From Sutcliffiella horikoshii DSM 8719 (GTDB taxonomy: Bacteria > Bacillota > Bacilli > Bacillales > Bacillaceae_I): a stretch of 58,106 nt of DNA. Position numbers and translations under genes: made by a program. Below the pieces are notes generated by a model. The model saw only the letters and a list, made by a program, of their open reading frames with translations, did not search any database and was not told the DNA's origin. This document shows, one piece after another, positions 1 through 58,106 of the stretch (positions are counted from its first letter, which is position 1; the number at the start of each line of letters is the position of its first letter). The stretch covers positions 1-58,106 of the forward strand of contig LQXN01000048.1 in the NCBI GenBank assembly GCA_001648575.1, in the 5' to 3' direction.

Positions 1-32
1 TCTCCCCCTGTGAGAGTAGGACGTTGCCAGGC
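1..32 (+). rRNA. rrf: 5S ribosomal RNA, 3' end only
   Basis: The first 32 bases match the 3' end of Bacillus 5S rRNA, with the typical CCCCCTGTGAGAGTAGGACG stretch followed by GCCAGGC. The rest of the gene and its operon lie outside the window. The 3' boundary is placed by analogy with B. subtilis 5S and may be off by a few bases. Confidence 0.9.
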
Positions 33-39
33 AAATAGA

Positions 40-80
40 GGAAAACCAGTGCTTATGAAAATAGGTGCTGGTTTTTTGTG
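40..80 (+). terminator. Terminator of the rRNA operon
   Basis: A stem of AACCAGTGCT pairing with AGGTGCTGGTT (one wobble or mismatch) around a short AT-rich loop is followed by TTTTTT. It directly follows the 5S end, as expected for a rho-independent terminator of an rRNA operon. Confidence 0.85.
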
Positions 81-130
81 TTGTGTGGGAAGGTGGGGGT
101 GGAGAGGAATGTGGGATGTCAGACGGGGTC

Positions 131-235
131 GAATAGCGGATAAAACGGAAAAGTCGCGGATAAAACGAAAAGTTAGCGGATAAAACGGAAAAGTCGCGGA
201 TAAAACCAATAGTTAGCGGATAGAACCGAAATTAT
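131..235. repeat. Five-copy 20-bp periodic array (GCGGATAAAAC)
   Basis: The motif GCGGATAAAAC, or GCGGATAGAAC in the last copy, starts at 136, 156, 176, 196 and 216, an exact 20-bp period. The linkers alternate between an AAGTC type and an AGTTA type, so the underlying repeat may be a 40-bp dimer. It lies in the gap between the rRNA operon terminator and gin. No open frame with a ribosome binding site overlaps it. Function unknown. Confidence 0.85.
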
Positions 236-539
236 CCAGATCTAAAGCAAAGGTTTAGCGTGATTTGCCCATTTGAAGACGGACTTAATCTCCATAAGGA
301 TGTCACCCCCAAGGATATGAAGACAATTTGCAGGAGTTTTCAGCATCTAAAAAGCCGTCACTGTCTACATGCAGACCTTCCCCCTATTAAAAATTGCAGG
401 TTTCCAAGCTCATCTTCGCCTTCAATAAGGTTTGACACTAAAAAACAGCCCATCTTTTTTATTTCAAGACAAACACAGACTAGTAGGCCTTACATACACT
501 AGATGTAGGAGATTGGTAGGCTGTTATTTTACTAAAGTA
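236..539. other. Intergenic stretch with no recognisable gene
   Basis: Two short open frames cross this stretch but have no ribosome binding site or recognisable similarity. In B. subtilis the gene after the rRNA operon is csfB (gin), so this appears to be spacer. I see no further structure apart from separated AACAGCC and GGCTGTT segments near 450 and 520. Confidence 0.5.
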
Positions 540-569
540 GTATTACAATTGGTCAATCTGGTTAGAATA
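540..569 (+). promoter_or_regulatory. SigF-type promoter for gin
   Basis: A -35 like GTATT at 540-544 and a -10 GGTTAGAATA at 560-569 are separated by 15 bp. The -10 fits the SigF consensus GGnnAnAnTR at every fixed position. csfB/gin is known to be transcribed by SigF in the B. subtilis forespore, so context and motif agree. Confidence 0.7.
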
Positions 570-593
570 GTGGATGGAGGTGGAGAAAGAGAT

Positions 594-794
594 ATGAAGT
601 CAGCCATTCATTCATCAGTTGGGGAAACATGTGTTATTTGTGAAAAGCAGAAAGAAAGAGGAATCCATTTGTACACCGAGTTTATCTGTACAGAGTGCGA
701 GGGCGCGATGTTGCAGACAGACGTAGAGGATCCAAACTATAAGTTCTATTTAAAACAGCTCCGAAAGATTACGATCCCAAAGATATTTTCCTAG
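594..794 (+). CDS. gin: Anti-sigma-G factor Gin (CsfB)
   Basis: This 66-residue protein belongs to the Gin/CsfB family. In B. subtilis Gin inhibits SigG, and SigE in the mother cell, preventing the late forespore regulon from firing early. The sequence shows two CxxC pairs (Cys13/Cys16 and Cys32/Cys35), the zinc-binding knuckle by which Gin dimerises. ATG at 594 is chosen because it follows GGAGGTGG at a good distance and gives the family length; a longer frame from 432 has no binding site. A SigF-type promoter lies just upstream and a terminator just downstream, so it looks monocistronic. In B. subtilis xpaC and yaaN follow; here they are absent. Confidence 0.9.
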   Translation: MKSAIHSSVGETCVICEKQKERGIHLYTEFICTECEGAMLQTDVEDPNYKFYLKQLRKITIPKIFS

Positions 795-855
795 TATCGC
801 TGTTCTGAACCGTAGACATGTGTAAGGGGACCTCTGAATATTTTAAAACCAATTG

Positions 856-884
856 AAAAGTCCATTAAAGGGCTTTTATTTTTT
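856..884 (+). terminator. Terminator after gin
   Basis: AAAAGTCC (856-863) pairs with GGGCTTTT (870-877) around ATTAAA and is followed by a T-rich run. It separates gin from yaaO. Confidence 0.7.
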
Positions 885-957
885 GCTTTGAGTATGGGTC
901 TATCCGTTATAATGGTAGTAGACAAGAACAGGAAAAAGGTAGTTAGAAGGTGAGTTA

Positions 958-2406
958 ATGTTGGATCAGAGTAGGACACCGCTGTTTTCAGCGCTAAAGA
1001 AGCATGTGGAGGGTTCGCCATTGTCCGGTCATGTACCGGGACATAAATATGGGGCTGTCTTCCCTGCTGAGGCGAGTGGTTATTTTGAAGATATATTGAA
1101 ACTGGATGTTACAGAAATTACAGGGTTGGATGATTTGCATGATCCTGAGGGGATAATTGAGGAAGCGCAGAGGTTGGCTGCTGATTTATATGGGTCGGAT
1201 AATACATATTTTCTTGTGAATGGATCGACTGTCGGGAATCTGGCGATGATATTGGGTACTTGTACGAGGGGCGGGAAAGTGCTCGTTCAGAGGAATTGCC
1301 ATAAATCAATATTGAACGGCTTGGAACTCGCCGGGGTGGAGCCTGTATTTTTATCGTCTGTGGTGGATGAGCGTCTCGGGGTGGCGGTATCCATTAAACC
1401 GGAACAGTTGAAGGAAGCTTTGGAGACGGTGGAGGGGATTGAAGCGGTTATCTTAACCAATCCCAATTACTATGGAGTAGCCATGGATTTGGATGAGCTA
1501 GTTGCGATGATCCATGCCTTTGACATTCCGGTGTTGGTGGATGAAGCGCATGGGGCACATTTTGTACTGGGAGAGCCTTTTCCTAAAACAGCACTGGCTT
1601 CTGGTGCGGATTTGGTCGTGCAATCCGCCCATAAAACTTTGCCGGCCATGACGATGGCATCCTTTTTGCATGTGCAGGGTAATTTGGTAAAAAAGGATCA
1701 AATCACTCGTTGTTTAAAAATGCTGCAATCGAGTAGTCCCTCTTATCCATTGATGGCATCATTGGATTTAGCGAGATTTTATCTTGCTTCATTAAAAAAG
1801 CAGGATGTATTAGATATCTATAATAGCATAATGGCTACTCACCAAGAGATTGGGAACATCAAAGGGGTGGATATAGTTTGGCCCCAAACTGGATTGCAAG
1901 TGGATCCTTTAAAGCTGACGGTTCGTTCCACCACTGGTTTGAGTGGATTTGCCCTACAGGAGCTTTTGGAAAAAGAAGGTCTTTATGTCGAGTTGGCAGA
2001 CCCTCAGAATGTATTAATTATTTTACCGTTGGCGGTTCATGATAGAAAACATGATATGATAGAGAGAATAGGCCGGGCTTTACAAGGGAAAACAGAGAGG
2101 GAAGTAGTGACAATTCAGTTGGTCGTTCCCCCGTACCCTGCAGAGTTAAGCCGATTGGCCATTCCTTTCAGTGAACAACATGACTATATGGTGGTAAGAT
2201 GCTGTTTGGAGGATGCCCTCGGGGAAATTGCAGCCGAACCGGTTATTCCATATCCACCGGGGATTCCCCTGCTTTTTAAAGGAGAGAGGATCACACGTTC
2301 CACCCTAGAGTGCATAAAGGAACTCAAAGAGCTCGGTGCTAGGTTTCAAGGAAGTGAATGTTTAAAAAGTAATTATATGTTCATATATAAGAAGGAAAAG
2401 GAGTAA
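958..2406 (+). CDS. yaaO: Orn/Lys/Arg decarboxylase-like PLP enzyme YaaO
   Basis: A 482-residue fold-type I pyridoxal-phosphate protein of the Orn/Lys/Arg decarboxylase family, orthologous by position and sequence to B. subtilis YaaO. The cofactor lysine is probably Lys226 in SAHKT, preceded by the DEAHGAH segment that holds the PLP ring. The true substrate of YaaO is not established as far as I know; related enzymes decarboxylate lysine, ornithine or arginine. The start ATG follows GAAGGTGAG. tmk begins 7 bases after the stop, so the two are probably co-transcribed. A TATAAT at 908-913 may be its -10, but I could not place a convincing -35. Confidence 0.85.
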
Positions 2407-2413
2407 CAAGCTT

Positions 2414-3052
2414 GTGAAGGGAATATTCATTACATTTGAAGGACCAGAGGGTGCTGGGAAGACCTCTGTCATCCAGAAATTAGCGGAAGAACTTAAAGAA
2501 GAAAACTATCCAGTTTTGTTGACAAGGGAGCCTGGTGGCATAGCCATTGCCGAGCAGATCAGAAGTGTCATACTGGATTGTGATAATACAGAAATGGATC
2601 CGAGGACGGAGGCATTGCTTTACGCTGCGGCCCGCCGCCAGCATTTGGTGGAAAGGGTTATTCCTGCCTTGAAGGAGGATAAGATTGTGTTATGCGATCG
2701 TTTCATTGACAGCTCTTTGGCTTATCAAGGGTATGCAAGAGGTATAGGGGTAGAGGATGTACTCAGTATCAATGAATTTGCTACAGAAAAGATGATGCCG
2801 TCCTTGACCATCTATTTTGATATTGAGCCAGAAGCAGGACTTGAGCGAATTGCAGCGAATACTAAACGTGAAATTAATCGTTTGGATCAAGAGAAGCTGG
2901 ATTTTCATTATAAGGTGAAAGAAGGCTATGACCTTGTGAAAAATAAATATCGGGACAGATTTGCCGTGGTTGACGCCTCTCAAGATTTTGAAACGGTATG
3001 CGGGCAGGTAAAGGAAATCCTTGTCTCTTATTTTACAGAGCATGGATTCTAA
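2414..3052 (+). CDS. tmk: Thymidylate kinase
   Basis: Phosphorylates dTMP to dTDP using ATP, an essential step of dTTP synthesis. The 212-residue protein has the P-loop GPEGAGKTS near residues 9-17, the DR(F/Y) nucleotide-binding motif in [13 protein letters not shown], and a LID region, matching the family length. The start codon is GTG with no ATG nearby; AAGGAG overlaps the preceding stop and serves as ribosome binding site. It lies between yaaO and darA exactly as in B. subtilis and probably forms an operon with the genes through yabA. Confidence 0.95.
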
Positions 3053-3093
3053 GAATGGAAATATTTATTCCTGCCGATGAAATAATGAAGTAA

Positions 3094-3459
<366 letters not shown>

Positions 3460-3464
3460 GTTTG

Positions 3465-3492
3465 AAAAGCGGCTGAAATGGCTGCTTTTTTA
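3465..3492 (+). terminator. Terminator after darA
   Basis: AAAAGCGGC pairs with GCTGCTTTT (one G-T pair) around TGAAATG, followed by a T run. Confidence 0.6.
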
Positions 3493-3540
3493 GAAGGCTG
3501 TTTTACACAAGTAAAAGCCTAAGGAAAGGGACGTTCAGCA

Positions 3541-3981
3541 TTGAAAATATCAACCGATCTCCGTACAAGTGTAGATAAGGGAAGAATGGATCCAAGAGGC
3601 GCAAACATTTCTGCAAATGCCTTTGGAGAGGTTATGCAAAAACATTCTAATAAATTGCATTCCGAGCAGCTGCAAAGGTTGATGAAGGATATAGAAGTGG
3701 TTGGGGACCGCCTGGGGAATTCACGTTCTTTTCAAGACTTGGCAAAATATAAGACTCTCGTAAAGCGATTTATGGAAGAGGCGGTTGAGTTTGGAATGGA
3801 GCTGAACCAATCCCACCATTGGACACATGATGGGCAGTCGAGGCACCTGCATGTCATAAAGCAGGTCGATGAGGCGCTGATCGGTCTTACAGATCAGGTA
3901 ATGAATCAAGAAGAATCAAGAATAAACATATTGAGCAGTATTGGTGAGATTAAAGGACTGCTTATCAATTTATATATGTAA
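3541..3981 (+). CDS. yaaR: YaaR family (DUF327) protein
   Basis: A 146-residue, mostly helical protein matching B. subtilis YaaR. The family is conserved next to holB in Bacillaceae and its function is unknown. The start is TTG, preceded by AAAGGGACG; there is no in-frame ATG before residue 15, and the N-terminus MKISTDLRT resembles family members. Residues 40-120 are rich in charged heptad-like segments. holB begins 8 bases after its stop, so the two are translated from one transcript. Confidence 0.85.
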   Translation: MKISTDLRTSVDKGRMDPRGANISANAFGEVMQKHSNKLHSEQLQRLMKDIEVVGDRLGNSRSFQDLAKYKTLVKRFMEEAVEFGMELNQSHHWTHDGQSRHLHVIKQVDEALIGLTDQVMNQEESRINILSSIGEIKGLLINLYM

Positions 3982-3989
3982 GTTAGTGA

Positions 3990-4991
3990 GTGATGATGGT
4001 GATTAAAAGTTGGTCTGATCTGCAAAGCCAGCCTACTGTTGCAAGGATTGTAACCAATAGTTTGGAGCGGGACAGGATCGCCCATGCCTATTTGTTGGAC
4101 GGTATGAAAGGCACAGGGAAAAAAGAGGTCAGCTACCTATTCGCAAAAAGCTTGTTATGCAGGGAGCGAACAGGGGTGAATCCTTGTCAGGCTTGTTCTA
4201 ATTGTAAACGGATAGACTCTCGTAATCATCCGGATGTACATGTACTTGAGCCGGATGGGAATTCTATAAAAAAACAACAGATTCAATACTTACAAGAGGA
4301 ATTCACTAAAACAGGTTTGGAGTCTAAAAGAAAGATATACATCATTGAGCATGCTGATAAAATGACGACAAACGCTGCCAACAGCCTGTTGAAATTTCTA
4401 GAGGAACCGAATCAGGAAACATATGCCTTCCTATTGACGGAAAATGTCAACCAGATGCTGAACACCATCATTTCCAGATGCCAACCCCTTTCATTCCGAG
4501 CATTAACATCTGAGGGACTGGTAAATAAACTGATGGCGGAGGATATTTCACTTCCATTGGCAAAGTCTGCTGCATCACTTACGAATAGTTTAGGGGAAGC
4601 AGTAGAATTATGTCGAGATGATTGGTTTGCGCTGGCTAGAAATTTAGTGATAAAATTGTATGAAGCGATATTTAATCGTCCGCAAGCATCCTTGCTATTT
4701 ATACAGGAAAAATGGATGCCTCATTTTTCAGATAGAAGACAATTAGAGATTGGTTTAGATTTAATGCTATTCATTTATAAAGATATGCTCTATGCTCAGT
4801 TATCCAAAGAGGGGCAAATGGTGTTTGTCGACGAAAAGGAACTGATTCAGAAGTTGGCTCTCCAGACGACTCAACAGCGAGTGACCGAGCATTTATCCTA
4901 TATATTGCAAAGCAAGTCTCGGTTAGCATCGAATGTGAATCCGCACCTTCTAATGGAACAATTAGCGTTAAACTTGCAGGAGGGATATTAG
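3990..4991 (+). CDS. holB: DNA polymerase III subunit delta'
   Basis: Clamp-loader subunit that helps load the beta sliding clamp at replication forks. The 333-residue AAA+ protein has the degenerate Walker A GMKGTGKK near residue 40, a four-cysteine zinc module in the stretch CRERTGVNPCQACSNC, and the SLLKFLEEP signature of delta'/gamma subunits. Starts GTG 3990, ATG 3993 and ATG 3996 are adjacent and cannot be separated; GTGAGTGATGATG offers only a weak binding site. It is followed after one base by ricT. Confidence 0.93.
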   Translation: MMMVIKSWSDLQSQPTVARIVTNSLERDRIAHAYLLDGMKGTGKKEVSYLFAKSLLCRERTGVNPCQACSNCKRIDSRNHPDVHVLEPDGNSIKKQQIQYLQEEFTKTGLESKRKIYIIEHADKMTTNAANSLLKFLEEPNQETYAFLLTENVNQMLNTIISRCQPLSFRALTSEGLVNKLMAEDISLPLAKSAASLTNSLGEAVELCRDDWFALARNLVIKLYEAIFNRPQASLLFIQEKWMPHFSDRRQLEIGLDLMLFIYKDMLYAQLSKEGQMVFVDEKELIQKLALQTTQQRVTEHLSYILQSKSRLASNVNPHLLMEQLALNLQEGY

Positions 4992-4992
4992 T

Positions 4993-5820
4993 TTGTATGA
5001 AGTAGTAGGAGTTCGATTTAAAAAAGCAGGGAAAATATACTATTTTGACCCCAATGGGCTTGATATAAAAGACAATGAGTTTGTCATCGTCGAAACGGTA
5101 AGAGGTGTGGAGTTCGGAAAAGCTGTCATCGGTCAAAAGAAAGTCGACGAAAATGATGTCGTGCTCCCATTGAAAAAAGTGCTCCGTATTGCTGACCAAA
5201 AAGATCGCCTAATTGTAGATGAAAATAAGAAAGCGGCTAAAGAAGCGTTTGATGTTTGTTTTACAAAAGTGAACGACCATGGTTTGGATATGAAGCTGGT
5301 GGATGTGGAATATACATTCGACCGCAATAAAATCATTTTTTACTTCACAGCTGATGGGCGTGTGGACTTCAGGGAACTTGTAAAGGACCTGGCTTCTATT
5401 TTCCGTACCAGAATCGAGTTGAGACAAATCGGTGTACGTGATGAGGCAAAACTATTGGGCGGAATTGGCCCATGTGGACGGATGCTTTGTTGCTCTACAT
5501 TCCTTGGGGATTTCGAACCGGTCTCCATCAAGATGGCAAAGGATCAAAATCTTTCACTGAACCCTTCGAAGATATCTGGGTTATGCGGCCGTTTGATGTG
5601 TTGTCTGAAGTATGAAAATGATGAATACGAGTCCGCTAAAGAACAATTACCGGATCTGGATGAAGTCATCAAGACACCGAATGGAATGGGACGTGTGGTA
5701 GGTCTCAATATCCTCGAGCGCGTGTTGCAGGTGGAGCTATCCGGGAAAGACCGAGTGGTGGAGTTCTCTTTAGATGAACTTATGCAAGAAGGAGCCGTTT
5801 CTACGCAAGCCACAGATTAA
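4993..5820 (+). CDS. ricT: PSP1-domain protein RicT (YaaT), Y-complex subunit
   Basis: A 275-residue PSP1-domain protein. In B. subtilis RicT with RicA and RicF forms an Fe-S-containing complex that stimulates RNase Y-dependent mRNA maturation and is needed for sporulation, competence and biofilm formation. The sequence shows the paired motifs CGRMLCC (from Cys161) and CGRLMCC (from Cys198) that carry the clusters. The start is TTG 4993, placed by GCAGGAGGG and by alignment of MYEVVGVRFKKAG with YaaT. It is tightly packed between holB and yabA. Confidence 0.92.
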   Translation: MYEVVGVRFKKAGKIYYFDPNGLDIKDNEFVIVETVRGVEFGKAVIGQKKVDENDVVLPLKKVLRIADQKDRLIVDENKKAAKEAFDVCFTKVNDHGLDMKLVDVEYTFDRNKIIFYFTADGRVDFRELVKDLASIFRTRIELRQIGVRDEAKLLGGIGPCGRMLCCSTFLGDFEPVSIKMAKDQNLSLNPSKISGLCGRLMCCLKYENDEYESAKEQLPDLDEVIKTPNGMGRVVGLNILERVLQVELSGKDRVVEFSLDELMQEGAVSTQATD

Positions 5821-5832
5821 GAGGTGGAGAAC

Positions 5833-6204
5833 TTGGACAAGAAGGAAATATTTGATTCTGTCAGCAATATGGAAGAACAGATTGGACATTTATATAAACA
5901 GCTTGGTGACTTAAAGGAGCACCTTGCCCTCATTATCGAAGAAAACAACAGTGTGCTGGTGGAAAACAGCCATCTCCGTAAGCGTCTGGAACAGATGACC
6001 AAAGAAGAGGAGCAAGCCTCTACCACCAAACAGAAGCACAAGAAGAAACAGCAGGAGCAAAACAAGCAAACCGATGTGGGGGAAGGCTATGATAATTTAG
6101 CCAGGCTGTACCAAGAAGGGTTTCATATATGCAACCTGAATTTCGGCAGTCCCCGAAAAGAAGGGGACTGTATGTTTTGCTTGTCTTTTCTTAATAAGAA
6201 GTAA
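5833..6204 (+). CDS. yabA: DNA replication initiation control protein YabA
   Basis: YabA restrains chromosome replication by binding DnaA and the DnaN clamp. The 123-residue protein has an N-terminal coiled coil (about residues 1-60, with leucine heptads), a lysine-rich linker and a C-terminal zinc-binding module ending HxCN…CMFC. I choose TTG 5833 rather than GTG 5824, because [10 protein letters not shown] matches the YabA N-terminus and AGGTGG lies 5 bases upstream of TTG; GTG 5824 lies inside that binding site. Confidence 0.92.
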
Positions 6205-6247
6205 AAAAGTCGCTTCTCCGTTAATCGGGTGGCGGCTTTTTGTTTTT
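6204..6247 (+). terminator. Terminator after yabA
   Basis: AAAAAGTCGC (6204-6213) pairs with GCGGCTTTTT (6232-6241), overlapping the yabA stop and followed by TTTTT. It ends the tmk-to-yabA transcription group. Confidence 0.75.
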
Positions 6248-6287
6248 ATAGCTACCCTGAAATAGTTTTTGAGTCCGCGATCAACTC

Positions 6288-6414
6288 CTGTAGATTTACG
6301 TTCCAGGTGTTCGCTTTCCGCGGGGCGGTGCTTGAGCCTCCTCACTTCGTTGCGGGGTCTCAAGTCTACCGCTACCTCCCGCTGGAGTCTCACACCTTGC
6401 ACTACAATCTACAG
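6288..6414 (+). repeat. Dispersed palindrome-ended repeat, copy R1
   Basis: A copy of the roughly 125-bp intergenic repeat family. The ends CTGTAGATT and AATCTACAG are inverted repeats, extended outside by AACTCC and GGAGTT. The core holds GCTTTCCGCGGGGCGG, GAGCCTCCTC and GCGGGGTCTCAAG. Orientation + is defined by GAGCCTCCTC reading forward. It sits directly after the yabA terminator. Open frames crossing it are not genes. Confidence 0.85.
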
Positions 6415-6505
6415 GGGAGTTCGGTAAAACATGAAAGCTTCTTATGTTTTTCATAAAACTTGCGATATAATAGGGAAAGATTATGGTACGAAAGGGTTTT
6501 GTTAG

Positions 6506-7267
6506 ATGGTAGAGGTAGATCTTATCGGTGATGAGCGGCTCGATTATTTATTGGCGGAGAATTTACGGATTATACAGAGTCCATCTGTTTTTTCTTTTTC
6601 CTTAGATGCTGTTCTGTTGGCACAGTTTGCTTATGTTCCAATACAAAAGGGCAATATCATGGATCTCTGTACTGGCAATGGGATTATCCCTTTATTGTTA
6701 AGTAAACGAACGAAAGGCTCCATCACTGGCGTGGAAATACAAGAGCGTCTTGCTAATATGGCGCAGAGAAGCATTGACTATAATGGACTGGCAGATCGTT
6801 TGAGTATTATGAACGATGATTTAAAGGACCTGCCCTCCATGCTTGGAAATAAAAAATACGATGTGGTGACATGTAATCCGCCGTATTTTCCTTTAGCAGA
6901 GAAGGAAGAAAAAATAAATAGTAACATGCACTATGCCATTGCAAGGCATGAAATAGAATGCACTTTAGAAGACGTCGTCCGAGTCAGTAGCCATATTGCC
7001 AAACAAGGTGGGAAGGTGGCATTCGTACATCGACCAGGCAGGCTGCTGGATATTGTAACCTTGATGAGAAAATATCGACTTGAGCCGAAGCGTCTTCAAT
7101 TTGTCCATTCCAAACTCGGCAAGCCGGCCAATACACTTTTAATAGAAGGAATTAAGGATGGAAACCCCGACTTGAAAATCCTTCCGCCCCTGCTTGTTTA
7201 TGATGAGAATGGCGAATACACCCCAGAAGTAAGAAAAATGCTCTTTGCGGAAGTCAACAGAAGTTAA
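6506..7267 (+). CDS. trmN6: tRNA1(Val) (adenine37-N6)-methyltransferase family, YabB
   Basis: A 253-residue SAM-dependent methyltransferase of the TrmN6/YfiC family, which methylates A37 of tRNA1(Val). The SAM-binding motif is [11 protein letters not shown] (about residues 52-62) and the catalytic N6-adenine motif NPPY begins at residue 124. The B. subtilis ortholog is YabB. The ATG follows GAAAGGGTTT. rsmI begins 40 bases after the stop; in B. subtilis the GIY-YIG gene yazA lies between these two, and it is missing here. Confidence 0.88.
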
Positions 7268-7307
7268 CGTAACAACCTAAGTAGTCTAATAAAAATGAGG
7301 GATTCAT

Positions 7308-8189
7308 ATGGATTTATGGCAACAAAAAAGCTTTAGCGACTCATACAGTCAAGGTAGACTTTACCTGATTCCAACACCCATCGGTAACTTAGAAGACATC
7401 ACCTACCGTTCCCTAAGGATGTTAAAAGAAGTAGATTTTATTGCAGCAGAAGATACACGAAACACCAAAAAACTTTGTAACTACTTTGAGATAACTACTC
7501 CCCTTATCAGTTATCACGAACACAACAAAGAACAGAGCGGCAGAAAAATAATCGATCTTTTAAAAGATGGCAAGGACATTGGCCTGGTAAGTGATGCTGG
7601 CATGCCTTCCATCTCAGATCCTGGCTATGAAATAGTGGTGGAAGCGCTCCAGGAAAAGCTGTATGTCGTCCCTTTACCGGGAGCAAACGCCGCATTGACG
7701 GCATTAATTGCGTCAGGAGTCGTCTCACAGCCATTTTATTTCTATGGCTTTCTTGATCGTCAGAAAAAAGAAAAGAAAAAAGAGCTCGAACGGCTGAAAA
7801 AGTTCACAGATACATTTATTCTCTACGAATCGCCTCACCGTCTGAAGGATACACTCAGTTTGATGCATGAGATACTCGGTGACAGATCCATCGTAGTGAG
7901 CAGGGAGCTCACGAAAAAATTCGAAGAGTTCACACGAGGTAATATCTCTGATGTACTGGCTCTCTTTGAAGAACAAGGCATCAAAGGGGAATGTTGCATT
8001 ATAATAGAAGGAAACAGTTCAGAAGAGCAAGAAGAAGAAAGTACGTGGTGGAAAGACCTAACCGTTTTGGAGCACGTGCAACAAGTAATGGAGTCAGAAG
8101 ACTGTTCCTCCAAAGAAGCAATCAAGCTAGTCTCAAAAGAGCGTAACTTACCAAAGAGAGAAGTCTACCAAGCATTTCACGTTGAATAG
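7308..8189 (+). CDS. rsmI: 16S rRNA 2'-O-ribose C1402 methyltransferase RsmI
   Basis: A tetrapyrrole-methylase-fold enzyme that methylates the ribose of C1402 in 16S rRNA near the decoding centre. The 293-residue protein shows LYLIPTPIGNLEDITYR near the N-terminus, AAEDTRNT, the SDAGMPSISDPG motif and LPGANAALTAL, all diagnostic. The ATG follows ATGAGGGATTC. It is co-directional with trmN6 and converges on abrB. Confidence 0.95.
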   Translation: MDLWQQKSFSDSYSQGRLYLIPTPIGNLEDITYRSLRMLKEVDFIAAEDTRNTKKLCNYFEITTPLISYHEHNKEQSGRKIIDLLKDGKDIGLVSDAGMPSISDPGYEIVVEALQEKLYVVPLPGANAALTALIASGVVSQPFYFYGFLDRQKKEKKKELERLKKFTDTFILYESPHRLKDTLSLMHEILGDRSIVVSRELTKKFEEFTRGNISDVLALFEEQGIKGECCIIIEGNSSEEQEEESTWWKDLTVLEHVQQVMESEDCSSKEAIKLVSKERNLPKREVYQAFHVE

Positions 8190-8203
8190 TACTGAAATTC
8201 TCC

Positions 8204-8332
8204 CTGTAGATTTGTAGTGAAAGGTATGAGGCTCCAGCTGGGGGAGTAACGGTTGTTTGAGACCCCGAAGCGTTGTAAGGAGGCTCAACCAGCGTCCCGC
8301 GGAAAGCGTATGCCTGGAACGGAAATCTACAG
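8204..8332 (-). repeat. Dispersed palindrome-ended repeat, copy R2
   Basis: Same family as R1, in reverse orientation (GAGACCCCG then GGAGGCTCAA then CCCGCGGAAAGCG). The ends CTGTAGATT and AATCTACAG match those of R1, so R1 and R2 form one subfamily and flank the trmN6-rsmI pair as inverted copies. Confidence 0.85.
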
Positions 8333-8368
8333 GAGTTGAACGAGACTGAAAAATCAATTTGCAAATAA

Positions 8369-8396
8369 AAAAGAGGGTGCAGCAGCACCCTCTTTT
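8369..8396. terminator. Bidirectional terminator between rsmI and abrB
   Basis: A perfect 12-bp stem, AAAAGAGGGTGC with GCACCCTCTTTT, around AGCA. It has T runs on both strands, so it can end transcription from rsmI and from the convergent abrB. Confidence 0.9.
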
Positions 8397-8408
8397 GTGT
8401 GTCATATA

Positions 8409-8690
8409 TTACTTTGTTTGCAGGTTGTTTTGAATCTCTTGGATGATTTTTTCTGCACCTTCACGGCTTAAGATGATTTTTCCATCTGCAAGAGTAAGGT
8501 TGTTGTCAGAAACTTCACCAGTAACTTGGCAAGTCATGTTTGGCTTGTATTTTTTCAAGATGATTTTTTCGTCATCAACGTAGATTTCTAAAGCATCTTT
8601 CTCAGCGATTCCCAAAGTTCTGCGAAGCTCGATAGGAATAACCACGCGGCCTAACTCGTCAACTTTACGTACAATACCAGTAGATTTCAT
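8409..8690 (-). CDS. abrB: Transition-state regulator AbrB
   Basis: A 93-residue DNA-binding protein that represses stationary-phase genes such as spoVG, sigH and antibiotic genes during growth. The N-terminal swapped-hairpin domain (residues 1-50) is highly conserved: MKSTGIVRKVDELGRVVIPIELRR. The C-terminal half mediates multimerisation. It is the only protein gene on the - strand here. Upstream lie a good SigA promoter and Spo0A boxes, consistent with repression of abrB by phosphorylated Spo0A. Confidence 0.96.
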   Translation of the reverse strand: MKSTGIVRKVDELGRVVIPIELRRTLGIAEKDALEIYVDDEKIILKKYKPNMTCQVTGEVSDNNLTLADGKIILSREGAEKIIQEIQNNLQTK

Positions 8691-8755
8691 AAGAAAAATA
8701 CCCCTCTCTCAAATTAAAATTATTTAATGCTAATAATCTATCATTTTCGTCATTA

Positions 8756-8762
8756 TTCGACA
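8756..8762 (-). promoter_or_regulatory. Spo0A box downstream of the abrB start
   Basis: The - strand reads TGTCGAA, an exact Spo0A (0A) box, about 10 bases downstream of the predicted abrB transcription start. B. subtilis abrB is repressed through boxes at the equivalent place. Confidence 0.75.
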
Positions 8763-8778
8763 AATCTAACGTGATTCA

Positions 8779-8807
8779 ATCATAACAATTTTTACAAATT
8801 TCGTCAA
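8779..8807 (-). promoter_or_regulatory. SigA promoter of abrB
   Basis: On the - strand TTGACG (8807-8802), a 17-bp spacer and TATGAT (8784-8779). Transcription should start near 8772, leaving about an 80-nt leader that contains a Spo0A box. Confidence 0.75.
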
Positions 8808-8964
8808 CATCTATGGTTGAAAATATTTGTATTTCTTTTAAAAAATGTATTTCGAAAGCGGAAAGAACCGCTCTGTAGTAAGGGTTCACTAGAATAATGT
8901 CTTGGTTAACATTTACAATAACTTACTAATTTTCAATAGAATACAAGTATTATTATAACTATAA

Positions 8965-9014
8965 ATCGACAAAATTCAACAGTATTTTCGACATATTTTT
9001 CGACAAATGTCGAT
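8965..9014. promoter_or_regulatory. Cluster of Spo0A-box-like sites upstream of abrB
   Basis: TTCGACA occurs at 8987-8993 and 8999-9005 (exact 0A boxes on the - strand, 12 bp apart). ATCGACA at 8965-8971 and TGTCGAT at 9008-9014 each differ by one base. The cluster is in the abrB-metS gap, 160-210 bases upstream of the abrB promoter and about 70-120 bases before the metS promoter. Confidence 0.55.
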
Positions 9015-9081
9015 AGAGGGAGAAATGGGATTTACGAGGAAAGGTTTTTGAAATTAATGAGAAAAAGTTTTTGTTCAATCC

Positions 9082-9111
9082 TTAACAATACCGACCCAAA
9101 CCATGTATAAT
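9082..9111 (+). promoter_or_regulatory. Probable SigA promoter of metS
   Basis: TTAACA (9082-9087), an 18-bp spacer and TATAAT (9106-9111). The transcript would carry about a 115-base leader that contains the hairpin at 9171-9196. A second TATAAT at 9144-9149 lacks a clear -35. Confidence 0.55.
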
Positions 9112-9170
9112 AGGTATAAAAAATAGGTTATGATATTGATATGTATAATTTAGAAGAAAAACGTTGATCG

Positions 9171-9196
9171 CTCTCGTCCATCGGGCGGGAGTTTTC
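9171..9196 (+). terminator. Hairpin with T run in the metS leader
   Basis: CTCTCGTCC (9171-9179) pairs over nine positions (three G-T) with GGGCGGGAG (9183-9191) around ATC, followed by TTTT. It lies between the putative metS promoter and the ribosome binding site, so it looks like an attenuator. The leader is too short for a T-box. Confidence 0.5.
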
Positions 9197-9228
9197 TACT
9201 TTTATATGTTTCGATTAAAGGGAGGTAG

Positions 9229-11226
<1,998 letters not shown>

Positions 11227-11256
11227 TTAGTTTACGGATAAAATAATTTTATAATA

Positions 11257-11300
11257 AAAGAGGTGTTTCACGTGTAACAACGGGTTGCACCTCTTTGTTT
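11257..11300 (+). terminator. Terminator after metS
   Basis: AAAGAGGTG (11257-11265) pairs perfectly with CACCTCTTT (11288-11296) and is followed by GTTTCTTT. The loop is 22 bases. Confidence 0.75.
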
Positions 11301-11377
11301 CTTTATCAATATATTATTTGTTTATATTATTTTGGAAAATCATTTTTAAATCATAAAAACTACTAGGAGTGTTAGAT

Positions 11378-12145
11378 ATGTTATTTGATACACATGTCCA
11401 TTTGAATGCAGATCAGTATGAGGAAGATTTGCAGGAAGTAATCGATAGAGCACGTAAGGACAAAGTAGAAAATATGGTAGTGGTAGGATTTGATCGTAAA
11501 ACGATAAACCGGGCAATGGAACTTGTGGAGAAGTACGATTTTCTTTATGCTGCTGTAGGTTGGCATCCGGTTGATGCGATAGATATGACAGATGAAGATT
11601 TAGCTTGGATTGAAGACCTGGCATCCCATGAGAAGGTCGTGGCCATCGGGGAGATGGGGCTTGACTACCATTGGGACAAATCACCGAAAGAAGTTCAAAA
11701 AGAAGTCTTCCGCAGGCAGATTCACCTGGCGAAAAAAGTGAAGCTACCCATTATCATTCATAATCGCGATGCTACAGCCGATGTGGTGGAGATCTTGAGG
11801 GAAGAAGAGGCCAAGGAAGTGGGAGGCATCATGCATTGCTTCACAGGAAGCTTGGAAGTGGCAAAAGAGTGCATGGAGATGAATTTCTTCATTTCATTCG
11901 GGGGTCCGGTCACCTTCAAAAATGCCAAAAAGCCGAAAGAGGTGGTTAAAGAGATTCCGATGGAAAAGCTCCTCATTGAAACGGACTGTCCATACTTGAC
12001 GCCGCACCCTTATCGCGGAAAAAGAAATGAGCCGGCTTATGTCAGATTGGTGGCAGAACAGGTTGCCGAGCTTAAAAATATGACAATAGAGGAAGTAGCA
12101 GAAAAAACAACAGCAAATGCCAAGAAATTATTCGGCATAAAGTGA
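11378..12145 (+). CDS. yabD: TatD-family metal-dependent DNase
   Basis: A 255-residue TIM-barrel metallohydrolase of the TatD family, linked to 3'-5' exonuclease and DNA repair activity. Metal ligands are visible: DTHVHL at residues 4-9, GEMGLDYHW around 92-100, IIHNRDA, MHCFTG and ETDCPYLTPHP. ATG 11378 follows TAGGAG by 8 bases and gives exactly the B. subtilis YabD length; an upstream in-frame GTG at 11369 is part of the binding site. It is a single-gene unit between metS and yabE. Confidence 0.95.
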   Translation: MLFDTHVHLNADQYEEDLQEVIDRARKDKVENMVVVGFDRKTINRAMELVEKYDFLYAAVGWHPVDAIDMTDEDLAWIEDLASHEKVVAIGEMGLDYHWDKSPKEVQKEVFRRQIHLAKKVKLPIIIHNRDATADVVEILREEEAKEVGGIMHCFTGSLEVAKECMEMNFFISFGGPVTFKNAKKPKEVVKEIPMEKLLIETDCPYLTPHPYRGKRNEPAYVRLVAEQVAELKNMTIEEVAEKTTANAKKLFGIK

Positions 12146-12311
12146 CAAAGAAACATGTCAAAAAACGCTGATACTTGTCCAGATTCGAGCAAAAACAAAT
12201 AAGTTCTACCAAACTTCTTCTCTTCATAGGATAATCGTGTCGATAGTTTTCACTTCCCTTTTGTGAGAATTTTCTGCATAATAGACATTACGGTCGAGCC
12301 GATGGAAAGGG

Positions 12312-12340
12312 TTGACAAGTTACATAACTGTCTATATAAT
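12312..12340 (+). promoter_or_regulatory. Consensus SigA promoter of yabE
   Basis: TTGACA (12312-12317), a 17-bp spacer and TATAAT (12335-12340), an exact consensus match. The start would be near 12347, only a few bases before the ribosome binding site at 12352-12360, so the leader is very short. Confidence 0.85.
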
Positions 12341-12370
12341 CCATTCGAGGAGAAGGAGGCGTTTTTTTAC

Positions 12371-13585
12371 ATGTTAAATAGCATGAAAAAACTGTTTTCT
12401 GGTACGTTGAGCAGGACGAAACTGGCAATAGTTATTACTAGTTTCATAGTCTTCTCAAGCATACTTGGCTTTGGTGTCTTCCATGGCACAAAGGCTGCTG
12501 TAACAGTGAATGTGGACGGTGAGGAAGTCACGGTGCGCACGCACGCAAAAACTGTAGCGGATATTCTGAAAGAATTGGACATAAAAGTCCATCCTGAGGA
12601 CCGACTGGAACCTTCAAAGGAAACCCTGGTCAGTGATGCCATGCAGATTGTCTGGGATCCGGCTAAGGAAGTGAAACTTGTCATCGATGACAAGGAACGT
12701 TCCATCTTTACGACAGCAGAGACAGTACAAGAATTATTAGCAAAAGAAGAAATAGATATACAAGAGCACGATAAGGTTAGTCAAGATTTAAGTACCCCAA
12801 TCAAGGATGATTTAATCATTGCCATCGAGAAGGCATTTGAAGTTACCTTGAATGTAGGGGGGGAAAAGCAACAAGTATGGTCTACTTCGACTACGGTCGC
12901 TGACTTTTTAGAACAGCACGATATCACAGTAAATGAACTTGACCGAGTGGAGCCTAGTCTAGAAGAGTTGGTAGCAAAAGATGCTGTAGTAAATATTACT
13001 AGAGTTGAAAAAGTCACCGATGTAGTGGAAGAGCCTATTGATTTTGGAGTTGTAACGAAAAGTGATGATACCCTCGACAAAGGGAAGGAGCAAGTGGTCC
13101 AGCAAGGTGAAGAAGGGACCGTTGCAAATCATTATGAAGTCATTTTAGAAAATGGCAAAGAAGTATCCCGTGAATTGGTGAAAACAGAGACGGTCAAAGA
13201 ATCCTTGGATCGCATCGTCGCTGTCGGAACAAAAGCTCCGCCACCACCACAGGCGCAACCTCAACAGGTGGTGTCACGTAGTACAGAATCAAGCTCAGAG
13301 GAGTTCTATGTTTCCTCTACGGCGTATACAGCTTATTGCAATGGGTGCAGTGGCGTGACAAGTACGGGAATCGATTTGCGATCTAACCCGGGAGCGAAAG
13401 TGATTGCTGTAGACCCAGATGTCATTCCTTTAGGAACAAAAGTGTATGTGGAAGGCTATGGCTATGCAGTTGCTGGAGATACTGGCGGTGCCATCAAAGG
13501 ACACAAGATCGACGTATTCTTCTCAGATAAGGACGCTGCTTATCGTTGGGGAAGGAAAAAAGTAAAAATCAAGATTGTTGATTAA
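12371..13585 (+). CDS. yabE: Cell-wall protein YabE (DUF348, G5 and 3D domains)
   Basis: A 404-residue secreted or membrane-anchored cell-wall-remodelling protein of the Rpf/Sps type. Residues 17-37 form a signal-anchor. Three DUF348 repeats follow (about 40-235, each with TVxDxL), then a G5 domain (about 230-310), a Pro/Gln/Ser linker, and a C-terminal 3D (DPBB) domain with the three aspartates in VDPDVIPLG, AGDTGG and KIDVFF. ATG 12371 follows GAAGGAGG; an open frame from 12263 crosses the promoter and cannot be the start. In B. subtilis yabE is controlled by an antisense RNA; I did not look for one decisively here. Confidence 0.92.
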   Translation: MLNSMKKLFSGTLSRTKLAIVITSFIVFSSILGFGVFHGTKAAVTVNVDGEEVTVRTHAKTVADILKELDIKVHPEDRLEPSKETLVSDAMQIVWDPAKEVKLVIDDKERSIFTTAETVQELLAKEEIDIQEHDKVSQDLSTPIKDDLIIAIEKAFEVTLNVGGEKQQVWSTSTTVADFLEQHDITVNELDRVEPSLEELVAKDAVVNITRVEKVTDVVEEPIDFGVVTKSDDTLDKGKEQVVQQGEEGTVANHYEVILENGKEVSRELVKTETVKESLDRIVAVGTKAPPPPQAQPQQVVSRSTESSSEEFYVSSTAYTAYCNGCSGVTSTGIDLRSNPGAKVIAVDPDVIPLGTKVYVEGYGYAVAGDTGGAIKGHKIDVFFSDKDAAYRWGRKKVKIKIVD

Positions 13586-13600
13586 TTCGTTATATAAGTC

Positions 13601-13630
13601 AGCAGGGGCTTTCATGCCTCTGCTTTTTTC
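13601..13630 (+). terminator. Terminator after yabE
   Basis: GCAGGGGC and GCCTCTGC pair around TTTCAT and are followed by TTTTTTC. Confidence 0.8.
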
Positions 13631-13765
13631 TGTTCTGGTAAAATAAATATTAGTCAAAAAAGACAAAATAAAGTAGAATACATACTATTGTTTGTTATTT
13701 ACATTTCGTTTCAATTAATTAGACGTTTATCATAGACGGAAAGTTTCACCTTTTTGGAGGGAAAA

Positions 13766-14320
13766 ATGAAAATAAAAGAAATTATCGTGGTGGAAGGAAA
13801 AGATGATACAGTGGCCATAAAAAGGGCTGTGGACGCCGATACCATCGAAACTGGCGGCTCTGCCATCAACGAGGAGATTTTAAGCCGAATAAAGCATGCC
13901 CAGGATACACGGGGGGTCATTGTATTCACCGATCCCGATTATCCTGGTGAAAAGATCCGGCATACCATCAGGCAAGCCATTCCCGGCTGTAAGCACGCCT
14001 TCCTGCCCAAAGATAAGGCGCGCGGTAAAAACGGAAAAGGAATTGGTGTGGAGCATGCCACAGTGAAGGATATTCAACTGGCGCTAGAAGGTCTGCATCA
14101 GGAATATGAACAGGAAACGGAAGAGATTCCGTTTGAAGCGCTTGTTTACTATGGACTGGTTGCCGGTCTTGGTGCGAAAAGTAGAAGAGAACGACTCGGA
14201 ACGGAGCTTAATATAGGCTATACAAATGGGAAGCAGTTACAAAAGCGCCTGCAGATGTTCCATATTTCTTTGGATAGACTGAAGCAAGCGATTACGAAAA
14301 TAGACCAGGAGGAGCAATGA
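13766..14320 (+). CDS. rnmV: Ribonuclease M5
   Basis: Performs the final cleavages of 5S rRNA precursor in Bacillus. The 184-residue protein is a TOPRIM-domain nuclease: VVEGKDD near residues 7-13 and TDPDYPGEKIR near 55-65 are the acidic catalytic motifs. ATG 13766 follows GGAGGG. The stop TGA is immediately followed by the rsmA ATG, so the two are translationally coupled, as in B. subtilis. Confidence 0.95.
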   Translation: MKIKEIIVVEGKDDTVAIKRAVDADTIETGGSAINEEILSRIKHAQDTRGVIVFTDPDYPGEKIRHTIRQAIPGCKHAFLPKDKARGKNGKGIGVEHATVKDIQLALEGLHQEYEQETEEIPFEALVYYGLVAGLGAKSRRERLGTELNIGYTNGKQLQKRLQMFHISLDRLKQAITKIDQEEQ

Positions 14321-15230
<910 letters not shown>

Positions 15231-15375
15231 GTGTTAGCTGCTTGATCAGGAAACCCCCAGATAGAGCAGTATCACAATACCCTGGGAACACTGGAAAATC
15301 ATGATAAACATCACGTACCACAAAGCACAAACTTCCTATCTGCTCCAACCTGCTCCAACCAAAGGAAAATGCTCA

Positions 15376-15402
15376 CACACCTCCAACATCCTGCATACTC
15401 TA
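15376..15402 (+). promoter_or_regulatory. Possible SigK promoter of yabG
   Basis: CATACTCTA (15394-15402) fits the SigK -10 CATAnnnTA, and an AC-containing stretch about 15 bases upstream fits the short SigK -35. yabG is SigK-dependent in B. subtilis. Confidence 0.45.
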
Positions 15403-15449
15403 GGTTAGATAAACCGTTGGGGTAAATGCCTTCTCCCAGTTGGAGGGAA

Positions 15450-16349
15450 ATGATGATGCTGAAAATTGGAGACATTGTTGCACGAAAATCCTATAATTAT
15501 GACCTGCTTTTTCGTGTGATGGATATACATGAGAATGAATTAAAACAGCGTGTTGTTTTATTATATGGGGAAGATGTCAGGCTGATGGCCGATGCCCCTT
15601 ACGATGACCTGAAAGTGGTAGATGGAAAAGAACAAATGACCAGGAAGCAAAGGGCAGAATCCAAGGTTAACAGGTCTTTGCAGCTATTGGAACAGGACTA
15701 TCAGCTTATTCGGGAAAAAAATGAATATGAAGCAACAAGTGGCTATAGTACAGAGCAGAACTATTTTCAGGTGCCGGGAAAGGTCTTGCATTTGGATGGC
15801 GATCCCCTGTACCTGAAAAAGTGCCTGGAGCTCTATGAGAGAATTGGGGTGCCGGTCCATGGGGTGCATGCGAACGAAAAGGAAATGCCCCTTAAAATAA
15901 CCGAGCTGATGGAAAGATACAGACCTGACATTCTTGTTGTCACAGGGCATGATGCTTATTCCAAGAGCAAGGGGAAAGCATCTGATATTAAAGCATACCG
16001 GCATTCATGGCACTTTGCACAAACAGTGAAAGAAGCCCGGAGGATACAACCGAACTTAGATCAGCTGGTCATTTTTGCAGGAGCGTGCCAATCCCACTTC
16101 GAATCGTTGATACAGGCAGGCGCAAATTTTGCCAGCTCTCCTTCCCGCGTGAATATTCATGCGCTGGACCCGGTTTATATTGTCGGCCGGATCTGCTTCA
16201 CCCCGTTCATGGAAAGAGTGAATGTATGGGATTTATTGCGGAATACTTTAACAGGCGATAAAGGGCTTGGTGGAATAGAAACCAGAGGGGTCCTCCGCAC
16301 GGGAATGCCCTTTAGGCCATATAAGGAAAATGAAGATGAAAGCTCTTAA
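15450..16349 (+). CDS. yabG: Sporulation-specific protease YabG
   Basis: A spore-coat protease of the YabG peptidase family, which trims coat proteins such as SafA and SpoIVA so that Tgl can cross-link them. The protein of about 299 residues keeps the family blocks PGKVLHLDGD, RPDILVVTGHDAYSK, VIFAGACQSHFESL (probable catalytic region) and SSPSRVNIHALDP. ATG codons at 15450, 15453 and 15456 are adjacent; TTGGAGGGAA precedes them and the first is used. It is flanked by terminators, so it is a single unit. Confidence 0.93.
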   Translation: MMMLKIGDIVARKSYNYDLLFRVMDIHENELKQRVVLLYGEDVRLMADAPYDDLKVVDGKEQMTRKQRAESKVNRSLQLLEQDYQLIREKNEYEATSGYSTEQNYFQVPGKVLHLDGDPLYLKKCLELYERIGVPVHGVHANEKEMPLKITELMERYRPDILVVTGHDAYSKSKGKASDIKAYRHSWHFAQTVKEARRIQPNLDQLVIFAGACQSHFESLIQAGANFASSPSRVNIHALDPVYIVGRICFTPFMERVNVWDLLRNTLTGDKGLGGIETRGVLRTGMPFRPYKENEDESS

Positions 16350-16372
16350 CGATGAAAAGTTAAGGGCTTTTT
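16339..16372 (+). terminator. Terminator after yabG
   Basis: AAAGCTCTTAAC pairs with GTTAAGGGCTTT (one G-T) around GATGAAAA and is followed by T's. It overlaps the yabG stop. Confidence 0.85.
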
Positions 16373-16516
16373 GTCGTATTTTCACTGCCTTTTCCAAGTA
16401 GATTCACCCTTGATTTTATAAGGCAATGCATGAGTTTTTAAATTTTATACATAATTCTGCAGTTTATTGTACAAAGTAAATGTAGACATATGAAGATAAT
16501 TGTTGAATGAAATATA

Positions 16517-16546
16517 TTGACAGGTTGCTTTTAGGGTTGTTATAAT
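16517..16546 (+). promoter_or_regulatory. SigA promoter of veg
   Basis: TTGACA (16517-16522), an 18-bp spacer and TATAAT (16541-16546), with an AT-rich upstream stretch. The equivalent B. subtilis Pveg is a well-known strong promoter. Confidence 0.85.
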
Positions 16547-16614
16547 TTTAAGTTTTATTTGATTTTTGGTTAAAAATATGTTACACTAATTATAGTATAG
16601 TGAGGTGGAGTAAA

Positions 16615-16878
16615 ATGGGAAAAACGTTAGTAGATATCAAAAGGACGTTAGATTCTAATTTAGGGAAAAAGTTAACTCTTCGTGCTAACGGTGGTCGCAG
16701 AAAGACAATCGAACGTATTGGGATATTAGCAGAAACTTATCCATCGGTATTTGTAATAGAACTAGATCAAGACGAAAATGCTTTTGAGCGTGTATCCTAC
16801 AGCTATGCAGATGTCCTCACAGAGACGGTACAACTTACATTTTTTGAAGAAGGAAATATGGCTATAAGTGGGCAGTAG
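16615..16878 (+). CDS. veg: Veg protein
   Basis: An 87-residue protein of the Veg family. In B. subtilis Veg stimulates biofilm formation, probably by opposing SinR, and its gene is very strongly transcribed. [26 protein letters not shown] is the highly conserved core. ATG 16615 follows GAGGTGGA; an in-frame start at 16600 lies before that site. It is a single gene with a strong promoter and a terminator. Confidence 0.95.
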
Positions 16879-16900
16879 ACAATATGTTTGCTGCTTTTTA
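16872..16900 (+). terminator. Terminator after veg
   Basis: GCAGTAGAC pairs with GTTTGCTGC using wobbles, around AATAT, followed by TTTTT. Confidence 0.65.
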
Positions 16901-16925
16901 TTTTGCTTAAAATACCCTAGCTTTT

Positions 16926-17044
16926 AATTGGAGCGAAAGGCTTGACTCCTGAGTGAGGTAGCGGTAGGTTGAGACCCCTGAAGCGGAATGAGGAGGCTCA
17001 AGCCCCGCCCCGCGGAAAACAAAGCCTGTCGCGGAGATCAACAG
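16926..17044 (-). repeat. Dispersed palindrome-ended repeat, copy R3
   Basis: Reverse-oriented copy of the same family: GTAGCGGTAGGTTGAGACCCC, then GAGGAGGCTCAAGC, then CCCCGCGGAAA, ending GATCAACAG. The left end is weaker (ATTGGAGCG). It lies between the veg terminator and sspF. Confidence 0.8.
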
Positions 17045-17106
17045 CGAGACTTAAGGTAATCCATCAAATACATAAATATCCGCTTATAAAATCATGAAAG
17101 CCTCCC

Positions 17107-17113
17107 TATACTA
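17107..17113 (+). promoter_or_regulatory. Possible forespore (SigG-type) -10 of sspF
   Basis: TATACTA, close to the SigG/SigF -10 CATACTA, lies 49 bases before the sspF start. I could not place a convincing -35, so this rests on the -10 and on the known SigG control of sspF. Confidence 0.35.
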
Positions 17114-17155
17114 ATGATGTCGCGACAATTGATCATTATAAGGGGGGCTTTTCTC

Positions 17156-17338
17156 TTGAGCAGACGTAGAAGCATGATGTCTCACCAACTTAAAGAGGAA
17201 CTGGCAAAGGAACTTGGCTTTTATGATGTAGTCCAAAGCGAAGGCTGGGGCGGTATTAAAGCGAAGGATGCCGGGAATATGGTCAAACGGGCAATTGAAA
17301 TCGCAGAGCGACAGCTTGTTCAGAATCAACAGAAATAA
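17156..17338 (+). CDS. sspF: Small acid-soluble spore protein SspF (alpha/beta type)
   Basis: A 60-residue minor alpha/beta-type SASP that coats spore DNA. It carries the family motifs [33 protein letters not shown] and the KRAIEIAE tail. TTG 17156 is chosen because AGGGGGG precedes it and MSRRRSMMS matches the SspF N-terminus (MGRRRGVMS); a longer frame from 17114 has no binding site. It is a single unit with its own terminator. Confidence 0.92.
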
Positions 17339-17349
17339 GAACCTTTCTA

Positions 17350-17378
17350 AACCGGAGTGGATGCCACTTCGGTTTTTT
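17350..17378 (+). terminator. Terminator after sspF
   Basis: AACCGGAGTGG pairs with CCACTTCGGTT (11 bp, one G-T) around ATG, followed by TTTTTT. Confidence 0.9.
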
Positions 17379-17463
17379 GGCAAAAAGCTGTTTTCGTAAT
17401 GCTTTTCATCTTACTAACAAAGCGTTATTTTAATTACTGTCATGATCTTTTTCCTGGTGATTA

Positions 17464-17487
17464 GCAACAATCTTTTAGAAAAGAGCC
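17464..17487 (+). repeat. 24-bp dispersed motif, copy A
   Basis: A 24-bp sequence beginning GCAACAATCT and ending AAAAGAGCC. It is identical to the reverse complement of 29161-29184 and has one difference from 35564-35587. It lies in the sspF-ispE gap. Confidence 0.8.
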
Positions 17488-17607
17488 TTGGCAATAGCTT
17501 TGAAAATAGTGTTCAGAACATAATATTTCCCATACATGGAGATATTTCTAACTCGGAATATGGTACAATACATAGATAATTGGAGACGAATAAAGAAGGT
17601 GAAGAAA

Positions 17608-18477
17608 GTGAGACTGTTAGAAAAAGCACCAGCGAAGATCAACCTGTCGCTAGATGTGCTACATAAGCGCCCGGATGGATTTCATGAAGTGAGAATGATT
17701 ATGACCACCATTGACCTGGCAGATCGCATCGAGCTATCAGAACGTAAAGATGGTCAGATCAGCATCATTTCCCATAATCGCTATGTGCCTGACGATAATC
17801 GGAATTTGGCTTATCAGGCCGCCTCTCTTTTGAAGGAAAGGTATAACGTGCAACAAGGGGTATCCATCGCCATTACGAAAATGATTCCGGTAGCTGCCGG
17901 ATTGGCGGGGGGAAGCAGTGATGCCGCTGCAACGCTTCGAGGGTTGAACAAGCTGTGGAAGCTTGGCCTTACTCTTGATGAGCTTGCCGTGATAGGAGCG
18001 GAGATCGGATCAGATGTATCTTTTTGTGTGTATGGAGGAACGGCCCTTGCCACAGGCAGAGGGGAAATTATAAAGCATATCCCTGCACCTCCCCACAGCT
18101 GGATAGTGCTTGCTAAACCGACGATCGGGGTTTCAACGGCAGAAGTGTACAATAACCTGAACCTTGAGAAGGTGACACATCCTGATGTGGAAGGAATGCT
18201 TGAGGCCATCCATGAGAATGATTATGAAAAAATGATCGGGCTGGTTGGCAATGTGTTGGAAAGTGTGACATTGAGGCTCTATCCGGAAGTGGCACATATC
18301 AAGGAACAGATGAAGCGCTTCGGTGCTGATGCGGTATTGATGAGCGGAAGCGGGCCGACTGTCTTTGGTATTGTCCAATATGATTCAAGGATGCACCGCA
18401 TTTACAATGGCCTGAGAGGCTTCTGTGATCAAGTATTTGCTGTCAGAATCCTTGGAGAGCGGAACAGTCTTGATTAA
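17608..18477 (+). CDS. ispE: 4-diphosphocytidyl-2-C-methyl-D-erythritol kinase
   Basis: GHMP kinase of the MEP isoprenoid pathway, phosphorylating CDP-methylerythritol. The 289-residue protein has [13 protein letters not shown] at the N-terminus, the ATP-binding motif [17 protein letters not shown] near residues 94-110, and [10 protein letters not shown] in the C-terminal half. GTG 17608 is chosen because [11 protein letters not shown] matches the family, the length equals that of B. subtilis IspE, and AGAAGGTG precedes it; upstream in-frame starts extend into spacer. purR follows 57 bases downstream with its own promoter. Confidence 0.94.
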
Positions 18478-18520
18478 ATCCGTATATTAATGTTATATTT
18501 ACATTAGAATATTCGGATTT
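18470..18520 (+). promoter_or_regulatory. purR promoter with inverted PurBox-like operator
   Basis: A long imperfect inverted repeat has arms AAATCCGTATATTAATGT (from 18476) and ACATTAGAATATTCGGATTT (18501-18520). On each strand this gives AAATCCGWATATT, close to the PurBox consensus AWWWCCGAACWWT. A possible promoter, TTGATT (18470-18475) with an 18-bp spacer and TATATT (18494-18499), overlaps the left arm, fitting autoregulation. Confidence 0.6.
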
Positions 18521-18534
18521 TAGGAGGAAGAAGC

Positions 18535-19377
18535 ATGAAATTACGTCGAAGTGGTCGTCTTGTGGACATGACACATTATTTGCTGCAGCATCCACAGGGG
18601 TTAGTTCCGCTTTCCTTCTTTGCGGATCGTTATGGGTCGGCGAAGTCATCTATCAGTGAAGATCTAGGGATCATCAAACAGACATTTGAACAGCAAGGGG
18701 TCGGTACGCTTGTCACAGTACCAGGTGCTGCTGGTGGTGTAAGATATATTCCATATGTGAGCCATGAAGAGTCGGCGGCATATCTTGAAGAACTTTGCGA
18801 AATGATTGCAAAGCCGGAAAGATTGCTGCCGGGCGGGTATCTATACATGACCGATATACTAGGAAACCCTAAAGTATTGAATAAAGTCGGTAAGATGTTT
18901 GCAACAGCATTCAGTCATAAAAAAGTGGATATAGTCATGACAATGGCCACTAAAGGGATTCCTCTTGCACATGCCGTTGCAAGCTTCTTGAATGTACCTG
19001 TTGTCATCGTCAGACGTGACAGCCGAGTAACAGAAGGTTCTACCGTAAGCATCAACTATGTGTCAGGCTCATCCAAGCGAATCCAGACTATGGTCCTGGC
19101 AAAACGGAGCTTGGAGATGGGCTCGAATGTCCTGATCATCGATGATTTCATGAAAGCCGGCGGAACCGTGAGCGGGATGGTGAACCTGCTTGCCGAATTC
19201 CAAGCAAATGTTGCAGGTATCGGGATCCTGGTGGAATCGGAAAATATCGAAGAACGTTTGATTGATGATTATGTTTCTTTGGCCAAGCTTGATAAAGTAA
19301 ACGAAAGAGACCGTCAGATAGAGGTTCAGCAAGGAAATTACTTACAGCATGTGAAAGAAAATATCACGTTTAAGTAA
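18535..19377 (+). CDS. purR: Purine operon repressor PurR
   Basis: A 280-residue repressor of purine synthesis genes. It has an N-terminal winged-helix domain (residues 1-74) and a PRPP-sensing phosphoribosyltransferase-like domain containing VLIIDDFMKAGGT. High PRPP or low ppGpp state weakens DNA binding in B. subtilis. TAGGAGGAAG precedes ATG 18535. The inverted operator before the gene suggests self-control. ridA follows after 15 bases, as in B. subtilis where it is needed for full PurR action. Confidence 0.96.
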   Translation: MKLRRSGRLVDMTHYLLQHPQGLVPLSFFADRYGSAKSSISEDLGIIKQTFEQQGVGTLVTVPGAAGGVRYIPYVSHEESAAYLEELCEMIAKPERLLPGGYLYMTDILGNPKVLNKVGKMFATAFSHKKVDIVMTMATKGIPLAHAVASFLNVPVVIVRRDSRVTEGSTVSINYVSGSSKRIQTMVLAKRSLEMGSNVLIIDDFMKAGGTVSGMVNLLAEFQANVAGIGILVESENIEERLIDDYVSLAKLDKVNERDRQIEVQQGNYLQHVKENITFK

Positions 19378-19392
19378 AGGGTGTGCAGGAAA

Positions 19393-19767
19393 ATGAAAGT
19401 AGTTCATACAGATGCAGCTCCAAAAGCAATAGGTCCATACTCCCAAGGAATAATCGTTAACAACCTGTTCTATAGTTCAGGGCAGATACCTTTATTGGCA
19501 AACGGTGAATTGCTTGATGGGGACGTCAAAGCCCAAACGCATCAGGTTTTCAAGAACCTGCAAGCTGTTTTGGAGGAGGCGGGCGCTTCCTTGGAAACGG
19601 TAGTGAAGGCGACGGTATTCATTAAAGACATGAACCAATTTGGGGAAATCAACGAAGTTTATGGAGAGTATTTTCATACCCACAAGCCAGCAAGATCCTG
19701 TGTGGAAGTGGCTAGACTGCCAAAGGATGTCCTTGTAGAAATAGAGGTAATTGCACTAGTAAAATAG
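19393..19767 (+). CDS. ridA: 2-iminobutanoate/2-iminopropanoate deaminase RidA (YabJ)
   Basis: A 124-residue YjgF/YER057c/UK114 protein that hydrolyses reactive imines and enamines released by PLP enzymes. [21 protein letters not shown], the catalytic Arg in [13 protein letters not shown] and [10 protein letters not shown] are all present. ATG 19393 is preferred to GTG 19381 because it follows GCAGGA and gives the usual length. Probably co-transcribed with purR. Confidence 0.95.
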
Positions 19768-19799
19768 ATTCTGTTCAATTTGACCCAATTTGCCCAAAA

Positions 19800-19821
19800 T
19801 TTTCAAAAAAATTTTTGAAAA
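19800..19821. promoter_or_regulatory. AT-rich near-palindrome upstream of the spoVG promoter
   Basis: TTTTCAAAAA and TTTTTGAAAA flank two bases in an A/T-only inverted repeat just before the SigH -35. B. subtilis spoVG has an AT-rich upstream element bound by AbrB at this place; equating the two is an inference. Confidence 0.5.
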
Positions 19822-19824
19822 GAA

Positions 19825-19851
19825 GAAGGAATTCAAGAAAATTTAGAGAAT
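19825..19851 (+). promoter_or_regulatory. SigH promoter of spoVG
   Basis: GAAGGAATT (19825-19833) fits the SigH -35 RnAGGAWWW, and AGAGAAT (19845-19851) fits the -10 RnnGAAT, with 11 bp between them. spoVG is the classical SigH gene. Confidence 0.85.
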
Positions 19852-19895
19852 TTATAATACTAAGTTTTCTATTGGGACAAAAGGTGGTGAACAGA

Positions 19896-20186
19896 ATGGA
19901 AGTAACTGACGTAAGATTACGCCGCGTAAATACCGATGGTCGCATGAGAGCGATTGCATCCATCACTTTGGATCACGAATTCGTAGTTCATGATATCCGT
20001 GTAATTGATGGAAACAACGGCTTGTTCGTTGCGATGCCTAGTAAACGTACGCCGGATGGAGAATTCCGAGATATCGCACATCCGATCAATTCCGGAACGC
20101 GTGGAAAAATCCAGGAAGCGGTTCTAGCAGAGTACCACCGCTTAGGCGAATTAGAAGTAGAATACGAAGAAGCAGGCGCTTCTTAA
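19896..20186 (+). CDS. spoVG: Septation regulator SpoVG
   Basis: A 96-residue SpoVG-family protein, involved in asymmetric septation and spore cortex in Bacillus and a nucleic-acid-binding regulator in other Firmicutes. [30 protein letters not shown] and the [20 protein letters not shown] block are diagnostic. ATG 19896 follows AAGGTGGTGA; the longer frame from 19815 crosses the SigH promoter. It has its own promoter, terminator and AbrB-type upstream element, so it is independent of ridA. Confidence 0.96.
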
Positions 20187-20199
20187 TCGATAAAAGGTG

Positions 20200-20229
20200 A
20201 AACAGGCTGTCATGCGGCCTGTTTTTTCT
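20200..20229 (+). terminator. Terminator after spoVG
   Basis: AAACAGGC pairs with GCCTGTTT around a nine-base loop and is followed by T's. Confidence 0.8.
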
Positions 20230-20272
20230 TTGGCCTTCTTTTTGTCAAAAAAATGTACTTTCGTGTACTTCC

Positions 20273-20301
20273 TTGAAAAAGGCCCCGTTTTAGGATATAT
20301 T
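20273..20301 (+). promoter_or_regulatory. Probable SigA promoter of glmU
   Basis: TTGAAA (20273-20278), a 17-bp spacer and TATATT (20296-20301), 35 bases before the glmU start. Confidence 0.6.
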
Positions 20302-20335
20302 CGTAATGGATAATTAGGTGAAAATGGAGGCCGTT

Positions 20336-21706
20336 ATGATAAATCGATATGCCGTAATATTAGCAGCAGGTCAAGGTACACGAATGAAGTCAAAACTATA
20401 TAAAGTGTTACACCCTGTTTGTGGAAAGCCAATGGTACAACATGTTGTGGATCATGTTTCAGCACTGCAGTTTGAAAAAATCGTGACAGTGGTTGGACAT
20501 GGAGCGGAAACTGTACAGAGCCATCTTGGAACAAAGAGTGAGTATGCCCTTCAGGCAGAACAGCTGGGGACGGCACATGCGGTCATGCAGGCAGCACCGA
20601 TGTTAGAGGATAAAAAAGGCGTAACCTTGGTCATTTGTGGAGATACTCCCCTTATCACACCGGAAACGATGCAGGAGTTGCTTGATCTCCACGAAAACAC
20701 CGGAGCCAAGGCAACGATCTTGACGGCGTATGCGGAAGATCCTACAGGATATGGCCGCATCATCCGCAACGGTGAGGGGCATGTCGGGAAGATTGTGGAG
20801 CACAAAGACGCAAGCGAAGAAGAGCGTAAAGTGACAGAAATCAATACGGGCACTTACTGCTTTGATAACGAAGCACTTTTCACAGCGCTCAACAATGTAT
20901 CCAATGACAATGTTCAAGGCGAATATTACCTGCCGGATGTCATCGAAATCTTGAAAGAACAAGGCGATATCGTTTCTGCCTACCAGACGTTGGACTTTGA
21001 TGAAACACTTGGAGTCAATGACAGAGTGGCACTTTCCCAAGCAGAAAGAACGATGAAGAAAAGAATTAATAAAAAACATATGATCAATGGAGTAAGCATC
21101 ATTGATCCAGATAATACGTATATCTCAGCAGATGCAGAAATTGGCAGAGATACTGTCATCAACCCTGGTACCATCATCTTAGGTGCTGCTAAAATTGGGG
21201 AAGATTGCATGATCGGTCCAAATTCCGAGATCAAAGACTGCCAAATTGGGGATCGTACAACCATCCGCCAATCTGTGGCACATGACAGCGAAATTGGAAA
21301 CGATGTAAATATCGGGCCGTTCGCTCATGTCAGACCGGAATCAAAGATCGGAAACGAAGTAAAGCTCGGTAACTTTGTGGAAGTGAAAAAAGCGACATTT
21401 GGAAACGGAAGCAAGGCTTCCCACCTCAGCTATATTGGAGATGCGGAAGTAGGAGCGGATGTGAACCTTGGTTGCGGTTCCATTACAGTCAACTATGATG
21501 GCAAAAAGAAATATCTAACAAAAATCGAAGACGGTGTTTTTGTAGGGTGCAACTCCAACCTGGTAGCACCTGTGACAATCGGCAAGAACGCCTATGTTGC
21601 AGCAGGGTCCACCATAACGGAAGATGTACCTGGAGAAGCGCTTTCGATAGCTCGCTCGCGTCAAGTGAATAAAGAGAACTATGTAGGGAAGCTTCACAAT
21701 AAATAA
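20336..21706 (+). CDS. glmU: Bifunctional GlcNAc-1-P uridyltransferase / GlcN-1-P acetyltransferase
   Basis: Makes UDP-GlcNAc for peptidoglycan and teichoic acids. The 456-residue protein has an N-terminal pyrophosphorylase domain ([19 protein letters not shown] near residues 9-27, GDTPL, EHKDA) and a C-terminal left-handed beta-helix acetyltransferase made of hexapeptide repeats from about residue 255 onward. ATG 20336 follows TGGAGG and fits the family N-terminus. prs and ctc follow as in B. subtilis, but a repeat (R4) now separates glmU from prs. Confidence 0.96.
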
Positions 21707-21720
21707 GCTCTGTTAAAAGA

Positions 21721-21848
21721 CTGTTGATTGGAGCAAAAGGCGAAGACTCCTACGGGGGATAGCGACATTCTTGAGGCCCCGCAGGGCGTAGCCCGAGGAG
21801 ACTCAAGGTCGCCCCACGGAAAGCGAAGCCGGTTGCGGAAATCAACAG
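21721..21848 (-). repeat. Dispersed palindrome-ended repeat, copy R4
   Basis: Reverse-oriented copy with ends CTGTTGATT and AATCAACAG. The core GGCGAAGACTCCTACGGGGG, GCCCCGCAGGGCGTAGCCCGAGG and CCCCACGGAAAGCG is nearly the exact reverse complement of R6 (35103-35231), so R4 and R6 are one subfamily. It lies inside the usual glmU-prs operon. Confidence 0.85.
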
Positions 21849-21911
21849 CGGCGTTTACAGAGTCTTTTAAAAAAGCAACTATAAATAACCTAGCGGAGGG
21901 TTCAAGATATC

Positions 21912-22862
21912 ATGCCAAAGTATGCCGATTCTAATTTGAAAATTTTTACGTTAAATTCCAATACAGCCTTAGCAGAAGAAATTGCTCAACATGTGGGTGT
22001 TCCAATCGGGAAATGTTCTGTAGCCCGTTTCAGTGACGGAGAAGTGCAAATCAACATCGAAGAAAGTATCCGTGGGTGTGATGTGTATGTCATCCAATCT
22101 ACAAGCGCACCAGTGAATGAACACATCATGGAGACCCTGATCATGATCGATGCCCTTAAACGTGCTTCTGCCAAAACAATCAACATTGTGATGCCATACT
22201 ACGGTTACGGCAGACAGGACCGCAAAGCAAGAGCTCGTGAACCGATCACTGCGAAATTAGTTGCTAATCTATTGGAAACTGCAGGCGCGGACCGCGTTAT
22301 TACGCTAGATTTGCATGCACCGCAGATTCAAGGATTCTTTGACATCTTAATTGACCACTTAATGGGTGTGCCGATCCTTGCGGAGTACTTTGACAGCAAA
22401 GGACTTGAAGACCTTGTTATCGTGTCCCCTGATCATGGTGGAGTGACAAGAGCGAGAAAATTGGCAGACCGCTTAAAGGCGCCGATTGCTATCATCGACA
22501 AACGCAGACCTCGCCCGAATGTGGCAGAAGTCATGAACATCGTTGGTCATATTGAAGGAAGAACGGCAATTTTGATTGATGACATGATCGATACAGCCGG
22601 TACGATTACACTGGCTGCAAATGCCCTGATTGAAAATGGCGCTAAGGAAGTATATGCATGTTGTACACATCCAGTTCTATCGGGTCCTGCTATTGAGCGT
22701 ATCCAGAATTCCAGAATTAAAGAGTTGGTCGTAACAAACACTATCTCCCTGCCGGAAGAAAAGAAAATCGGAAAACTCACGCAGCTTTCCGTAGCACAGC
22801 TTATTGCTGAAGCGATCATCCGTGTTCACGAAGAGAAATCCGTAAGTACTTTATTTGATTAA
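21912..22862 (+). CDS. prs: Ribose-phosphate pyrophosphokinase
   Basis: Makes PRPP from ribose 5-phosphate and ATP, feeding purine, pyrimidine, histidine and NAD synthesis. The 316-residue protein has [11 protein letters not shown], the ATP loop [11 protein letters not shown], the [12 protein letters not shown] block and the PRPP-binding [17 protein letters not shown] lies before the ATG. The substrate link to purR, hprT and the folate genes in this window is direct: all use or sense PRPP or purines. Confidence 0.96.
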
Positions 22863-22876
22863 TCTATCAAGTTGAT

Positions 22877-22902
22877 GTTTAACCTTCCGTGAATTGGGGA
22901 AA
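22877..22902 (+). promoter_or_regulatory. SigB promoter of ctc
   Basis: GTTTAA (22877-22882), a 14-bp spacer and GGGAAA (22897-22902) fit the SigB consensus GTTTAA-N12-14-GGGWAW. ctc is the classical SigB reporter gene. Confidence 0.8.
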
Positions 22903-22947
22903 TTGTATGAGAGGCAAGTATTTTATTTTCCCAGGAAGGTGATAAGA

Positions 22948-23592
22948 ATGTCAGTATTGCATGCAAATGAACGTACAGAATTCAAAGGATCTTCGAAAAC
23001 CAAAATCCGTGAGGAAGGATTAATTCCAGCGGTTGTTTATGGGAATGATACAGAAAATAAATCAATCACTGTAGATAGTAAGGAATTTATCAAAACAATC
23101 CGTGAAACAGGTCGAAATGGTATCATTTCACTTGAGATTGGTTCTGATAAGCGAAAAGTCATGCTTTACGATTATCAAGTCAATCCGTTGAAAAGCTTGG
23201 AATTCGTCCACTTGGACTTCCATGTTGTCAATTTCAAATCTGAGATTGATGTGGATGTGACCGTCCACGTAACGGGAGATGCTCAAGGCGTGAGGGATGG
23301 AGGAGTGCTGCAACAAGTACTTCATGAAGTCTCCATCAAGGCACTTCCTAACAACGTACCGGAATCTGTTGAGGTTGACGTTACAAAACTTGAAGTTAAT
23401 GAAAACATTACAATAGGTGACTTGGACACCTCAGGTAAATATAGCTTTAATCATGAAGAAGATGAAGTGGTCGCTTCAATCTTACCTCCACGACAAGAAG
23501 AGGAAATCGATCCTGGAGAAGAGCAAGAACCAGGCGAGCCTGAGCTTGTAGAAGGAAGAGAAGAAAGTGAAAGCACAGAGGAGGAGGCGTAA
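22948..23592 (+). CDS. ctc: Ribosomal protein L25 / general stress protein Ctc
   Basis: A 214-residue L25/TL5/Ctc protein that binds 5S rRNA in the ribosome, especially under stress. The N-terminal L25 domain (residues 1-90) holds VVYGND and QVNPLKSLEFVHLDF. A C-terminal TL5-type beta domain follows, then a strongly acidic tail of about 25 residues. ATG 22948 follows AGGAAGGTGAT; a longer frame from 22894 overlaps the SigB promoter. Read-through from prs probably adds basal expression. Confidence 0.94.
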   Translation: MSVLHANERTEFKGSSKTKIREEGLIPAVVYGNDTENKSITVDSKEFIKTIRETGRNGIISLEIGSDKRKVMLYDYQVNPLKSLEFVHLDFHVVNFKSEIDVDVTVHVTGDAQGVRDGGVLQQVLHEVSIKALPNNVPESVEVDVTKLEVNENITIGDLDTSGKYSFNHEEDEVVASILPPRQEEEIDPGEEQEPGEPELVEGREESESTEEEA

Positions 23593-23614
23593 CCTTTAGG
23601 GTTACGTCTTTTCT
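23587..23614 (+). terminator. Terminator after ctc
   Basis: GCGTAACC and GGTTACGT pair around a short loop and are followed by CTTTTCTC. The stem covers the end of the ctc reading frame. Confidence 0.65.
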
Positions 23615-23817
23615 CTTGTTTATGCAGGGTTGCTACTGGATGTACAGAGCAGGAGAGTGGAAATACCTTGATTGATACATATTCCCCCTTCTGATTTCCT
23701 TTTCGTCACAGGTTAAAGTAAAATAGTAGGTAGCGAACAGGTTTGTGGGAGGTATCCATGAAAAATTTTTTGCGGTCTTTATTTGGTAAAGAGGAAGAGG
23801 TTTCAGGAGGAGAAAGA

Positions 23818-24378
23818 ATGAAGGTTTTTGTGGGGCTTGGAAATCCAGGTCGTCAGTATGAAGAAACAAGGCATAATATTGGCTTTATGGTAATAGATGA
23901 GCTAGCGGATAAATGGAATATTCCGTTGACGCAATCAAAATTCAAAGGGATATTTGGCCAAGGTATGGTTAACGGTGAAAAGGTGCTGCTAGTCAAGCCT
24001 TTAACATATATGAATTTATCAGGGGAGTGTGTTCGTCCACTATTGGATTTCTACAAGCTTGATGTAGAGGATCTAGTAGTGATATATGATGATTTGGATT
24101 TACCTCCTGGCAAGCTGCGTTTGCGCCAAAAGGGCAGTGCAGGTGGACACAATGGTATCAAGTCCCTCATTTTGCATTTGCAGACTCAACATTTCAACCG
24201 GATCAGGATGGGCATTGACCGTCCTAAGAATGGACCGTCGATTTCAGACTATGTATTAGGGAAGTTTCATAGTGAAGAGCGACCTGCGATCGATGATAGT
24301 ATAAAAAAAGCGGCAGATGCATGTGAAGAAAACCTTACAAAAGACTTCTTGCAGGTAATGAACACATTCAATCAGTAA
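23818..24378 (+). CDS. pth: Peptidyl-tRNA hydrolase (SpoVC)
   Basis: Releases peptides from prematurely dropped peptidyl-tRNA. The 186-residue protein has [19 protein letters not shown] with the active-site His, [28 protein letters not shown] and [15 protein letters not shown] 23818 follows CAGGAGGAG and matches B. subtilis Pth. An in-frame ATG at 23758, itself preceded by GGGAGG, could add 20 residues ([11 protein letters not shown]…), see findings. Confidence 0.94.
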
Positions 24379-24428
24379 TAGAATGTAAAGGTAGCTATCA
24401 AGCAGTCCGCTACAAGCTATCCGACCTT

Positions 24429-24458
24429 GTATAACAATGTTTCTCTCTGTTCATACTA
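24429..24458 (+). promoter_or_regulatory. SigF-type promoter of fin
   Basis: GTATA (24429-24433) and GTTCATACTA (24449-24458) fit the SigF -35 GYATA and -10 GGnnAnAnTR (one mismatch) with 15 bp between. fin is known to be forespore-expressed under SigF and SigG. Confidence 0.65.
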
Positions 24459-24514
24459 TTGGTAAAAGGACCTTTTCCCGTTTGGGAGGGTCTTCGGAAA
24501 GTGGAGGGAAGATG

Positions 24515-24745
24515 ATGGCTATCCAGTATCATTGCAGGCACTGTGGCTATAAAGTCGGTACCATCGATACCAAGTCGGTGTTCACCGAAGAATTGGGATT
24601 TCATCAATTGTCAGATTCAGAACGACAGGAAATGATAGCATATCAACAAAATGGTGATGTACATGTTAAAACGATTTGCGAAGATTGCCAGGAAGCACTT
24701 GACCGTAACCCCGACTGGCATGAACAAGAACGGTTCATACAATAG
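24515..24745 (+). CDS. fin: Anti-sigma-F factor Fin (YabK)
   Basis: A 76-residue protein that inhibits SigF-containing polymerase and so promotes the SigF-to-SigG switch in the forespore. Cys pairs in YHCRHCG and ICEDCQEAL form its zinc site; the C-terminal [15 protein letters not shown] is nearly identical to B. subtilis Fin. ATG 24515 (or 24512) follows GTGGAGGG. With gin at the start of the window, two of the forespore sigma-switch inhibitors are present here. Confidence 0.92.
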
Positions 24746-24835
24746 ATTTGCTTTGGTGGGACACCAAAGCCTTTTTGCGTCTAAGAAGGAAGAAGATAGA
24801 TATAGGAGAACAATCAAGAGAGGAGGATGCTGTTA

Positions 24836-27800
24836 ATGAAAGGTTTTATTCCATATTTTAGTGAAAATGACGACTTCCAATCGGTCCTTGCCGGTCTGCA
24901 GGAAGGTTTGCAGGAACAGTTGGTTTCAGGCATCTCCAATTCCGCACGCTCCATGCTGATTGCGGCGTTATATGAGGAGAGGAAGGCTCCTATCCTGCTT
25001 ATCACACATAATTTATTTCATGCCCAGAAAGTGTATGATGACCTAGCTAGCTTTTTGCCGGAAGATGAATTATACCTCTATCCAGTGAACGATGTATTGG
25101 CAGCGGAAATTGGTATCGCGAGTCCAGAATTAAAGGCGCAGCGAGTCGAAGCGCTCAATCATTGGTCTTCTAGGAAAAATGGCATTGTCATTGCGCCTAT
25201 CGCGGGGTTGAAACGGATCCTGCCGTCGAAGGAAAAATGGCAGCAAACCTTGTTGACCATCGAAGTAGAAAAGACGATGGAACTGGATAATTTGGCAGAG
25301 CGCCTTGTCCGCTACGGATATCAGCGTGTGGGGATGGTGGCCACCCCTGGAGACTTCAGCATCAGAGGGGGGATCATCGACATCTATCCTATCACAGAGG
25401 AGTACGCGATAAGGATCGAACTTTTTGATGATGAGGTAGAGTCCATCCGCTATTTTACCGTGGAGGATCAACGCTCCCAAAAAGACGTGGATAAGGTAAC
25501 CATCGGGCCTGCGACGGAAATGCTTCTTACAAATCAGGAGCTTTCAAATGGCCTGGAAACCCTTGAAAAAGAATTAGCGAAAACCGTAAAAAAAGTAAAA
25601 AACGAAAAAGTAAAACAGCTGTTAATGGAAAATATCTCGTACGAAATGGAACAGGTACGCAATGGACAAGTGTTTTCCGAGCTGTATAAATATCTTTCTT
25701 TCTTTTACAATACGCCCGCTAGTTTACTAGATTATCTTCCTGAGGGCGGCTTGGTCGTCATGGATGAGATAAGCCGTATCCATGAAACGGCTGAGAGCCT
25801 GGATAAAGAGGAAGCAGAATGGCTTGTGGAGCTTTTAGCAGAAGGAAAAGCGGTGCATGACCTCTCGTTTTCGTATTCTTTTGCCCAAATCGTACATAGC
25901 AAACAACAGCCGTTCCTATATTTGTCGCTGTTCTTGAGGGCGGTACCTCATACGCATCCGGAGAACTTGATCAGCATGTCATCCAAAAGCATGCAGCATT
26001 TCCATGGTCAAATGCATTTACTGAAATCGGAAATTGAACGTTGGAGGAAGGCGAATTATGCCGTAGTGGTCCTTGCTTCCAACAAAGAACGCATGGAAAA
26101 GCTGGAGACCGTCTTTGCAGATTATGAAATGGATATAAGAAAGCTTTCAAAAGGATCCGCTTTTGCGCACGGGGAGGTCCAGCTTGTAGAAGGGGACCTG
26201 CATTCAGGTTTTGAACTGCCGATGCAGAAGCTTGCCGTCATTACAGAAGAAGAACTTTTCAAGAAGAAAGCGAAAAAACCAAAGAACAGACAGAAGCTCT
26301 CCAATGCCGAGCGGATAAAAAACTATACCGAATTAAATGTAGGCGACTATGTTGTCCATATTAATCATGGTATCGGTAAGTACTTGGGGATTGAAACACT
26401 CGATATTAATGGCCTTCATAAAGATTATATTCATATTAAATATCAAGGCTCCGATAAGCTGTATGTACCTGTTGAACAGATAGACCAGGTCCAGAAATAT
26501 GTCGGTTCAGAAGGAAAAGAACCGAAAGTTTATAAGTTAGGCGGAACAGATTGGAAAAAGGTCAAAAGCAAGGTGGAATCCTCTGTTCAGGATATCGCCG
26601 ATGATCTTATTAAGCTCTATGCCGAAAGGGAGGCAAGTGTCGGCCACTCCTTTTCTCCGGACGGGGAAATGCAACGAGATTTCGAGGCAAGCTTCCCTTA
26701 CCAGGAGACAGAAGACCAGTTGCGCTCCATCCATGAGATCAAGCTTGATATGGAAAGAACTCGCCCGATGGACCGCCTCCTTTGTGGTGATGTTGGGTAT
26801 GGGAAAACAGAGGTAGCCATCAGAGCTGCCTTCAAAGCGATAGCAGATGGCAAGCAAGTGGCTATTTTAGTGCCGACTACCATCCTGGCACAGCAGCACT
26901 ATGAAACGATCCGGGAAAGATTCCAGGACTACCCGATTAATATCGGTCTGATGAGCCGCTTCCGTTCAAGAAAACAACAAACAGAAACAATGAAGGGCCT
27001 TGGAAATGGCACGGTCGATATCGTGATTGGGACCCACCGATTATTATCCAAAGACATAAAATACAAGGACCTTGGCTTATTGGTAATTGATGAAGAGCAG
27101 CGTTTTGGTGTTACCCACAAGGAAAAGATCAAGCAGCTAAAAGCCAATATCGATGTGCTTACATTGACGGCAACCCCGATTCCGCGGACACTACATATGT
27201 CCATGCTTGGGGTGCGTGATTTGTCTGTCATTGAAACGCCACCGGAAAATCGTTTCCCTGTCCAGACATATGTGATGGAATATAACGGAAACCTTGTGAA
27301 GGAAGCGATAGAACGCGAGCTTGCCCGCGGAGGTCAGGTGTATTTCTTGTATAACAGGGTGGAGGATATCGAACGGAAGGCTGATGAGATTTCCATGCTT
27401 GTCCCTGATGCGAGAGTGACATATGCCCACGGCAAGATGACTGAAAATGAATTGGAATCTGTCATGATACAGTTCCTTGAAGGGGAAGCGGAAGTGCTTG
27501 TCAGCACGACCATCATCGAAACAGGCGTTGATATCCCGAATGTAAATACCCTGATCGTCTTTGATGCCGACAGAATGGGCTTGTCCCAGCTTTATCAGCT
27601 AAGAGGACGTGTCGGAAGGTCGAATCGTGTCGCATATGCATATTTCACTTATCGCAAAGATAAAGTGCTGACAGAAGTTGCAGAAAAGCGACTGCAGTCC
27701 ATTAAAGAATTCACAGAGCTTGGTTCCGGGTTTAAAATCGCGATGCGTGACTTGTCCATCCGTGGAGCAGGTAACCTCCTTGGTGCCCAGCAGCATGGAT

Positions 27801-28369
27801 TTATAGACTCCGTCGGTTTTGATATGTACTCCCAGATGCTGAAAGAGGCGATCGAGCAGCGCCAGGGTCCGAAAGAAACGAAAAAAGCACATGAACTTTC
27901 CATTGATGTCGAACTTGATGCTTATATTCCGGAGTCCTATATTTCGGACAGCAAACAGAAAATCGATATGTATAAGCGATTCCGCGGACTTGAGACGCCA
28001 GAAGATCTTGTAGAGCTTCAGGACGAGATGAAGGACCGTTTTGGAACCTATCCGAAAGAAGTGGATTATTTATTCCAAGTTTCCGAAATGAGGGTATACG
28101 GCCTCAAGGAGAAGGTAGATTCCATCAAGCAAACAAAGCAGGAGCTTGTGATCCTTATCTCAGAGGAAGCAAGTGAAGTGGTGGATGGACAAAAGCTATT
28201 CTTGCTTGGAAATGAGTTCGGCCGCATGGTCAGCCTTGGAATGGAAGGGAAGAAGCTGAAAATCGTCATCCAGACGAAGCGAACATCGACAGAACAGTGG
28301 TTACAGGTTGCCATATCCATGATAAAAGGACTAGAAAAGGTGAAAAAAGAAAGCGTGAATGCTTCCTGA
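24836..28369 (+). CDS. mfd: Transcription-repair coupling factor Mfd
   Basis: Removes RNA polymerase stalled at DNA lesions and recruits UvrA. The 1177-residue protein matches B. subtilis Mfd in length. It has UvrB-like N-terminal domains (1 to about 400), an RNA-polymerase interaction domain (about 490-560, GDYVVHINHGIGKYLGIE), a RecG-like translocase with Walker A GDVGYGKTE from residue 651 and DEEQ from about 752, the TRG motif with QLRGRVGRS, and a C-terminal UvrA-occluding domain. ATG 24836 is chosen over 24827 because GGAGG ends at 24826. Confidence 0.97.
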   Translation: MKGFIPYFSENDDFQSVLAGLQEGLQEQLVSGISNSARSMLIAALYEERKAPILLITHNLFHAQKVYDDLASFLPEDELYLYPVNDVLAAEIGIASPELKAQRVEALNHWSSRKNGIVIAPIAGLKRILPSKEKWQQTLLTIEVEKTMELDNLAERLVRYGYQRVGMVATPGDFSIRGGIIDIYPITEEYAIRIELFDDEVESIRYFTVEDQRSQKDVDKVTIGPATEMLLTNQELSNGLETLEKELAKTVKKVKNEKVKQLLMENISYEMEQVRNGQVFSELYKYLSFFYNTPASLLDYLPEGGLVVMDEISRIHETAESLDKEEAEWLVELLAEGKAVHDLSFSYSFAQIVHSKQQPFLYLSLFLRAVPHTHPENLISMSSKSMQHFHGQMHLLKSEIERWRKANYAVVVLASNKERMEKLETVFADYEMDIRKLSKGSAFAHGEVQLVEGDLHSGFELPMQKLAVITEEELFKKKAKKPKNRQKLSNAERIKNYTELNVGDYVVHINHGIGKYLGIETLDINGLHKDYIHIKYQGSDKLYVPVEQIDQVQKYVGSEGKEPKVYKLGGTDWKKVKSKVESSVQDIADDLIKLYAEREASVGHSFSPDGEMQRDFEASFPYQETEDQLRSIHEIKLDMERTRPMDRLLCGDVGYGKTEVAIRAAFKAIADGKQVAILVPTTILAQQHYETIRERFQDYPINIGLMSRFRSRKQQTETMKGLGNGTVDIVIGTHRLLSKDIKYKDLGLLVIDEEQRFGVTHKEKIKQLKANIDVLTLTATPIPRTLHMSMLGVRDLSVIETPPENRFPVQTYVMEYNGNLVKEAIERELARGGQVYFLYNRVEDIERKADEISMLVPDARVTYAHGKMTENELESVMIQFLEGEAEVLVSTTIIETGVDIPNVNTLIVFDADRMGLSQLYQLRGRVGRSNRVAYAYFTYRKDKVLTEVAEKRLQSIKEFTELGSGFKIAMRDLSIRGAGNLLGAQQHGFIDSVGFDMYSQMLKEAIEQRQGPKETKKAHELSIDVELDAYIPESYISDSKQKIDMYKRFRGLETPEDLVELQDEMKDRFGTYPKEVDYLFQVSEMRVYGLKEKVDSIKQTKQELVILISEEASEVVDGQKLFLLGNEFGRMVSLGMEGKKLKIVIQTKRTSTEQWLQVAISMIKGLEKVKKESVNAS

Positions 28370-28443
28370 AAGGTTTGAGTTTGTGAAGAAACGTCTATAT
28401 AAATACTGGGGGAATTTACTATCAGAAAAAAACTTTTCCAACA

Positions 28444-28473
28444 TGTATAGAACTCCCTGAGTGTAGGATACTA
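28444..28473 (+). promoter_or_regulatory. SigG promoter of spoVT
   Basis: TGTATA (28444-28449), a 17-bp spacer and GATACTA (28467-28473) fit the SigG consensus TGAATA-N17-18-CATACTA with one change in each box. spoVT is SigG-dependent in B. subtilis. Confidence 0.7.
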
Positions 28474-28575
28474 ACTTCAACGAATGGTGAATTCTTCAAA
28501 AGCAGGACATCTTGATCAATTCAACCAATTTAACTCATCTCTTTTTATCATCGGATGAAGGAGGCAACTTAAGAA

Positions 28576-29112
28576 ATGAAAGCAACTGGTATTGTTCGTC
28601 GTATTGATGACCTCGGTCGCGTTGTAATTCCTAAAGAAATCAGAAGAACTCTTCGTATTCGCGAAGGGGACCCGCTTGAGATTTTTGTCGATCGGGATGG
28701 AGAGGTTATCTTGAAGAAGTACTCTCCGATTAGTGAGCTTAGCGATTTTGCTAAAGAATACGCAGAAGCTCTCTATGACAGCCTTGGGCACCCTGTATTA
28801 ATCTGTGACCGCGATACGTTCATTGCTGTCGCTGGCAGCTCTAAGAAGGAATATTTAAACAAGAGCATCAGCGAGGTAGTGGAGAAATCCATGGAAGACC
28901 GCAATTCCGTATTGAAAACGGGTGAACAGCAAGTGGCTATTGTGGATGGACACACAGAAACGCTAGCATCTTATACCATTGGACCTATCGTAGCTAACGG
29001 AGATCCAATAGGTGCAGTCGTCATCATGTCTAAAGATAAGTCCCTTGGCGAAGTGGAACAGAAAGCTGTGGAAACAGCTGCAGGCTTCTTGGCCAGACAG
29101 ATGGAGCACTAA
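28576..29112 (+). CDS. spoVT: Stage V sporulation regulator SpoVT
   Basis: A 178-residue forespore transcription factor that adjusts SigG-dependent genes. The N-terminal swapped-hairpin AbrB-type domain (residues 1-50, MKATGIVRRIDDLGRVVIPKEI) is paralogous to AbrB in the same window. The C-terminal GAF domain (about 55-178) suggests a ligand, not identified as far as I know. GGAGGCAAC precedes the ATG. It is a single unit with a SigG promoter and a strong terminator. Confidence 0.96.
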   Translation: MKATGIVRRIDDLGRVVIPKEIRRTLRIREGDPLEIFVDRDGEVILKKYSPISELSDFAKEYAEALYDSLGHPVLICDRDTFIAVAGSSKKEYLNKSISEVVEKSMEDRNSVLKTGEQQVAIVDGHTETLASYTIGPIVANGDPIGAVVIMSKDKSLGEVEQKAVETAAGFLARQMEH

Positions 29113-29122
29113 TATGTATGTG

Positions 29123-29158
29123 GAAGCAGCAGACATGCAATCTGCTGCTTCTTTTTTA
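29123..29158 (+). terminator. Terminator after spoVT
   Basis: A perfect 11-bp stem GAAGCAGCAGA / TCTGCTGCTTC around CATGCAA, followed by TTTTTT. Confidence 0.92.
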
Positions 29159-29160
29159 TT

Positions 29161-29184
29161 GGCTCTTTTCTAAAAGATTGTTGC
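29161..29184 (-). repeat. 24-bp dispersed motif, copy B
   Basis: Exact reverse complement of 17464-17487. It begins two bases after the T run of the spoVT terminator, and CTCTTTTCTAAAAGA could itself form a small hairpin. Confidence 0.8.
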
Positions 29185-29250
29185 TATCCTATCCACTAGC
29201 AAGAAGTCGGAATTTGTGGATTGTTGTCGTTCGGCATGTAGTTTAATGTG

Positions 29251-29347
29251 TTTGGAAAGTAAATGGGTCAGTTTGGCTTGTATTTTAAAATTACAGAAAG
29301 TATTTCCTTCCGAATGGAAAGTAAATCATCCGCTTTGGAAAGTAAAT
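29251..29347 (+). repeat. Three spaced copies of TGGAAAGTAAAT
   Basis: TGGAAAGTAAAT recurs near 29253, 29315 and 29336 in the spoVT-yabM gap, the last two followed by CA(T/A). The spacing is about 62 and 21 bases. The remainder of the 29185-29518 gap holds no gene or convincing promoter, apart from a TATAAT near 29475. Confidence 0.7.
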
Positions 29348-29518
29348 CAATTCTGAAGGGATATGTTGGGGAGATCTGAGCTTATATCCCGAAAATCATC
29401 CACGATGTATGAATCTCTGCATGAATCCCCCCCGCGCTGACGGTATGCAACCATCATTTTCGCTTAAAATATGCTATAATTATACAATTGTACGAATTCC
29501 TATAAGGCGGGCTTTTAT

Positions 29519-31108
29519 ATGAATGATCTTTCCCCACACTCCTATCAAAAAATTTGGAAAGGTGCGATGATCCTGACGCTTGCAGGTATCCTCACCAAAA
29601 TTCTAAGCGCAGCATATCGGGTCCCTTTTCAGAATATCGTGGGAGATGTTGGTTTTTATATTTATCAACAGGTATATCCCTTTTACGGGGTGGCCATCAT
29701 TTTATCTACATATGGTTTTCCTGTCGTCATTTCCAAAATCATCGCAGAACATCCTGAAGAGGGCAGGGAACACGCTGCAAGCAAAATAAGGTGGGTTTCC
29801 TTCCTTTTTCTTTCAATGCTCGGGTTTATATTCTTTTTCCTCCTTTATCTAGGGGCGCCTTCTGTTGCAGCCTTCATGGGAGATATGGAGCTTGCGGTGT
29901 TGCTTAAGATCGTTTCCTTTTCCTTTCTTTTGCTGCCATTGGTCTCCGTTTGGAGGGGAAGCTTCCAAGGACTTGGAGAGATGACCCCGACAGCTGTTTC
30001 TCAAGTGAGCGAACAATTATTCAGAGTGGGCACCATTTTGTTGCTGGCCTATTTTATGGTTGACGCCGGCTTTTCCTTATATGAAGTTGGGGCAGGTGCC
30101 ATATTCGGTTCTGTTGCTGGAGGGTTTGCTGCGGTCTTGGTACTTTTGATCTTTTACCAAAAGAGGAAAAGGGAGCAGAAACAGACGGCAGCACCTTCAA
30201 AAATGTTGCCGTCTTCGAAATCTATTGTAAAGGTTCTTATGCTCCAAGGCTTTACCATTTGTATCAGCTCCCTATTATTGATTCTTTTTCAAATGGTGGA
30301 CGCATTTACCATCTATGCCTGGTTATTGGAGGCTGGTATCGATGCGCAAAGTGCCAAAGAACTGAAAGGGGTATATGACAGAGGGCAACCGCTTATCCAG
30401 CTTGGAACAGTGGTGGCAACGGCCTTCTCGCTATCCCTTGTCCCATATATCATTCTCTCGAAAGACAATGAAGCGGAAGTGAATGAAAAAATAGGCCTCT
30501 CGATTCGTGTAAGCATCGGGGTTGGCGCAGGTGCGGCAGTAGGGCTTGCCTGGCTCATTAAACCTGTGAATAGGATGCTTTTCGCCAATGAAAATGGTTA
30601 TGATGTCCTATTGGTATTAGGCTTGTCCATTCTCTTTTGCAGTATTGCGCTGACAGGGGCTGCGATTTTGCAGGGACTTGGCAACCCGTATCTTCCGGCC
30701 CTTTTTGTGGGGATCGGAATAGGCTTGAAATATTGCCTGAATGTTTTATTGATTCCCAGCCATTCCACATTGGGAGCGGCAATCAGTACATTGATTGCTT
30801 TCACAGCGGTAGCCGTCATGATGGTCCTGGCTTTAAAAAAGAGGACGGGAACCTCCATTTTCAAGAGAATGCCTGCCATCCCGTTGGTGGTAAGTGTCGC
30901 CGTGATGTCGTCTATATTGGCCATCTACCTTCTATTATCAAACTCAATCGTTGGAGACAGCAGGACACTGGCGACCATCCAGAGCATTCTGGGAGTCGCT
31001 ATCGGTGGAACTGTCTATCTATTACTATTAATAAAAAATCATTTCTTTACTAGGGAAGAGTTAATGCTTCTCCCCTTAGGAAAAAGATTGGCAAAGCTGA
31101 TAAGGTAA
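29519..31108 (+). CDS. yabM: Putative polysaccharide flippase YabM (MOP superfamily)
   Basis: A 529-residue integral membrane protein of the polysaccharide-transport / MurJ-like (MATE-MOP) superfamily, with about 14 hydrophobic segments. Family members (SpoVB, YabM, YtgP/MurJ, YkvU) flip lipid-linked glycans across the membrane; MurJ is the lipid II flippase. YabM's own substrate is not known to me. The start ATG follows AAGGCGGGC. It is followed closely by yabN and the two are probably co-transcribed through yabQ. Confidence 0.88.
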   Translation: MNDLSPHSYQKIWKGAMILTLAGILTKILSAAYRVPFQNIVGDVGFYIYQQVYPFYGVAIILSTYGFPVVISKIIAEHPEEGREHAASKIRWVSFLFLSMLGFIFFFLLYLGAPSVAAFMGDMELAVLLKIVSFSFLLLPLVSVWRGSFQGLGEMTPTAVSQVSEQLFRVGTILLLAYFMVDAGFSLYEVGAGAIFGSVAGGFAAVLVLLIFYQKRKREQKQTAAPSKMLPSSKSIVKVLMLQGFTICISSLLLILFQMVDAFTIYAWLLEAGIDAQSAKELKGVYDRGQPLIQLGTVVATAFSLSLVPYIILSKDNEAEVNEKIGLSIRVSIGVGAGAAVGLAWLIKPVNRMLFANENGYDVLLVLGLSILFCSIALTGAAILQGLGNPYLPALFVGIGIGLKYCLNVLLIPSHSTLGAAISTLIAFTAVAVMMVLALKKRTGTSIFKRMPAIPLVVSVAVMSSILAIYLLLSNSIVGDSRTLATIQSILGVAIGGTVYLLLLIKNHFFTREELMLLPLGKRLAKLIR

Positions 31109-31135
31109 TAAAATTTTGAAAAGTTGGTGTCATAT

Positions 31136-32599
31136 ATGAATGTAATTAAGGTTTTGGGGATTGGTGCCGGTGACCTCGAGCAGCTTCCGATGGGAGTGTA
31201 TAAGCAATTAATGAAGGCGGAGCATCTATTCCTGCGCACAAAAGAACACCCTGTCATCGGGGAGCTAGAAAAAGAGGGCCTGGTATACCAATCCTTTGAT
31301 GCCATCTACGAGCAAGAGGGCACATTCGGCACTGTATATGAAAGAATTGCAGAAGAGCTGATAGCCCTAAGTGCAGAGCAAGAAATCGTTTACGCCGTCC
31401 CAGGGCACCCTCTGGTCGCGGAAAAAACGGTGCAGATCCTATTGGATAAAGAAAAAGAAGGAATCATAGAACTCGATATCAAAGGCGGTCAAAGCTTCCT
31501 TGACCCAATGTTTACAGCAGTGGGACTCGATCCAATCGATGGCTTTCAATTCCACGACGCAACTGCACTTGTGAAGGAAGCGATCGAACCCACCCAAGCG
31601 ATGATATTCTGCCAGGTATACGACGCCTTCATCGCCTCGGAAGTGAAGCTGACCTTGATGGAGATGTTGCCAGATGATTACCCAGTGACAATCGTAACTG
31701 CGGCGGGATCCTCCATGGAACAAATCACAGAGGTCCCATTATATGAACTGGACCGTGTGGCGGAGATCAACAACCTTACAAGCGTCTATGTCCCTGCGGT
31801 GAAAGAGGAAGCACTTCTTTATAAACAGTTCTCCTCCTTCCGTCACACCATTGCGACTTTAAGGGGACCAGGAGGCTGTCCGTGGGATCAGAAACAAACC
31901 CACGAATCGCTGAAAAAGTATTTAATTGAAGAAGCATATGAGTTGCTAGATGCCATAGATGAGGAAGACACGGATGGAATCATCGAGGAACTTGGAGATG
32001 TCCTTTTACAGGTGATGCTTCATGCCCAGATCGGGGAGGATGAAGGTTATTTCAGCATCGAGGATGTAATAGAAGGGGTCAACGAGAAGATGATTCGAAG
32101 ACATCCGCATGTCTTTGCAGATACTTCTGTGGAGGATGCAGAAGAAGTGGTGACCAACTGGGAAGCAATCAAAGCGGAAGAAAAAGGGGAAAGAGCCGAG
32201 CAGTCCCTCCTTGACTCCGTTGCCAAAGGGCTTCCCAACCTTACAAAAGCTTATCAGTACCAGAAAAAAGCCGGCAAGGTCGGGTTTGACTGGAATGATG
32301 TGGCACCGATGTGGGACAAGGTGAAGGAAGAAATGCAGGAGTTGCAGGAAGAGCTTGCGCAAGATGAAACATCTGATCGAGTTGCGGCGGAATATGGGGA
32401 TGTGCTTTTTGCACTCGTCAACATTGCAAGGTATTATAAAATCGACCCGGAAGAAGCGGTGGCAATGACCAACCGTAAATTTTACCGCAGGTTTACCTTT
32501 ATTGAAAAGAAGGTAAAGGAATTAGGGCAGTCCTTCGAGAATCTATCATTAGAGCAATTGGATAGCATTTGGGAAGAGGCGAAAAAAAACGGGTTATAA
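31136..32599 (+). CDS. yabN: Tetrapyrrole methylase / MazG fusion protein YabN
   Basis: A 487-residue two-domain protein. Residues 1 to about 225 are a tetrapyrrole-(corrin/porphyrin)-methylase-like domain (GIGAGDLEQLPMG, YAVPGHPLVAEKT). Residues about 235-487 are a MazG NTP pyrophosphohydrolase with WDQKQTHESLKKYLIEEAYE and EELGDVLLQVMLH, housing the EExxE and ExxD metal motifs. MazG domains remove non-canonical NTPs. ATG 31136 is used; the ribosome binding site (GTTGGTGT) is weak, and TTG 31124 or GTG 31127 remain possible. Confidence 0.9.
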   Translation: MNVIKVLGIGAGDLEQLPMGVYKQLMKAEHLFLRTKEHPVIGELEKEGLVYQSFDAIYEQEGTFGTVYERIAEELIALSAEQEIVYAVPGHPLVAEKTVQILLDKEKEGIIELDIKGGQSFLDPMFTAVGLDPIDGFQFHDATALVKEAIEPTQAMIFCQVYDAFIASEVKLTLMEMLPDDYPVTIVTAAGSSMEQITEVPLYELDRVAEINNLTSVYVPAVKEEALLYKQFSSFRHTIATLRGPGGCPWDQKQTHESLKKYLIEEAYELLDAIDEEDTDGIIEELGDVLLQVMLHAQIGEDEGYFSIEDVIEGVNEKMIRRHPHVFADTSVEDAEEVVTNWEAIKAEEKGERAEQSLLDSVAKGLPNLTKAYQYQKKAGKVGFDWNDVAPMWDKVKEEMQELQEELAQDETSDRVAAEYGDVLFALVNIARYYKIDPEEAVAMTNRKFYRRFTFIEKKVKELGQSFENLSLEQLDSIWEEAKKNGL

Positions 32600-32649
32600 T
32601 TTGATATGGCAGTAAGCAACGAGAAGTTATATATAGGGGGAGAAAGACT

Positions 32650-32919
32650 ATGCGTTTAGATAAATTTTTGAAAGTCTCGAGAATCATTAAACGCCGCACA
32701 CTTGCAAAGGAAGTGGCGGAACAGGGCCGTATCTATATCAACGATGTACAGGCAAAGGCAAGCAGCAATGTAAAGGCAGGAGATGAATTGAAAATTCACT
32801 TCGGTCAGAAAATCGTCACCGCCTCCATCGATAACATTCAGGAAAATGCCAAAAAAGAAGAAGCGGCCATGATGTATACGATTGTAAAAGAAGAAAGAGT
32901 GGAACAAACAGAAGAGTAG
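32650..32919 (+). CDS. rqcP: S4-domain ribosome quality control factor RqcP (YabO)
   Basis: An 89-residue, Hsp15-like S4 RNA-binding protein. In B. subtilis RqcP works with RqcH on obstructed 50S subunits to add alanine tails to stalled nascent chains. MRLDKFLKVSRIIKRRTLAKEVAEQGRIYIND is the S4 fold. GGGGGAGAAAG precedes the ATG. It is encoded between yabN and yabP, as in other Bacilli. Confidence 0.93.
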   Translation: MRLDKFLKVSRIIKRRTLAKEVAEQGRIYINDVQAKASSNVKAGDELKIHFGQKIVTASIDNIQENAKKEEAAMMYTIVKEERVEQTEE

Positions 32920-32935
32920 ACGGCAGGCTTGTTCT

Positions 32936-32960
32936 AAAAATACATCCCTCTCATATACAT
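32936..32960 (+). promoter_or_regulatory. Possible SigE promoter of yabPQ
   Basis: An ATA-containing stretch near 32936-32942 and CATATACAT (32952-32960) resemble SigE elements (-10 CATACA-T), with one extra base in the -10. yabP and yabQ are SigE genes in B. subtilis; the match itself is modest. Confidence 0.35.
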
Positions 32961-32997
32961 GTACTATCTTCAAGTAATGGATAGGTGAGGGATGAAT

Positions 32998-33306
32998 ATG
33001 AATCAATACTATGATCCGAATCAAGGGAATAAGCAGCAGACTGTCCAAGAGCAAGACATCGTGATGAGAAGTCGCAGATTGTTGGATATCACAGGTGTAA
33101 AGCAAGTGGAAAGTTTTGATAACGAGGAATTTTTATTGGAGACCGTCATGGGCTTCCTCTCCGTCAGGGGACAAAATCTCCAAATGAAAAACCTTGATGT
33201 GGAACAAGGCGTCGTTTCAATCAAAGGCAAGATCATGGAGATCATTTATCTCGACGATCAACAGGGGGAGAAAGCTAAAGGGTTCTTTAGTAAGTTGTTC
33301 AAATGA
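32998..33306 (+). CDS. yabP: Sporulation protein YabP
   Basis: A 102-residue YabP/YqfC-family protein needed for spore development in the mother cell. TGVKQVESFDNEEFLLETVMG and KNLDVEQGVVSIKGK are the conserved blocks. ATG 32998 is preferred over 32992 because AGGTGAGG ends only a base or two before the latter. It ends in ATGA, overlapping the yabQ start, so yabP and yabQ are coupled. Confidence 0.92.
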   Translation: MNQYYDPNQGNKQQTVQEQDIVMRSRRLLDITGVKQVESFDNEEFLLETVMGFLSVRGQNLQMKNLDVEQGVVSIKGKIMEIIYLDDQQGEKAKGFFSKLFK

Positions 33307-33941
33307 CACTAAGCACCCAGCTTTATACAATGCTTGCCATGATCGGCGTGGGTGCATGGCTAGGAGCGGCCATCGATACGTATGGGCGTTTTCTGAAGCG
33401 GGAAAAAAGAGCCAAATGGATCGTCTTCATTCACGACATCCTTTTTTGGCTCTTGCAAGGCCTTATCGCCTTTTATATCCTGCTCATGGTGAATGAAGGG
33501 GAACTTCGTTTCTATATCCTCATCGCGCTTGTATGTGGTTTTGCAGCCTACCAAAGCCTTTTCCGCTATTTCTACTTAAGCTTACTTGAAACTATCATTC
33601 AGCTTGTCATCAATCTATATCGATTTCTGGAAAATCTCGTTCGTATGCTAGTGATCAAACCAATCCAATTATTGGTACAAGCCCTTATAATTCTTTTGCT
33701 GGGAATCTGGAAGTTTGTCCATACCATCTTGCGCTTTTTGCTGCTGGTGGTCTGGAGATTAGTTAAAATAGGTGTATTACCCTTCAAGTGGATTGGTATG
33801 CTATTATGGAAGCTGACCCCGAAGGTAATAAAAAAATATTTACAAATACTTTTCAAAAAACTTGAAGGATTTTTCACACTAGTAAAGAATAGGAAACATA
33901 GTATAATGAATAGAGTAAAGAACTTTTGGAAAAAGCGCTAG
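33303..33941 (+). CDS. yabQ: Spore cortex protein YabQ
   Basis: A 212-residue membrane protein needed for cortex formation, localising to the forespore membrane in B. subtilis. Three to five hydrophobic segments lie in the first 140 residues, followed by a lysine-rich C-terminus. The ATG overlaps the yabP stop (ATGA). The C-terminal half is more variable than the N-terminal YabQ domain (residues 1-90). Confidence 0.88.
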   Translation: MTLSTQLYTMLAMIGVGAWLGAAIDTYGRFLKREKRAKWIVFIHDILFWLLQGLIAFYILLMVNEGELRFYILIALVCGFAAYQSLFRYFYLSLLETIIQLVINLYRFLENLVRMLVIKPIQLLVQALIILLLGIWKFVHTILRFLLLVVWRLVKIGVLPFKWIGMLLWKLTPKVIKKYLQILFKKLEGFFTLVKNRKHSIMNRVKNFWKKR

Positions 33942-33955
33942 GAAGGAATGATAAG

Positions 33956-34339
33956 ATGAGCGCGGCAAAAAATGAAAAGATATCAAAGATCCATTCCGAC
34001 TATTCCAAACAAAAACAGGACCAGCAGTTGAAGCAACAGAAAAGACGCCGTGGACTTTATCGCCGTTTATCATTATTCTTTTGTTTAGCATTAGTCTTTG
34101 GAATACTAATGGGCAAAACACTCTTAGATCAACGAGCCATCCTTCAAGAGAAAGACGAGAGGAAAGAAGTTGTCCAACAAGAGCTGGCTAAATTGGAAAA
34201 AGAACAGCAGCGTTTAGAAGAGGAAATTGTAAAACTGAACGATGATGATTATATTGCGAAGATCGCACGTAGGGATTATTTCATGTCAGAAGATGATGAA
34301 ATCATCTTCAATATACCAGACGATTCTTCGTCAGAGTAG
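33956..34339 (+). CDS. divIC: Cell-division protein DivIC (FtsB-like)
   Basis: A 127-residue bitopic septal protein that forms a complex with FtsL and DivIB. It has a basic cytoplasmic N-terminus (1-42), one membrane segment (about 43-62, LSLFFCLALVFGILMG), then an extracytoplasmic coiled coil (about 65-100) and an acidic end. ATG 33956 follows GGAAGGAATG; the frame from 33926 overlaps yabQ and is disfavoured. Confidence 0.94.
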   Translation: MSAAKNEKISKIHSDYSKQKQDQQLKQQKRRRGLYRRLSLFFCLALVFGILMGKTLLDQRAILQEKDERKEVVQQELAKLEKEQQRLEEEIVKLNDDDYIAKIARRDYFMSEDDEIIFNIPDDSSSE

Positions 34340-34347
34340 TCGTTATA

Positions 34348-34377
34348 TTGACACCTCAATTTTGCTCTAGGTATAAT
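34348..34377 (+). promoter_or_regulatory. SigA promoter of yabR
   Basis: TTGACA (34348-34353), an 18-bp spacer and TATAAT (34372-34377), 51 bases before the yabR start. Confidence 0.8.
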
Positions 34378-34427
34378 GGTAGGTAAAGTGATTTATTTTT
34401 ATGATTTTAAGGAGGAGCATTTTTTTT

Positions 34428-34889
34428 ATGTCAATCGAAGTAGGCAGCAAGTTACAGGGTAAGGTAACAGGTATAACTAATTTTGGCGCGTTTGTTGAGT
34501 TGCCAGGAGGAGCTACTGGTCTTGTTCACATCAGTGAAGTAGCAGACAACTATGTGAAGGATATCAACGACCATCTAAAAGTTGGTGATCCAGTACAGGT
34601 GAAAGTGATCAATGTGGAGAAGGATGGCAAAATCGGCCTATCCATCAAAAAGGCAAGCGACACTTATCGTGAGCCACAGCCACGTTCAGCTGCACCGTCA
34701 CAACGTCCGAACAATAGCCAACAACGCTCAAATCAACGTCCGCCACGAGGAAGAAGAGAAGAATTCAAACCAAAGGAAAACTTCGAACAGAAGATGGCTA
34801 GATTCTTGAAAGATAGCGAAGATCGTTTATCTACCCTGAAGCGCAGCACGGAATCAAAACGTGGAGGTCGTGGAGCAAGTAGAAAGTAA
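34428..34889 (+). CDS. yabR: S1-domain RNA-binding protein YabR
   Basis: A 153-residue protein with one S1 RNA-binding domain (residues 3-73, GSKLQGKVTGITNFGAFVELPGG…GLSIKKA) and a low-complexity C-terminal tail rich in Arg, Gln, Pro and Asn (about 80-110) and then Lys/Arg. The family is related to the general stress protein GSP13; the tail is longer than in B. subtilis YabR (about 128 residues). TAAGGAGGAGC precedes ATG 34428. It has its own promoter and terminator. Confidence 0.9.
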   Translation: MSIEVGSKLQGKVTGITNFGAFVELPGGATGLVHISEVADNYVKDINDHLKVGDPVQVKVINVEKDGKIGLSIKKASDTYREPQPRSAAPSQRPNNSQQRSNQRPPRGRREEFKPKENFEQKMARFLKDSEDRLSTLKRSTESKRGGRGASRK

Positions 34890-34930
34890 CTTGCTGCTGA
34901 AAATCTCATATATAAAACGTTAACGTTTGA

Positions 34931-34962
34931 ACACGCCCTAAAATTGTGGGGCGTGTTTTTTT
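34931..34962 (+). terminator. Terminator after yabR
   Basis: ACACGCCC pairs with GGGCGTGT, followed by TTTTTTT. Just upstream (34915-34928) is the perfect palindrome AAACGTTAACGTTT. Confidence 0.85.
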
Positions 34963-35059
34963 GATTTGGTAGAGTACAGGGGGATTGTAGAACAGTTGAT
35001 TTCCGTTCCAGGCGCTTCGCTTGCCTGCGGGCGGTCCGTGAGCCTCCTCGGCTTCCAAG

Positions 35060-35274
35060 GCCACTGAAAAAGTACAATATTTTAGTTATCTGATTCATAC
35101 CGCTGTTGATTTCCGCAAACGGCTGCGCTTTCCGCGGGGCGACCTTGAGCCTCCTCGGGCTGCGCCCTGCGGGGTCTCAAGATTGTCGCTATCCCCCCGC
35201 AGGAGTCTTCGCCTATTGCTACAATCAACAGCTAGAAAATTAAAATAAGATTAGTTATTGGGTTTTTCAGTGGC
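35060..35274 (+). mobile_element. 215-bp MITE-like element with GCCACTGAAAAA terminal repeats
   Basis: Its ends are GCCACTGAAAAA (35060-35071) and TTTTTCAGTGGC (35263-35274), an exact 12-bp inverted repeat. Between them lie AT-rich arms of about 30 bp and a complete repeat of the R4 subfamily (R6). It encodes no transposase, so it would have to be moved in trans. It interrupts the R5 repeat. The family of the missing transposase cannot be decided here; an IS1182-like origin is a guess from memory. Confidence 0.7.
35103..35231 (+). repeat. Dispersed palindrome-ended repeat, copy R6 (cargo of the MITE-like element)
   Basis: Ends CTGTTGATT and AATCAACAG. Core GCTTTCCGCGGGGCGACC, GAGCCTCCTCGGGCTGCGC, GCGGGGTCTCAAG and CCCCGCAGGAGTCTTCGCC is the reverse complement of R4 with few changes. 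Confidence 0.85.
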
Positions 35275-35403
35275 TTCGCCTGCGGGGTCTCCCCTGTCCC
35301 TTCTTCCCGCCTTCCACTGCAATCAACTGGTTTTTGCATCTTAATTTAATATTGGCTGTTTTTTACAAAGTTAGTTACTATAGAAAAATTTATACAAATG
35401 AGT

Positions 35404-35521
35404 GAATTGAAGCGGAAGTCACTCGACTCCGGCGGGAGGTAGCGGTAGACTTGAGACCCCGCAACGAAGTGAGGAGGCTCAAGCACCGCCCCGCGTAAAG
35501 CGAGTGACTGCAGCGAAAAGG
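35404..35521 (-). repeat. Dispersed palindrome-ended repeat, copy R7
   Basis: Reverse-oriented copy: GGAGGTAGCGGTAGACTTGA, GACCCCGCAACGAAGTGAGG, AGGCTCAAGCACCGCCCCGC. The GCAACGAAGTGAGG segment is shared with R1. The terminal inverted repeat is degraded, so the boundaries are approximate. Confidence 0.75.
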
Positions 35522-35544
35522 AACGGTCAAACTTTATATCCATT

Positions 35545-35587
35545 AACAATAATCTTTTAGAAAGGCTCTTTTCTCAAAGATTGTTGC
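35545..35587 (-). repeat. 24-bp dispersed motif, copy C, as part of an inverted repeat
   Basis: 35564-35587 matches copy B with one change. The preceding AACAATAATCTTTTAGAAA (35545-35563) is the inverse of the same motif, so this copy forms a hairpin of two motif halves. Nothing gene-like lies between here and 35765. Confidence 0.7.
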
Positions 35588-35764
35588 TATTTATGGATGA
35601 AAAATTGGCATTTGGACTTTTCATTGTATACATAGTCTTGAATTTGCAAGCAGTATTCTTAGACAACAGTGAAAATAGCACGACAGTAAGGAGTATATCG
35701 GGTTGATTGGAAAATACGAAGAAGCAACAAAGTATACGAAAACAGCCATAATGTTAGGGAACAC

Positions 35765-35817
35765 AAAAAAGCTGTCACACCCTCAAGGTTTATTACCCTG
35801 AAGCTGTGACAGCTTTT
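35765..35817 (-). terminator. Terminator of the tRNA cluster
   Basis: AAAAGCTGTCACA (35767-35779) pairs perfectly with TGTGACAGCTTTT (35805-35817). On the - strand it is followed by TTTTTT, so it ends the tRNA transcript. Confidence 0.85.
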
Positions 35818-35824
35818 ATTTTTA

Positions 35825-35896
35825 TGACCCATACGGGATTCGAACCCGTGTTACCGCCGTGAAAGGGCGGTGTCTTAACCGCTTGACCAATGGGCC
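35825..35896 (-). tRNA. tRNA-Glu (TTC anticodon)
   Basis: On the - strand the gene begins GGCCCATTGGTCAAGCGG, has a 5-bp anticodon stem around CTTTCAC (anticodon TTC), the T arm ACGGGTTCGAATCCCGT and a 7-bp acceptor stem closing with ATGGGTC and discriminator A. All four arms pair. CCA is not encoded. It is the distal gene of the Met-Glu pair. Confidence 0.95.
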
Positions 35897-35905
35897 TTAT
35901 AAAGT

Positions 35906-35982
35906 TGGTAGCGGCGGAGGGAGTCGAACCCACGACCTCACGGGTATGAACCGTACGCTCTAGCCAGCTGAGCTACACCGCC
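35906..35982 (-). tRNA. tRNA-Met (CAT anticodon, elongator type)
   Basis: On the - strand GGCGGTGTAGCTCAGCTGG, then TTCATAC (anticodon CAT), T arm GGGTTCGACTC and encoded CCA. G1-U72 and the 77-base length match the elongator tRNA-Met of B. subtilis that lies at the same chromosomal place, rather than initiator tRNA, which would need three G-C pairs in the anticodon stem. Confidence 0.93.
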
Positions 35983-36193
35983 ATAAGTTATAAGTGTTTC
36001 ATAAGATTCACAGGCACCAGTGTTACTGGTCCGTGTCCCTTCCTCTGCAAGTAAAGCCAGGAAGTGAATTCGTCGGGACAACTCGTAGTAATTTCGTGGA
36101 AGTGTCGCTCGTCGCTACACCGCCAAAATTATAAAGTGTTTCTAGACAGGAACTTTCGCTCGTCATTACACCGCCATAAGGGGTGTTCTAAGA
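35983..36193 (-). other. Decayed tRNA 5'-end fragments in the tRNA leader
   Basis: The + strand string TACACCGCCA, the complement of the tRNA-Met 5' end, recurs at about 36117 and 36168. Like the intact gene's flank it is followed by a TAA-rich stretch and GTGTTTC or GTGTTC. The two partial copies are preceded by TCGCTCGTCGC and TCGCTCGTCAT, similar to each other. No cloverleaf can be completed from either. Both lie in the region that would be transcribed as tRNA leader. Confidence 0.6.
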
Positions 36194-36228
36194 GCAATTT
36201 GACAAATCTCTCACAAGACACAAGAGTT

Positions 36229-36257
36229 ATCATACTAACTTATCATACATATGTCAA
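36229..36257 (-). promoter_or_regulatory. SigA promoter of the tRNA-Met-tRNA-Glu cluster
   Basis: On the - strand TTGACA (36257-36252), a 17-bp spacer and TATGAT (36234-36229). Start near 36222, giving a 240-base leader before the mature tRNA-Met. Confidence 0.85.
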
Positions 36258-36387
36258 TAGATTTTAAAAATGTAAGAAAAATTAGAACATTATCCTCGGA
36301 ATTACCTTTTGAATTTACAAAAACTGATGGGGGCGATTGGCAGATGCGATGATTTCGTGACATCTTTTCCCTCTTTTCCTTGTAATA

Positions 36388-36453
36388 AGTCGAACTTTTC
36401 ATCGATTCTGATGGGTTCGTTTGACAAATCTTTTCCTTTTCAGCTTGTATAAT
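36388..36453 (+). promoter_or_regulatory. Spo0A-activated SigA promoter of spoIIE
   Basis: TTGACA (36421-36426) and TATAAT (36448-36453) are 21 bp apart, the unusual spacing known for spoIIE and spoIIG of B. subtilis, where phosphorylated Spo0A repositions SigA polymerase. AGTCGAA (36388-36394, one base off the 0A box TGTCGAA) lies upstream, and TTTGACA covering the -35 is one base off the reverse box. Confidence 0.8.
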
Positions 36454-36486
36454 GACCCCAATAGATAAAATATGGGAGTGGATATC

Positions 36487-38973
36487 ATGCAGGGACTAGA
36501 AAGGGAAATGGGGGAGCCGGTTTCCAATGTTCAGTTGGGAAGACTCAGAACTACAATCATGAAGTCGGTGCATTCGACGAAGACAAAGCTTACGACGATA
36601 CTTTTTCACCAAGGGTTTCTTTTGGTCTTTATCGGGTTTTTGCTTGGACGAGCCTTGATCCTGAATGAAATAACACCTTTTGCGTTACCGTTTTTCGCAG
36701 CAGTGTATTTTATGAAAAAGAAACGGGCGGGGCTTACATTAATAGCCCTTATGATAGGATCGGCAACCGTTTCTGCTATGACGGCCGCATATGTGTTTGG
36801 GGGAATGGTTCTATTCGTATTCCTTTTCAAATGGGCAAAGGCATTGAAGATAGAACCGCTTAAATCCATTCCATTTCTTGTTTTCGCATCTGCGTTTCTC
36901 TCCAAGACAACCATGATTTATTTTACAACCGGCATTGTTACCTATGATTGGCTGATGATCGGTGTGGAGGCGGGGCTTGGGTTCATCCTTACTCTGATTT
37001 TTTTCCAGAGTCTGCCGCTGATCACTATGAGAAAAAAGAGACAGGCTTTTAAAACAGAAGAGATCATTTGTCTCATTATCTTGTTTGCATCGGTATTGAC
37101 AGGAACAATCGGGTGGACGGCGTATGATCTATCCATAGAACATGTATTATCTCGTTATCTTGTTTTGATTTTCGCATTTGTGGCTGGTGCCACCATCGGA
37201 TCGACAGTGGGGGTGGTTACAGGACTGATACTCAGCTTGGCGGTAGTTTCCAACTTGTATCAAATGAGCTTGTTGGCATTTGCCGGCTTGTTAGGAGGTT
37301 TGTTGCGTGAAGGGAACAAGCTTGGTGTATCGGTGGGACTGCTTCTTGGAACATTATTGATCGGCATTTATGGGGATGGGATGACACTGCTTGTACCTAC
37401 CATCATGGAGTCCATGGTTGCTGTTGCGCTATTTTTGCTGACCCCGCAAAAGGCGATATCAAACCTTGCCAAATCCATTCCAGGGACAGCCGAGCATACA
37501 GCGGAACAGCAGCAGTATATGCGGAAAATCCGCGACGTGACTGCAAATAGAGTGGAACAATTTTCACACGTTTTCCAAGCGCTTTCTAATAGTTTTTCAA
37601 AGTTTCAGTTTGAGCATTCCAACACAGAAAAGGAAGTGGACCTTTTCTTGAGCAATGTGACAGAGAAAACGTGTCAAAATTGCTTTAAAAAAGAGCAGTG
37701 CTGGACACAGAATTTCCAGAAAACCTATGATTATATGACTCATTTAATGGAGGATACAGAGGAAGGGACCATCAGTTTGAATGTCAAATTACAAAAGGAG
37801 TGGGATCGCCATTGCGTCAAATCAGAAAAAGTGAAGACTGTCATCAAAAACGAGCTGGCCCAATACCATGCAAGTGAAAAGCTGAAAAAACAATTACTGG
37901 AGAGCAGGAGGTTGGTAGCAGACCAATTGATGGGAGTTTCACAGGTGATGGAAGATTTTGCAAGGGAAATACAGCGGGAGAGGGAGAATCACTATGTTCA
38001 GGAAGATCAGATTCTTGATGCCCTCCAAGCTTTCGGGATTGAGATAGAACAAGTGGAAATTTACAGCGTTGAGCAGGGGAATGTCGATATTGAAATGACT
38101 GTTCCTTACTGCGAAGGGCGAGGTGAGTGCGAGAAGCTCATTGCCCCGATGCTTTCAGATATATTGCATGAGAACATCATAGTTAAGAAAGAAGAATGCA
38201 ATGCAGATAATAATGGTTACTGTCACGTATCTTTCGGCTCAGCAAAAGCGTTTGTAGTCGACACAGGCGTTGCGCATGCCGCAAAAGGAGGGGGACTGAT
38301 TTCAGGGGACAGCTATTCGACCATTGAACTGGGTCATGGGAAGTATGCCATTGCCATCAGTGATGGAATGGGAAATGGTGAGCGCGCACACCATGAAAGC
38401 AAGGAAACATTAAAGTTGCTTCAAGAGATTCTACAGTCCGGAATAAAGGAAAAAGTTGCAATCAAGTCGGTCAATTCTGTCCTATCATTAAGGACGACCG
38501 ATGAGATCTTTACGACACTGGATCTTGCGATGATCGATCTTCAAGATGCTTCAACAAAGTTTTTAAAAGTCGGTTCGACTCCAAGTTTTGTGAAAAGGGG
38601 CGAAAAAGTAATAAAAATTGAAGCCAGCAATCTGCCGATGGGTATCATCCAAGAATTCGACGTGGACGTTGTGAGCACTCAGTTGAAGGCGGGAGACCTT
38701 CTGATCATGATGAGCGACGGGATTTTTGAAGGGCCAAAACATGTAGAGAACTATGATCTATGGATGAAGCGGAAAGTATCAGAGATCAGGACTGACGATC
38801 CGCAGGAAATGGCAGATATCATTATGGAGGAGGTCATCAGAACAAGATCCGGACAAATCCAGGACGATATGACGGTTGTGGTCGCAAAGATAGAAAGGAA
38901 TATTCCGAAATGGGCAGCCATTCCTGCCTATCATTATCTTTCCAAAAACCAAGGGATGAAGGAGGCGCTTTAA
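36487..38973 (+). CDS. spoIIE: Stage II sporulation protein E (SpoIIAA phosphatase)
   Basis: An 828-residue membrane phosphatase that dephosphorylates SpoIIAA-P to release SigF in the forespore and also acts with FtsZ at the polar septum. About ten membrane segments lie in residues 40-325. A central regulatory and FtsZ-binding region with a Cys cluster (CQNCFKKEQC) follows, then a C-terminal PP2C domain (about 590-828) with ISDGMGNGERA, MMSDGIFEG and DDMTVVVAKI holding metal-binding aspartates. ATG 36487 follows GGGAG by 7 bases; an ATG at 36472 lies before that site. Confidence 0.95.
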   Translation: MQGLEREMGEPVSNVQLGRLRTTIMKSVHSTKTKLTTILFHQGFLLVFIGFLLGRALILNEITPFALPFFAAVYFMKKKRAGLTLIALMIGSATVSAMTAAYVFGGMVLFVFLFKWAKALKIEPLKSIPFLVFASAFLSKTTMIYFTTGIVTYDWLMIGVEAGLGFILTLIFFQSLPLITMRKKRQAFKTEEIICLIILFASVLTGTIGWTAYDLSIEHVLSRYLVLIFAFVAGATIGSTVGVVTGLILSLAVVSNLYQMSLLAFAGLLGGLLREGNKLGVSVGLLLGTLLIGIYGDGMTLLVPTIMESMVAVALFLLTPQKAISNLAKSIPGTAEHTAEQQQYMRKIRDVTANRVEQFSHVFQALSNSFSKFQFEHSNTEKEVDLFLSNVTEKTCQNCFKKEQCWTQNFQKTYDYMTHLMEDTEEGTISLNVKLQKEWDRHCVKSEKVKTVIKNELAQYHASEKLKKQLLESRRLVADQLMGVSQVMEDFAREIQRERENHYVQEDQILDALQAFGIEIEQVEIYSVEQGNVDIEMTVPYCEGRGECEKLIAPMLSDILHENIIVKKEECNADNNGYCHVSFGSAKAFVVDTGVAHAAKGGGLISGDSYSTIELGHGKYAIAISDGMGNGERAHHESKETLKLLQEILQSGIKEKVAIKSVNSVLSLRTTDEIFTTLDLAMIDLQDASTKFLKVGSTPSFVKRGEKVIKIEASNLPMGIIQEFDVDVVSTQLKAGDLLIMMSDGIFEGPKHVENYDLWMKRKVSEIRTDDPQEMADIIMEEVIRTRSGQIQDDMTVVVAKIERNIPKWAAIPAYHYLSKNQGMKEAL

Positions 38974-39417
38974 TTGTTGAAGATAATATCTAAAATAGTA
39001 ACCGGTCTTGTGAAAGAAATGGGTGTCCGTCGTGTGATGAAGGAGAATGAAACGGAGGGCAATCAAGTTGGAGTCCTTGCAATGAATACGGGATTCAAGA
39101 TGGAAAGACAAGCTATGAAACTGGCAGGTCAAGCTAGGAACATGGTGGAAAGGAAGAGCATTGAGTTACGTGTGGCCGGGAATATGATGAAGAGAATGTT
39201 CGTCAAGCTGGCAAATGAGGTGAGCGGATTACTAGGCAATAAAGAAATGAGTGTAATGAAAAAAGAAAAGAATCACAAACTGATGCCGAACCAAGCAGCC
39301 GGGGTGAACGAACGAATAGGACAACTATTGACACTGCCAATCAATCTGCTGGCAGAATTCAAGTTTGCTCTGTCTCTCCTTAGTAAAAAGGAAGTGCTCG
39401 GGGTGAATACCTCTTAG
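38974..39417 (+). CDS. Unrecognised 147-residue basic protein between spoIIE and yabS
   Basis: I do not recognise this gene, and B. subtilis has nothing between spoIIE and yabS. The start TTG 38974 directly follows the spoIIE TAA and lies 9 bases after GGAGG, so translation looks coupled to spoIIE. The product is lysine-, methionine- and arginine-rich, mostly predicted helix, with no clear signal peptide. Residues 1-15 and 110-137 are amphipathic or moderately hydrophobic (LLTLPINLLAEFKFALSLL), suggesting peripheral membrane contact. Co-expression with spoIIE would put it in early sporulation. It could also be a decayed or non-conserved frame. Confidence 0.6.
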   Translation: MLKIISKIVTGLVKEMGVRRVMKENETEGNQVGVLAMNTGFKMERQAMKLAGQARNMVERKSIELRVAGNMMKRMFVKLANEVSGLLGNKEMSVMKKEKNHKLMPNQAAGVNERIGQLLTLPINLLAEFKFALSLLSKKEVLGVNTS

Positions 39418-39438
39418 AAGGTAAAATGCATAGAGAAG

Positions 39439-39468
39439 GTATAATATAAGCCCGTTTCGTCTATGATG
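39439..39468 (+). promoter_or_regulatory. Possible SigF promoter of yabS-yabT
   Basis: GTATA (39439-39443) and GTCTATGATG (39459-39468) lie 15 bp apart. The -35 fits SigF; the -10 has two mismatches to GGnnAnAnTR. The palindrome-like TGTAAATTATACGCATTA follows. Confidence 0.35.
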
Positions 39469-39505
39469 GCTAATGTAAATTATACGCATTAGGAGGGGAC
39501 GAAAC

Positions 39506-40243
39506 GTGTATAAAGGAACGATAAAACAGATTCTATTAATTACCGATGGATGCTCAAATTCAGGGGACGACCCGATTGCCATGGCAGCCCTTGCGAAGGA
39601 GCAAGGAATTACAGTGAATGTTATTGGGGTGATGGATGAGGATACGATAGATGAAAGAGGAATGCAAGAGATAGAAGGGATCGCGATGTCTGGTGGCGGC
39701 GTCAGTCAGATAGTGTATGCGAAAAATTTATCTCAGACTGTTCAGATGGTGACCAGAAAAGCGATGACCCAAACATTACAGGGGGTTATTAATAAGGAGC
39801 TGCAACAAATCTTGGGATCTGACACTTCCATGGAAGACCTTCCGCCGGAGAAACGCGGGGAAGTGATGGAAGTAGTGGATGAACTGGGTGAAACGGTTTC
39901 CCTGCAGGTGCTGATTCTCGTAGATACTAGTGCAAGCATGAAATCCAAGCTTCCAACCGTCAAGGAAGCGTTATTGGATTTGGCACTAAGTCTAAATGCG
40001 AGAATCGGTGATAACCAGTTTTCAGCCTTTGTTTTCCCGGGAAAACGACAAGAAGTGGAAAAAATCCTGGATTGGACACCGAAACTCGAATCGCTGTCAA
40101 GTATTTTTCCAAAGCTATCTACTGGCGGGATCACACCGACCGGTCCTGCCATTCAAGAAGCAATTCCTTATTTTAAAGAAACGCGTAACCTGAGGAGCTT
40201 GATTTCCGATGATGAACAATTCTATGAAGAATCCGGTAGGTAA
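39506..40243 (+). CDS. yabS: von Willebrand factor A domain protein YabS
   Basis: A 245-residue protein with a split VWA fold: LLITDGCSNSGDDP near the N-terminus and a metal-site motif LVDTSASMKSK (DxSxS) in the middle, with STGGITPTGPAI downstream. It is always next to the kinase gene yabT in Bacilli; its biochemical role is unknown. The start is GTG 39506 after TAGGAGGGG. The last 35 bases overlap the start of yabT. Confidence 0.88.
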   Translation: MYKGTIKQILLITDGCSNSGDDPIAMAALAKEQGITVNVIGVMDEDTIDERGMQEIEGIAMSGGGVSQIVYAKNLSQTVQMVTRKAMTQTLQGVINKELQQILGSDTSMEDLPPEKRGEVMEVVDELGETVSLQVLILVDTSASMKSKLPTVKEALLDLALSLNARIGDNQFSAFVFPGKRQEVEKILDWTPKLESLSSIFPKLSTGGITPTGPAIQEAIPYFKETRNLRSLISDDEQFYEESGR

Positions 40244-41246
40244 TCTGCCTCAAGGGACGACCATTATCGGAAAATGGCATAAAGAGAGCTACACCATTGT
40301 CAGAACGCTCGGTTACGGTGCGACGGGGTATGTATATCTTACAAGGAGTTCAAAGGGCTTAGCTGCATTGAAAATAAGTGAAAATAGCATGTCCATCACT
40401 TCTGAGGTTAATGTCCTGCGTCATTTTTCAAAGGTCCGAGGGTTCTCCCTGGGGCCTTCTTTGTTAGATGTGGACGATTGGGAACAGGGGGTGGCGAAGC
40501 AATCTTTCTCTTTTTACGTAATGGAATATCTGGAAGGGGAGTCCTTTTTATCATTTGTACAGAAGAGGGGGATGGAGTGGGCGGGCATATTGACCCTTCA
40601 ATTGCTTACAGACCTTGAAACCCTCCATAAAGAGGGATGGGTGTTCGGAGATCTGAAGCCGGATAATTTGATTGTCACCGCAAGTCCTCCTAAGGTCCGC
40701 CTTCTGGATGTGGGAGGAACAACGATAAACGGGCGGGCAATCAAAGAGTTTACGGAATTCTATGATAGAGGGTATTGGGGGCTTGGCTCAAGAAAAGCCG
40801 AGGCATCGTATGACCTTTTTGCCGTTGGGATGATCATGATCCATATTTGTTATCCCAAACAGTTCCAAAAGAACGGGGAGGGAGGGCTTAAGCAGCTCGA
40901 AGGCCAGATTGATAAAAACAGCTGGTTGAAAAGATACAAAGTTGTACTGACTCGGGCGTTGTCAGGTCACTATCAATCTGCACAAGAAATGAAAAGCGGG
41001 ATGCTCTCCGTCATGAGTCAACGGAATCCCCCTGCTTCAAAGGATACAGTACAGCAACCAAGAAGTCAGGGTTTCAAAAGTGGTCCATCCAGTAGGTCAA
41101 ATAGAGTTTCAAGATCAAGAGTCGGGGCAGCAGCGGCCAAGCCTGTCACCCAAAAATCCTCTAGTAAAGGTTGGATGGAGACGGCAGTGCTTTTATCTGT
41201 GATCCTATTTGCATACTTCTTCTATTTATATGGCCAGATAATGTAG
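40209..41246 (+). CDS. yabT: Serine/threonine protein kinase YabT
   Basis: A 345-residue Hanks-type kinase lacking an extracellular sensor. In B. subtilis it is forespore-expressed, activated by DNA and phosphorylates RecA and AbrB. The G-loop is GYGATGYVYL, the ATP lysine lies in LAALKISE, the catalytic loop is VFGDLKPDN, and DVGGT stands in for DFG. A basic Ser/Arg-rich segment (about 275-320), a likely DNA-binding part, precedes a C-terminal membrane anchor (AVLLSVILFAYFFYLY). The ATG at 40209 or 40212 follows GAGGAG by 11 or more bases. Confidence 0.92.
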   Translation: MMNNSMKNPVGNLPQGTTIIGKWHKESYTIVRTLGYGATGYVYLTRSSKGLAALKISENSMSITSEVNVLRHFSKVRGFSLGPSLLDVDDWEQGVAKQSFSFYVMEYLEGESFLSFVQKRGMEWAGILTLQLLTDLETLHKEGWVFGDLKPDNLIVTASPPKVRLLDVGGTTINGRAIKEFTEFYDRGYWGLGSRKAEASYDLFAVGMIMIHICYPKQFQKNGEGGLKQLEGQIDKNSWLKRYKVVLTRALSGHYQSAQEMKSGMLSVMSQRNPPASKDTVQQPRSQGFKSGPSSRSNRVSRSRVGAAAAKPVTQKSSSKGWMETAVLLSVILFAYFFYLYGQIM

Positions 41247-41388
41247 ATATAAGCGTTTTGTGACTGTGTTTGAGGGTATAAAGCAATATGGATGTATTTG
41301 GTTAAGCATCTATTTTTGCAGGAGAAGAACTCAAATGGTAGGATAAAATAGAAATTATACGCGTAGATTAAAGGAATGGGTACACAGT

Positions 41389-42810
41389 ATGTGGGAAACT
41401 GTCTCGACTTTCATAGATAAATATGACATGCTGCCAAACCATTCCATTGTGGTGGTTGGCGTCAGCGGCGGAGCAGATTCCATGGGTTTGCTTCATTATT
41501 TGGATTCCATCAAGGATGACAAAGGCTTAAAGTTGGTAGTAGCCCATGTGGACCATATGTTCCGGGGCGAGGAATCGGAAGAGGATATGAGGTTTGTCCA
41601 ACATCAATGCGAAAAGAGAAACCTTCCATTTGAATCCGAACAGATTGACGTGGCAGCCTACCAGAGGGACAGAAAGCTCAGTCCCCAAGTCGCAGCAAGG
41701 GAATGCCGGTATGCGTTTTATGAAAGAGTGTTGGAAAAGCACGGTGCAGGAATATTAGCGCTCGGCCACCATGCAGATGATCAAGTGGAAACCATTTTGA
41801 TGAGACTAGGAAGAGGCTCGTCCATGGCGGGATATGCCGGCATACTACCGAAACGTCCTTATGGAAATGGTGTGATGATCCGTCCGTTCCTATCCATTAC
41901 CAAGGCGGATATCATGGAGTTTCTAAAGCTCCATGAAGTGCCATTCAGACATGACCCAAGCAATGACAAAGACGCCTATCGAAGAAACAGGTTGCGCCAT
42001 CATGTGCTGCCTCTACTGAAAGAGGAATTCCCCGGTCTTCATGAGAGATTCCAGGCCTTCAGTGAGCAAGTACAGGAAAATGAGCAATACATAGAGGCAT
42101 CAATAGAAAAGGAATGGAATGACGTTATTATAAGCAAAGTAAAAGATAGAGTGATATTAAGTAGAAAACCTTTGCTTTTCATGGCTAAACCTTTACAAAG
42201 GCGAGGGATTCAACTAATATTAAACTATCTCTATAATAATGAAATTCCTCCATCTCTTTCCTCTATACATATTGATAATTTATTATCCTTATTGGAAAGT
42301 GAACACCCTTCTGGAAGGCTGCATTTCCCACATGGCTTACAGGTTATCAAATCCTATAATGAATGCACATTGACATTTGATATGGATGAAAATGATACTG
42401 CCTACAAGTGTTTGCTTGAAGTCCCGGGCAATGTGACGCTGCCAACCGATGATATCATCACAAGCGAGATTCGGACACACCATAAACCATCAGATGTCAA
42501 AGAGAATCAAGCGGTCATTGATCTATCAAAGGTCGCACTTCCGCTTCATGTGAGAACCCGTTTGGAGGGTGATCGAATAAAGCTGAAGGGGACGAACGGC
42601 ACCAAGAAAATCAAGAGCATCTTCATCGAAGGCAAAATACCCATCCAGCAACGTAACACTTGGCCCTTGATTGTCGATGCCAACAATGAGATTTTGTGGA
42701 TGCCTATGCTTAAACGTTCCACTTTTGAAGCAATAGAGGAAACGGTGGGTCCTGTTTTAGTATTAACCTGCAAGACGAGTCAAAAAGTTTGGGAGGCAAC
42801 AAAGAAATGA
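41389..42810 (+). CDS. tilS: tRNA(Ile)-lysidine synthetase
   Basis: Converts C34 of the tRNA-Ile(CAU) anticodon to lysidine, so that it reads AUA. The 473-residue protein has the PP-loop SGGADS at residues 27-32, [23 protein letters not shown], and substrate-binding and C-terminal TilS domains. It ends in ATGA, overlapping hprT, and in B. subtilis the two proteins form a complex that activates ftsH transcription. No ribosome binding site stronger than AAAGGAATGG is seen. Confidence 0.95.
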
Positions 42811-43355
42811 ACAAAGATATCGAAAAAGTACTCTTTAGCGAAGAAGAGCTTCAAGCAAAAGTAAGAATACTAGGTGCACAATTAACAGAAGACTACAGCG
42901 ACCGTTTTCCTTTGGCTATCGGGGTGCTAAAAGGCGCGATGCCGTTCATGGGAGACCTGATCAAGCGCATGGATACATATTTGGAAATGGATTTCATGGA
43001 CGTATCAAGCTACGGAAACTCCACTGTTTCCTCAGGTGAAGTGAAAATCCTGAAAGACCTGGATACTTCTGTGGAAGGAAGAGACATCCTGATCATCGAG
43101 GATATCATCGACAGCGGTTTGACTCTAAGTTATCTTGTGGAACTGTTCCGCTACCGCAAAGCGAAATCCATCAAAATTGTTACATTACTAGACAAACCAA
43201 GTGGAAGAAAAGCTGATATCACAGCCGACTACGTTGGATTCATCGTTCCAGATGAATTCGTTGTGGGATATGGTCTTGATTACGCTGAAAAATATCGTAA
43301 CCTTCCGTATATCGGAGTATTGAAACCTGAAATTTATTCTAACGTAGAAGAATAA
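42807..43355 (+). CDS. hprT: Hypoxanthine(-guanine) phosphoribosyltransferase
   Basis: Salvages hypoxanthine and guanine with PRPP. The 182-residue protein has [29 protein letters not shown] and the PRPP loop [19 protein letters not shown] lies inside the end of tilS, 12 bases before ATG 42807, which overlaps the tilS stop as ATGA. The gene is essential with tilS for ftsH expression in B. subtilis. Confidence 0.96.
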
Positions 43356-43375
43356 GCTAACCCAATACGGATTCC

Positions 43376-43405
43376 TTGAATTGGATTAATTTACTATGTT
43401 ACTAT
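43376..43405 (+). promoter_or_regulatory. Possible SigA promoter of ftsH
   Basis: TTGAAT (43376-43381), an 18-bp spacer and TACTAT (43400-43405), between hprT and ftsH. Confidence 0.4.
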
Positions 43406-43440
43406 TGGTTTAGTTTGGCTATCGTGGGAGGAGGTAAGGG

Positions 43441-45375
43441 ATGAACAGAATATTTCGTAATACCATCTTTTATTTATTAATATTTTTAGTGGTCATTGGT
43501 GTTGTGAGCTTTTTCAATAGCCCTAACACCAGCGAAAAACCGATCACCTATAATACATTCATCCAAAGTCTAGAAGAAAATAAGGTGAAGGAATTCACCA
43601 TACAACCAACGCGTTCCGTATATGAAGCGCGTGGTACAATGGAGGGTGCTGAAGAAGGAGATACGTTTGTAACGGTCTTCCCGAATAGTGCCAGCGCTCT
43701 AGACCGTGTGGAAAGCATCGCGGAAGCGCAAAGTATTGAAATGACTGTCGAAAAAGCGGAAGAAACGAGCGGTTGGGTAACCTTCTTTACTTCCATCATT
43801 CCTTTTGTCATCATCTTTATCCTATTCTTCTTCTTGCTTAATCAGGCACAGGGCGGCGGAAGTCGTGTGATGAACTTTGGTAAAAGTAAGGCGAAGCTAT
43901 ACAGTGAAGAGAAGAAAAAGGTTAAATTCACAGACGTTGCCGGTGCGGATGAGGAAAAGCAGGAGCTTGTCGAGGTAGTGGAATTCTTGAAGGATCCACG
44001 CAAATTCTCCGAGCTTGGTGCCCGTATTCCTAAAGGGGTACTCCTTGTAGGACCTCCAGGTACAGGTAAAACGTTACTTGCAAGAGCTGTTGCAGGGGAA
44101 GCAGGCGTTCCGTTCTTCTCCATCAGTGGTTCAGACTTTGTGGAAATGTTCGTCGGGGTTGGTGCATCCCGTGTCCGTGACCTATTTGAGAACGCAAAGA
44201 AAAACGCACCATGTATCATCTTCATTGATGAAATCGATGCAGTTGGCCGTCAACGTGGAGCCGGTTTAGGTGGAGGCCACGATGAGCGTGAGCAGACCCT
44301 GAATCAATTGCTTGTTGAAATGGATGGTTTCGGTGCAAATGAAGGTATCATTATGATTGCAGCGACGAACAGACCAGACATTCTTGACCCGGCATTATTG
44401 AGACCTGGTCGTTTTGACCGCCAGATCACCGTTGACCGTCCTGATCTCAAAGGCCGTGAAGCAGTACTGAAAGTCCATGCAAGAAACAAGCCTTTAGCTG
44501 ACAACATCAACATGAAGACAATTGCGATGCGTACACCTGGATTCTCCGGTGCGGATCTTGAAAACTTGTTGAACGAAGCTGCGCTTGTAGCCGCTCGACA
44601 AGACAAAAAGAACATCGACATGTTGGACATCGATGAAGCAATCGACAGGGTCATTGCCGGACCTGCCAAAAAGAGCAGGGTGATCTCCGATAAAGAACGT
44701 AATATCGTGGCGTACCATGAAGCTGGTCATACCATCATCGGTGTGGTATTGGATGAAGCCGATATGGTACATAAAGTAACAATCGTTCCTCGTGGTCAAG
44801 CCGGCGGTTATGCCGTCATGCTTCCGAAAGAAGATCGTTACTTCATGACAAAACCAGAGCTGTTGGACAAAATCACCGGTCTTTTAGGTGGCCGTGTAGC
44901 AGAGGAAATCACTTTCGGGGAAGCAAGTACTGGTGCCCACAATGATTTCCAACGTGCAACAGGGATTGCCCGTAAAATGGTAACCGAATACGGAATGAGC
45001 GAAAAGCTTGGACCGCTTCAATTCGGTCAAGCTTCAGGTGGGCAGGTCTTCCTTGGGCGCGATATCCAAAACGAGCAAAACTACAGTGATGCAATTGCAC
45101 ACGATATTGATATGGAAATTCAACGCTTCATCAAAGAGAGCTATGAAAGAGCGAAGCAGATCCTTACGGAAAACCGTGATAAGCTGGAGCTTGTAGCTAA
45201 AACTCTATTAGAGGTTGAAACACTTGATGCAGATCAAATCAAAAGCCTTTATGAAAAAGGGAAGCTTCCAGAACTCCCTGATAAAGTAGACGGCAGCGAC
45301 GATGTGAAAGTGAACATCAACTCTAAAAAAGATGTGGACAAAACAGAATCTACAGACGAAAACAAGCCTGAATAA
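43441..45375 (+). CDS. ftsH: ATP-dependent zinc metalloprotease FtsH
   Basis: A 644-residue membrane-bound AAA+ protease that degrades misfolded membrane proteins and regulators such as Spo0E. Two membrane segments (about 7-25 and 115-137) flank an extracytoplasmic domain. Then come Walker A GPPGTGKT from residue 204, Walker [10 protein letters not shown], the second region of homology, and the zinc motif HEAGH from residue 426. The C-terminus is acidic and charged. GGGAGGAGG precedes the ATG. Confidence 0.97.
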
Positions 45376-45378
45376 ACA

Positions 45379-45413
45379 AAAGGTGCCTGGAGTAACATTC
45401 AGGCACCTTTTTA
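45379..45413 (+). terminator. Terminator after ftsH
   Basis: A perfect 11-bp stem AAAGGTGCCTG / CAGGCACCTTT around ten bases, followed by TTT. Confidence 0.88.
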
Positions 45414-45440
45414 TGTGATTTGGGCGTTCATGTTAACTGT

Positions 45441-45570
45441 TGGTTGATTTCCGTTCCAGGCGCTTCGCTTTCCTGCGGGCGGTCCGGGAGCCTCCTCGGC
45501 TACGCCTGCGGGGTCTCCCATGTCCCTTCCTCCCGCGGGAGTCTGCGCGCCTTCCACTACAATCAACTGG
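45441..45570 (+). repeat. Dispersed palindrome-ended repeat, copy R8
   Basis: Intact relative of the split R5: GGTTGATTTCCGTTCCAGGC, CTGCGGGCGGTCCGGGAGCC, GCGGGGTCTCCC, GTCTGCGCGCCTTCCACTAC and AATCAACTGG. It shows what R5 looked like before the insertion. Confidence 0.85.
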
Positions 45571-45631
45571 TTCTACATTTAACAAAAGAATTTTTGAAAG
45601 CGAAAAAACAACTTGAATTGCTTGACCTCCC

Positions 45632-45759
45632 CTGTTGACTGGAGTGCAGGGGGTGAGACTCCTGCGGGAGGTAGCGGTAGGTTGAGACCCCTGAAGCGTT
45701 GTGAGGAGGCTCAACCACACGCCCCGCGGAAAGCGAACCCCCGAAACGAAAGGAAACAG
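45632..45759 (-). repeat. Dispersed palindrome-ended repeat, copy R9
   Basis: Reverse-oriented copy: CTGTTGACTGGAGTGC, GGGAGGTAGCGGTAGGTTGA, GACCCCTGAAGCGTTGTGAG, GCCCCGCGGAAAGCGAA. It is closest to R3 and R2 by the GACCCCTGAAGCG / CCGAAGCGTTGTAAGG segments. It faces R8 across 61 bases, after the ftsH terminator. The rest of the 45376-45883 gap holds no gene. Confidence 0.82.
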
Positions 45760-45883
45760 GGAGTTACCCCGAAATCAGAATCTTGTCGAATCATGATTTC
45801 CCAAGGAATAATTATTTCTATTGGGTTTGTTAGGTTACCATATAGTATAATGAAACTAATTTTAATGCATGGTGGGGATATAG

Positions 45884-46657
45884 ATGTTATTTGTGTTGGA
45901 TGTCGGGAATACCAATACCGTAATTGGTGTATATGATGGAGAAGAATTGAAGCATCATTGGCGAGTGGAAACAAGCCGCAATAAGACAGAAGACGAATTT
46001 GGAATGATCTTTAAATCTTTGCTAGAACATGTTGGCTTGAGCTTCAAAGACTTTGAAGGGATCATCATCTCATCGGTAGTTCCGCCAATCATGTTCTCCT
46101 TAGAGAGAATGTGCCAAAAGTATTTTCATTTAAAGCCGCTGATTGTCGGACCTGGAATCAAAACAGGTTTAAATATAAAATATGAAAACCCTAGAGAAGT
46201 GGGAGCGGACAGAATCGTCAATGCCGTAGCGGGTATCCATTTATACGGTAGCCCTTTGGTGATTGTCGATTTTGGTACTGCTACAACCTATTGTTATATT
46301 AATGAACACAAGCAATACATGGGGGGAGCTATTGCACCTGGAATCAGCATTTCCACTGAAGCGCTTTATTCAAGGGCATCCAAGCTTCCAAGAATTGAAA
46401 TAGCCCGTCCGGACGATGTGATCGGGAAGAATACGGTTAGTGCGATGCAGGCAGGAATCCTTTTTGGCTATGTCGGGCAGGTTGAGGGTATCGTAAATCG
46501 TATGAAGAAGCAAAGTGACGTGACTCCAAAGGTTATCGCAACAGGAGGACTCGCTGCACTTATTGGTAATGAGTCAGATGTCATTGACGTCGTCGATCCA
46601 TTTTTGACGTTAAAAGGGTTGCATTTAATTTACATGAAAAATACTAAAGAGGATTGA
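45884..46657 (+). CDS. coaX: Type III pantothenate kinase
   Basis: First step of coenzyme A synthesis, in the form insensitive to CoA feedback. The 257-residue ASKHA-fold protein has the N-terminal [16 protein letters not shown], the [11 protein letters not shown] motif and [18 protein letters not shown] precedes the ATG. A TATAAT at 45846-45851 may be the -10 of its promoter. hslO follows 22 bases after the stop. Confidence 0.95.
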
Positions 46658-46679
46658 ACCTTGAAAGGGGCAAACTAAC

Positions 46680-47561
46680 ATGTCAGACTATCTCGTAAAA
46701 GCATTGGCTTTTGAAGGACAAGTTCGTGCATATGGAATCAGGACAACAGATACTGTGGGAGAGGCACAAAAACGCCATCAGACCTGGCCGACCGCTTCTG
46801 CAGCATTGGGGCGCGCGATGACCGCATCCGTCATGCTTGGCGCCATGTTGAAAGGTGAAAATAAACTTACCGTTAAAATAGATGGTGGCGGGCCGATCGG
46901 AGCAATACTTGTCGACAGCAATGCCAAAGGACAGGTACGAGGCTATGTAACAAATCCGCAGACTCATTTTGACCTGAACCAGCACGGGAAACTGGATGTA
47001 GCGCGTGCGGTCGGAACAAATGGAACACTTTCAGTTGTTAAGGACCTTGGATTGAGAGATCATTTCTCAGGCCAGACCGAATTAGTATCTGGGGAGCTTG
47101 GAGAAGATTTCACGTACTATCTTGTATCATCCGAACAGATCCCTTCAGCAGTCGGGGTGGGAGTGCTGGTGAATCCTGATAACACGATCCTTGCTTCAGG
47201 CGGGTTCATCATTCAACTTTTACCCGGGACTTCGGAAGAAACGATTAGTATCATAGAAGAAAAAATAAATACAATGACACCTGTGTCAAAATTGATTGAA
47301 AGAGGATTAACCCCAGAGGAGCTTTTAACAGAAATCCTGGGCGAAGGGAATGTAAAGTTCCTTGAAACGATGCCGATAGAGTTCAAATGCACATGCTCCA
47401 AGGAACGTTTTGAAAAAGCCATCATCTCCTTAGGAGAGAAAGATATCACTGAAATCATCGAGGAAGACGGCCAGGCGGAGACGCACTGTCATTTCTGTAA
47501 TGCAAAATACTTGTTCAGCAAAGAGGAATTGGAAGCAATGAGGGAGCAAGTCAGGGGCTAG
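46680..47561 (+). CDS. hslO: Redox-regulated chaperone Hsp33
   Basis: A 293-residue holdase chaperone that is activated by oxidation. The N-terminal substrate domain is followed by a C-terminal zinc switch: CxC at Cys237/Cys239 and CxxC at Cys270/Cys273. AAAGGGG precedes the ATG. It is probably co-transcribed with coaX and yacD. Confidence 0.96.
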
Positions 47562-47570
47562 GGGGCACAT

Positions 47571-48500
47571 ATGAACCAAAAGCGGAGATTAAAGCAGAAG
47601 TGGGTATGGAATATCATTTTTGGGCTTGTGATTATCAATTGCCTGACATTGGCTCTGGTTGTGAAACAATCCTTCTCCTTGAAAGATGCGGCAGAAGCAA
47701 GTGCTTTTGTAAATGGGCAGGAAAATATTGTCGCAACAGTTGGGGATACGGTCATAACAAGAAAAGATATGCTGCAAGAGTTAGAAGGAATGTACGGTCA
47801 AGAAATGCTTACAAAAATGGTCAATAAAGAGGTTGTCAATCAGATTGCAAAGAAATACAAAGTAACCGTTTCTGAACAGTCCGTAGACCGAGAATGGAAA
47901 ATGATCAAAACAATGTATAGCAGATCTCCTATGCATGGTAATTCTTCCGAGGAGCTGGTCAAGGAACAAATACGCTCCAGCTTATTGTTAGAAGAGTTAC
48001 TTGTAAAAGATGTGGAAATTCCCGAGTCGGTGCTTGAAAGTTTTTACCAGGAGAACAAGCAGCTCTATACTATCGAAGATGCCTTTCACCTTTCCCATAT
48101 CATTTTAGAAACGAAGGAAGAGGCGGAAACGGTAGTAAAGGAACTGGAGGATGGGTCGAATTTCACCTCTCTTGCGATGGAAGTTTCAAGCGATGAATTG
48201 ACCGCAAACCAAGGTGGAGACTTAGGATTTCTTACACATGAAACGCAAGTCTATCCCCCTGCTTATTTGACTGAGGCTGCAAAGCTTGAGGAAAAGTCGT
48301 GGAGTGACCCCATTTCAGTAGACGGAAAGTATGCGGTGATCTTCCTTCATGAAAAAATGGATGGCGTTACTTATTCTTTTGAAGATGTAAAAGATCAAAT
48401 TCGTAGACAGATGGCGATGGAGCAGATGGACGGTTCGGTGGATGCCTCGATTTTCTGGGACGAGGTCGGGGTGGAATGGAATCTTTCCACTGCACAATAG
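47571..48500 (+). CDS. yacD: Membrane-anchored peptidyl-prolyl isomerase-like protein YacD
   Basis: A 309-residue SurA/PrsA-type protein. A membrane anchor (about residues 12-30) is followed by a SurA N-like helical region and a parvulin-type PPIase domain (about 165-265, HLSHIILETKEEAE…NQGGDLGFLTHE). It probably helps fold exported proteins. There is no lipobox, so it differs from lipoprotein PrsA. The ATG at 47571 follows AGGGGGCAC, 9 bases after the hslO stop. Confidence 0.88.
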   Translation: MNQKRRLKQKWVWNIIFGLVIINCLTLALVVKQSFSLKDAAEASAFVNGQENIVATVGDTVITRKDMLQELEGMYGQEMLTKMVNKEVVNQIAKKYKVTVSEQSVDREWKMIKTMYSRSPMHGNSSEELVKEQIRSSLLLEELLVKDVEIPESVLESFYQENKQLYTIEDAFHLSHIILETKEEAETVVKELEDGSNFTSLAMEVSSDELTANQGGDLGFLTHETQVYPPAYLTEAAKLEEKSWSDPISVDGKYAVIFLHEKMDGVTYSFEDVKDQIRRQMAMEQMDGSVDASIFWDEVGVEWNLSTAQ

Positions 48501-48515
48501 GTCGGAGCAAATAAA

Positions 48516-48555
48516 TTGACAATTCAGATTTAATGGTGTTAAATGGGATTAATCC
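48516..48555 (+). promoter_or_regulatory. cysK promoter with downstream palindrome
   Basis: TTGACA (48516-48521), a 17-bp spacer and TTAAAT (48539-48544), followed at once by the perfect palindrome GGATTAATCC (48546-48555) at the expected start point. The palindrome may be an operator; CymR controls cysK in B. subtilis, but I cannot confirm a CymR box. Confidence 0.6.
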
Positions 48556-48593
48556 GACAAAAACACTAAGTTTTAAAGACAGGGGGAAAAATG

Positions 48594-49520
48594 ATGGTAC
48601 GAGTAGCAAATTCAATTGATGAGTTAATTGGGAAGACTCCCGTCGTAAAGCTGAATCGAATTGTAGAAGAAGATATGGCCGATGTGTATTTAAAGCTGGA
48701 ATTCATGAATCCGGGCAGCAGTGTAAAGGATAGAATTGCCCTTGCAATGATCGATGCTGCCATAGAAGAAGGCAAGTTGAAGGAAGGCGACACCATTATT
48801 GAACCGACCAGCGGTAATACTGGGATCGGACTTGCGATGGTTGCTGCAGCAAAAGGCTTGAAGGCAATCTTGGTCATGCCTGAAACGATGAGTTTGGAGA
48901 GAAGGAACCTTCTTCGGGCTTATGGAGCTGAGCTAGTTCTCACACCTGGCCCTGAAGGAATGGGCGGGGCAATCCGTAAAGCCGAAGAACTCGCAAAAGA
49001 AAAAGATTTGTTCATGCCGCAACAGTTCAATAATCCGGCAAACCCGGAAATTCATAAAAGAACAACAGGGAAAGAAATTGTGGAGCAGTTTGGTGACGGT
49101 TTGGATGCTTTTGTTTCCGGTATAGGAACAGGCGGTACCATTACAGGCGCCGGCGAGGTCTTAAAGGATGCTTTCCCAGATATTAAAATTGTAGCAGTGG
49201 AGCCTGCAGATTCACCGATATTATCAGGTGGGAAACCAGGCCCGCATAAGATACAAGGAATTGGTGCAGGCTTTGTGCCTTCTATTTTGGACACAAAGAT
49301 ATACGATCAGATCATTAAAGTGAAGAATGAAGAAGCGTTTGAATATGCACGGCTTGCTGCGAAGCAGGAGGGGATACTTGGCGGTATTTCATCAGGAGCT
49401 GCCATATCAGCTGCCCTCCAGGTGGCAAAGGAGCTTGGCAAAGGCAAGAAAGTTCTTGCGGTCATACCAAGTAACGGGGAACGCTATTTAAGCACACCAT
49501 TATATCAATTTGAAGAATAG
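48594..49520 (+). CDS. cysK: Cysteine synthase (O-acetylserine sulfhydrylase A)
   Basis: Makes cysteine from O-acetylserine and sulfide, and in B. subtilis also binds CymR as its corepressor. The 308-residue PLP enzyme has the cofactor lysine in SSVKDR (Lys45), the [14 protein letters not shown] loop and [15 protein letters not shown] 48594 is preferred over 48591 by spacing from AGGGGG and by the family N-terminus MVRVANSI. Confidence 0.96.
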
Positions 49521-49529
49521 GATATCTTA

Positions 49530-49565
49530 AAGGGAAACAGTCTGTTGAGCTGTTTCCCTTTTCTT
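49530..49565 (+). terminator. Terminator after cysK
   Basis: AAGGGAAACAG and CTGTTTCCCTT (11 bp, perfect) around nine bases, followed by TTCTT. Confidence 0.85.
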
Positions 49566-49578
49566 ATGTGGGTTACCT

Positions 49579-49610
49579 GGAATGCGAACACCTGGAACGT
49601 AAATCTACAG
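49579..49610 (-). repeat. Fragment of the dispersed repeat, R10
   Basis: GAATGCGAACACCTGGAACG and TAAATCTACAG match the last 32 bases of the R1/R2 subfamily. The rest of the repeat is missing, so this is a truncated copy beside the cysK terminator. Confidence 0.65.
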
Positions 49611-49735
49611 GAGTCAAAGGAGCAACCAATGCTGTCCATCCATTCCGAAAAATCAATCTGTTTTTTATCGTGCATCCCTATATAAATTTCATGTAATATA
49701 AGGGTAGTATGCTATTTAGGAGCGTGACAGCAAGA

Positions 49736-51166
49736 ATGCTAAAGATACCAGTAGGTCTTAAGATAAAGTTGGATGAGAGTAAGTGGTTCTCACGATATAA
49801 AACACTTGCAAAGGACAAGCCGCACCATGTTCTGTTGGAAAGCGGACGCGGAGGCAGATACCATATCATCGGCCTCGACCCGGTTGCATCCATTCATGGG
49901 AAGGGCGGGGAGCTGCAGATTGACTATCTGAATGGAAAGACGGAAAAGAGAGCAGGCAATCCATTGCTATTATTACAAGATGTCATTTCTGGACGTTCCA
50001 TCAGGAAACTCCCGGGTTTCCCTGATTTTACGGGCGGGGCAATTGGCTACTTGACTTATGATTGTGTACGTTACATAGAGCGCCTTCCTGAAATCAGTGA
50101 GGATGACCTCGGGTTGCCAGATTTGTATTTCTTATTATTTGATGATGTGTTCGTATATGATAAAGAAGAAAAAATACTCTACTTGATTTCCCATGCATTT
50201 GAAGGGGAGGAAGAGTCGGCAATGAAGCGTCTTGTGGAGTATCGGACACAATGGGAAGGTAAAAGCGAAGATGTGGTCTATCCATTCACTCCAACGAGGC
50301 AGGCTGCACCGGAAAGGGAAGTTTCTTTTACAGAAGAAGATTTCATGGAAGCTGTGAAGAAAGTGCAAGCCTATATTGCCCAAGGGGATGTGTTTCAGGT
50401 GAACCTTTCTGTCAGACAGGGAGAGCCGCTTAATACCCATCCGATGGAGGTATATACCGCTCTAAGGGAAATCAATCCCTCTCCATACATGGGCTATCTC
50501 CAATTCCCGGATTTCCAGCTTGTCAGCGGGTCCCCGGAACTTTTAGTGAAGAAAAAAGGCGAAATGGTGAGTACGCGGCCGATCGCAGGTACACGTTCCC
50601 GCGGCAAGACAGATGAAGAGGACCGTCAGCTTGCCCAAGAGTTGATTGACAATGAAAAAGAGCGGGCGGAGCATGTGATGCTTGTAGATCTTGAAAGGAA
50701 TGACCTGGGCCGGGTCTGCAAATACGGTACGGTGGAAGTGAATGAATTCATGGCCATCGAAAAGTATTCCCATGTGATGCATATTGTCTCAAATGTGCAA
50801 GGTGTACTTGCTGAGAACAAAAATATTTCCGATATTATAGAAGCAACCTTTCCCGGCGGTACCATTACTGGGGCCCCGAAGGTAAGGACGATGGAAATCA
50901 TTGAAGAGCTTGAGCCGGTAAGGCGTTCTGTATATACTGGTTCCATAGGGTGGATCGGGTATGATGGGGAAATGGAACTGAATATCTCCATCAGGACGAT
51001 GATTGCCAAAGACGGCATGGCCTATGTACAGGCTGGTGCAGGAGTGGTCATTGATTCCGTGCCGAAGCGGGAGTACAAAGAGTCCCTTAAAAAGGCGGCT
51101 GCCCTATGGAAAGCAAAAGAGCTGAGTGAAGAAGAGCAAATAAAACGAGCAGAGGTGAGAGTATGA
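49736..51166 (+). CDS. pabB: Aminodeoxychorismate synthase component I
   Basis: Converts chorismate and ammonia to 4-amino-4-deoxychorismate for folate. The 476-residue chorismate-binding protein has an N-terminal anthranilate-synthase-I-like domain and the C-terminal core with [41 protein letters not shown] and [15 protein letters not shown]. The start is uncertain: ATG 49736 gives the B. subtilis-like length, while AGGAGCG at 49718-49724 is 11 or more bases upstream; an ATG at 49709 precedes that site. The gene overlaps pabA by ATGA. Confidence 0.93.
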
Positions 51167-51744
51167 TTTTAATGATTGATAATTATGATTCATTTACGTA
51201 CAACTTGGTGCAATACTTAGGGGAGCTTGGAGAAGAATTGGTGGTAAAGAGAAACGACGAAATTACCATTGAGGAAATAGAAGTGCTTGACCCTGAGTTT
51301 TTAATGATATCTCCTGGCCCTTGTTCTCCGAATGAGGCGGGAATCAGCTTGGATGTCATCCGTCATTTTGCAGGAAAGAAACCGATATTTGGGGTATGCC
51401 TTGGACATCAGTCCATTGCCCAGGTCTTTGGAGGGGATGTCGTGCAGGCGGAAAGGCTGATGCACGGTAAAACGTCCGAGATGCATCATGACGGGAAGAC
51501 TATTTTTACAACATTGGCGAATCCCTTCGTGGCAACAAGGTACCATTCCTTGATTGTAAAAAAGGAAACCCTGCCTGATTGCTTTGAGATTTCTGCCTGG
51601 ACGGATCAGGACGAAATCATGGCCATCCGTCATAAGGAACTCCCGATCGAAGGAGTGCAATTCCACCCTGAATCCATCATGACTTCAGTAGGAAAAGAGT
51701 TGCTGCGTAATTTTATAAATAGCTACTCAGCGAAAACCGTGTAG
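51163..51744 (+). CDS. pabA: Aminodeoxychorismate/anthranilate synthase glutaminase subunit
   Basis: Supplies ammonia from glutamine to PabB. In B. subtilis PabA (TrpG) also serves anthranilate synthase TrpE. The 193-residue class I glutamine amidotransferase has the nucleophile in GVCLGHQ (Cys79) and the His/Glu pair in FHPES. The ATG overlaps the pabB stop. It is followed one base later by pabC. Confidence 0.95.
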
Positions 51745-51745
51745 C

Positions 51746-52648
51746 ATGATCGTATATAAAGATGGCAGTTGGCTGCCGATAGAAGAAACGAACATCTCTG
51801 TAATGGATCATGGATTTTTATATGGGGTTGGATTGTTTGAAACATTCCGCACGTATAATGGAACACCATTTTTATTTCGTGACCATTTAAACCGTTTGAG
51901 GGCAGGGCTTGAGTCGGTTTATATCGATTGGAATGAAACAGAAGAGCATTTACATCAGCTGGTGGAAGATGCCCTCGAGAAAAACGAAGTGACTGACGGT
52001 GTCATCCGCCTGAACGTTACAGCGGGAATAAGCAATTGGGGCCTTCCGACTGAGACCTACAAGGCCCCGTCCCTGCTGTTGTTTACAAGGCCAGTCCCGC
52101 CATCGGCAACACCGAGCAAGGGTGCCGTGTTGTTGGAGTTAAGGCGGAATACCCCGGAAGGTAGCAGCCGTTTGAAGTCCCATCACTATTTGAATAATCT
52201 TTTGGGAAAAAGGGAGATCGGGGATCGGACAGATGTTGAAGGGATTTTTCTGACAAAGGAAGGGTATGTGGCAGAGGGTCTCGTTTCCAATATCTTTTGG
52301 GTAAAAGGGGATACCCTCTATACCCCTGGTATATCGACGGGAATCTTAAATGGGGTTACAAGGCAGTTCCTCCTTCATCTAGCCCCTCTGATAGGGTTAG
52401 AGGTGAAAGAAGGGCTGTTTACCCCTGAGGAGCTCCTCCAAGGGGACGAGGTCTTCATCACAAATTCCACCCAGGAAATAATCCGCATCGACTGTTTGGG
52501 TTCAAAGAGCTTTCCGGCGATGGAATGCTCATGGGTCGCCCGCCTGAAGGAATTATATAATAAGAGTACAGAACTAGAGCTGTTGTCCTATCAACAAGTA
52601 AAGAAGGTTGACGTGAATAATGGGAAATACGAACTTATATCAGACTAA
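51746..52648 (+). CDS. pabC: 4-amino-4-deoxychorismate lyase
   Basis: A fold-type IV PLP enzyme that splits aminodeoxychorismate to p-aminobenzoate and pyruvate. The 300-residue protein has MDHGFLYGVGLFETFR, the PLP lysine region SSRLKSHHYLNNLLGKRE, and VAEGLVSNIFW. It begins directly after the pabA stop and overlaps folP by 29 bases, so the pab and fol genes are one operon. Confidence 0.93.
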   Translation: MIVYKDGSWLPIEETNISVMDHGFLYGVGLFETFRTYNGTPFLFRDHLNRLRAGLESVYIDWNETEEHLHQLVEDALEKNEVTDGVIRLNVTAGISNWGLPTETYKAPSLLLFTRPVPPSATPSKGAVLLELRRNTPEGSSRLKSHHYLNNLLGKREIGDRTDVEGIFLTKEGYVAEGLVSNIFWVKGDTLYTPGISTGILNGVTRQFLLHLAPLIGLEVKEGLFTPEELLQGDEVFITNSTQEIIRIDCLGSKSFPAMECSWVARLKELYNKSTELELLSYQQVKKVDVNNGKYELISD

Positions 52649-53474
52649 GCTGACATGCGGCCCGTATGAATTGCCGCTGGAGAATAAAACCTTGATCATG
52701 GGGATCTTGAATGTGACTCCCGATTCCTTTTCTGATGGTGGAAAGTACAATGATTCGGAGCGGGCAATCATGCGTGCAAGGGAATTGGTGGAGCATGGTG
52801 CAGATATCCTTGATATCGGCGGGGAATCGACAAGGCCCGGCGCGGAGAAAGTGAGCCTTGAAATGGAGTTGGAGCGGGTCATCCCTATCATAAAAGCCAT
52901 TTCAAAAGAAGTTCAGGTTCCGATCTCCATTGATACTTACAAGGCGGAAGTCGCAAAGCAAGCGATACAAGCAGGGGCCCACATCATCAATGATGTATGG
53001 GGGGCAAAGGGTGACCCGGATATGCCCGCAGTCGCAGCTGAACTTCAAGTGCCGATCATCCTCATGCAAAACAGGAAAGAGCGGAATTACCAGCAGTTGA
53101 TCCCGGATATGATCAGTGATTTGTTCGATAGCATCACCTTGGTCAAGCGAGCTGGTGTGAAGGATGAGAACATCATCTTGGACCCGGGGATAGGGTTCGC
53201 CAAAACGTTTGAGGACAATTTGAATGTGATGCAGCAGCTGGAACATTTCCATACGCTGGGATATCCAATACTCCTTGGAACATCAAGAAAAAGGTTCATC
53301 GGTCATGTCTTAAATCTTCCCGCGGAAGAAAGAATGGAAGGGACAGGTGCCACCGTATGCCTTGGCATACAAAAAGGTTGTCAGATTGTCCGTGTGCATG
53401 ATGTAAAACAAATCGCACGTATGGCAAAAATGATGGATGCCATGCTTGCAGGAGGAGGGCCTACCCATCGATAA
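52620..53474 (+). CDS. folP: Dihydropteroate synthase
   Basis: Joins p-aminobenzoate to the pterin pyrophosphate; it is the sulfonamide target. The 284-residue TIM barrel has MGILNVTPDSFSDGGKY, GGESTRPGA, SIDTYKAEVA and ATVCLGIQKG. ATG 52620 overlaps the end of pabC; AGAAGG is about 12 bases upstream. The last residues PTHR and TAA overlap the start region of folB. Confidence 0.95.
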   Translation: MGNTNLYQTKLTCGPYELPLENKTLIMGILNVTPDSFSDGGKYNDSERAIMRARELVEHGADILDIGGESTRPGAEKVSLEMELERVIPIIKAISKEVQVPISIDTYKAEVAKQAIQAGAHIINDVWGAKGDPDMPAVAAELQVPIILMQNRKERNYQQLIPDMISDLFDSITLVKRAGVKDENIILDPGIGFAKTFEDNLNVMQQLEHFHTLGYPILLGTSRKRFIGHVLNLPAEERMEGTGATVCLGIQKGCQIVRVHDVKQIARMAKMMDAMLAGGGPTHR

Positions 53475-53829
53475 AATATATGTGAACCAGATGAAATTTT
53501 ACGGCTATCACGGAGTCTTCCCTGAAGAAACAAAACTTGGCCAGCGTTTCATGATCGACTTGACGGTGGAATTGGATCTATCTAAAGCAGGTAAAACTGA
53601 TGACCTCACACAATCCGTCAACTATGCAGATCTTTATAATACCTGCAAAAAAGTGGTGGAGGGCGAAACGCACAAGCTGGTAGAAACCGTGGCTGAAAGG
53701 ATAGCAGAGGAAATCCTCTCATCTTTTAAACTAATAGAACGATGTACGGTCAAAGCGATCAAGCCTGATCCGCCAATCCCGGGACACTATGAATCCGTCG
53801 CCGTAGAAATTACGAGGAGCCGCACGTGA
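53467..53829 (+). CDS. folB: Dihydroneopterin aldolase, apparent ATC start
   Basis: Splits dihydroneopterin to hydroxymethyl-dihydropterin. The 120-residue protein (DKIYVNQMKFYGYHGVFPEE, GQRFMIDLTVELDLSKAG, KPDPPIPGHY) matches B. subtilis FolB along its length. The codon at the family's start methionine is ATC (53467), 8 bases after GGAGGAGGG. No ATG, GTG or TTG lies at a usable distance: ATG 53437 and TTG 53446 precede the binding site, and GTG 53482 would remove five conserved residues. The overlap with folP (8 bases) is conserved. Confidence 0.85.
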   Translation: MDKIYVNQMKFYGYHGVFPEETKLGQRFMIDLTVELDLSKAGKTDDLTQSVNYADLYNTCKKVVEGETHKLVETVAERIAEEILSSFKLIERCTVKAIKPDPPIPGHYESVAVEITRSRT

Positions 53830-54347
53830 TGAATACCGCCTATATTTCGCTTGGGTCCAATCAAGGGGACCGTGCCCGGTACCTTTGTGAAGCTGTTGAG
53901 GAAATAGGCCGGCATGAACAGATCACAGTGGAAAAAGAATCCTCCATATATGAAACGGACCCTGTCGGATATACCGAACAGGATAAGTTTTTGAATATGG
54001 TAATTAAAGTAAAAACAAAGTTGACTCCAGCTGATCTCTTAAAGGCATTACAGGGTTTTGAACATGTTTATGGCAGAAAAAGAGAGATTCGCTGGGGGCC
54101 GCGCACTTTAGACCTTGACATTTTATTATATAACCAAGAAAATATTGAAACAGAAGAGCTTTCTATCCCTCATCCAAGAATGTGGGAAAGGGCTTTTGTT
54201 TTTATTCCGTTAATGGAGATCGCAGATTCTGAAGATCTGCCGATAAAGATAAATAGAAAAGAACTTCTTGGAAGACAAGATAGAGAAGGGGTACATGTAT
54301 GGAAGCCGAAAAGTGGGGGAGACGTATCAGAGCTTACCGAAAGCTGA
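53829..54347 (+). CDS. folK: 6-hydroxymethyl-7,8-dihydropterin pyrophosphokinase
   Basis: Activates hydroxymethyl-dihydropterin with ATP for FolP. The 172-residue protein has YISLGSNQGDR, YETDPVGYTEQDKFLN and RWGPRTLDLDILLYN, with HPRMWERAFVFIPLMEI. ATG 53829 is chosen (GTG 53826 is adjacent), with GAGGAG about 9 bases upstream in the end of folB. It overlaps yazB. Confidence 0.95.
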   Translation: MNTAYISLGSNQGDRARYLCEAVEEIGRHEQITVEKESSIYETDPVGYTEQDKFLNMVIKVKTKLTPADLLKALQGFEHVYGRKREIRWGPRTLDLDILLYNQENIETEELSIPHPRMWERAFVFIPLMEIADSEDLPIKINRKELLGRQDREGVHVWKPKSGGDVSELTES

Positions 54348-54532
54348 AAGGATTTACTCAAGAATCGTTTGCAAAAAATCTTCATATTTCTGTCTCTGTT
54401 TTAGGAGAGGTGGAACGGGGAAATCGCATTCCTTCAGAGGAACTGGTACAGTCGATTGCGCAAGAACTGAATATCACGGTAGAGGAACTGTCCCCACCAG
54501 AATTAATAAAAAGAGAGGAGGTAAATAACTGA
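54299..54532 (+). CDS. yazB: Small XRE-family HTH regulator YazB
   Basis: A 77-residue protein with one Cro/C1-type helix-turn-helix (residues 7-61, IRAYRKLKGFTQESFAKNL…SVLGEVERGNRIPS). It overlaps the folK 3' end by 49 bases in another frame and its TGA overlaps the dusB ATG. The target is unknown; it is conserved at this place in Bacillaceae, so it may control the folate/dusB operon. The ribosome binding site is AGAAGGGG. Confidence 0.88.
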   Translation: MEAEKWGRRIRAYRKLKGFTQESFAKNLHISVSVLGEVERGNRIPSEELVQSIAQELNITVEELSPPELIKREEVNN

Positions 54533-55533
54533 TGTTGAAAATTGGTGATATCACCATGAAAAATCAAGTGGTCCTGGCACCGATGGCAGGTGTATGTAAT
54601 GCTGCCTTCCGTTTAACAGTAAAAGAGTTCGGCGCCGGACTTGTATGTGCCGAGATGGTAAGCGACAAGGCCATACTTTATAAAAACGCGAAAACAATGG
54701 GCATGCTCTACATCGATGAGCGGGAAAAACCACTAAGCCTGCAAATCTTCGGTGGGGAAAAAGACACCCTGGTGGAAGCCGCGAAGTTCGTTGATAAAAA
54801 TACAACGGCAGACATCATTGATATTAATATGGGATGTCCTGTCCCAAAAATCGTTAAATGTGATGCAGGTGCCAGATGGCTTCTTGATCCCAACAAAATC
54901 TATGAGATGGTGTCGGCAGTGGTGGATGCAGTCGATAAGCCTGTCACCGTAAAAATGCGAACCGGTTGGGATGAAGAGCATATCTATGCAATCGAGAACG
55001 CCCGTGCCGTTGAACGTGCAGGCGGTCAAGCGGTAGCGGTCCACGGCCGTACGAGAGTACAAATGTATGAAGGCCATGCAGACTGGGACATCATCAAACA
55101 AGTGAAAGAGTCCGTGAAGATCCCCGTTATCGGAAACGGTGACGTACAAACTCCTCAGGATGCTAAAAAAATGCTTGAGGAAACCGGAGTGGACGGTGTC
55201 ATGATCGGTCGTGCCGCCCTCGGAAACCCTTGGATGATTTACAGTACCGTGCAATACCTGGAAACAGGCAAGCTTGTCGGGGAACCTTCCGTTCGCGAAA
55301 AGATGGATGTATGTAAGCTGCACCTCGATCGTCTCATCGATCTTAAAGGGGAGAACGTTGCTGTCCGCGAAATGCGTAAACATGCCGCATGGTACCTTAA
55401 AGGCATCCGCGGGAACGCTAAGGTCCGCAATTCCGTCAATGAATGTAACACACGCCTTGACCTGGTTAGCCTGATCGACAATCTTGTGGAAGAATCAGAG
55501 CAAAAAGAAGCCATGGATCCACAAGCGATCTAA
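54532..55533 (+). CDS. dusB: tRNA-dihydrouridine synthase DusB (YacF)
   Basis: Reduces uridine to dihydrouridine in tRNA with FMN and NADPH; recent work shows a Bacillus DusB also acts on 23S rRNA. The 333-residue protein has APMAGVCNAAFR, the catalytic cysteine in NMGCPVPK, MRTGWDEEH and VHGRTRVQMYEG. AGAGGAGGT precedes the ATG, which overlaps the yazB stop. It ends the folate operon. Confidence 0.95.
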   Translation: MLKIGDITMKNQVVLAPMAGVCNAAFRLTVKEFGAGLVCAEMVSDKAILYKNAKTMGMLYIDEREKPLSLQIFGGEKDTLVEAAKFVDKNTTADIIDINMGCPVPKIVKCDAGARWLLDPNKIYEMVSAVVDAVDKPVTVKMRTGWDEEHIYAIENARAVERAGGQAVAVHGRTRVQMYEGHADWDIIKQVKESVKIPVIGNGDVQTPQDAKKMLEETGVDGVMIGRAALGNPWMIYSTVQYLETGKLVGEPSVREKMDVCKLHLDRLIDLKGENVAVREMRKHAAWYLKGIRGNAKVRNSVNECNTRLDLVSLIDNLVEESEQKEAMDPQAI

Positions 55534-55551
55534 CGTGTAGCAAGGCTAATG

Positions 55552-55712
55552 TACGCCTGTTGAGCATAGTGGAAGGCGCGAAGACGTTTGCGGAAATCAA
55601 GAGCGGTATGATACGGATTGCTAAAATAATGTACTTTTTCAGTGGCGTTGGCTTATCCGATGAGGCTTCCGGACCGCCCTTCGGATAAGCGGAGCGCCTG
55701 TAACTAAGATCA
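55552..55712 (-). repeat. Degenerate composite repeat R11 with one MITE end
   Basis: 55585-55646 matches the reverse complement of 35060-35121, one end of the MITE-like element, including the exact TTTTTCAGTGGC terminus (55635-55646). The repeat it should carry is deleted to its two ends (TGTTGAGCATAGTGGAAGGC and GCGGAAATCAAGAG). Beyond the terminus lie GAGGCTTCCGGACCGCCC and GCGGAGCGCCTG…GATCAACAG, part of another repeat. No gene is seen in 55534-55878. Confidence 0.65.
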
Positions 55713-55759
55713 ACAGTTACTTTCAAATCTTAAAATATATAAAGTTTGTCACCAGTATG

Positions 55760-55789
55760 ACTGCCAGTAAGTTGTGACTGGCAGTTTTA
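55760..55789 (+). terminator. Terminator between dusB and lysS
   Basis: ACTGCCAG pairs with CTGGCAGT around ten bases, followed by TTT. The T run is short, so efficiency may be moderate. It is 226 bases from the dusB stop, beyond the repeat. Confidence 0.65.
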
Positions 55790-55863
55790 GCTTTATTTAT
55801 AGTTGGAAAGTCTATATGATAGATAAAAGAAAAGGCTACATAATAAAGTAGATAAATTTCTAG

Positions 55864-57369
<1,506 letters not shown>

Positions 57370-57378
57370 TTCTCTATT

Positions 57379-57417
57379 AAAACGCCGTCCTGCCTCTTGT
57401 GCAGCACGGCGTTTTTT
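57379..57417 (+). terminator. Terminator after lysS
   Basis: AAAACGCCGT pairs with ACGGCGTTTT around a loop that itself contains CTGC…GCAG, followed by TT. Confidence 0.9.
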
Positions 57418-57546
57418 CATTACCTTCTACTAGAAAGGGGGTAACTGGTTCTTAAGGAGGAATCGATAAGAAAGGAAGAGCAATCCGAACAGAATAATGC
57501 GACTATTACAACATTAGCATTTATAGAAAATAATCGAAAAAACCTA

Positions 57547-57575
57547 TTGCCTTTGTATTCTGGCGATGGTATATT
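57547..57575 (+). promoter_or_regulatory. rRNA operon promoter P1
   Basis: TTGCCT (57547-57552), a 17-bp spacer and TATATT (57570-57575), upstream of the stronger P2. Tandem promoters are usual for Bacillus rrn operons. Confidence 0.5.
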
Positions 57576-57631
57576 AATATTCGTTGTCACAAACGACATT
57601 GCTTCTTCAAAAAAAGAAACGAAAAAAGTTG

Positions 57632-57660
57632 TTGACACGGAATGATAGATTTGGTAAGAT
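57632..57660 (+). promoter_or_regulatory. rRNA operon promoter P2
   Basis: TTGACA (57632-57637), a 17-bp spacer and TAAGAT (57655-57660), preceded by A-rich sequence. The leader that follows holds TGATCTTTGAAAACTAAAC (57693-57711), the typical Bacillus pre-16S leader segment. Confidence 0.8.
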
Positions 57661-57804
57661 TATAAAGTCGCCTTGAGAGAGACGACGGAGTAAATGATCT
57701 TTGAAAACTAAACAAAACAACAGCGTCATAACGTCGGTTCTACGGAACTGGCAAAATGATTTAAGTAACACAAGCTAGCAAATTTTGAGCAAAAGCTCAG
57801 ACTC

Positions 57805-58106
<302 letters not shown>

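What the first reader, a model, noticed from the sequence alone, without database searches (positions are those of the whole stretch)
35060..35274. MITE-like element with GCCACTGAAAAA ends nested inside another repeat
The sequence between 35060 and 35274 has exact 12-bp terminal inverted repeats and carries a full copy (R6) of the dispersed repeat family. It splits a second repeat (R5) whose uninterrupted relative is present at 45441-45570. So this insertion can be read directly by comparing two places in the same window. It suggests that the whole repeat family travels, or once travelled, as cargo of a non-autonomous transposon. A TTC on each side is the only hint of a target duplication.
Basis: partly seen in the sequence, partly recalled or inferred. 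Interest (0 to 1): 0.7.

Follow-up and report, generated by a model that had tools for sequence, protein, structure and literature searches.

The report
Hairpin-loop-targeting IS1182-type mini-transposon
A 215-base piece of DNA with no genes has jumped into the tip of a hairpin-forming repeat, and it belongs to a set of jumping elements that seem to find their landing sites by DNA shape and copy either the loop or the whole hairpin when they land.

Summary
35060-35274 is a 215-bp MITE: its ends occur 46 times in this genome (reversed-pattern control 2), 22 of them as 11 inverted pairs. The yabR-tRNA gap was found in 16 of 16 Sutcliffiella genomes; R5 is uninterrupted in 6, and this insertion is seen only here. 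Intact copies have about 15-bp ends and 8-10-bp target duplications; TTC/TTC is erosion. Five identical 1862-bp IS1182-family elements with the same ends exist in a congener. The landing site is the tip loop of a palindrome, an R repeat or an intrinsic terminator (37 of 51 IS targets; sliding controls 0-3 of 51). Two more MITE families with other ends carry R too: D duplicates a whole terminator hairpin (30 of 33), as do 22 of 30 autonomous relatives; C shows no duplication, like IS1272. Loop and hairpin modes fall into two transposase groups. Hairpin targeting by IS1182 is known; these duplication modes, MITEs and nesting look like new variants.

The parts
   Evidence: read; similar hairpins after the same gene in the gaps
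34994..35056 (+). left half of repeat R5 (target palindrome), ending in the eroded tip/target duplication GGCTTCC
   Evidence: (97% to 45443-45501); uninterrupted orthologues
35057..35059 (+). AAG, outer 3 nt of the conserved 15-bp left end
35060..35274 (+). 215-bp MITE (family B), no transposase
35060..35071 (+). left terminal inverted repeat core
35105..35231 (+). internal R repeat (R6), carried by the MITE; also the kind of palindrome that other copies land in
35263..35274 (-). right terminal inverted repeat core (outer CTN lost)
35275..35328 (+). right half of R5, beginning with eroded TTCGCC of the tip
45442..45569 (+). uninterrupted R repeat of the R5 type (paralogous empty site)
55578..55651 (-). 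half-deleted second copy of the MITE, one end only, embedded in an R repeat
   Evidence: (I5)
21721..21846 (-). R repeat of the MITE-cargo type without the MITE ends

Best explanation
The element is a MITE derived from, and mobilised in trans by, an IS1182-family insertion sequence. Shown: it shares its ends and a left-end segment (including the R repeat) with a 1862-bp IS in the same genus; among 16 genus genomes it is in R5 only here; and many intact siblings are flanked by 8-10-bp direct repeats that lie at the apical loop of a palindrome (R repeat tip or intrinsic terminator). Inferred: the transposase recognises the hairpin or cruciform form of the target and joins the element's 3' ends on either side of the loop, so that repair duplicates the loop and leaves both stem arms outside the element. 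A sister transposase group makes the joins at the feet of the stem and duplicates the whole hairpin. Landing in hairpin tips is probably nearly harmless to the host, because the stem arms (or a full second terminator) remain. Because the MITEs carry R palindromes, an insertion supplies a new landing site, which explains the nesting.
For: Ends and copy number: (46 exact pairs in 9 of 16 genus genomes, reversed control 0). Autonomous partner: 5 identical copies; 4 with perfect 8-bp duplication, the fifth 9 bp; NF033551, 358.9 bits, cut-off 270. Empty sites: window locus; two further loci. Target duplications: 41 of 85 against 2.4% permuted; 53 of the 72 IS relatives that could be scored have at least 12 of 14 end bases matching and a duplication of at least 8 bp. 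Hairpin tip: (37 of 51 non-R IS targets; slid by 4-12 nt 0-3 of 51; flanking positions 21 of 413; right flanks swapped 27.5%). R tip: (26 of 29 mapped insertions at model positions 60-64, one at 68, two at 47-48). Nesting: (16 of 85 inside another MITE; two controls 0 and 0). Hairpin-duplicating sister. Tree: (44 loop against 19 hairpin rows, one change, 98/96).
Against: No transposition was observed. No B-type transposase was found in this genome: the D-type ones are remnants and the multi-copy one at contig ends is another type, so mobility in G000 today is doubtful. Only 5 of 11 non-R MITE targets passed the strict hairpin test, against 27.9% for swapped flanks; decay of old terminators may be one reason. 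For R targets the swapped-flank control also scores 81%, so folding is not informative there. 44 of 85 elements lack a clear 8-bp duplication at the fixed offset. 19 of 72 scored IS relatives did not pass. The window copy itself has no intact duplication. Recognition of DNA structure rather than of a regional or selective feature is inferred.
Confidence: 0.82

Rival explanations
1. Selection, not targeting: the element inserts broadly, and only insertions in dispensable spots such as terminator loops and repeats survive.
For: Terminators and R repeats are safe places. Right flanks swapped among IS targets still pass in 27.5%, so A/T-rich terminator composition explains part of the signal.
Against: Placement is precise to a few bases: sliding by 4-12 nt drops 37 of 51 to 0-3 of 51. 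In the sister family the duplication runs from foot to foot of the hairpin: all 30 duplications found fold as hairpins, which selection would hardly produce.
Confidence: 0.12
2. Sequence targeting: the transposase recognises a motif in the R repeat, and terminators are hit because they resemble it.
For: 30 of the 41 MITEs with a good duplication lie in R repeats, nearly all at one place in R.
Against: I saw by eye no common sequence in the loops of terminator targets; IS relatives in Bacteroidota and Lachnospiraceae, where I did not look for dispersed R, hit terminator loops too.
Confidence: 0.08
3. Whole R family is decayed MITE cargo: every R copy once had transposon ends.
For: R core present in three MITE families and in 14 of 53 insertion sequences; some R copies without ends keep MITE-like inner flanks such as ccgct...ctaga.
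Against: 25 of 44 full R copies show neither pair of B or D ends, and C ends were not found in this genome at the spacing searched; several R subtypes have other flanks; R is absent from the shorter IS relatives, so it was probably gained by the longer ones.
Confidence: 0.2
4. R5 and the inner unit are one composite repeat, and the split look is chance.
For: None found.
Against: Six sister genomes carry R5 uninterrupted in the same gap and orientation; the inner unit occurs with many other flanks.
Confidence: 0.01

Closest known systems
IS1272 / TnSha1 (IS1182 family)
   Same: Same transposase family as the partner's, as named in the papers and by NCBIfam for the partner; target is a stem-loop, often a terminator (PMC4923244, passages read; PMC5678879, abstract and sections 22, 24 and part 1 of 29 read).
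   Different: Reported to delete or replace the stem-loop without target duplication. Family B here duplicates the loop, family D the whole stem-loop: pathways c and b that PMC5678879 drew as alternatives in its Fig 13 (legend and discussion read). An IS (L292, L293) and a MITE family with GAGGCTGGGACA ends and no duplication found are in the genus too and look IS1272-like; the likeness of the end sequence is recalled.
IS1182 family in general
   Same: PMC4923244 and PMC5678879 quote Siguier et al. 2015 that some members target palindromic sequences. A variable duplication length (0-60) is my recall of ISfinder, not seen here.
   Different: I found no paper describing loop duplication, foot-to-foot hairpin duplication, or MITEs of this family (search listings).
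Insertion sequences that target REP palindromes (ISPsy8, ISPa11, ISPpu9, ISPpu10, ISRm22, ISRm19)
   Same: A dispersed palindromic repeat serves as landing site (PMC1525189, abstract read).
   Different: Other organisms and other named IS; here the mobile element itself carries a copy of the palindrome it lands in.
BOX, RUP and SPRITE repeats of Streptococcus pneumoniae
   Same: Small repeats that insert into one another (PMC10969869, passages read).
   Different: Different repeats; relation to RUP-type elements not tested here.
bcr1 and other Bacillus stem-loop repeat families (e.g. Bhal-1)
   Same: Dispersed stem-loop repeats in Bacillaceae (PMC2267715, passages read).
   Different: Identity of R with any named family was not tested; Rfam gave only tRNAs and 16S rRNA in the window at gathering thresholds.
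Group IIC introns
   Same: Insert next to terminator stem-loops (recalled, no call).
   Different: Retroelements with ribozymes; not compared here.

Membership tests
MITE | short, no transposase gene, terminal inverted repeats | tested here: met
   215 bp, exact 12-bp ends (about 15 in intact siblings)
MITE | many dispersed copies with conserved ends | tested here: met
   46 exact ends in G000; 46 exact pairs in 9 of 16 genus genomes
MITE | target-site duplication | tested here: inconclusive
   window copy: eroded; family: 41 of 85 with at least 7/8
MITE | shares ends with an autonomous element | tested here: met
   1862-bp IS in G013
MITE | empty site in a relative | tested here: met
   6 of 16 genomes with uninterrupted R5 in the same orientation
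IS1182 family (autonomous partner, not the window element) | transposase over NCBIfam cut-off NF033551 | tested here: met
   358.9 bits, cut-off 270; D-type 477 bits
IS1182 family (autonomous partner, not the window element) | palindromic target (reported for some members) | tested here: met
   B-type, 37 of 51 strict; D-type, 22 of 30
IS1272-type stem-loop replacement | stem-loop lost, no target duplication | tested here: not met
   B and D families keep the stem and duplicate the loop or the whole hairpin: (family C may meet it)
REP/REPIN with RAYT tyrosine transposase | linked RAYT gene and its motif | not tested
   no search made

The most novel reading that the evidence does not exclude
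IS1182-family transposases measure DNA hairpins. One group joins across the tip loop and duplicates 8-10 bp, one joins at the two feet and duplicates the complete terminator (19-42 bp), and the IS1272-like group removes the hairpin. The length of the target duplication is then set by the shape of the target, not by a fixed stagger. In one genus, MITEs of all three kinds carry the R palindrome, so a jump lays down a new, host-safe landing pad, giving nested families that multiply terminators across a genome.
Probability: 0.45. Interest if true: 0.8.

Novelty: new variant of a known kind. Interest (0 to 1): 0.62.

Why it matters
Many cut-and-paste transposons leave a duplication of fixed length. 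Here two related transposase groups leave a loop-sized or a hairpin-sized duplication, both drawn as possibilities in a paper on IS1272 but not shown in the papers I could read. That makes the question of how a DDE transposase reads DNA structure directly testable. It also explains a class of nested palindromic repeats in Bacillaceae, the duplication of intact terminators, and how a mobile element could multiply at little cost to its host.

Tried and rejected
TTC as target duplication: rejected. R and MITE as one unit: rejected. A B-type transposase in G000: none found; the contig-end fragments match another type, the 466-aa open frame at C67:28445, and the two D-type copies are broken. The first hairpin score (bp enclosing the centre) was too lenient, with swapped flanks scoring 82-84%; it was replaced by the stricter test (at least 6 bp, loop at most 12 nt, centred within 2 nt, -8 kcal/mol or lower). 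An empty-site test for the IS1272-like IS copy in G002 failed because its flank matches in no other genus genome. Rfam: only tRNAs and 16S in the window. Rows dropped: of 80 transposase relatives, 74 were given to the end finder, 72 could be scored, 53 passed. Of 30 D-type loci, 22 passed; L341, L348, L350, L351, L353, L358, L360 and L363 did not or had no room. Of 33 D MITEs, 3 had no duplication by the script; two of these, L322 and L330, look like decayed hairpin copies by eye. Of 10 C MITEs, L407 has no right flank and L403 only 11 bases of it, so the absence of a duplication rests on 8. The 85 elements come from loci that I had fetched (84 from the genus, one, L066, from another genus of the family), include orthologous pairs (e.g. 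L095 and L128), and are not all independent. Several flank pairs that do not match each other (L098, L105, L108, L117, L122) may be recombinants and were not followed.

Full report
WHAT WAS CHECKED. The window is contig C51 of a 4.68-Mb draft genome in 67 contigs. Its genus is Sutcliffiella: contig G001:C4 has the length of the S. horikoshii plasmid NZ_CP082921.1 with a 99.8% transposase match, and G012:C6 has the length of NZ_RXZI01000006.1. The segment 35060-35274 has exact 12-bp inverted ends. In the genome the 12-mer occurs 46 times against 2 for its reversed form, and 22 of the 46 form 11 inverted pairs 214-274 bp apart. Across 16 genus genomes the exact 14-bp ends at the right spacing occur in 46 places in 9 genomes, control 0.

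TRUE BORDERS. Across 85 elements collected from fetched loci (84 of the genus, one from another genus of the family), the three bases outside the 12-mer are GAG or AAG on the left in 65 and CTC or CTT on the right in 71, so the end is about 15 bp. Just outside, 41 of 85 have an 8-bp direct repeat with at least 7 matches at one fixed offset; permuted flank pairs reach this in 2.4%. In the window copy this duplication is eroded. Sister genomes read GGCTTCGCC at the tip, whereas the window reads GGCTTCC before AAG and TTCGCC after the right end (compared by eye). The TTC on each side is a coincidence of this erosion.

INSERTION PROVED BY ORTHOLOGY. The yabR-tRNA gap was found in 16 of 16 genus genomes. 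R5 is uninterrupted and in the same orientation in G001, G003, G006, G011, G012 and G013. An R repeat lies in the opposite orientation in G007 and G008. An R of the MITE-cargo type without the ends lies there in G002 and G015. No R motif was seen in G004, G005 (contig ends after 194 bases), G009 and G014. G010 has its own separate MITE in the gap. Only G000 has this one.

THE AUTONOMOUS PARTNER. G013 has five 1862-bp elements, identical to each other, with AGGCCACTGAAAAA ends and a 484-aa transposase that scores 358.9 bits to the IS1182-family model NF033551, cut-off 270. Four of the five have a perfect 8-bp duplication, the fifth 9 bp. All five lie in R-type palindromes by eye. The IS carries an R repeat between its left end and the transposase, as does the MITE, so the MITE looks like an internal-deletion derivative. 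Among 53 related IS with clear ends, 14 have an R-model hit in the left non-coding region (three of them weak, E 0.0087), all 1863-1909 bp long; the other 39, among them every IS of 1802 bp or less, have none.

WHERE IT LANDS. Of 80 transposase relatives, 74 were given to an end-and-duplication finder, 72 could be scored, and 53 have at least 12 of 14 matching end bases with a duplication of at least 8 bp. They come from Bacillota and Bacteroidota. With the duplication restored to one copy, 37 of 51 non-R targets place it in the apical loop of a stable hairpin by a strict rule. Sliding the centre by 4 to 12 nt gives 0-3 of 51, positions 100-400 bp away give 21 of 413, and swapping right flanks gives 27.5%. 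Both R targets of IS passed. For the MITEs, 30 of the 41 with a good duplication lie in R repeats and 11 elsewhere; 27 of 30 and 5 of 11 pass. For R targets the swapped control also passes in 81% because R palindromes are alike, so that figure says nothing by itself; for the 11 others it passes in 27.9%. Within R, 26 of 29 mapped insertions fall at model positions 60-64, one at 68 and two at 47-48.

A SISTER FAMILY THAT COPIES THE WHOLE HAIRPIN. While classifying R repeats (44 full copies in 458 kb), I found a second MITE family, D, 206-225 bp, with ends CAGACTGTTGACAAA / CAGTGTGTAGACAAA and an R core. Exact pairs: 92 in 4 of 16 genus genomes, control 0. Of 33 distinct copies examined, 30 are flanked by direct duplications of 19-33 bp (median 24), and all 30 duplications fold as hairpins; letter-shuffled duplications pass the same rule in 274 of 1500. 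An autonomous partner in G001 has a perfect 30-bp hairpin duplication and scores 477 bits to NF033551. Of 30 relatives fetched from the order, 22 have a hairpin duplication of 19-42 bp, 21 of them perfect. On a tree of 67 transposases the 44 loop-duplicating and 19 hairpin-duplicating rows fall on two sides of one branch, 98/96.

A THIRD FAMILY WITHOUT DUPLICATION. An IS type with GAGGCTGGGACA ends and no duplication found is present in G001 and G002. MITEs with these ends, 314-336 bp, occur in 10 places in 2 of 16 genus genomes, control 0, at the spacing searched; 10 of 10 have an R-model hit inside, and none of the 8 with both flanks has a direct repeat; several flanks read A-run, element, T-run. 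At the one locus where sisters could be compared, G014 has a C MITE where 12 of 12 other sister genomes shown have a terminator. This fits the IS1272 replacement mode, but no base-level empty site was available. The likeness of these ends to IS1272 is recalled.

ORTHOLOGOUS SITES FOR THE D MODE AND A LAYERED CASE. At one G000 locus (C64, about 74.7-75.2 kb) the terminator after a gene stands on both sides of a D MITE, and a B MITE sits in the loop of the second copy; of 13 sister genomes shown, 12 have a plain terminator and G014 the C MITE (by eye). At another gene, G000 and G005 each have a D MITE and G009 a broken D-type IS, each flanked on both sides by its own terminator sequence, while the other 13 of 15 sister genomes have one plain terminator (by eye).

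NESTING. Of the 85 B MITEs, 16 lie between the ends of another MITE (13 D, 3 B); two pattern controls gave 0 and 0. The R core carried by these families is thus a landing site as well as cargo.

HOW IT PROBABLY WORKS. Established knowledge: DDE transposases join the element's 3' ends to two target strands, and the stagger between the joins becomes the duplication. PMC5678879 (discussion and Fig 13 legend read) drew three outcomes for a hairpin target: replacement, whole stem-loop duplication, loop duplication. The present data fit loop duplication for B and whole stem-loop duplication for D, and do not contradict replacement for C. That the enzyme sees a cruciform or single-stranded hairpin is inferred. 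The likely benefit is that both stem arms, or a second intact terminator, remain.

WHAT IS KNOWN. IS1272 and TnSha1 target terminator hairpins and delete them (PMC4923244 passages; PMC5678879 abstract and sections 22, 24 and part 1 of section 29). REP palindromes are targets of other IS (PMC1525189 abstract). A 2024 review of prokaryotic MITEs has no mention of IS1182 (PMC10969869, term search). Nine searches of the open-access library listed no paper that I could recognise, from titles, abstract starts and the passages read, as describing loop- or hairpin-duplicating IS1182 elements or MITEs of this kind; subscription papers and ISfinder pages were not available.

LIMITS. Whole genomes could be searched but not scanned freely. 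The 85-element set is what I fetched, not a census. No B-type transposase was found in G000. R's own way of moving is unresolved.

Noticed in passing
L305-L334, e.g. G000:C67:15773-15993: Second MITE family (D) with different ends and an R core, flanked by duplicated complete terminator hairpins; 50 exact copies in this genome.
   Followed up: yes
L400-L409, e.g. G014:C1:4215261-4215594: Third MITE family (C), 314-336 bp, GAGGCTGGGACA ends, R core in 10 of 10, no direct repeat in 8 of 8 with both flanks; one sits where sister genomes have a terminator.
   Followed up: partly
G000:C64 about 74700-75195 (L368): Layers: a D MITE between two copies of a terminator, and a B MITE in the loop of one copy; 12 of 13 sister genomes shown have one plain terminator.
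   Followed up: partly
yabR-tRNA gap, L221 and L222: The R repeat lies in opposite orientation at the same place in G007 and G008; inversion or independent insertion.
   Followed up: no
same gene's terminator in G000, G005, G009 (L384, L395, L396): Three genus members carry D-type insertions at the terminator of the same gene, apparently independent events.
   Followed up: partly
left non-coding region of IS in L150-L214: The 12 left regions I printed hold strong hairpins before the transposase, several terminator-like with T-runs, perhaps shielding it from outside transcription.
   Followed up: no
G000 contig ends C31, C49, C53, C57, C4 start, C67 start: Fragments of one further IS1182-like transposase (E type, open at C67:28445, below the NF033551 cut-off) sit at contig ends, so this multi-copy element breaks the assembly.
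   Followed up: partly
window 134-253: Run of a 20-bp tandem repeat, TAGCGGATAAAACGGAAAAG-like.
   Followed up: no
window 35401-35524, 6290-6414, 45632-45757: Other R subtypes with different outer flanks and no known ends.
   Followed up: no
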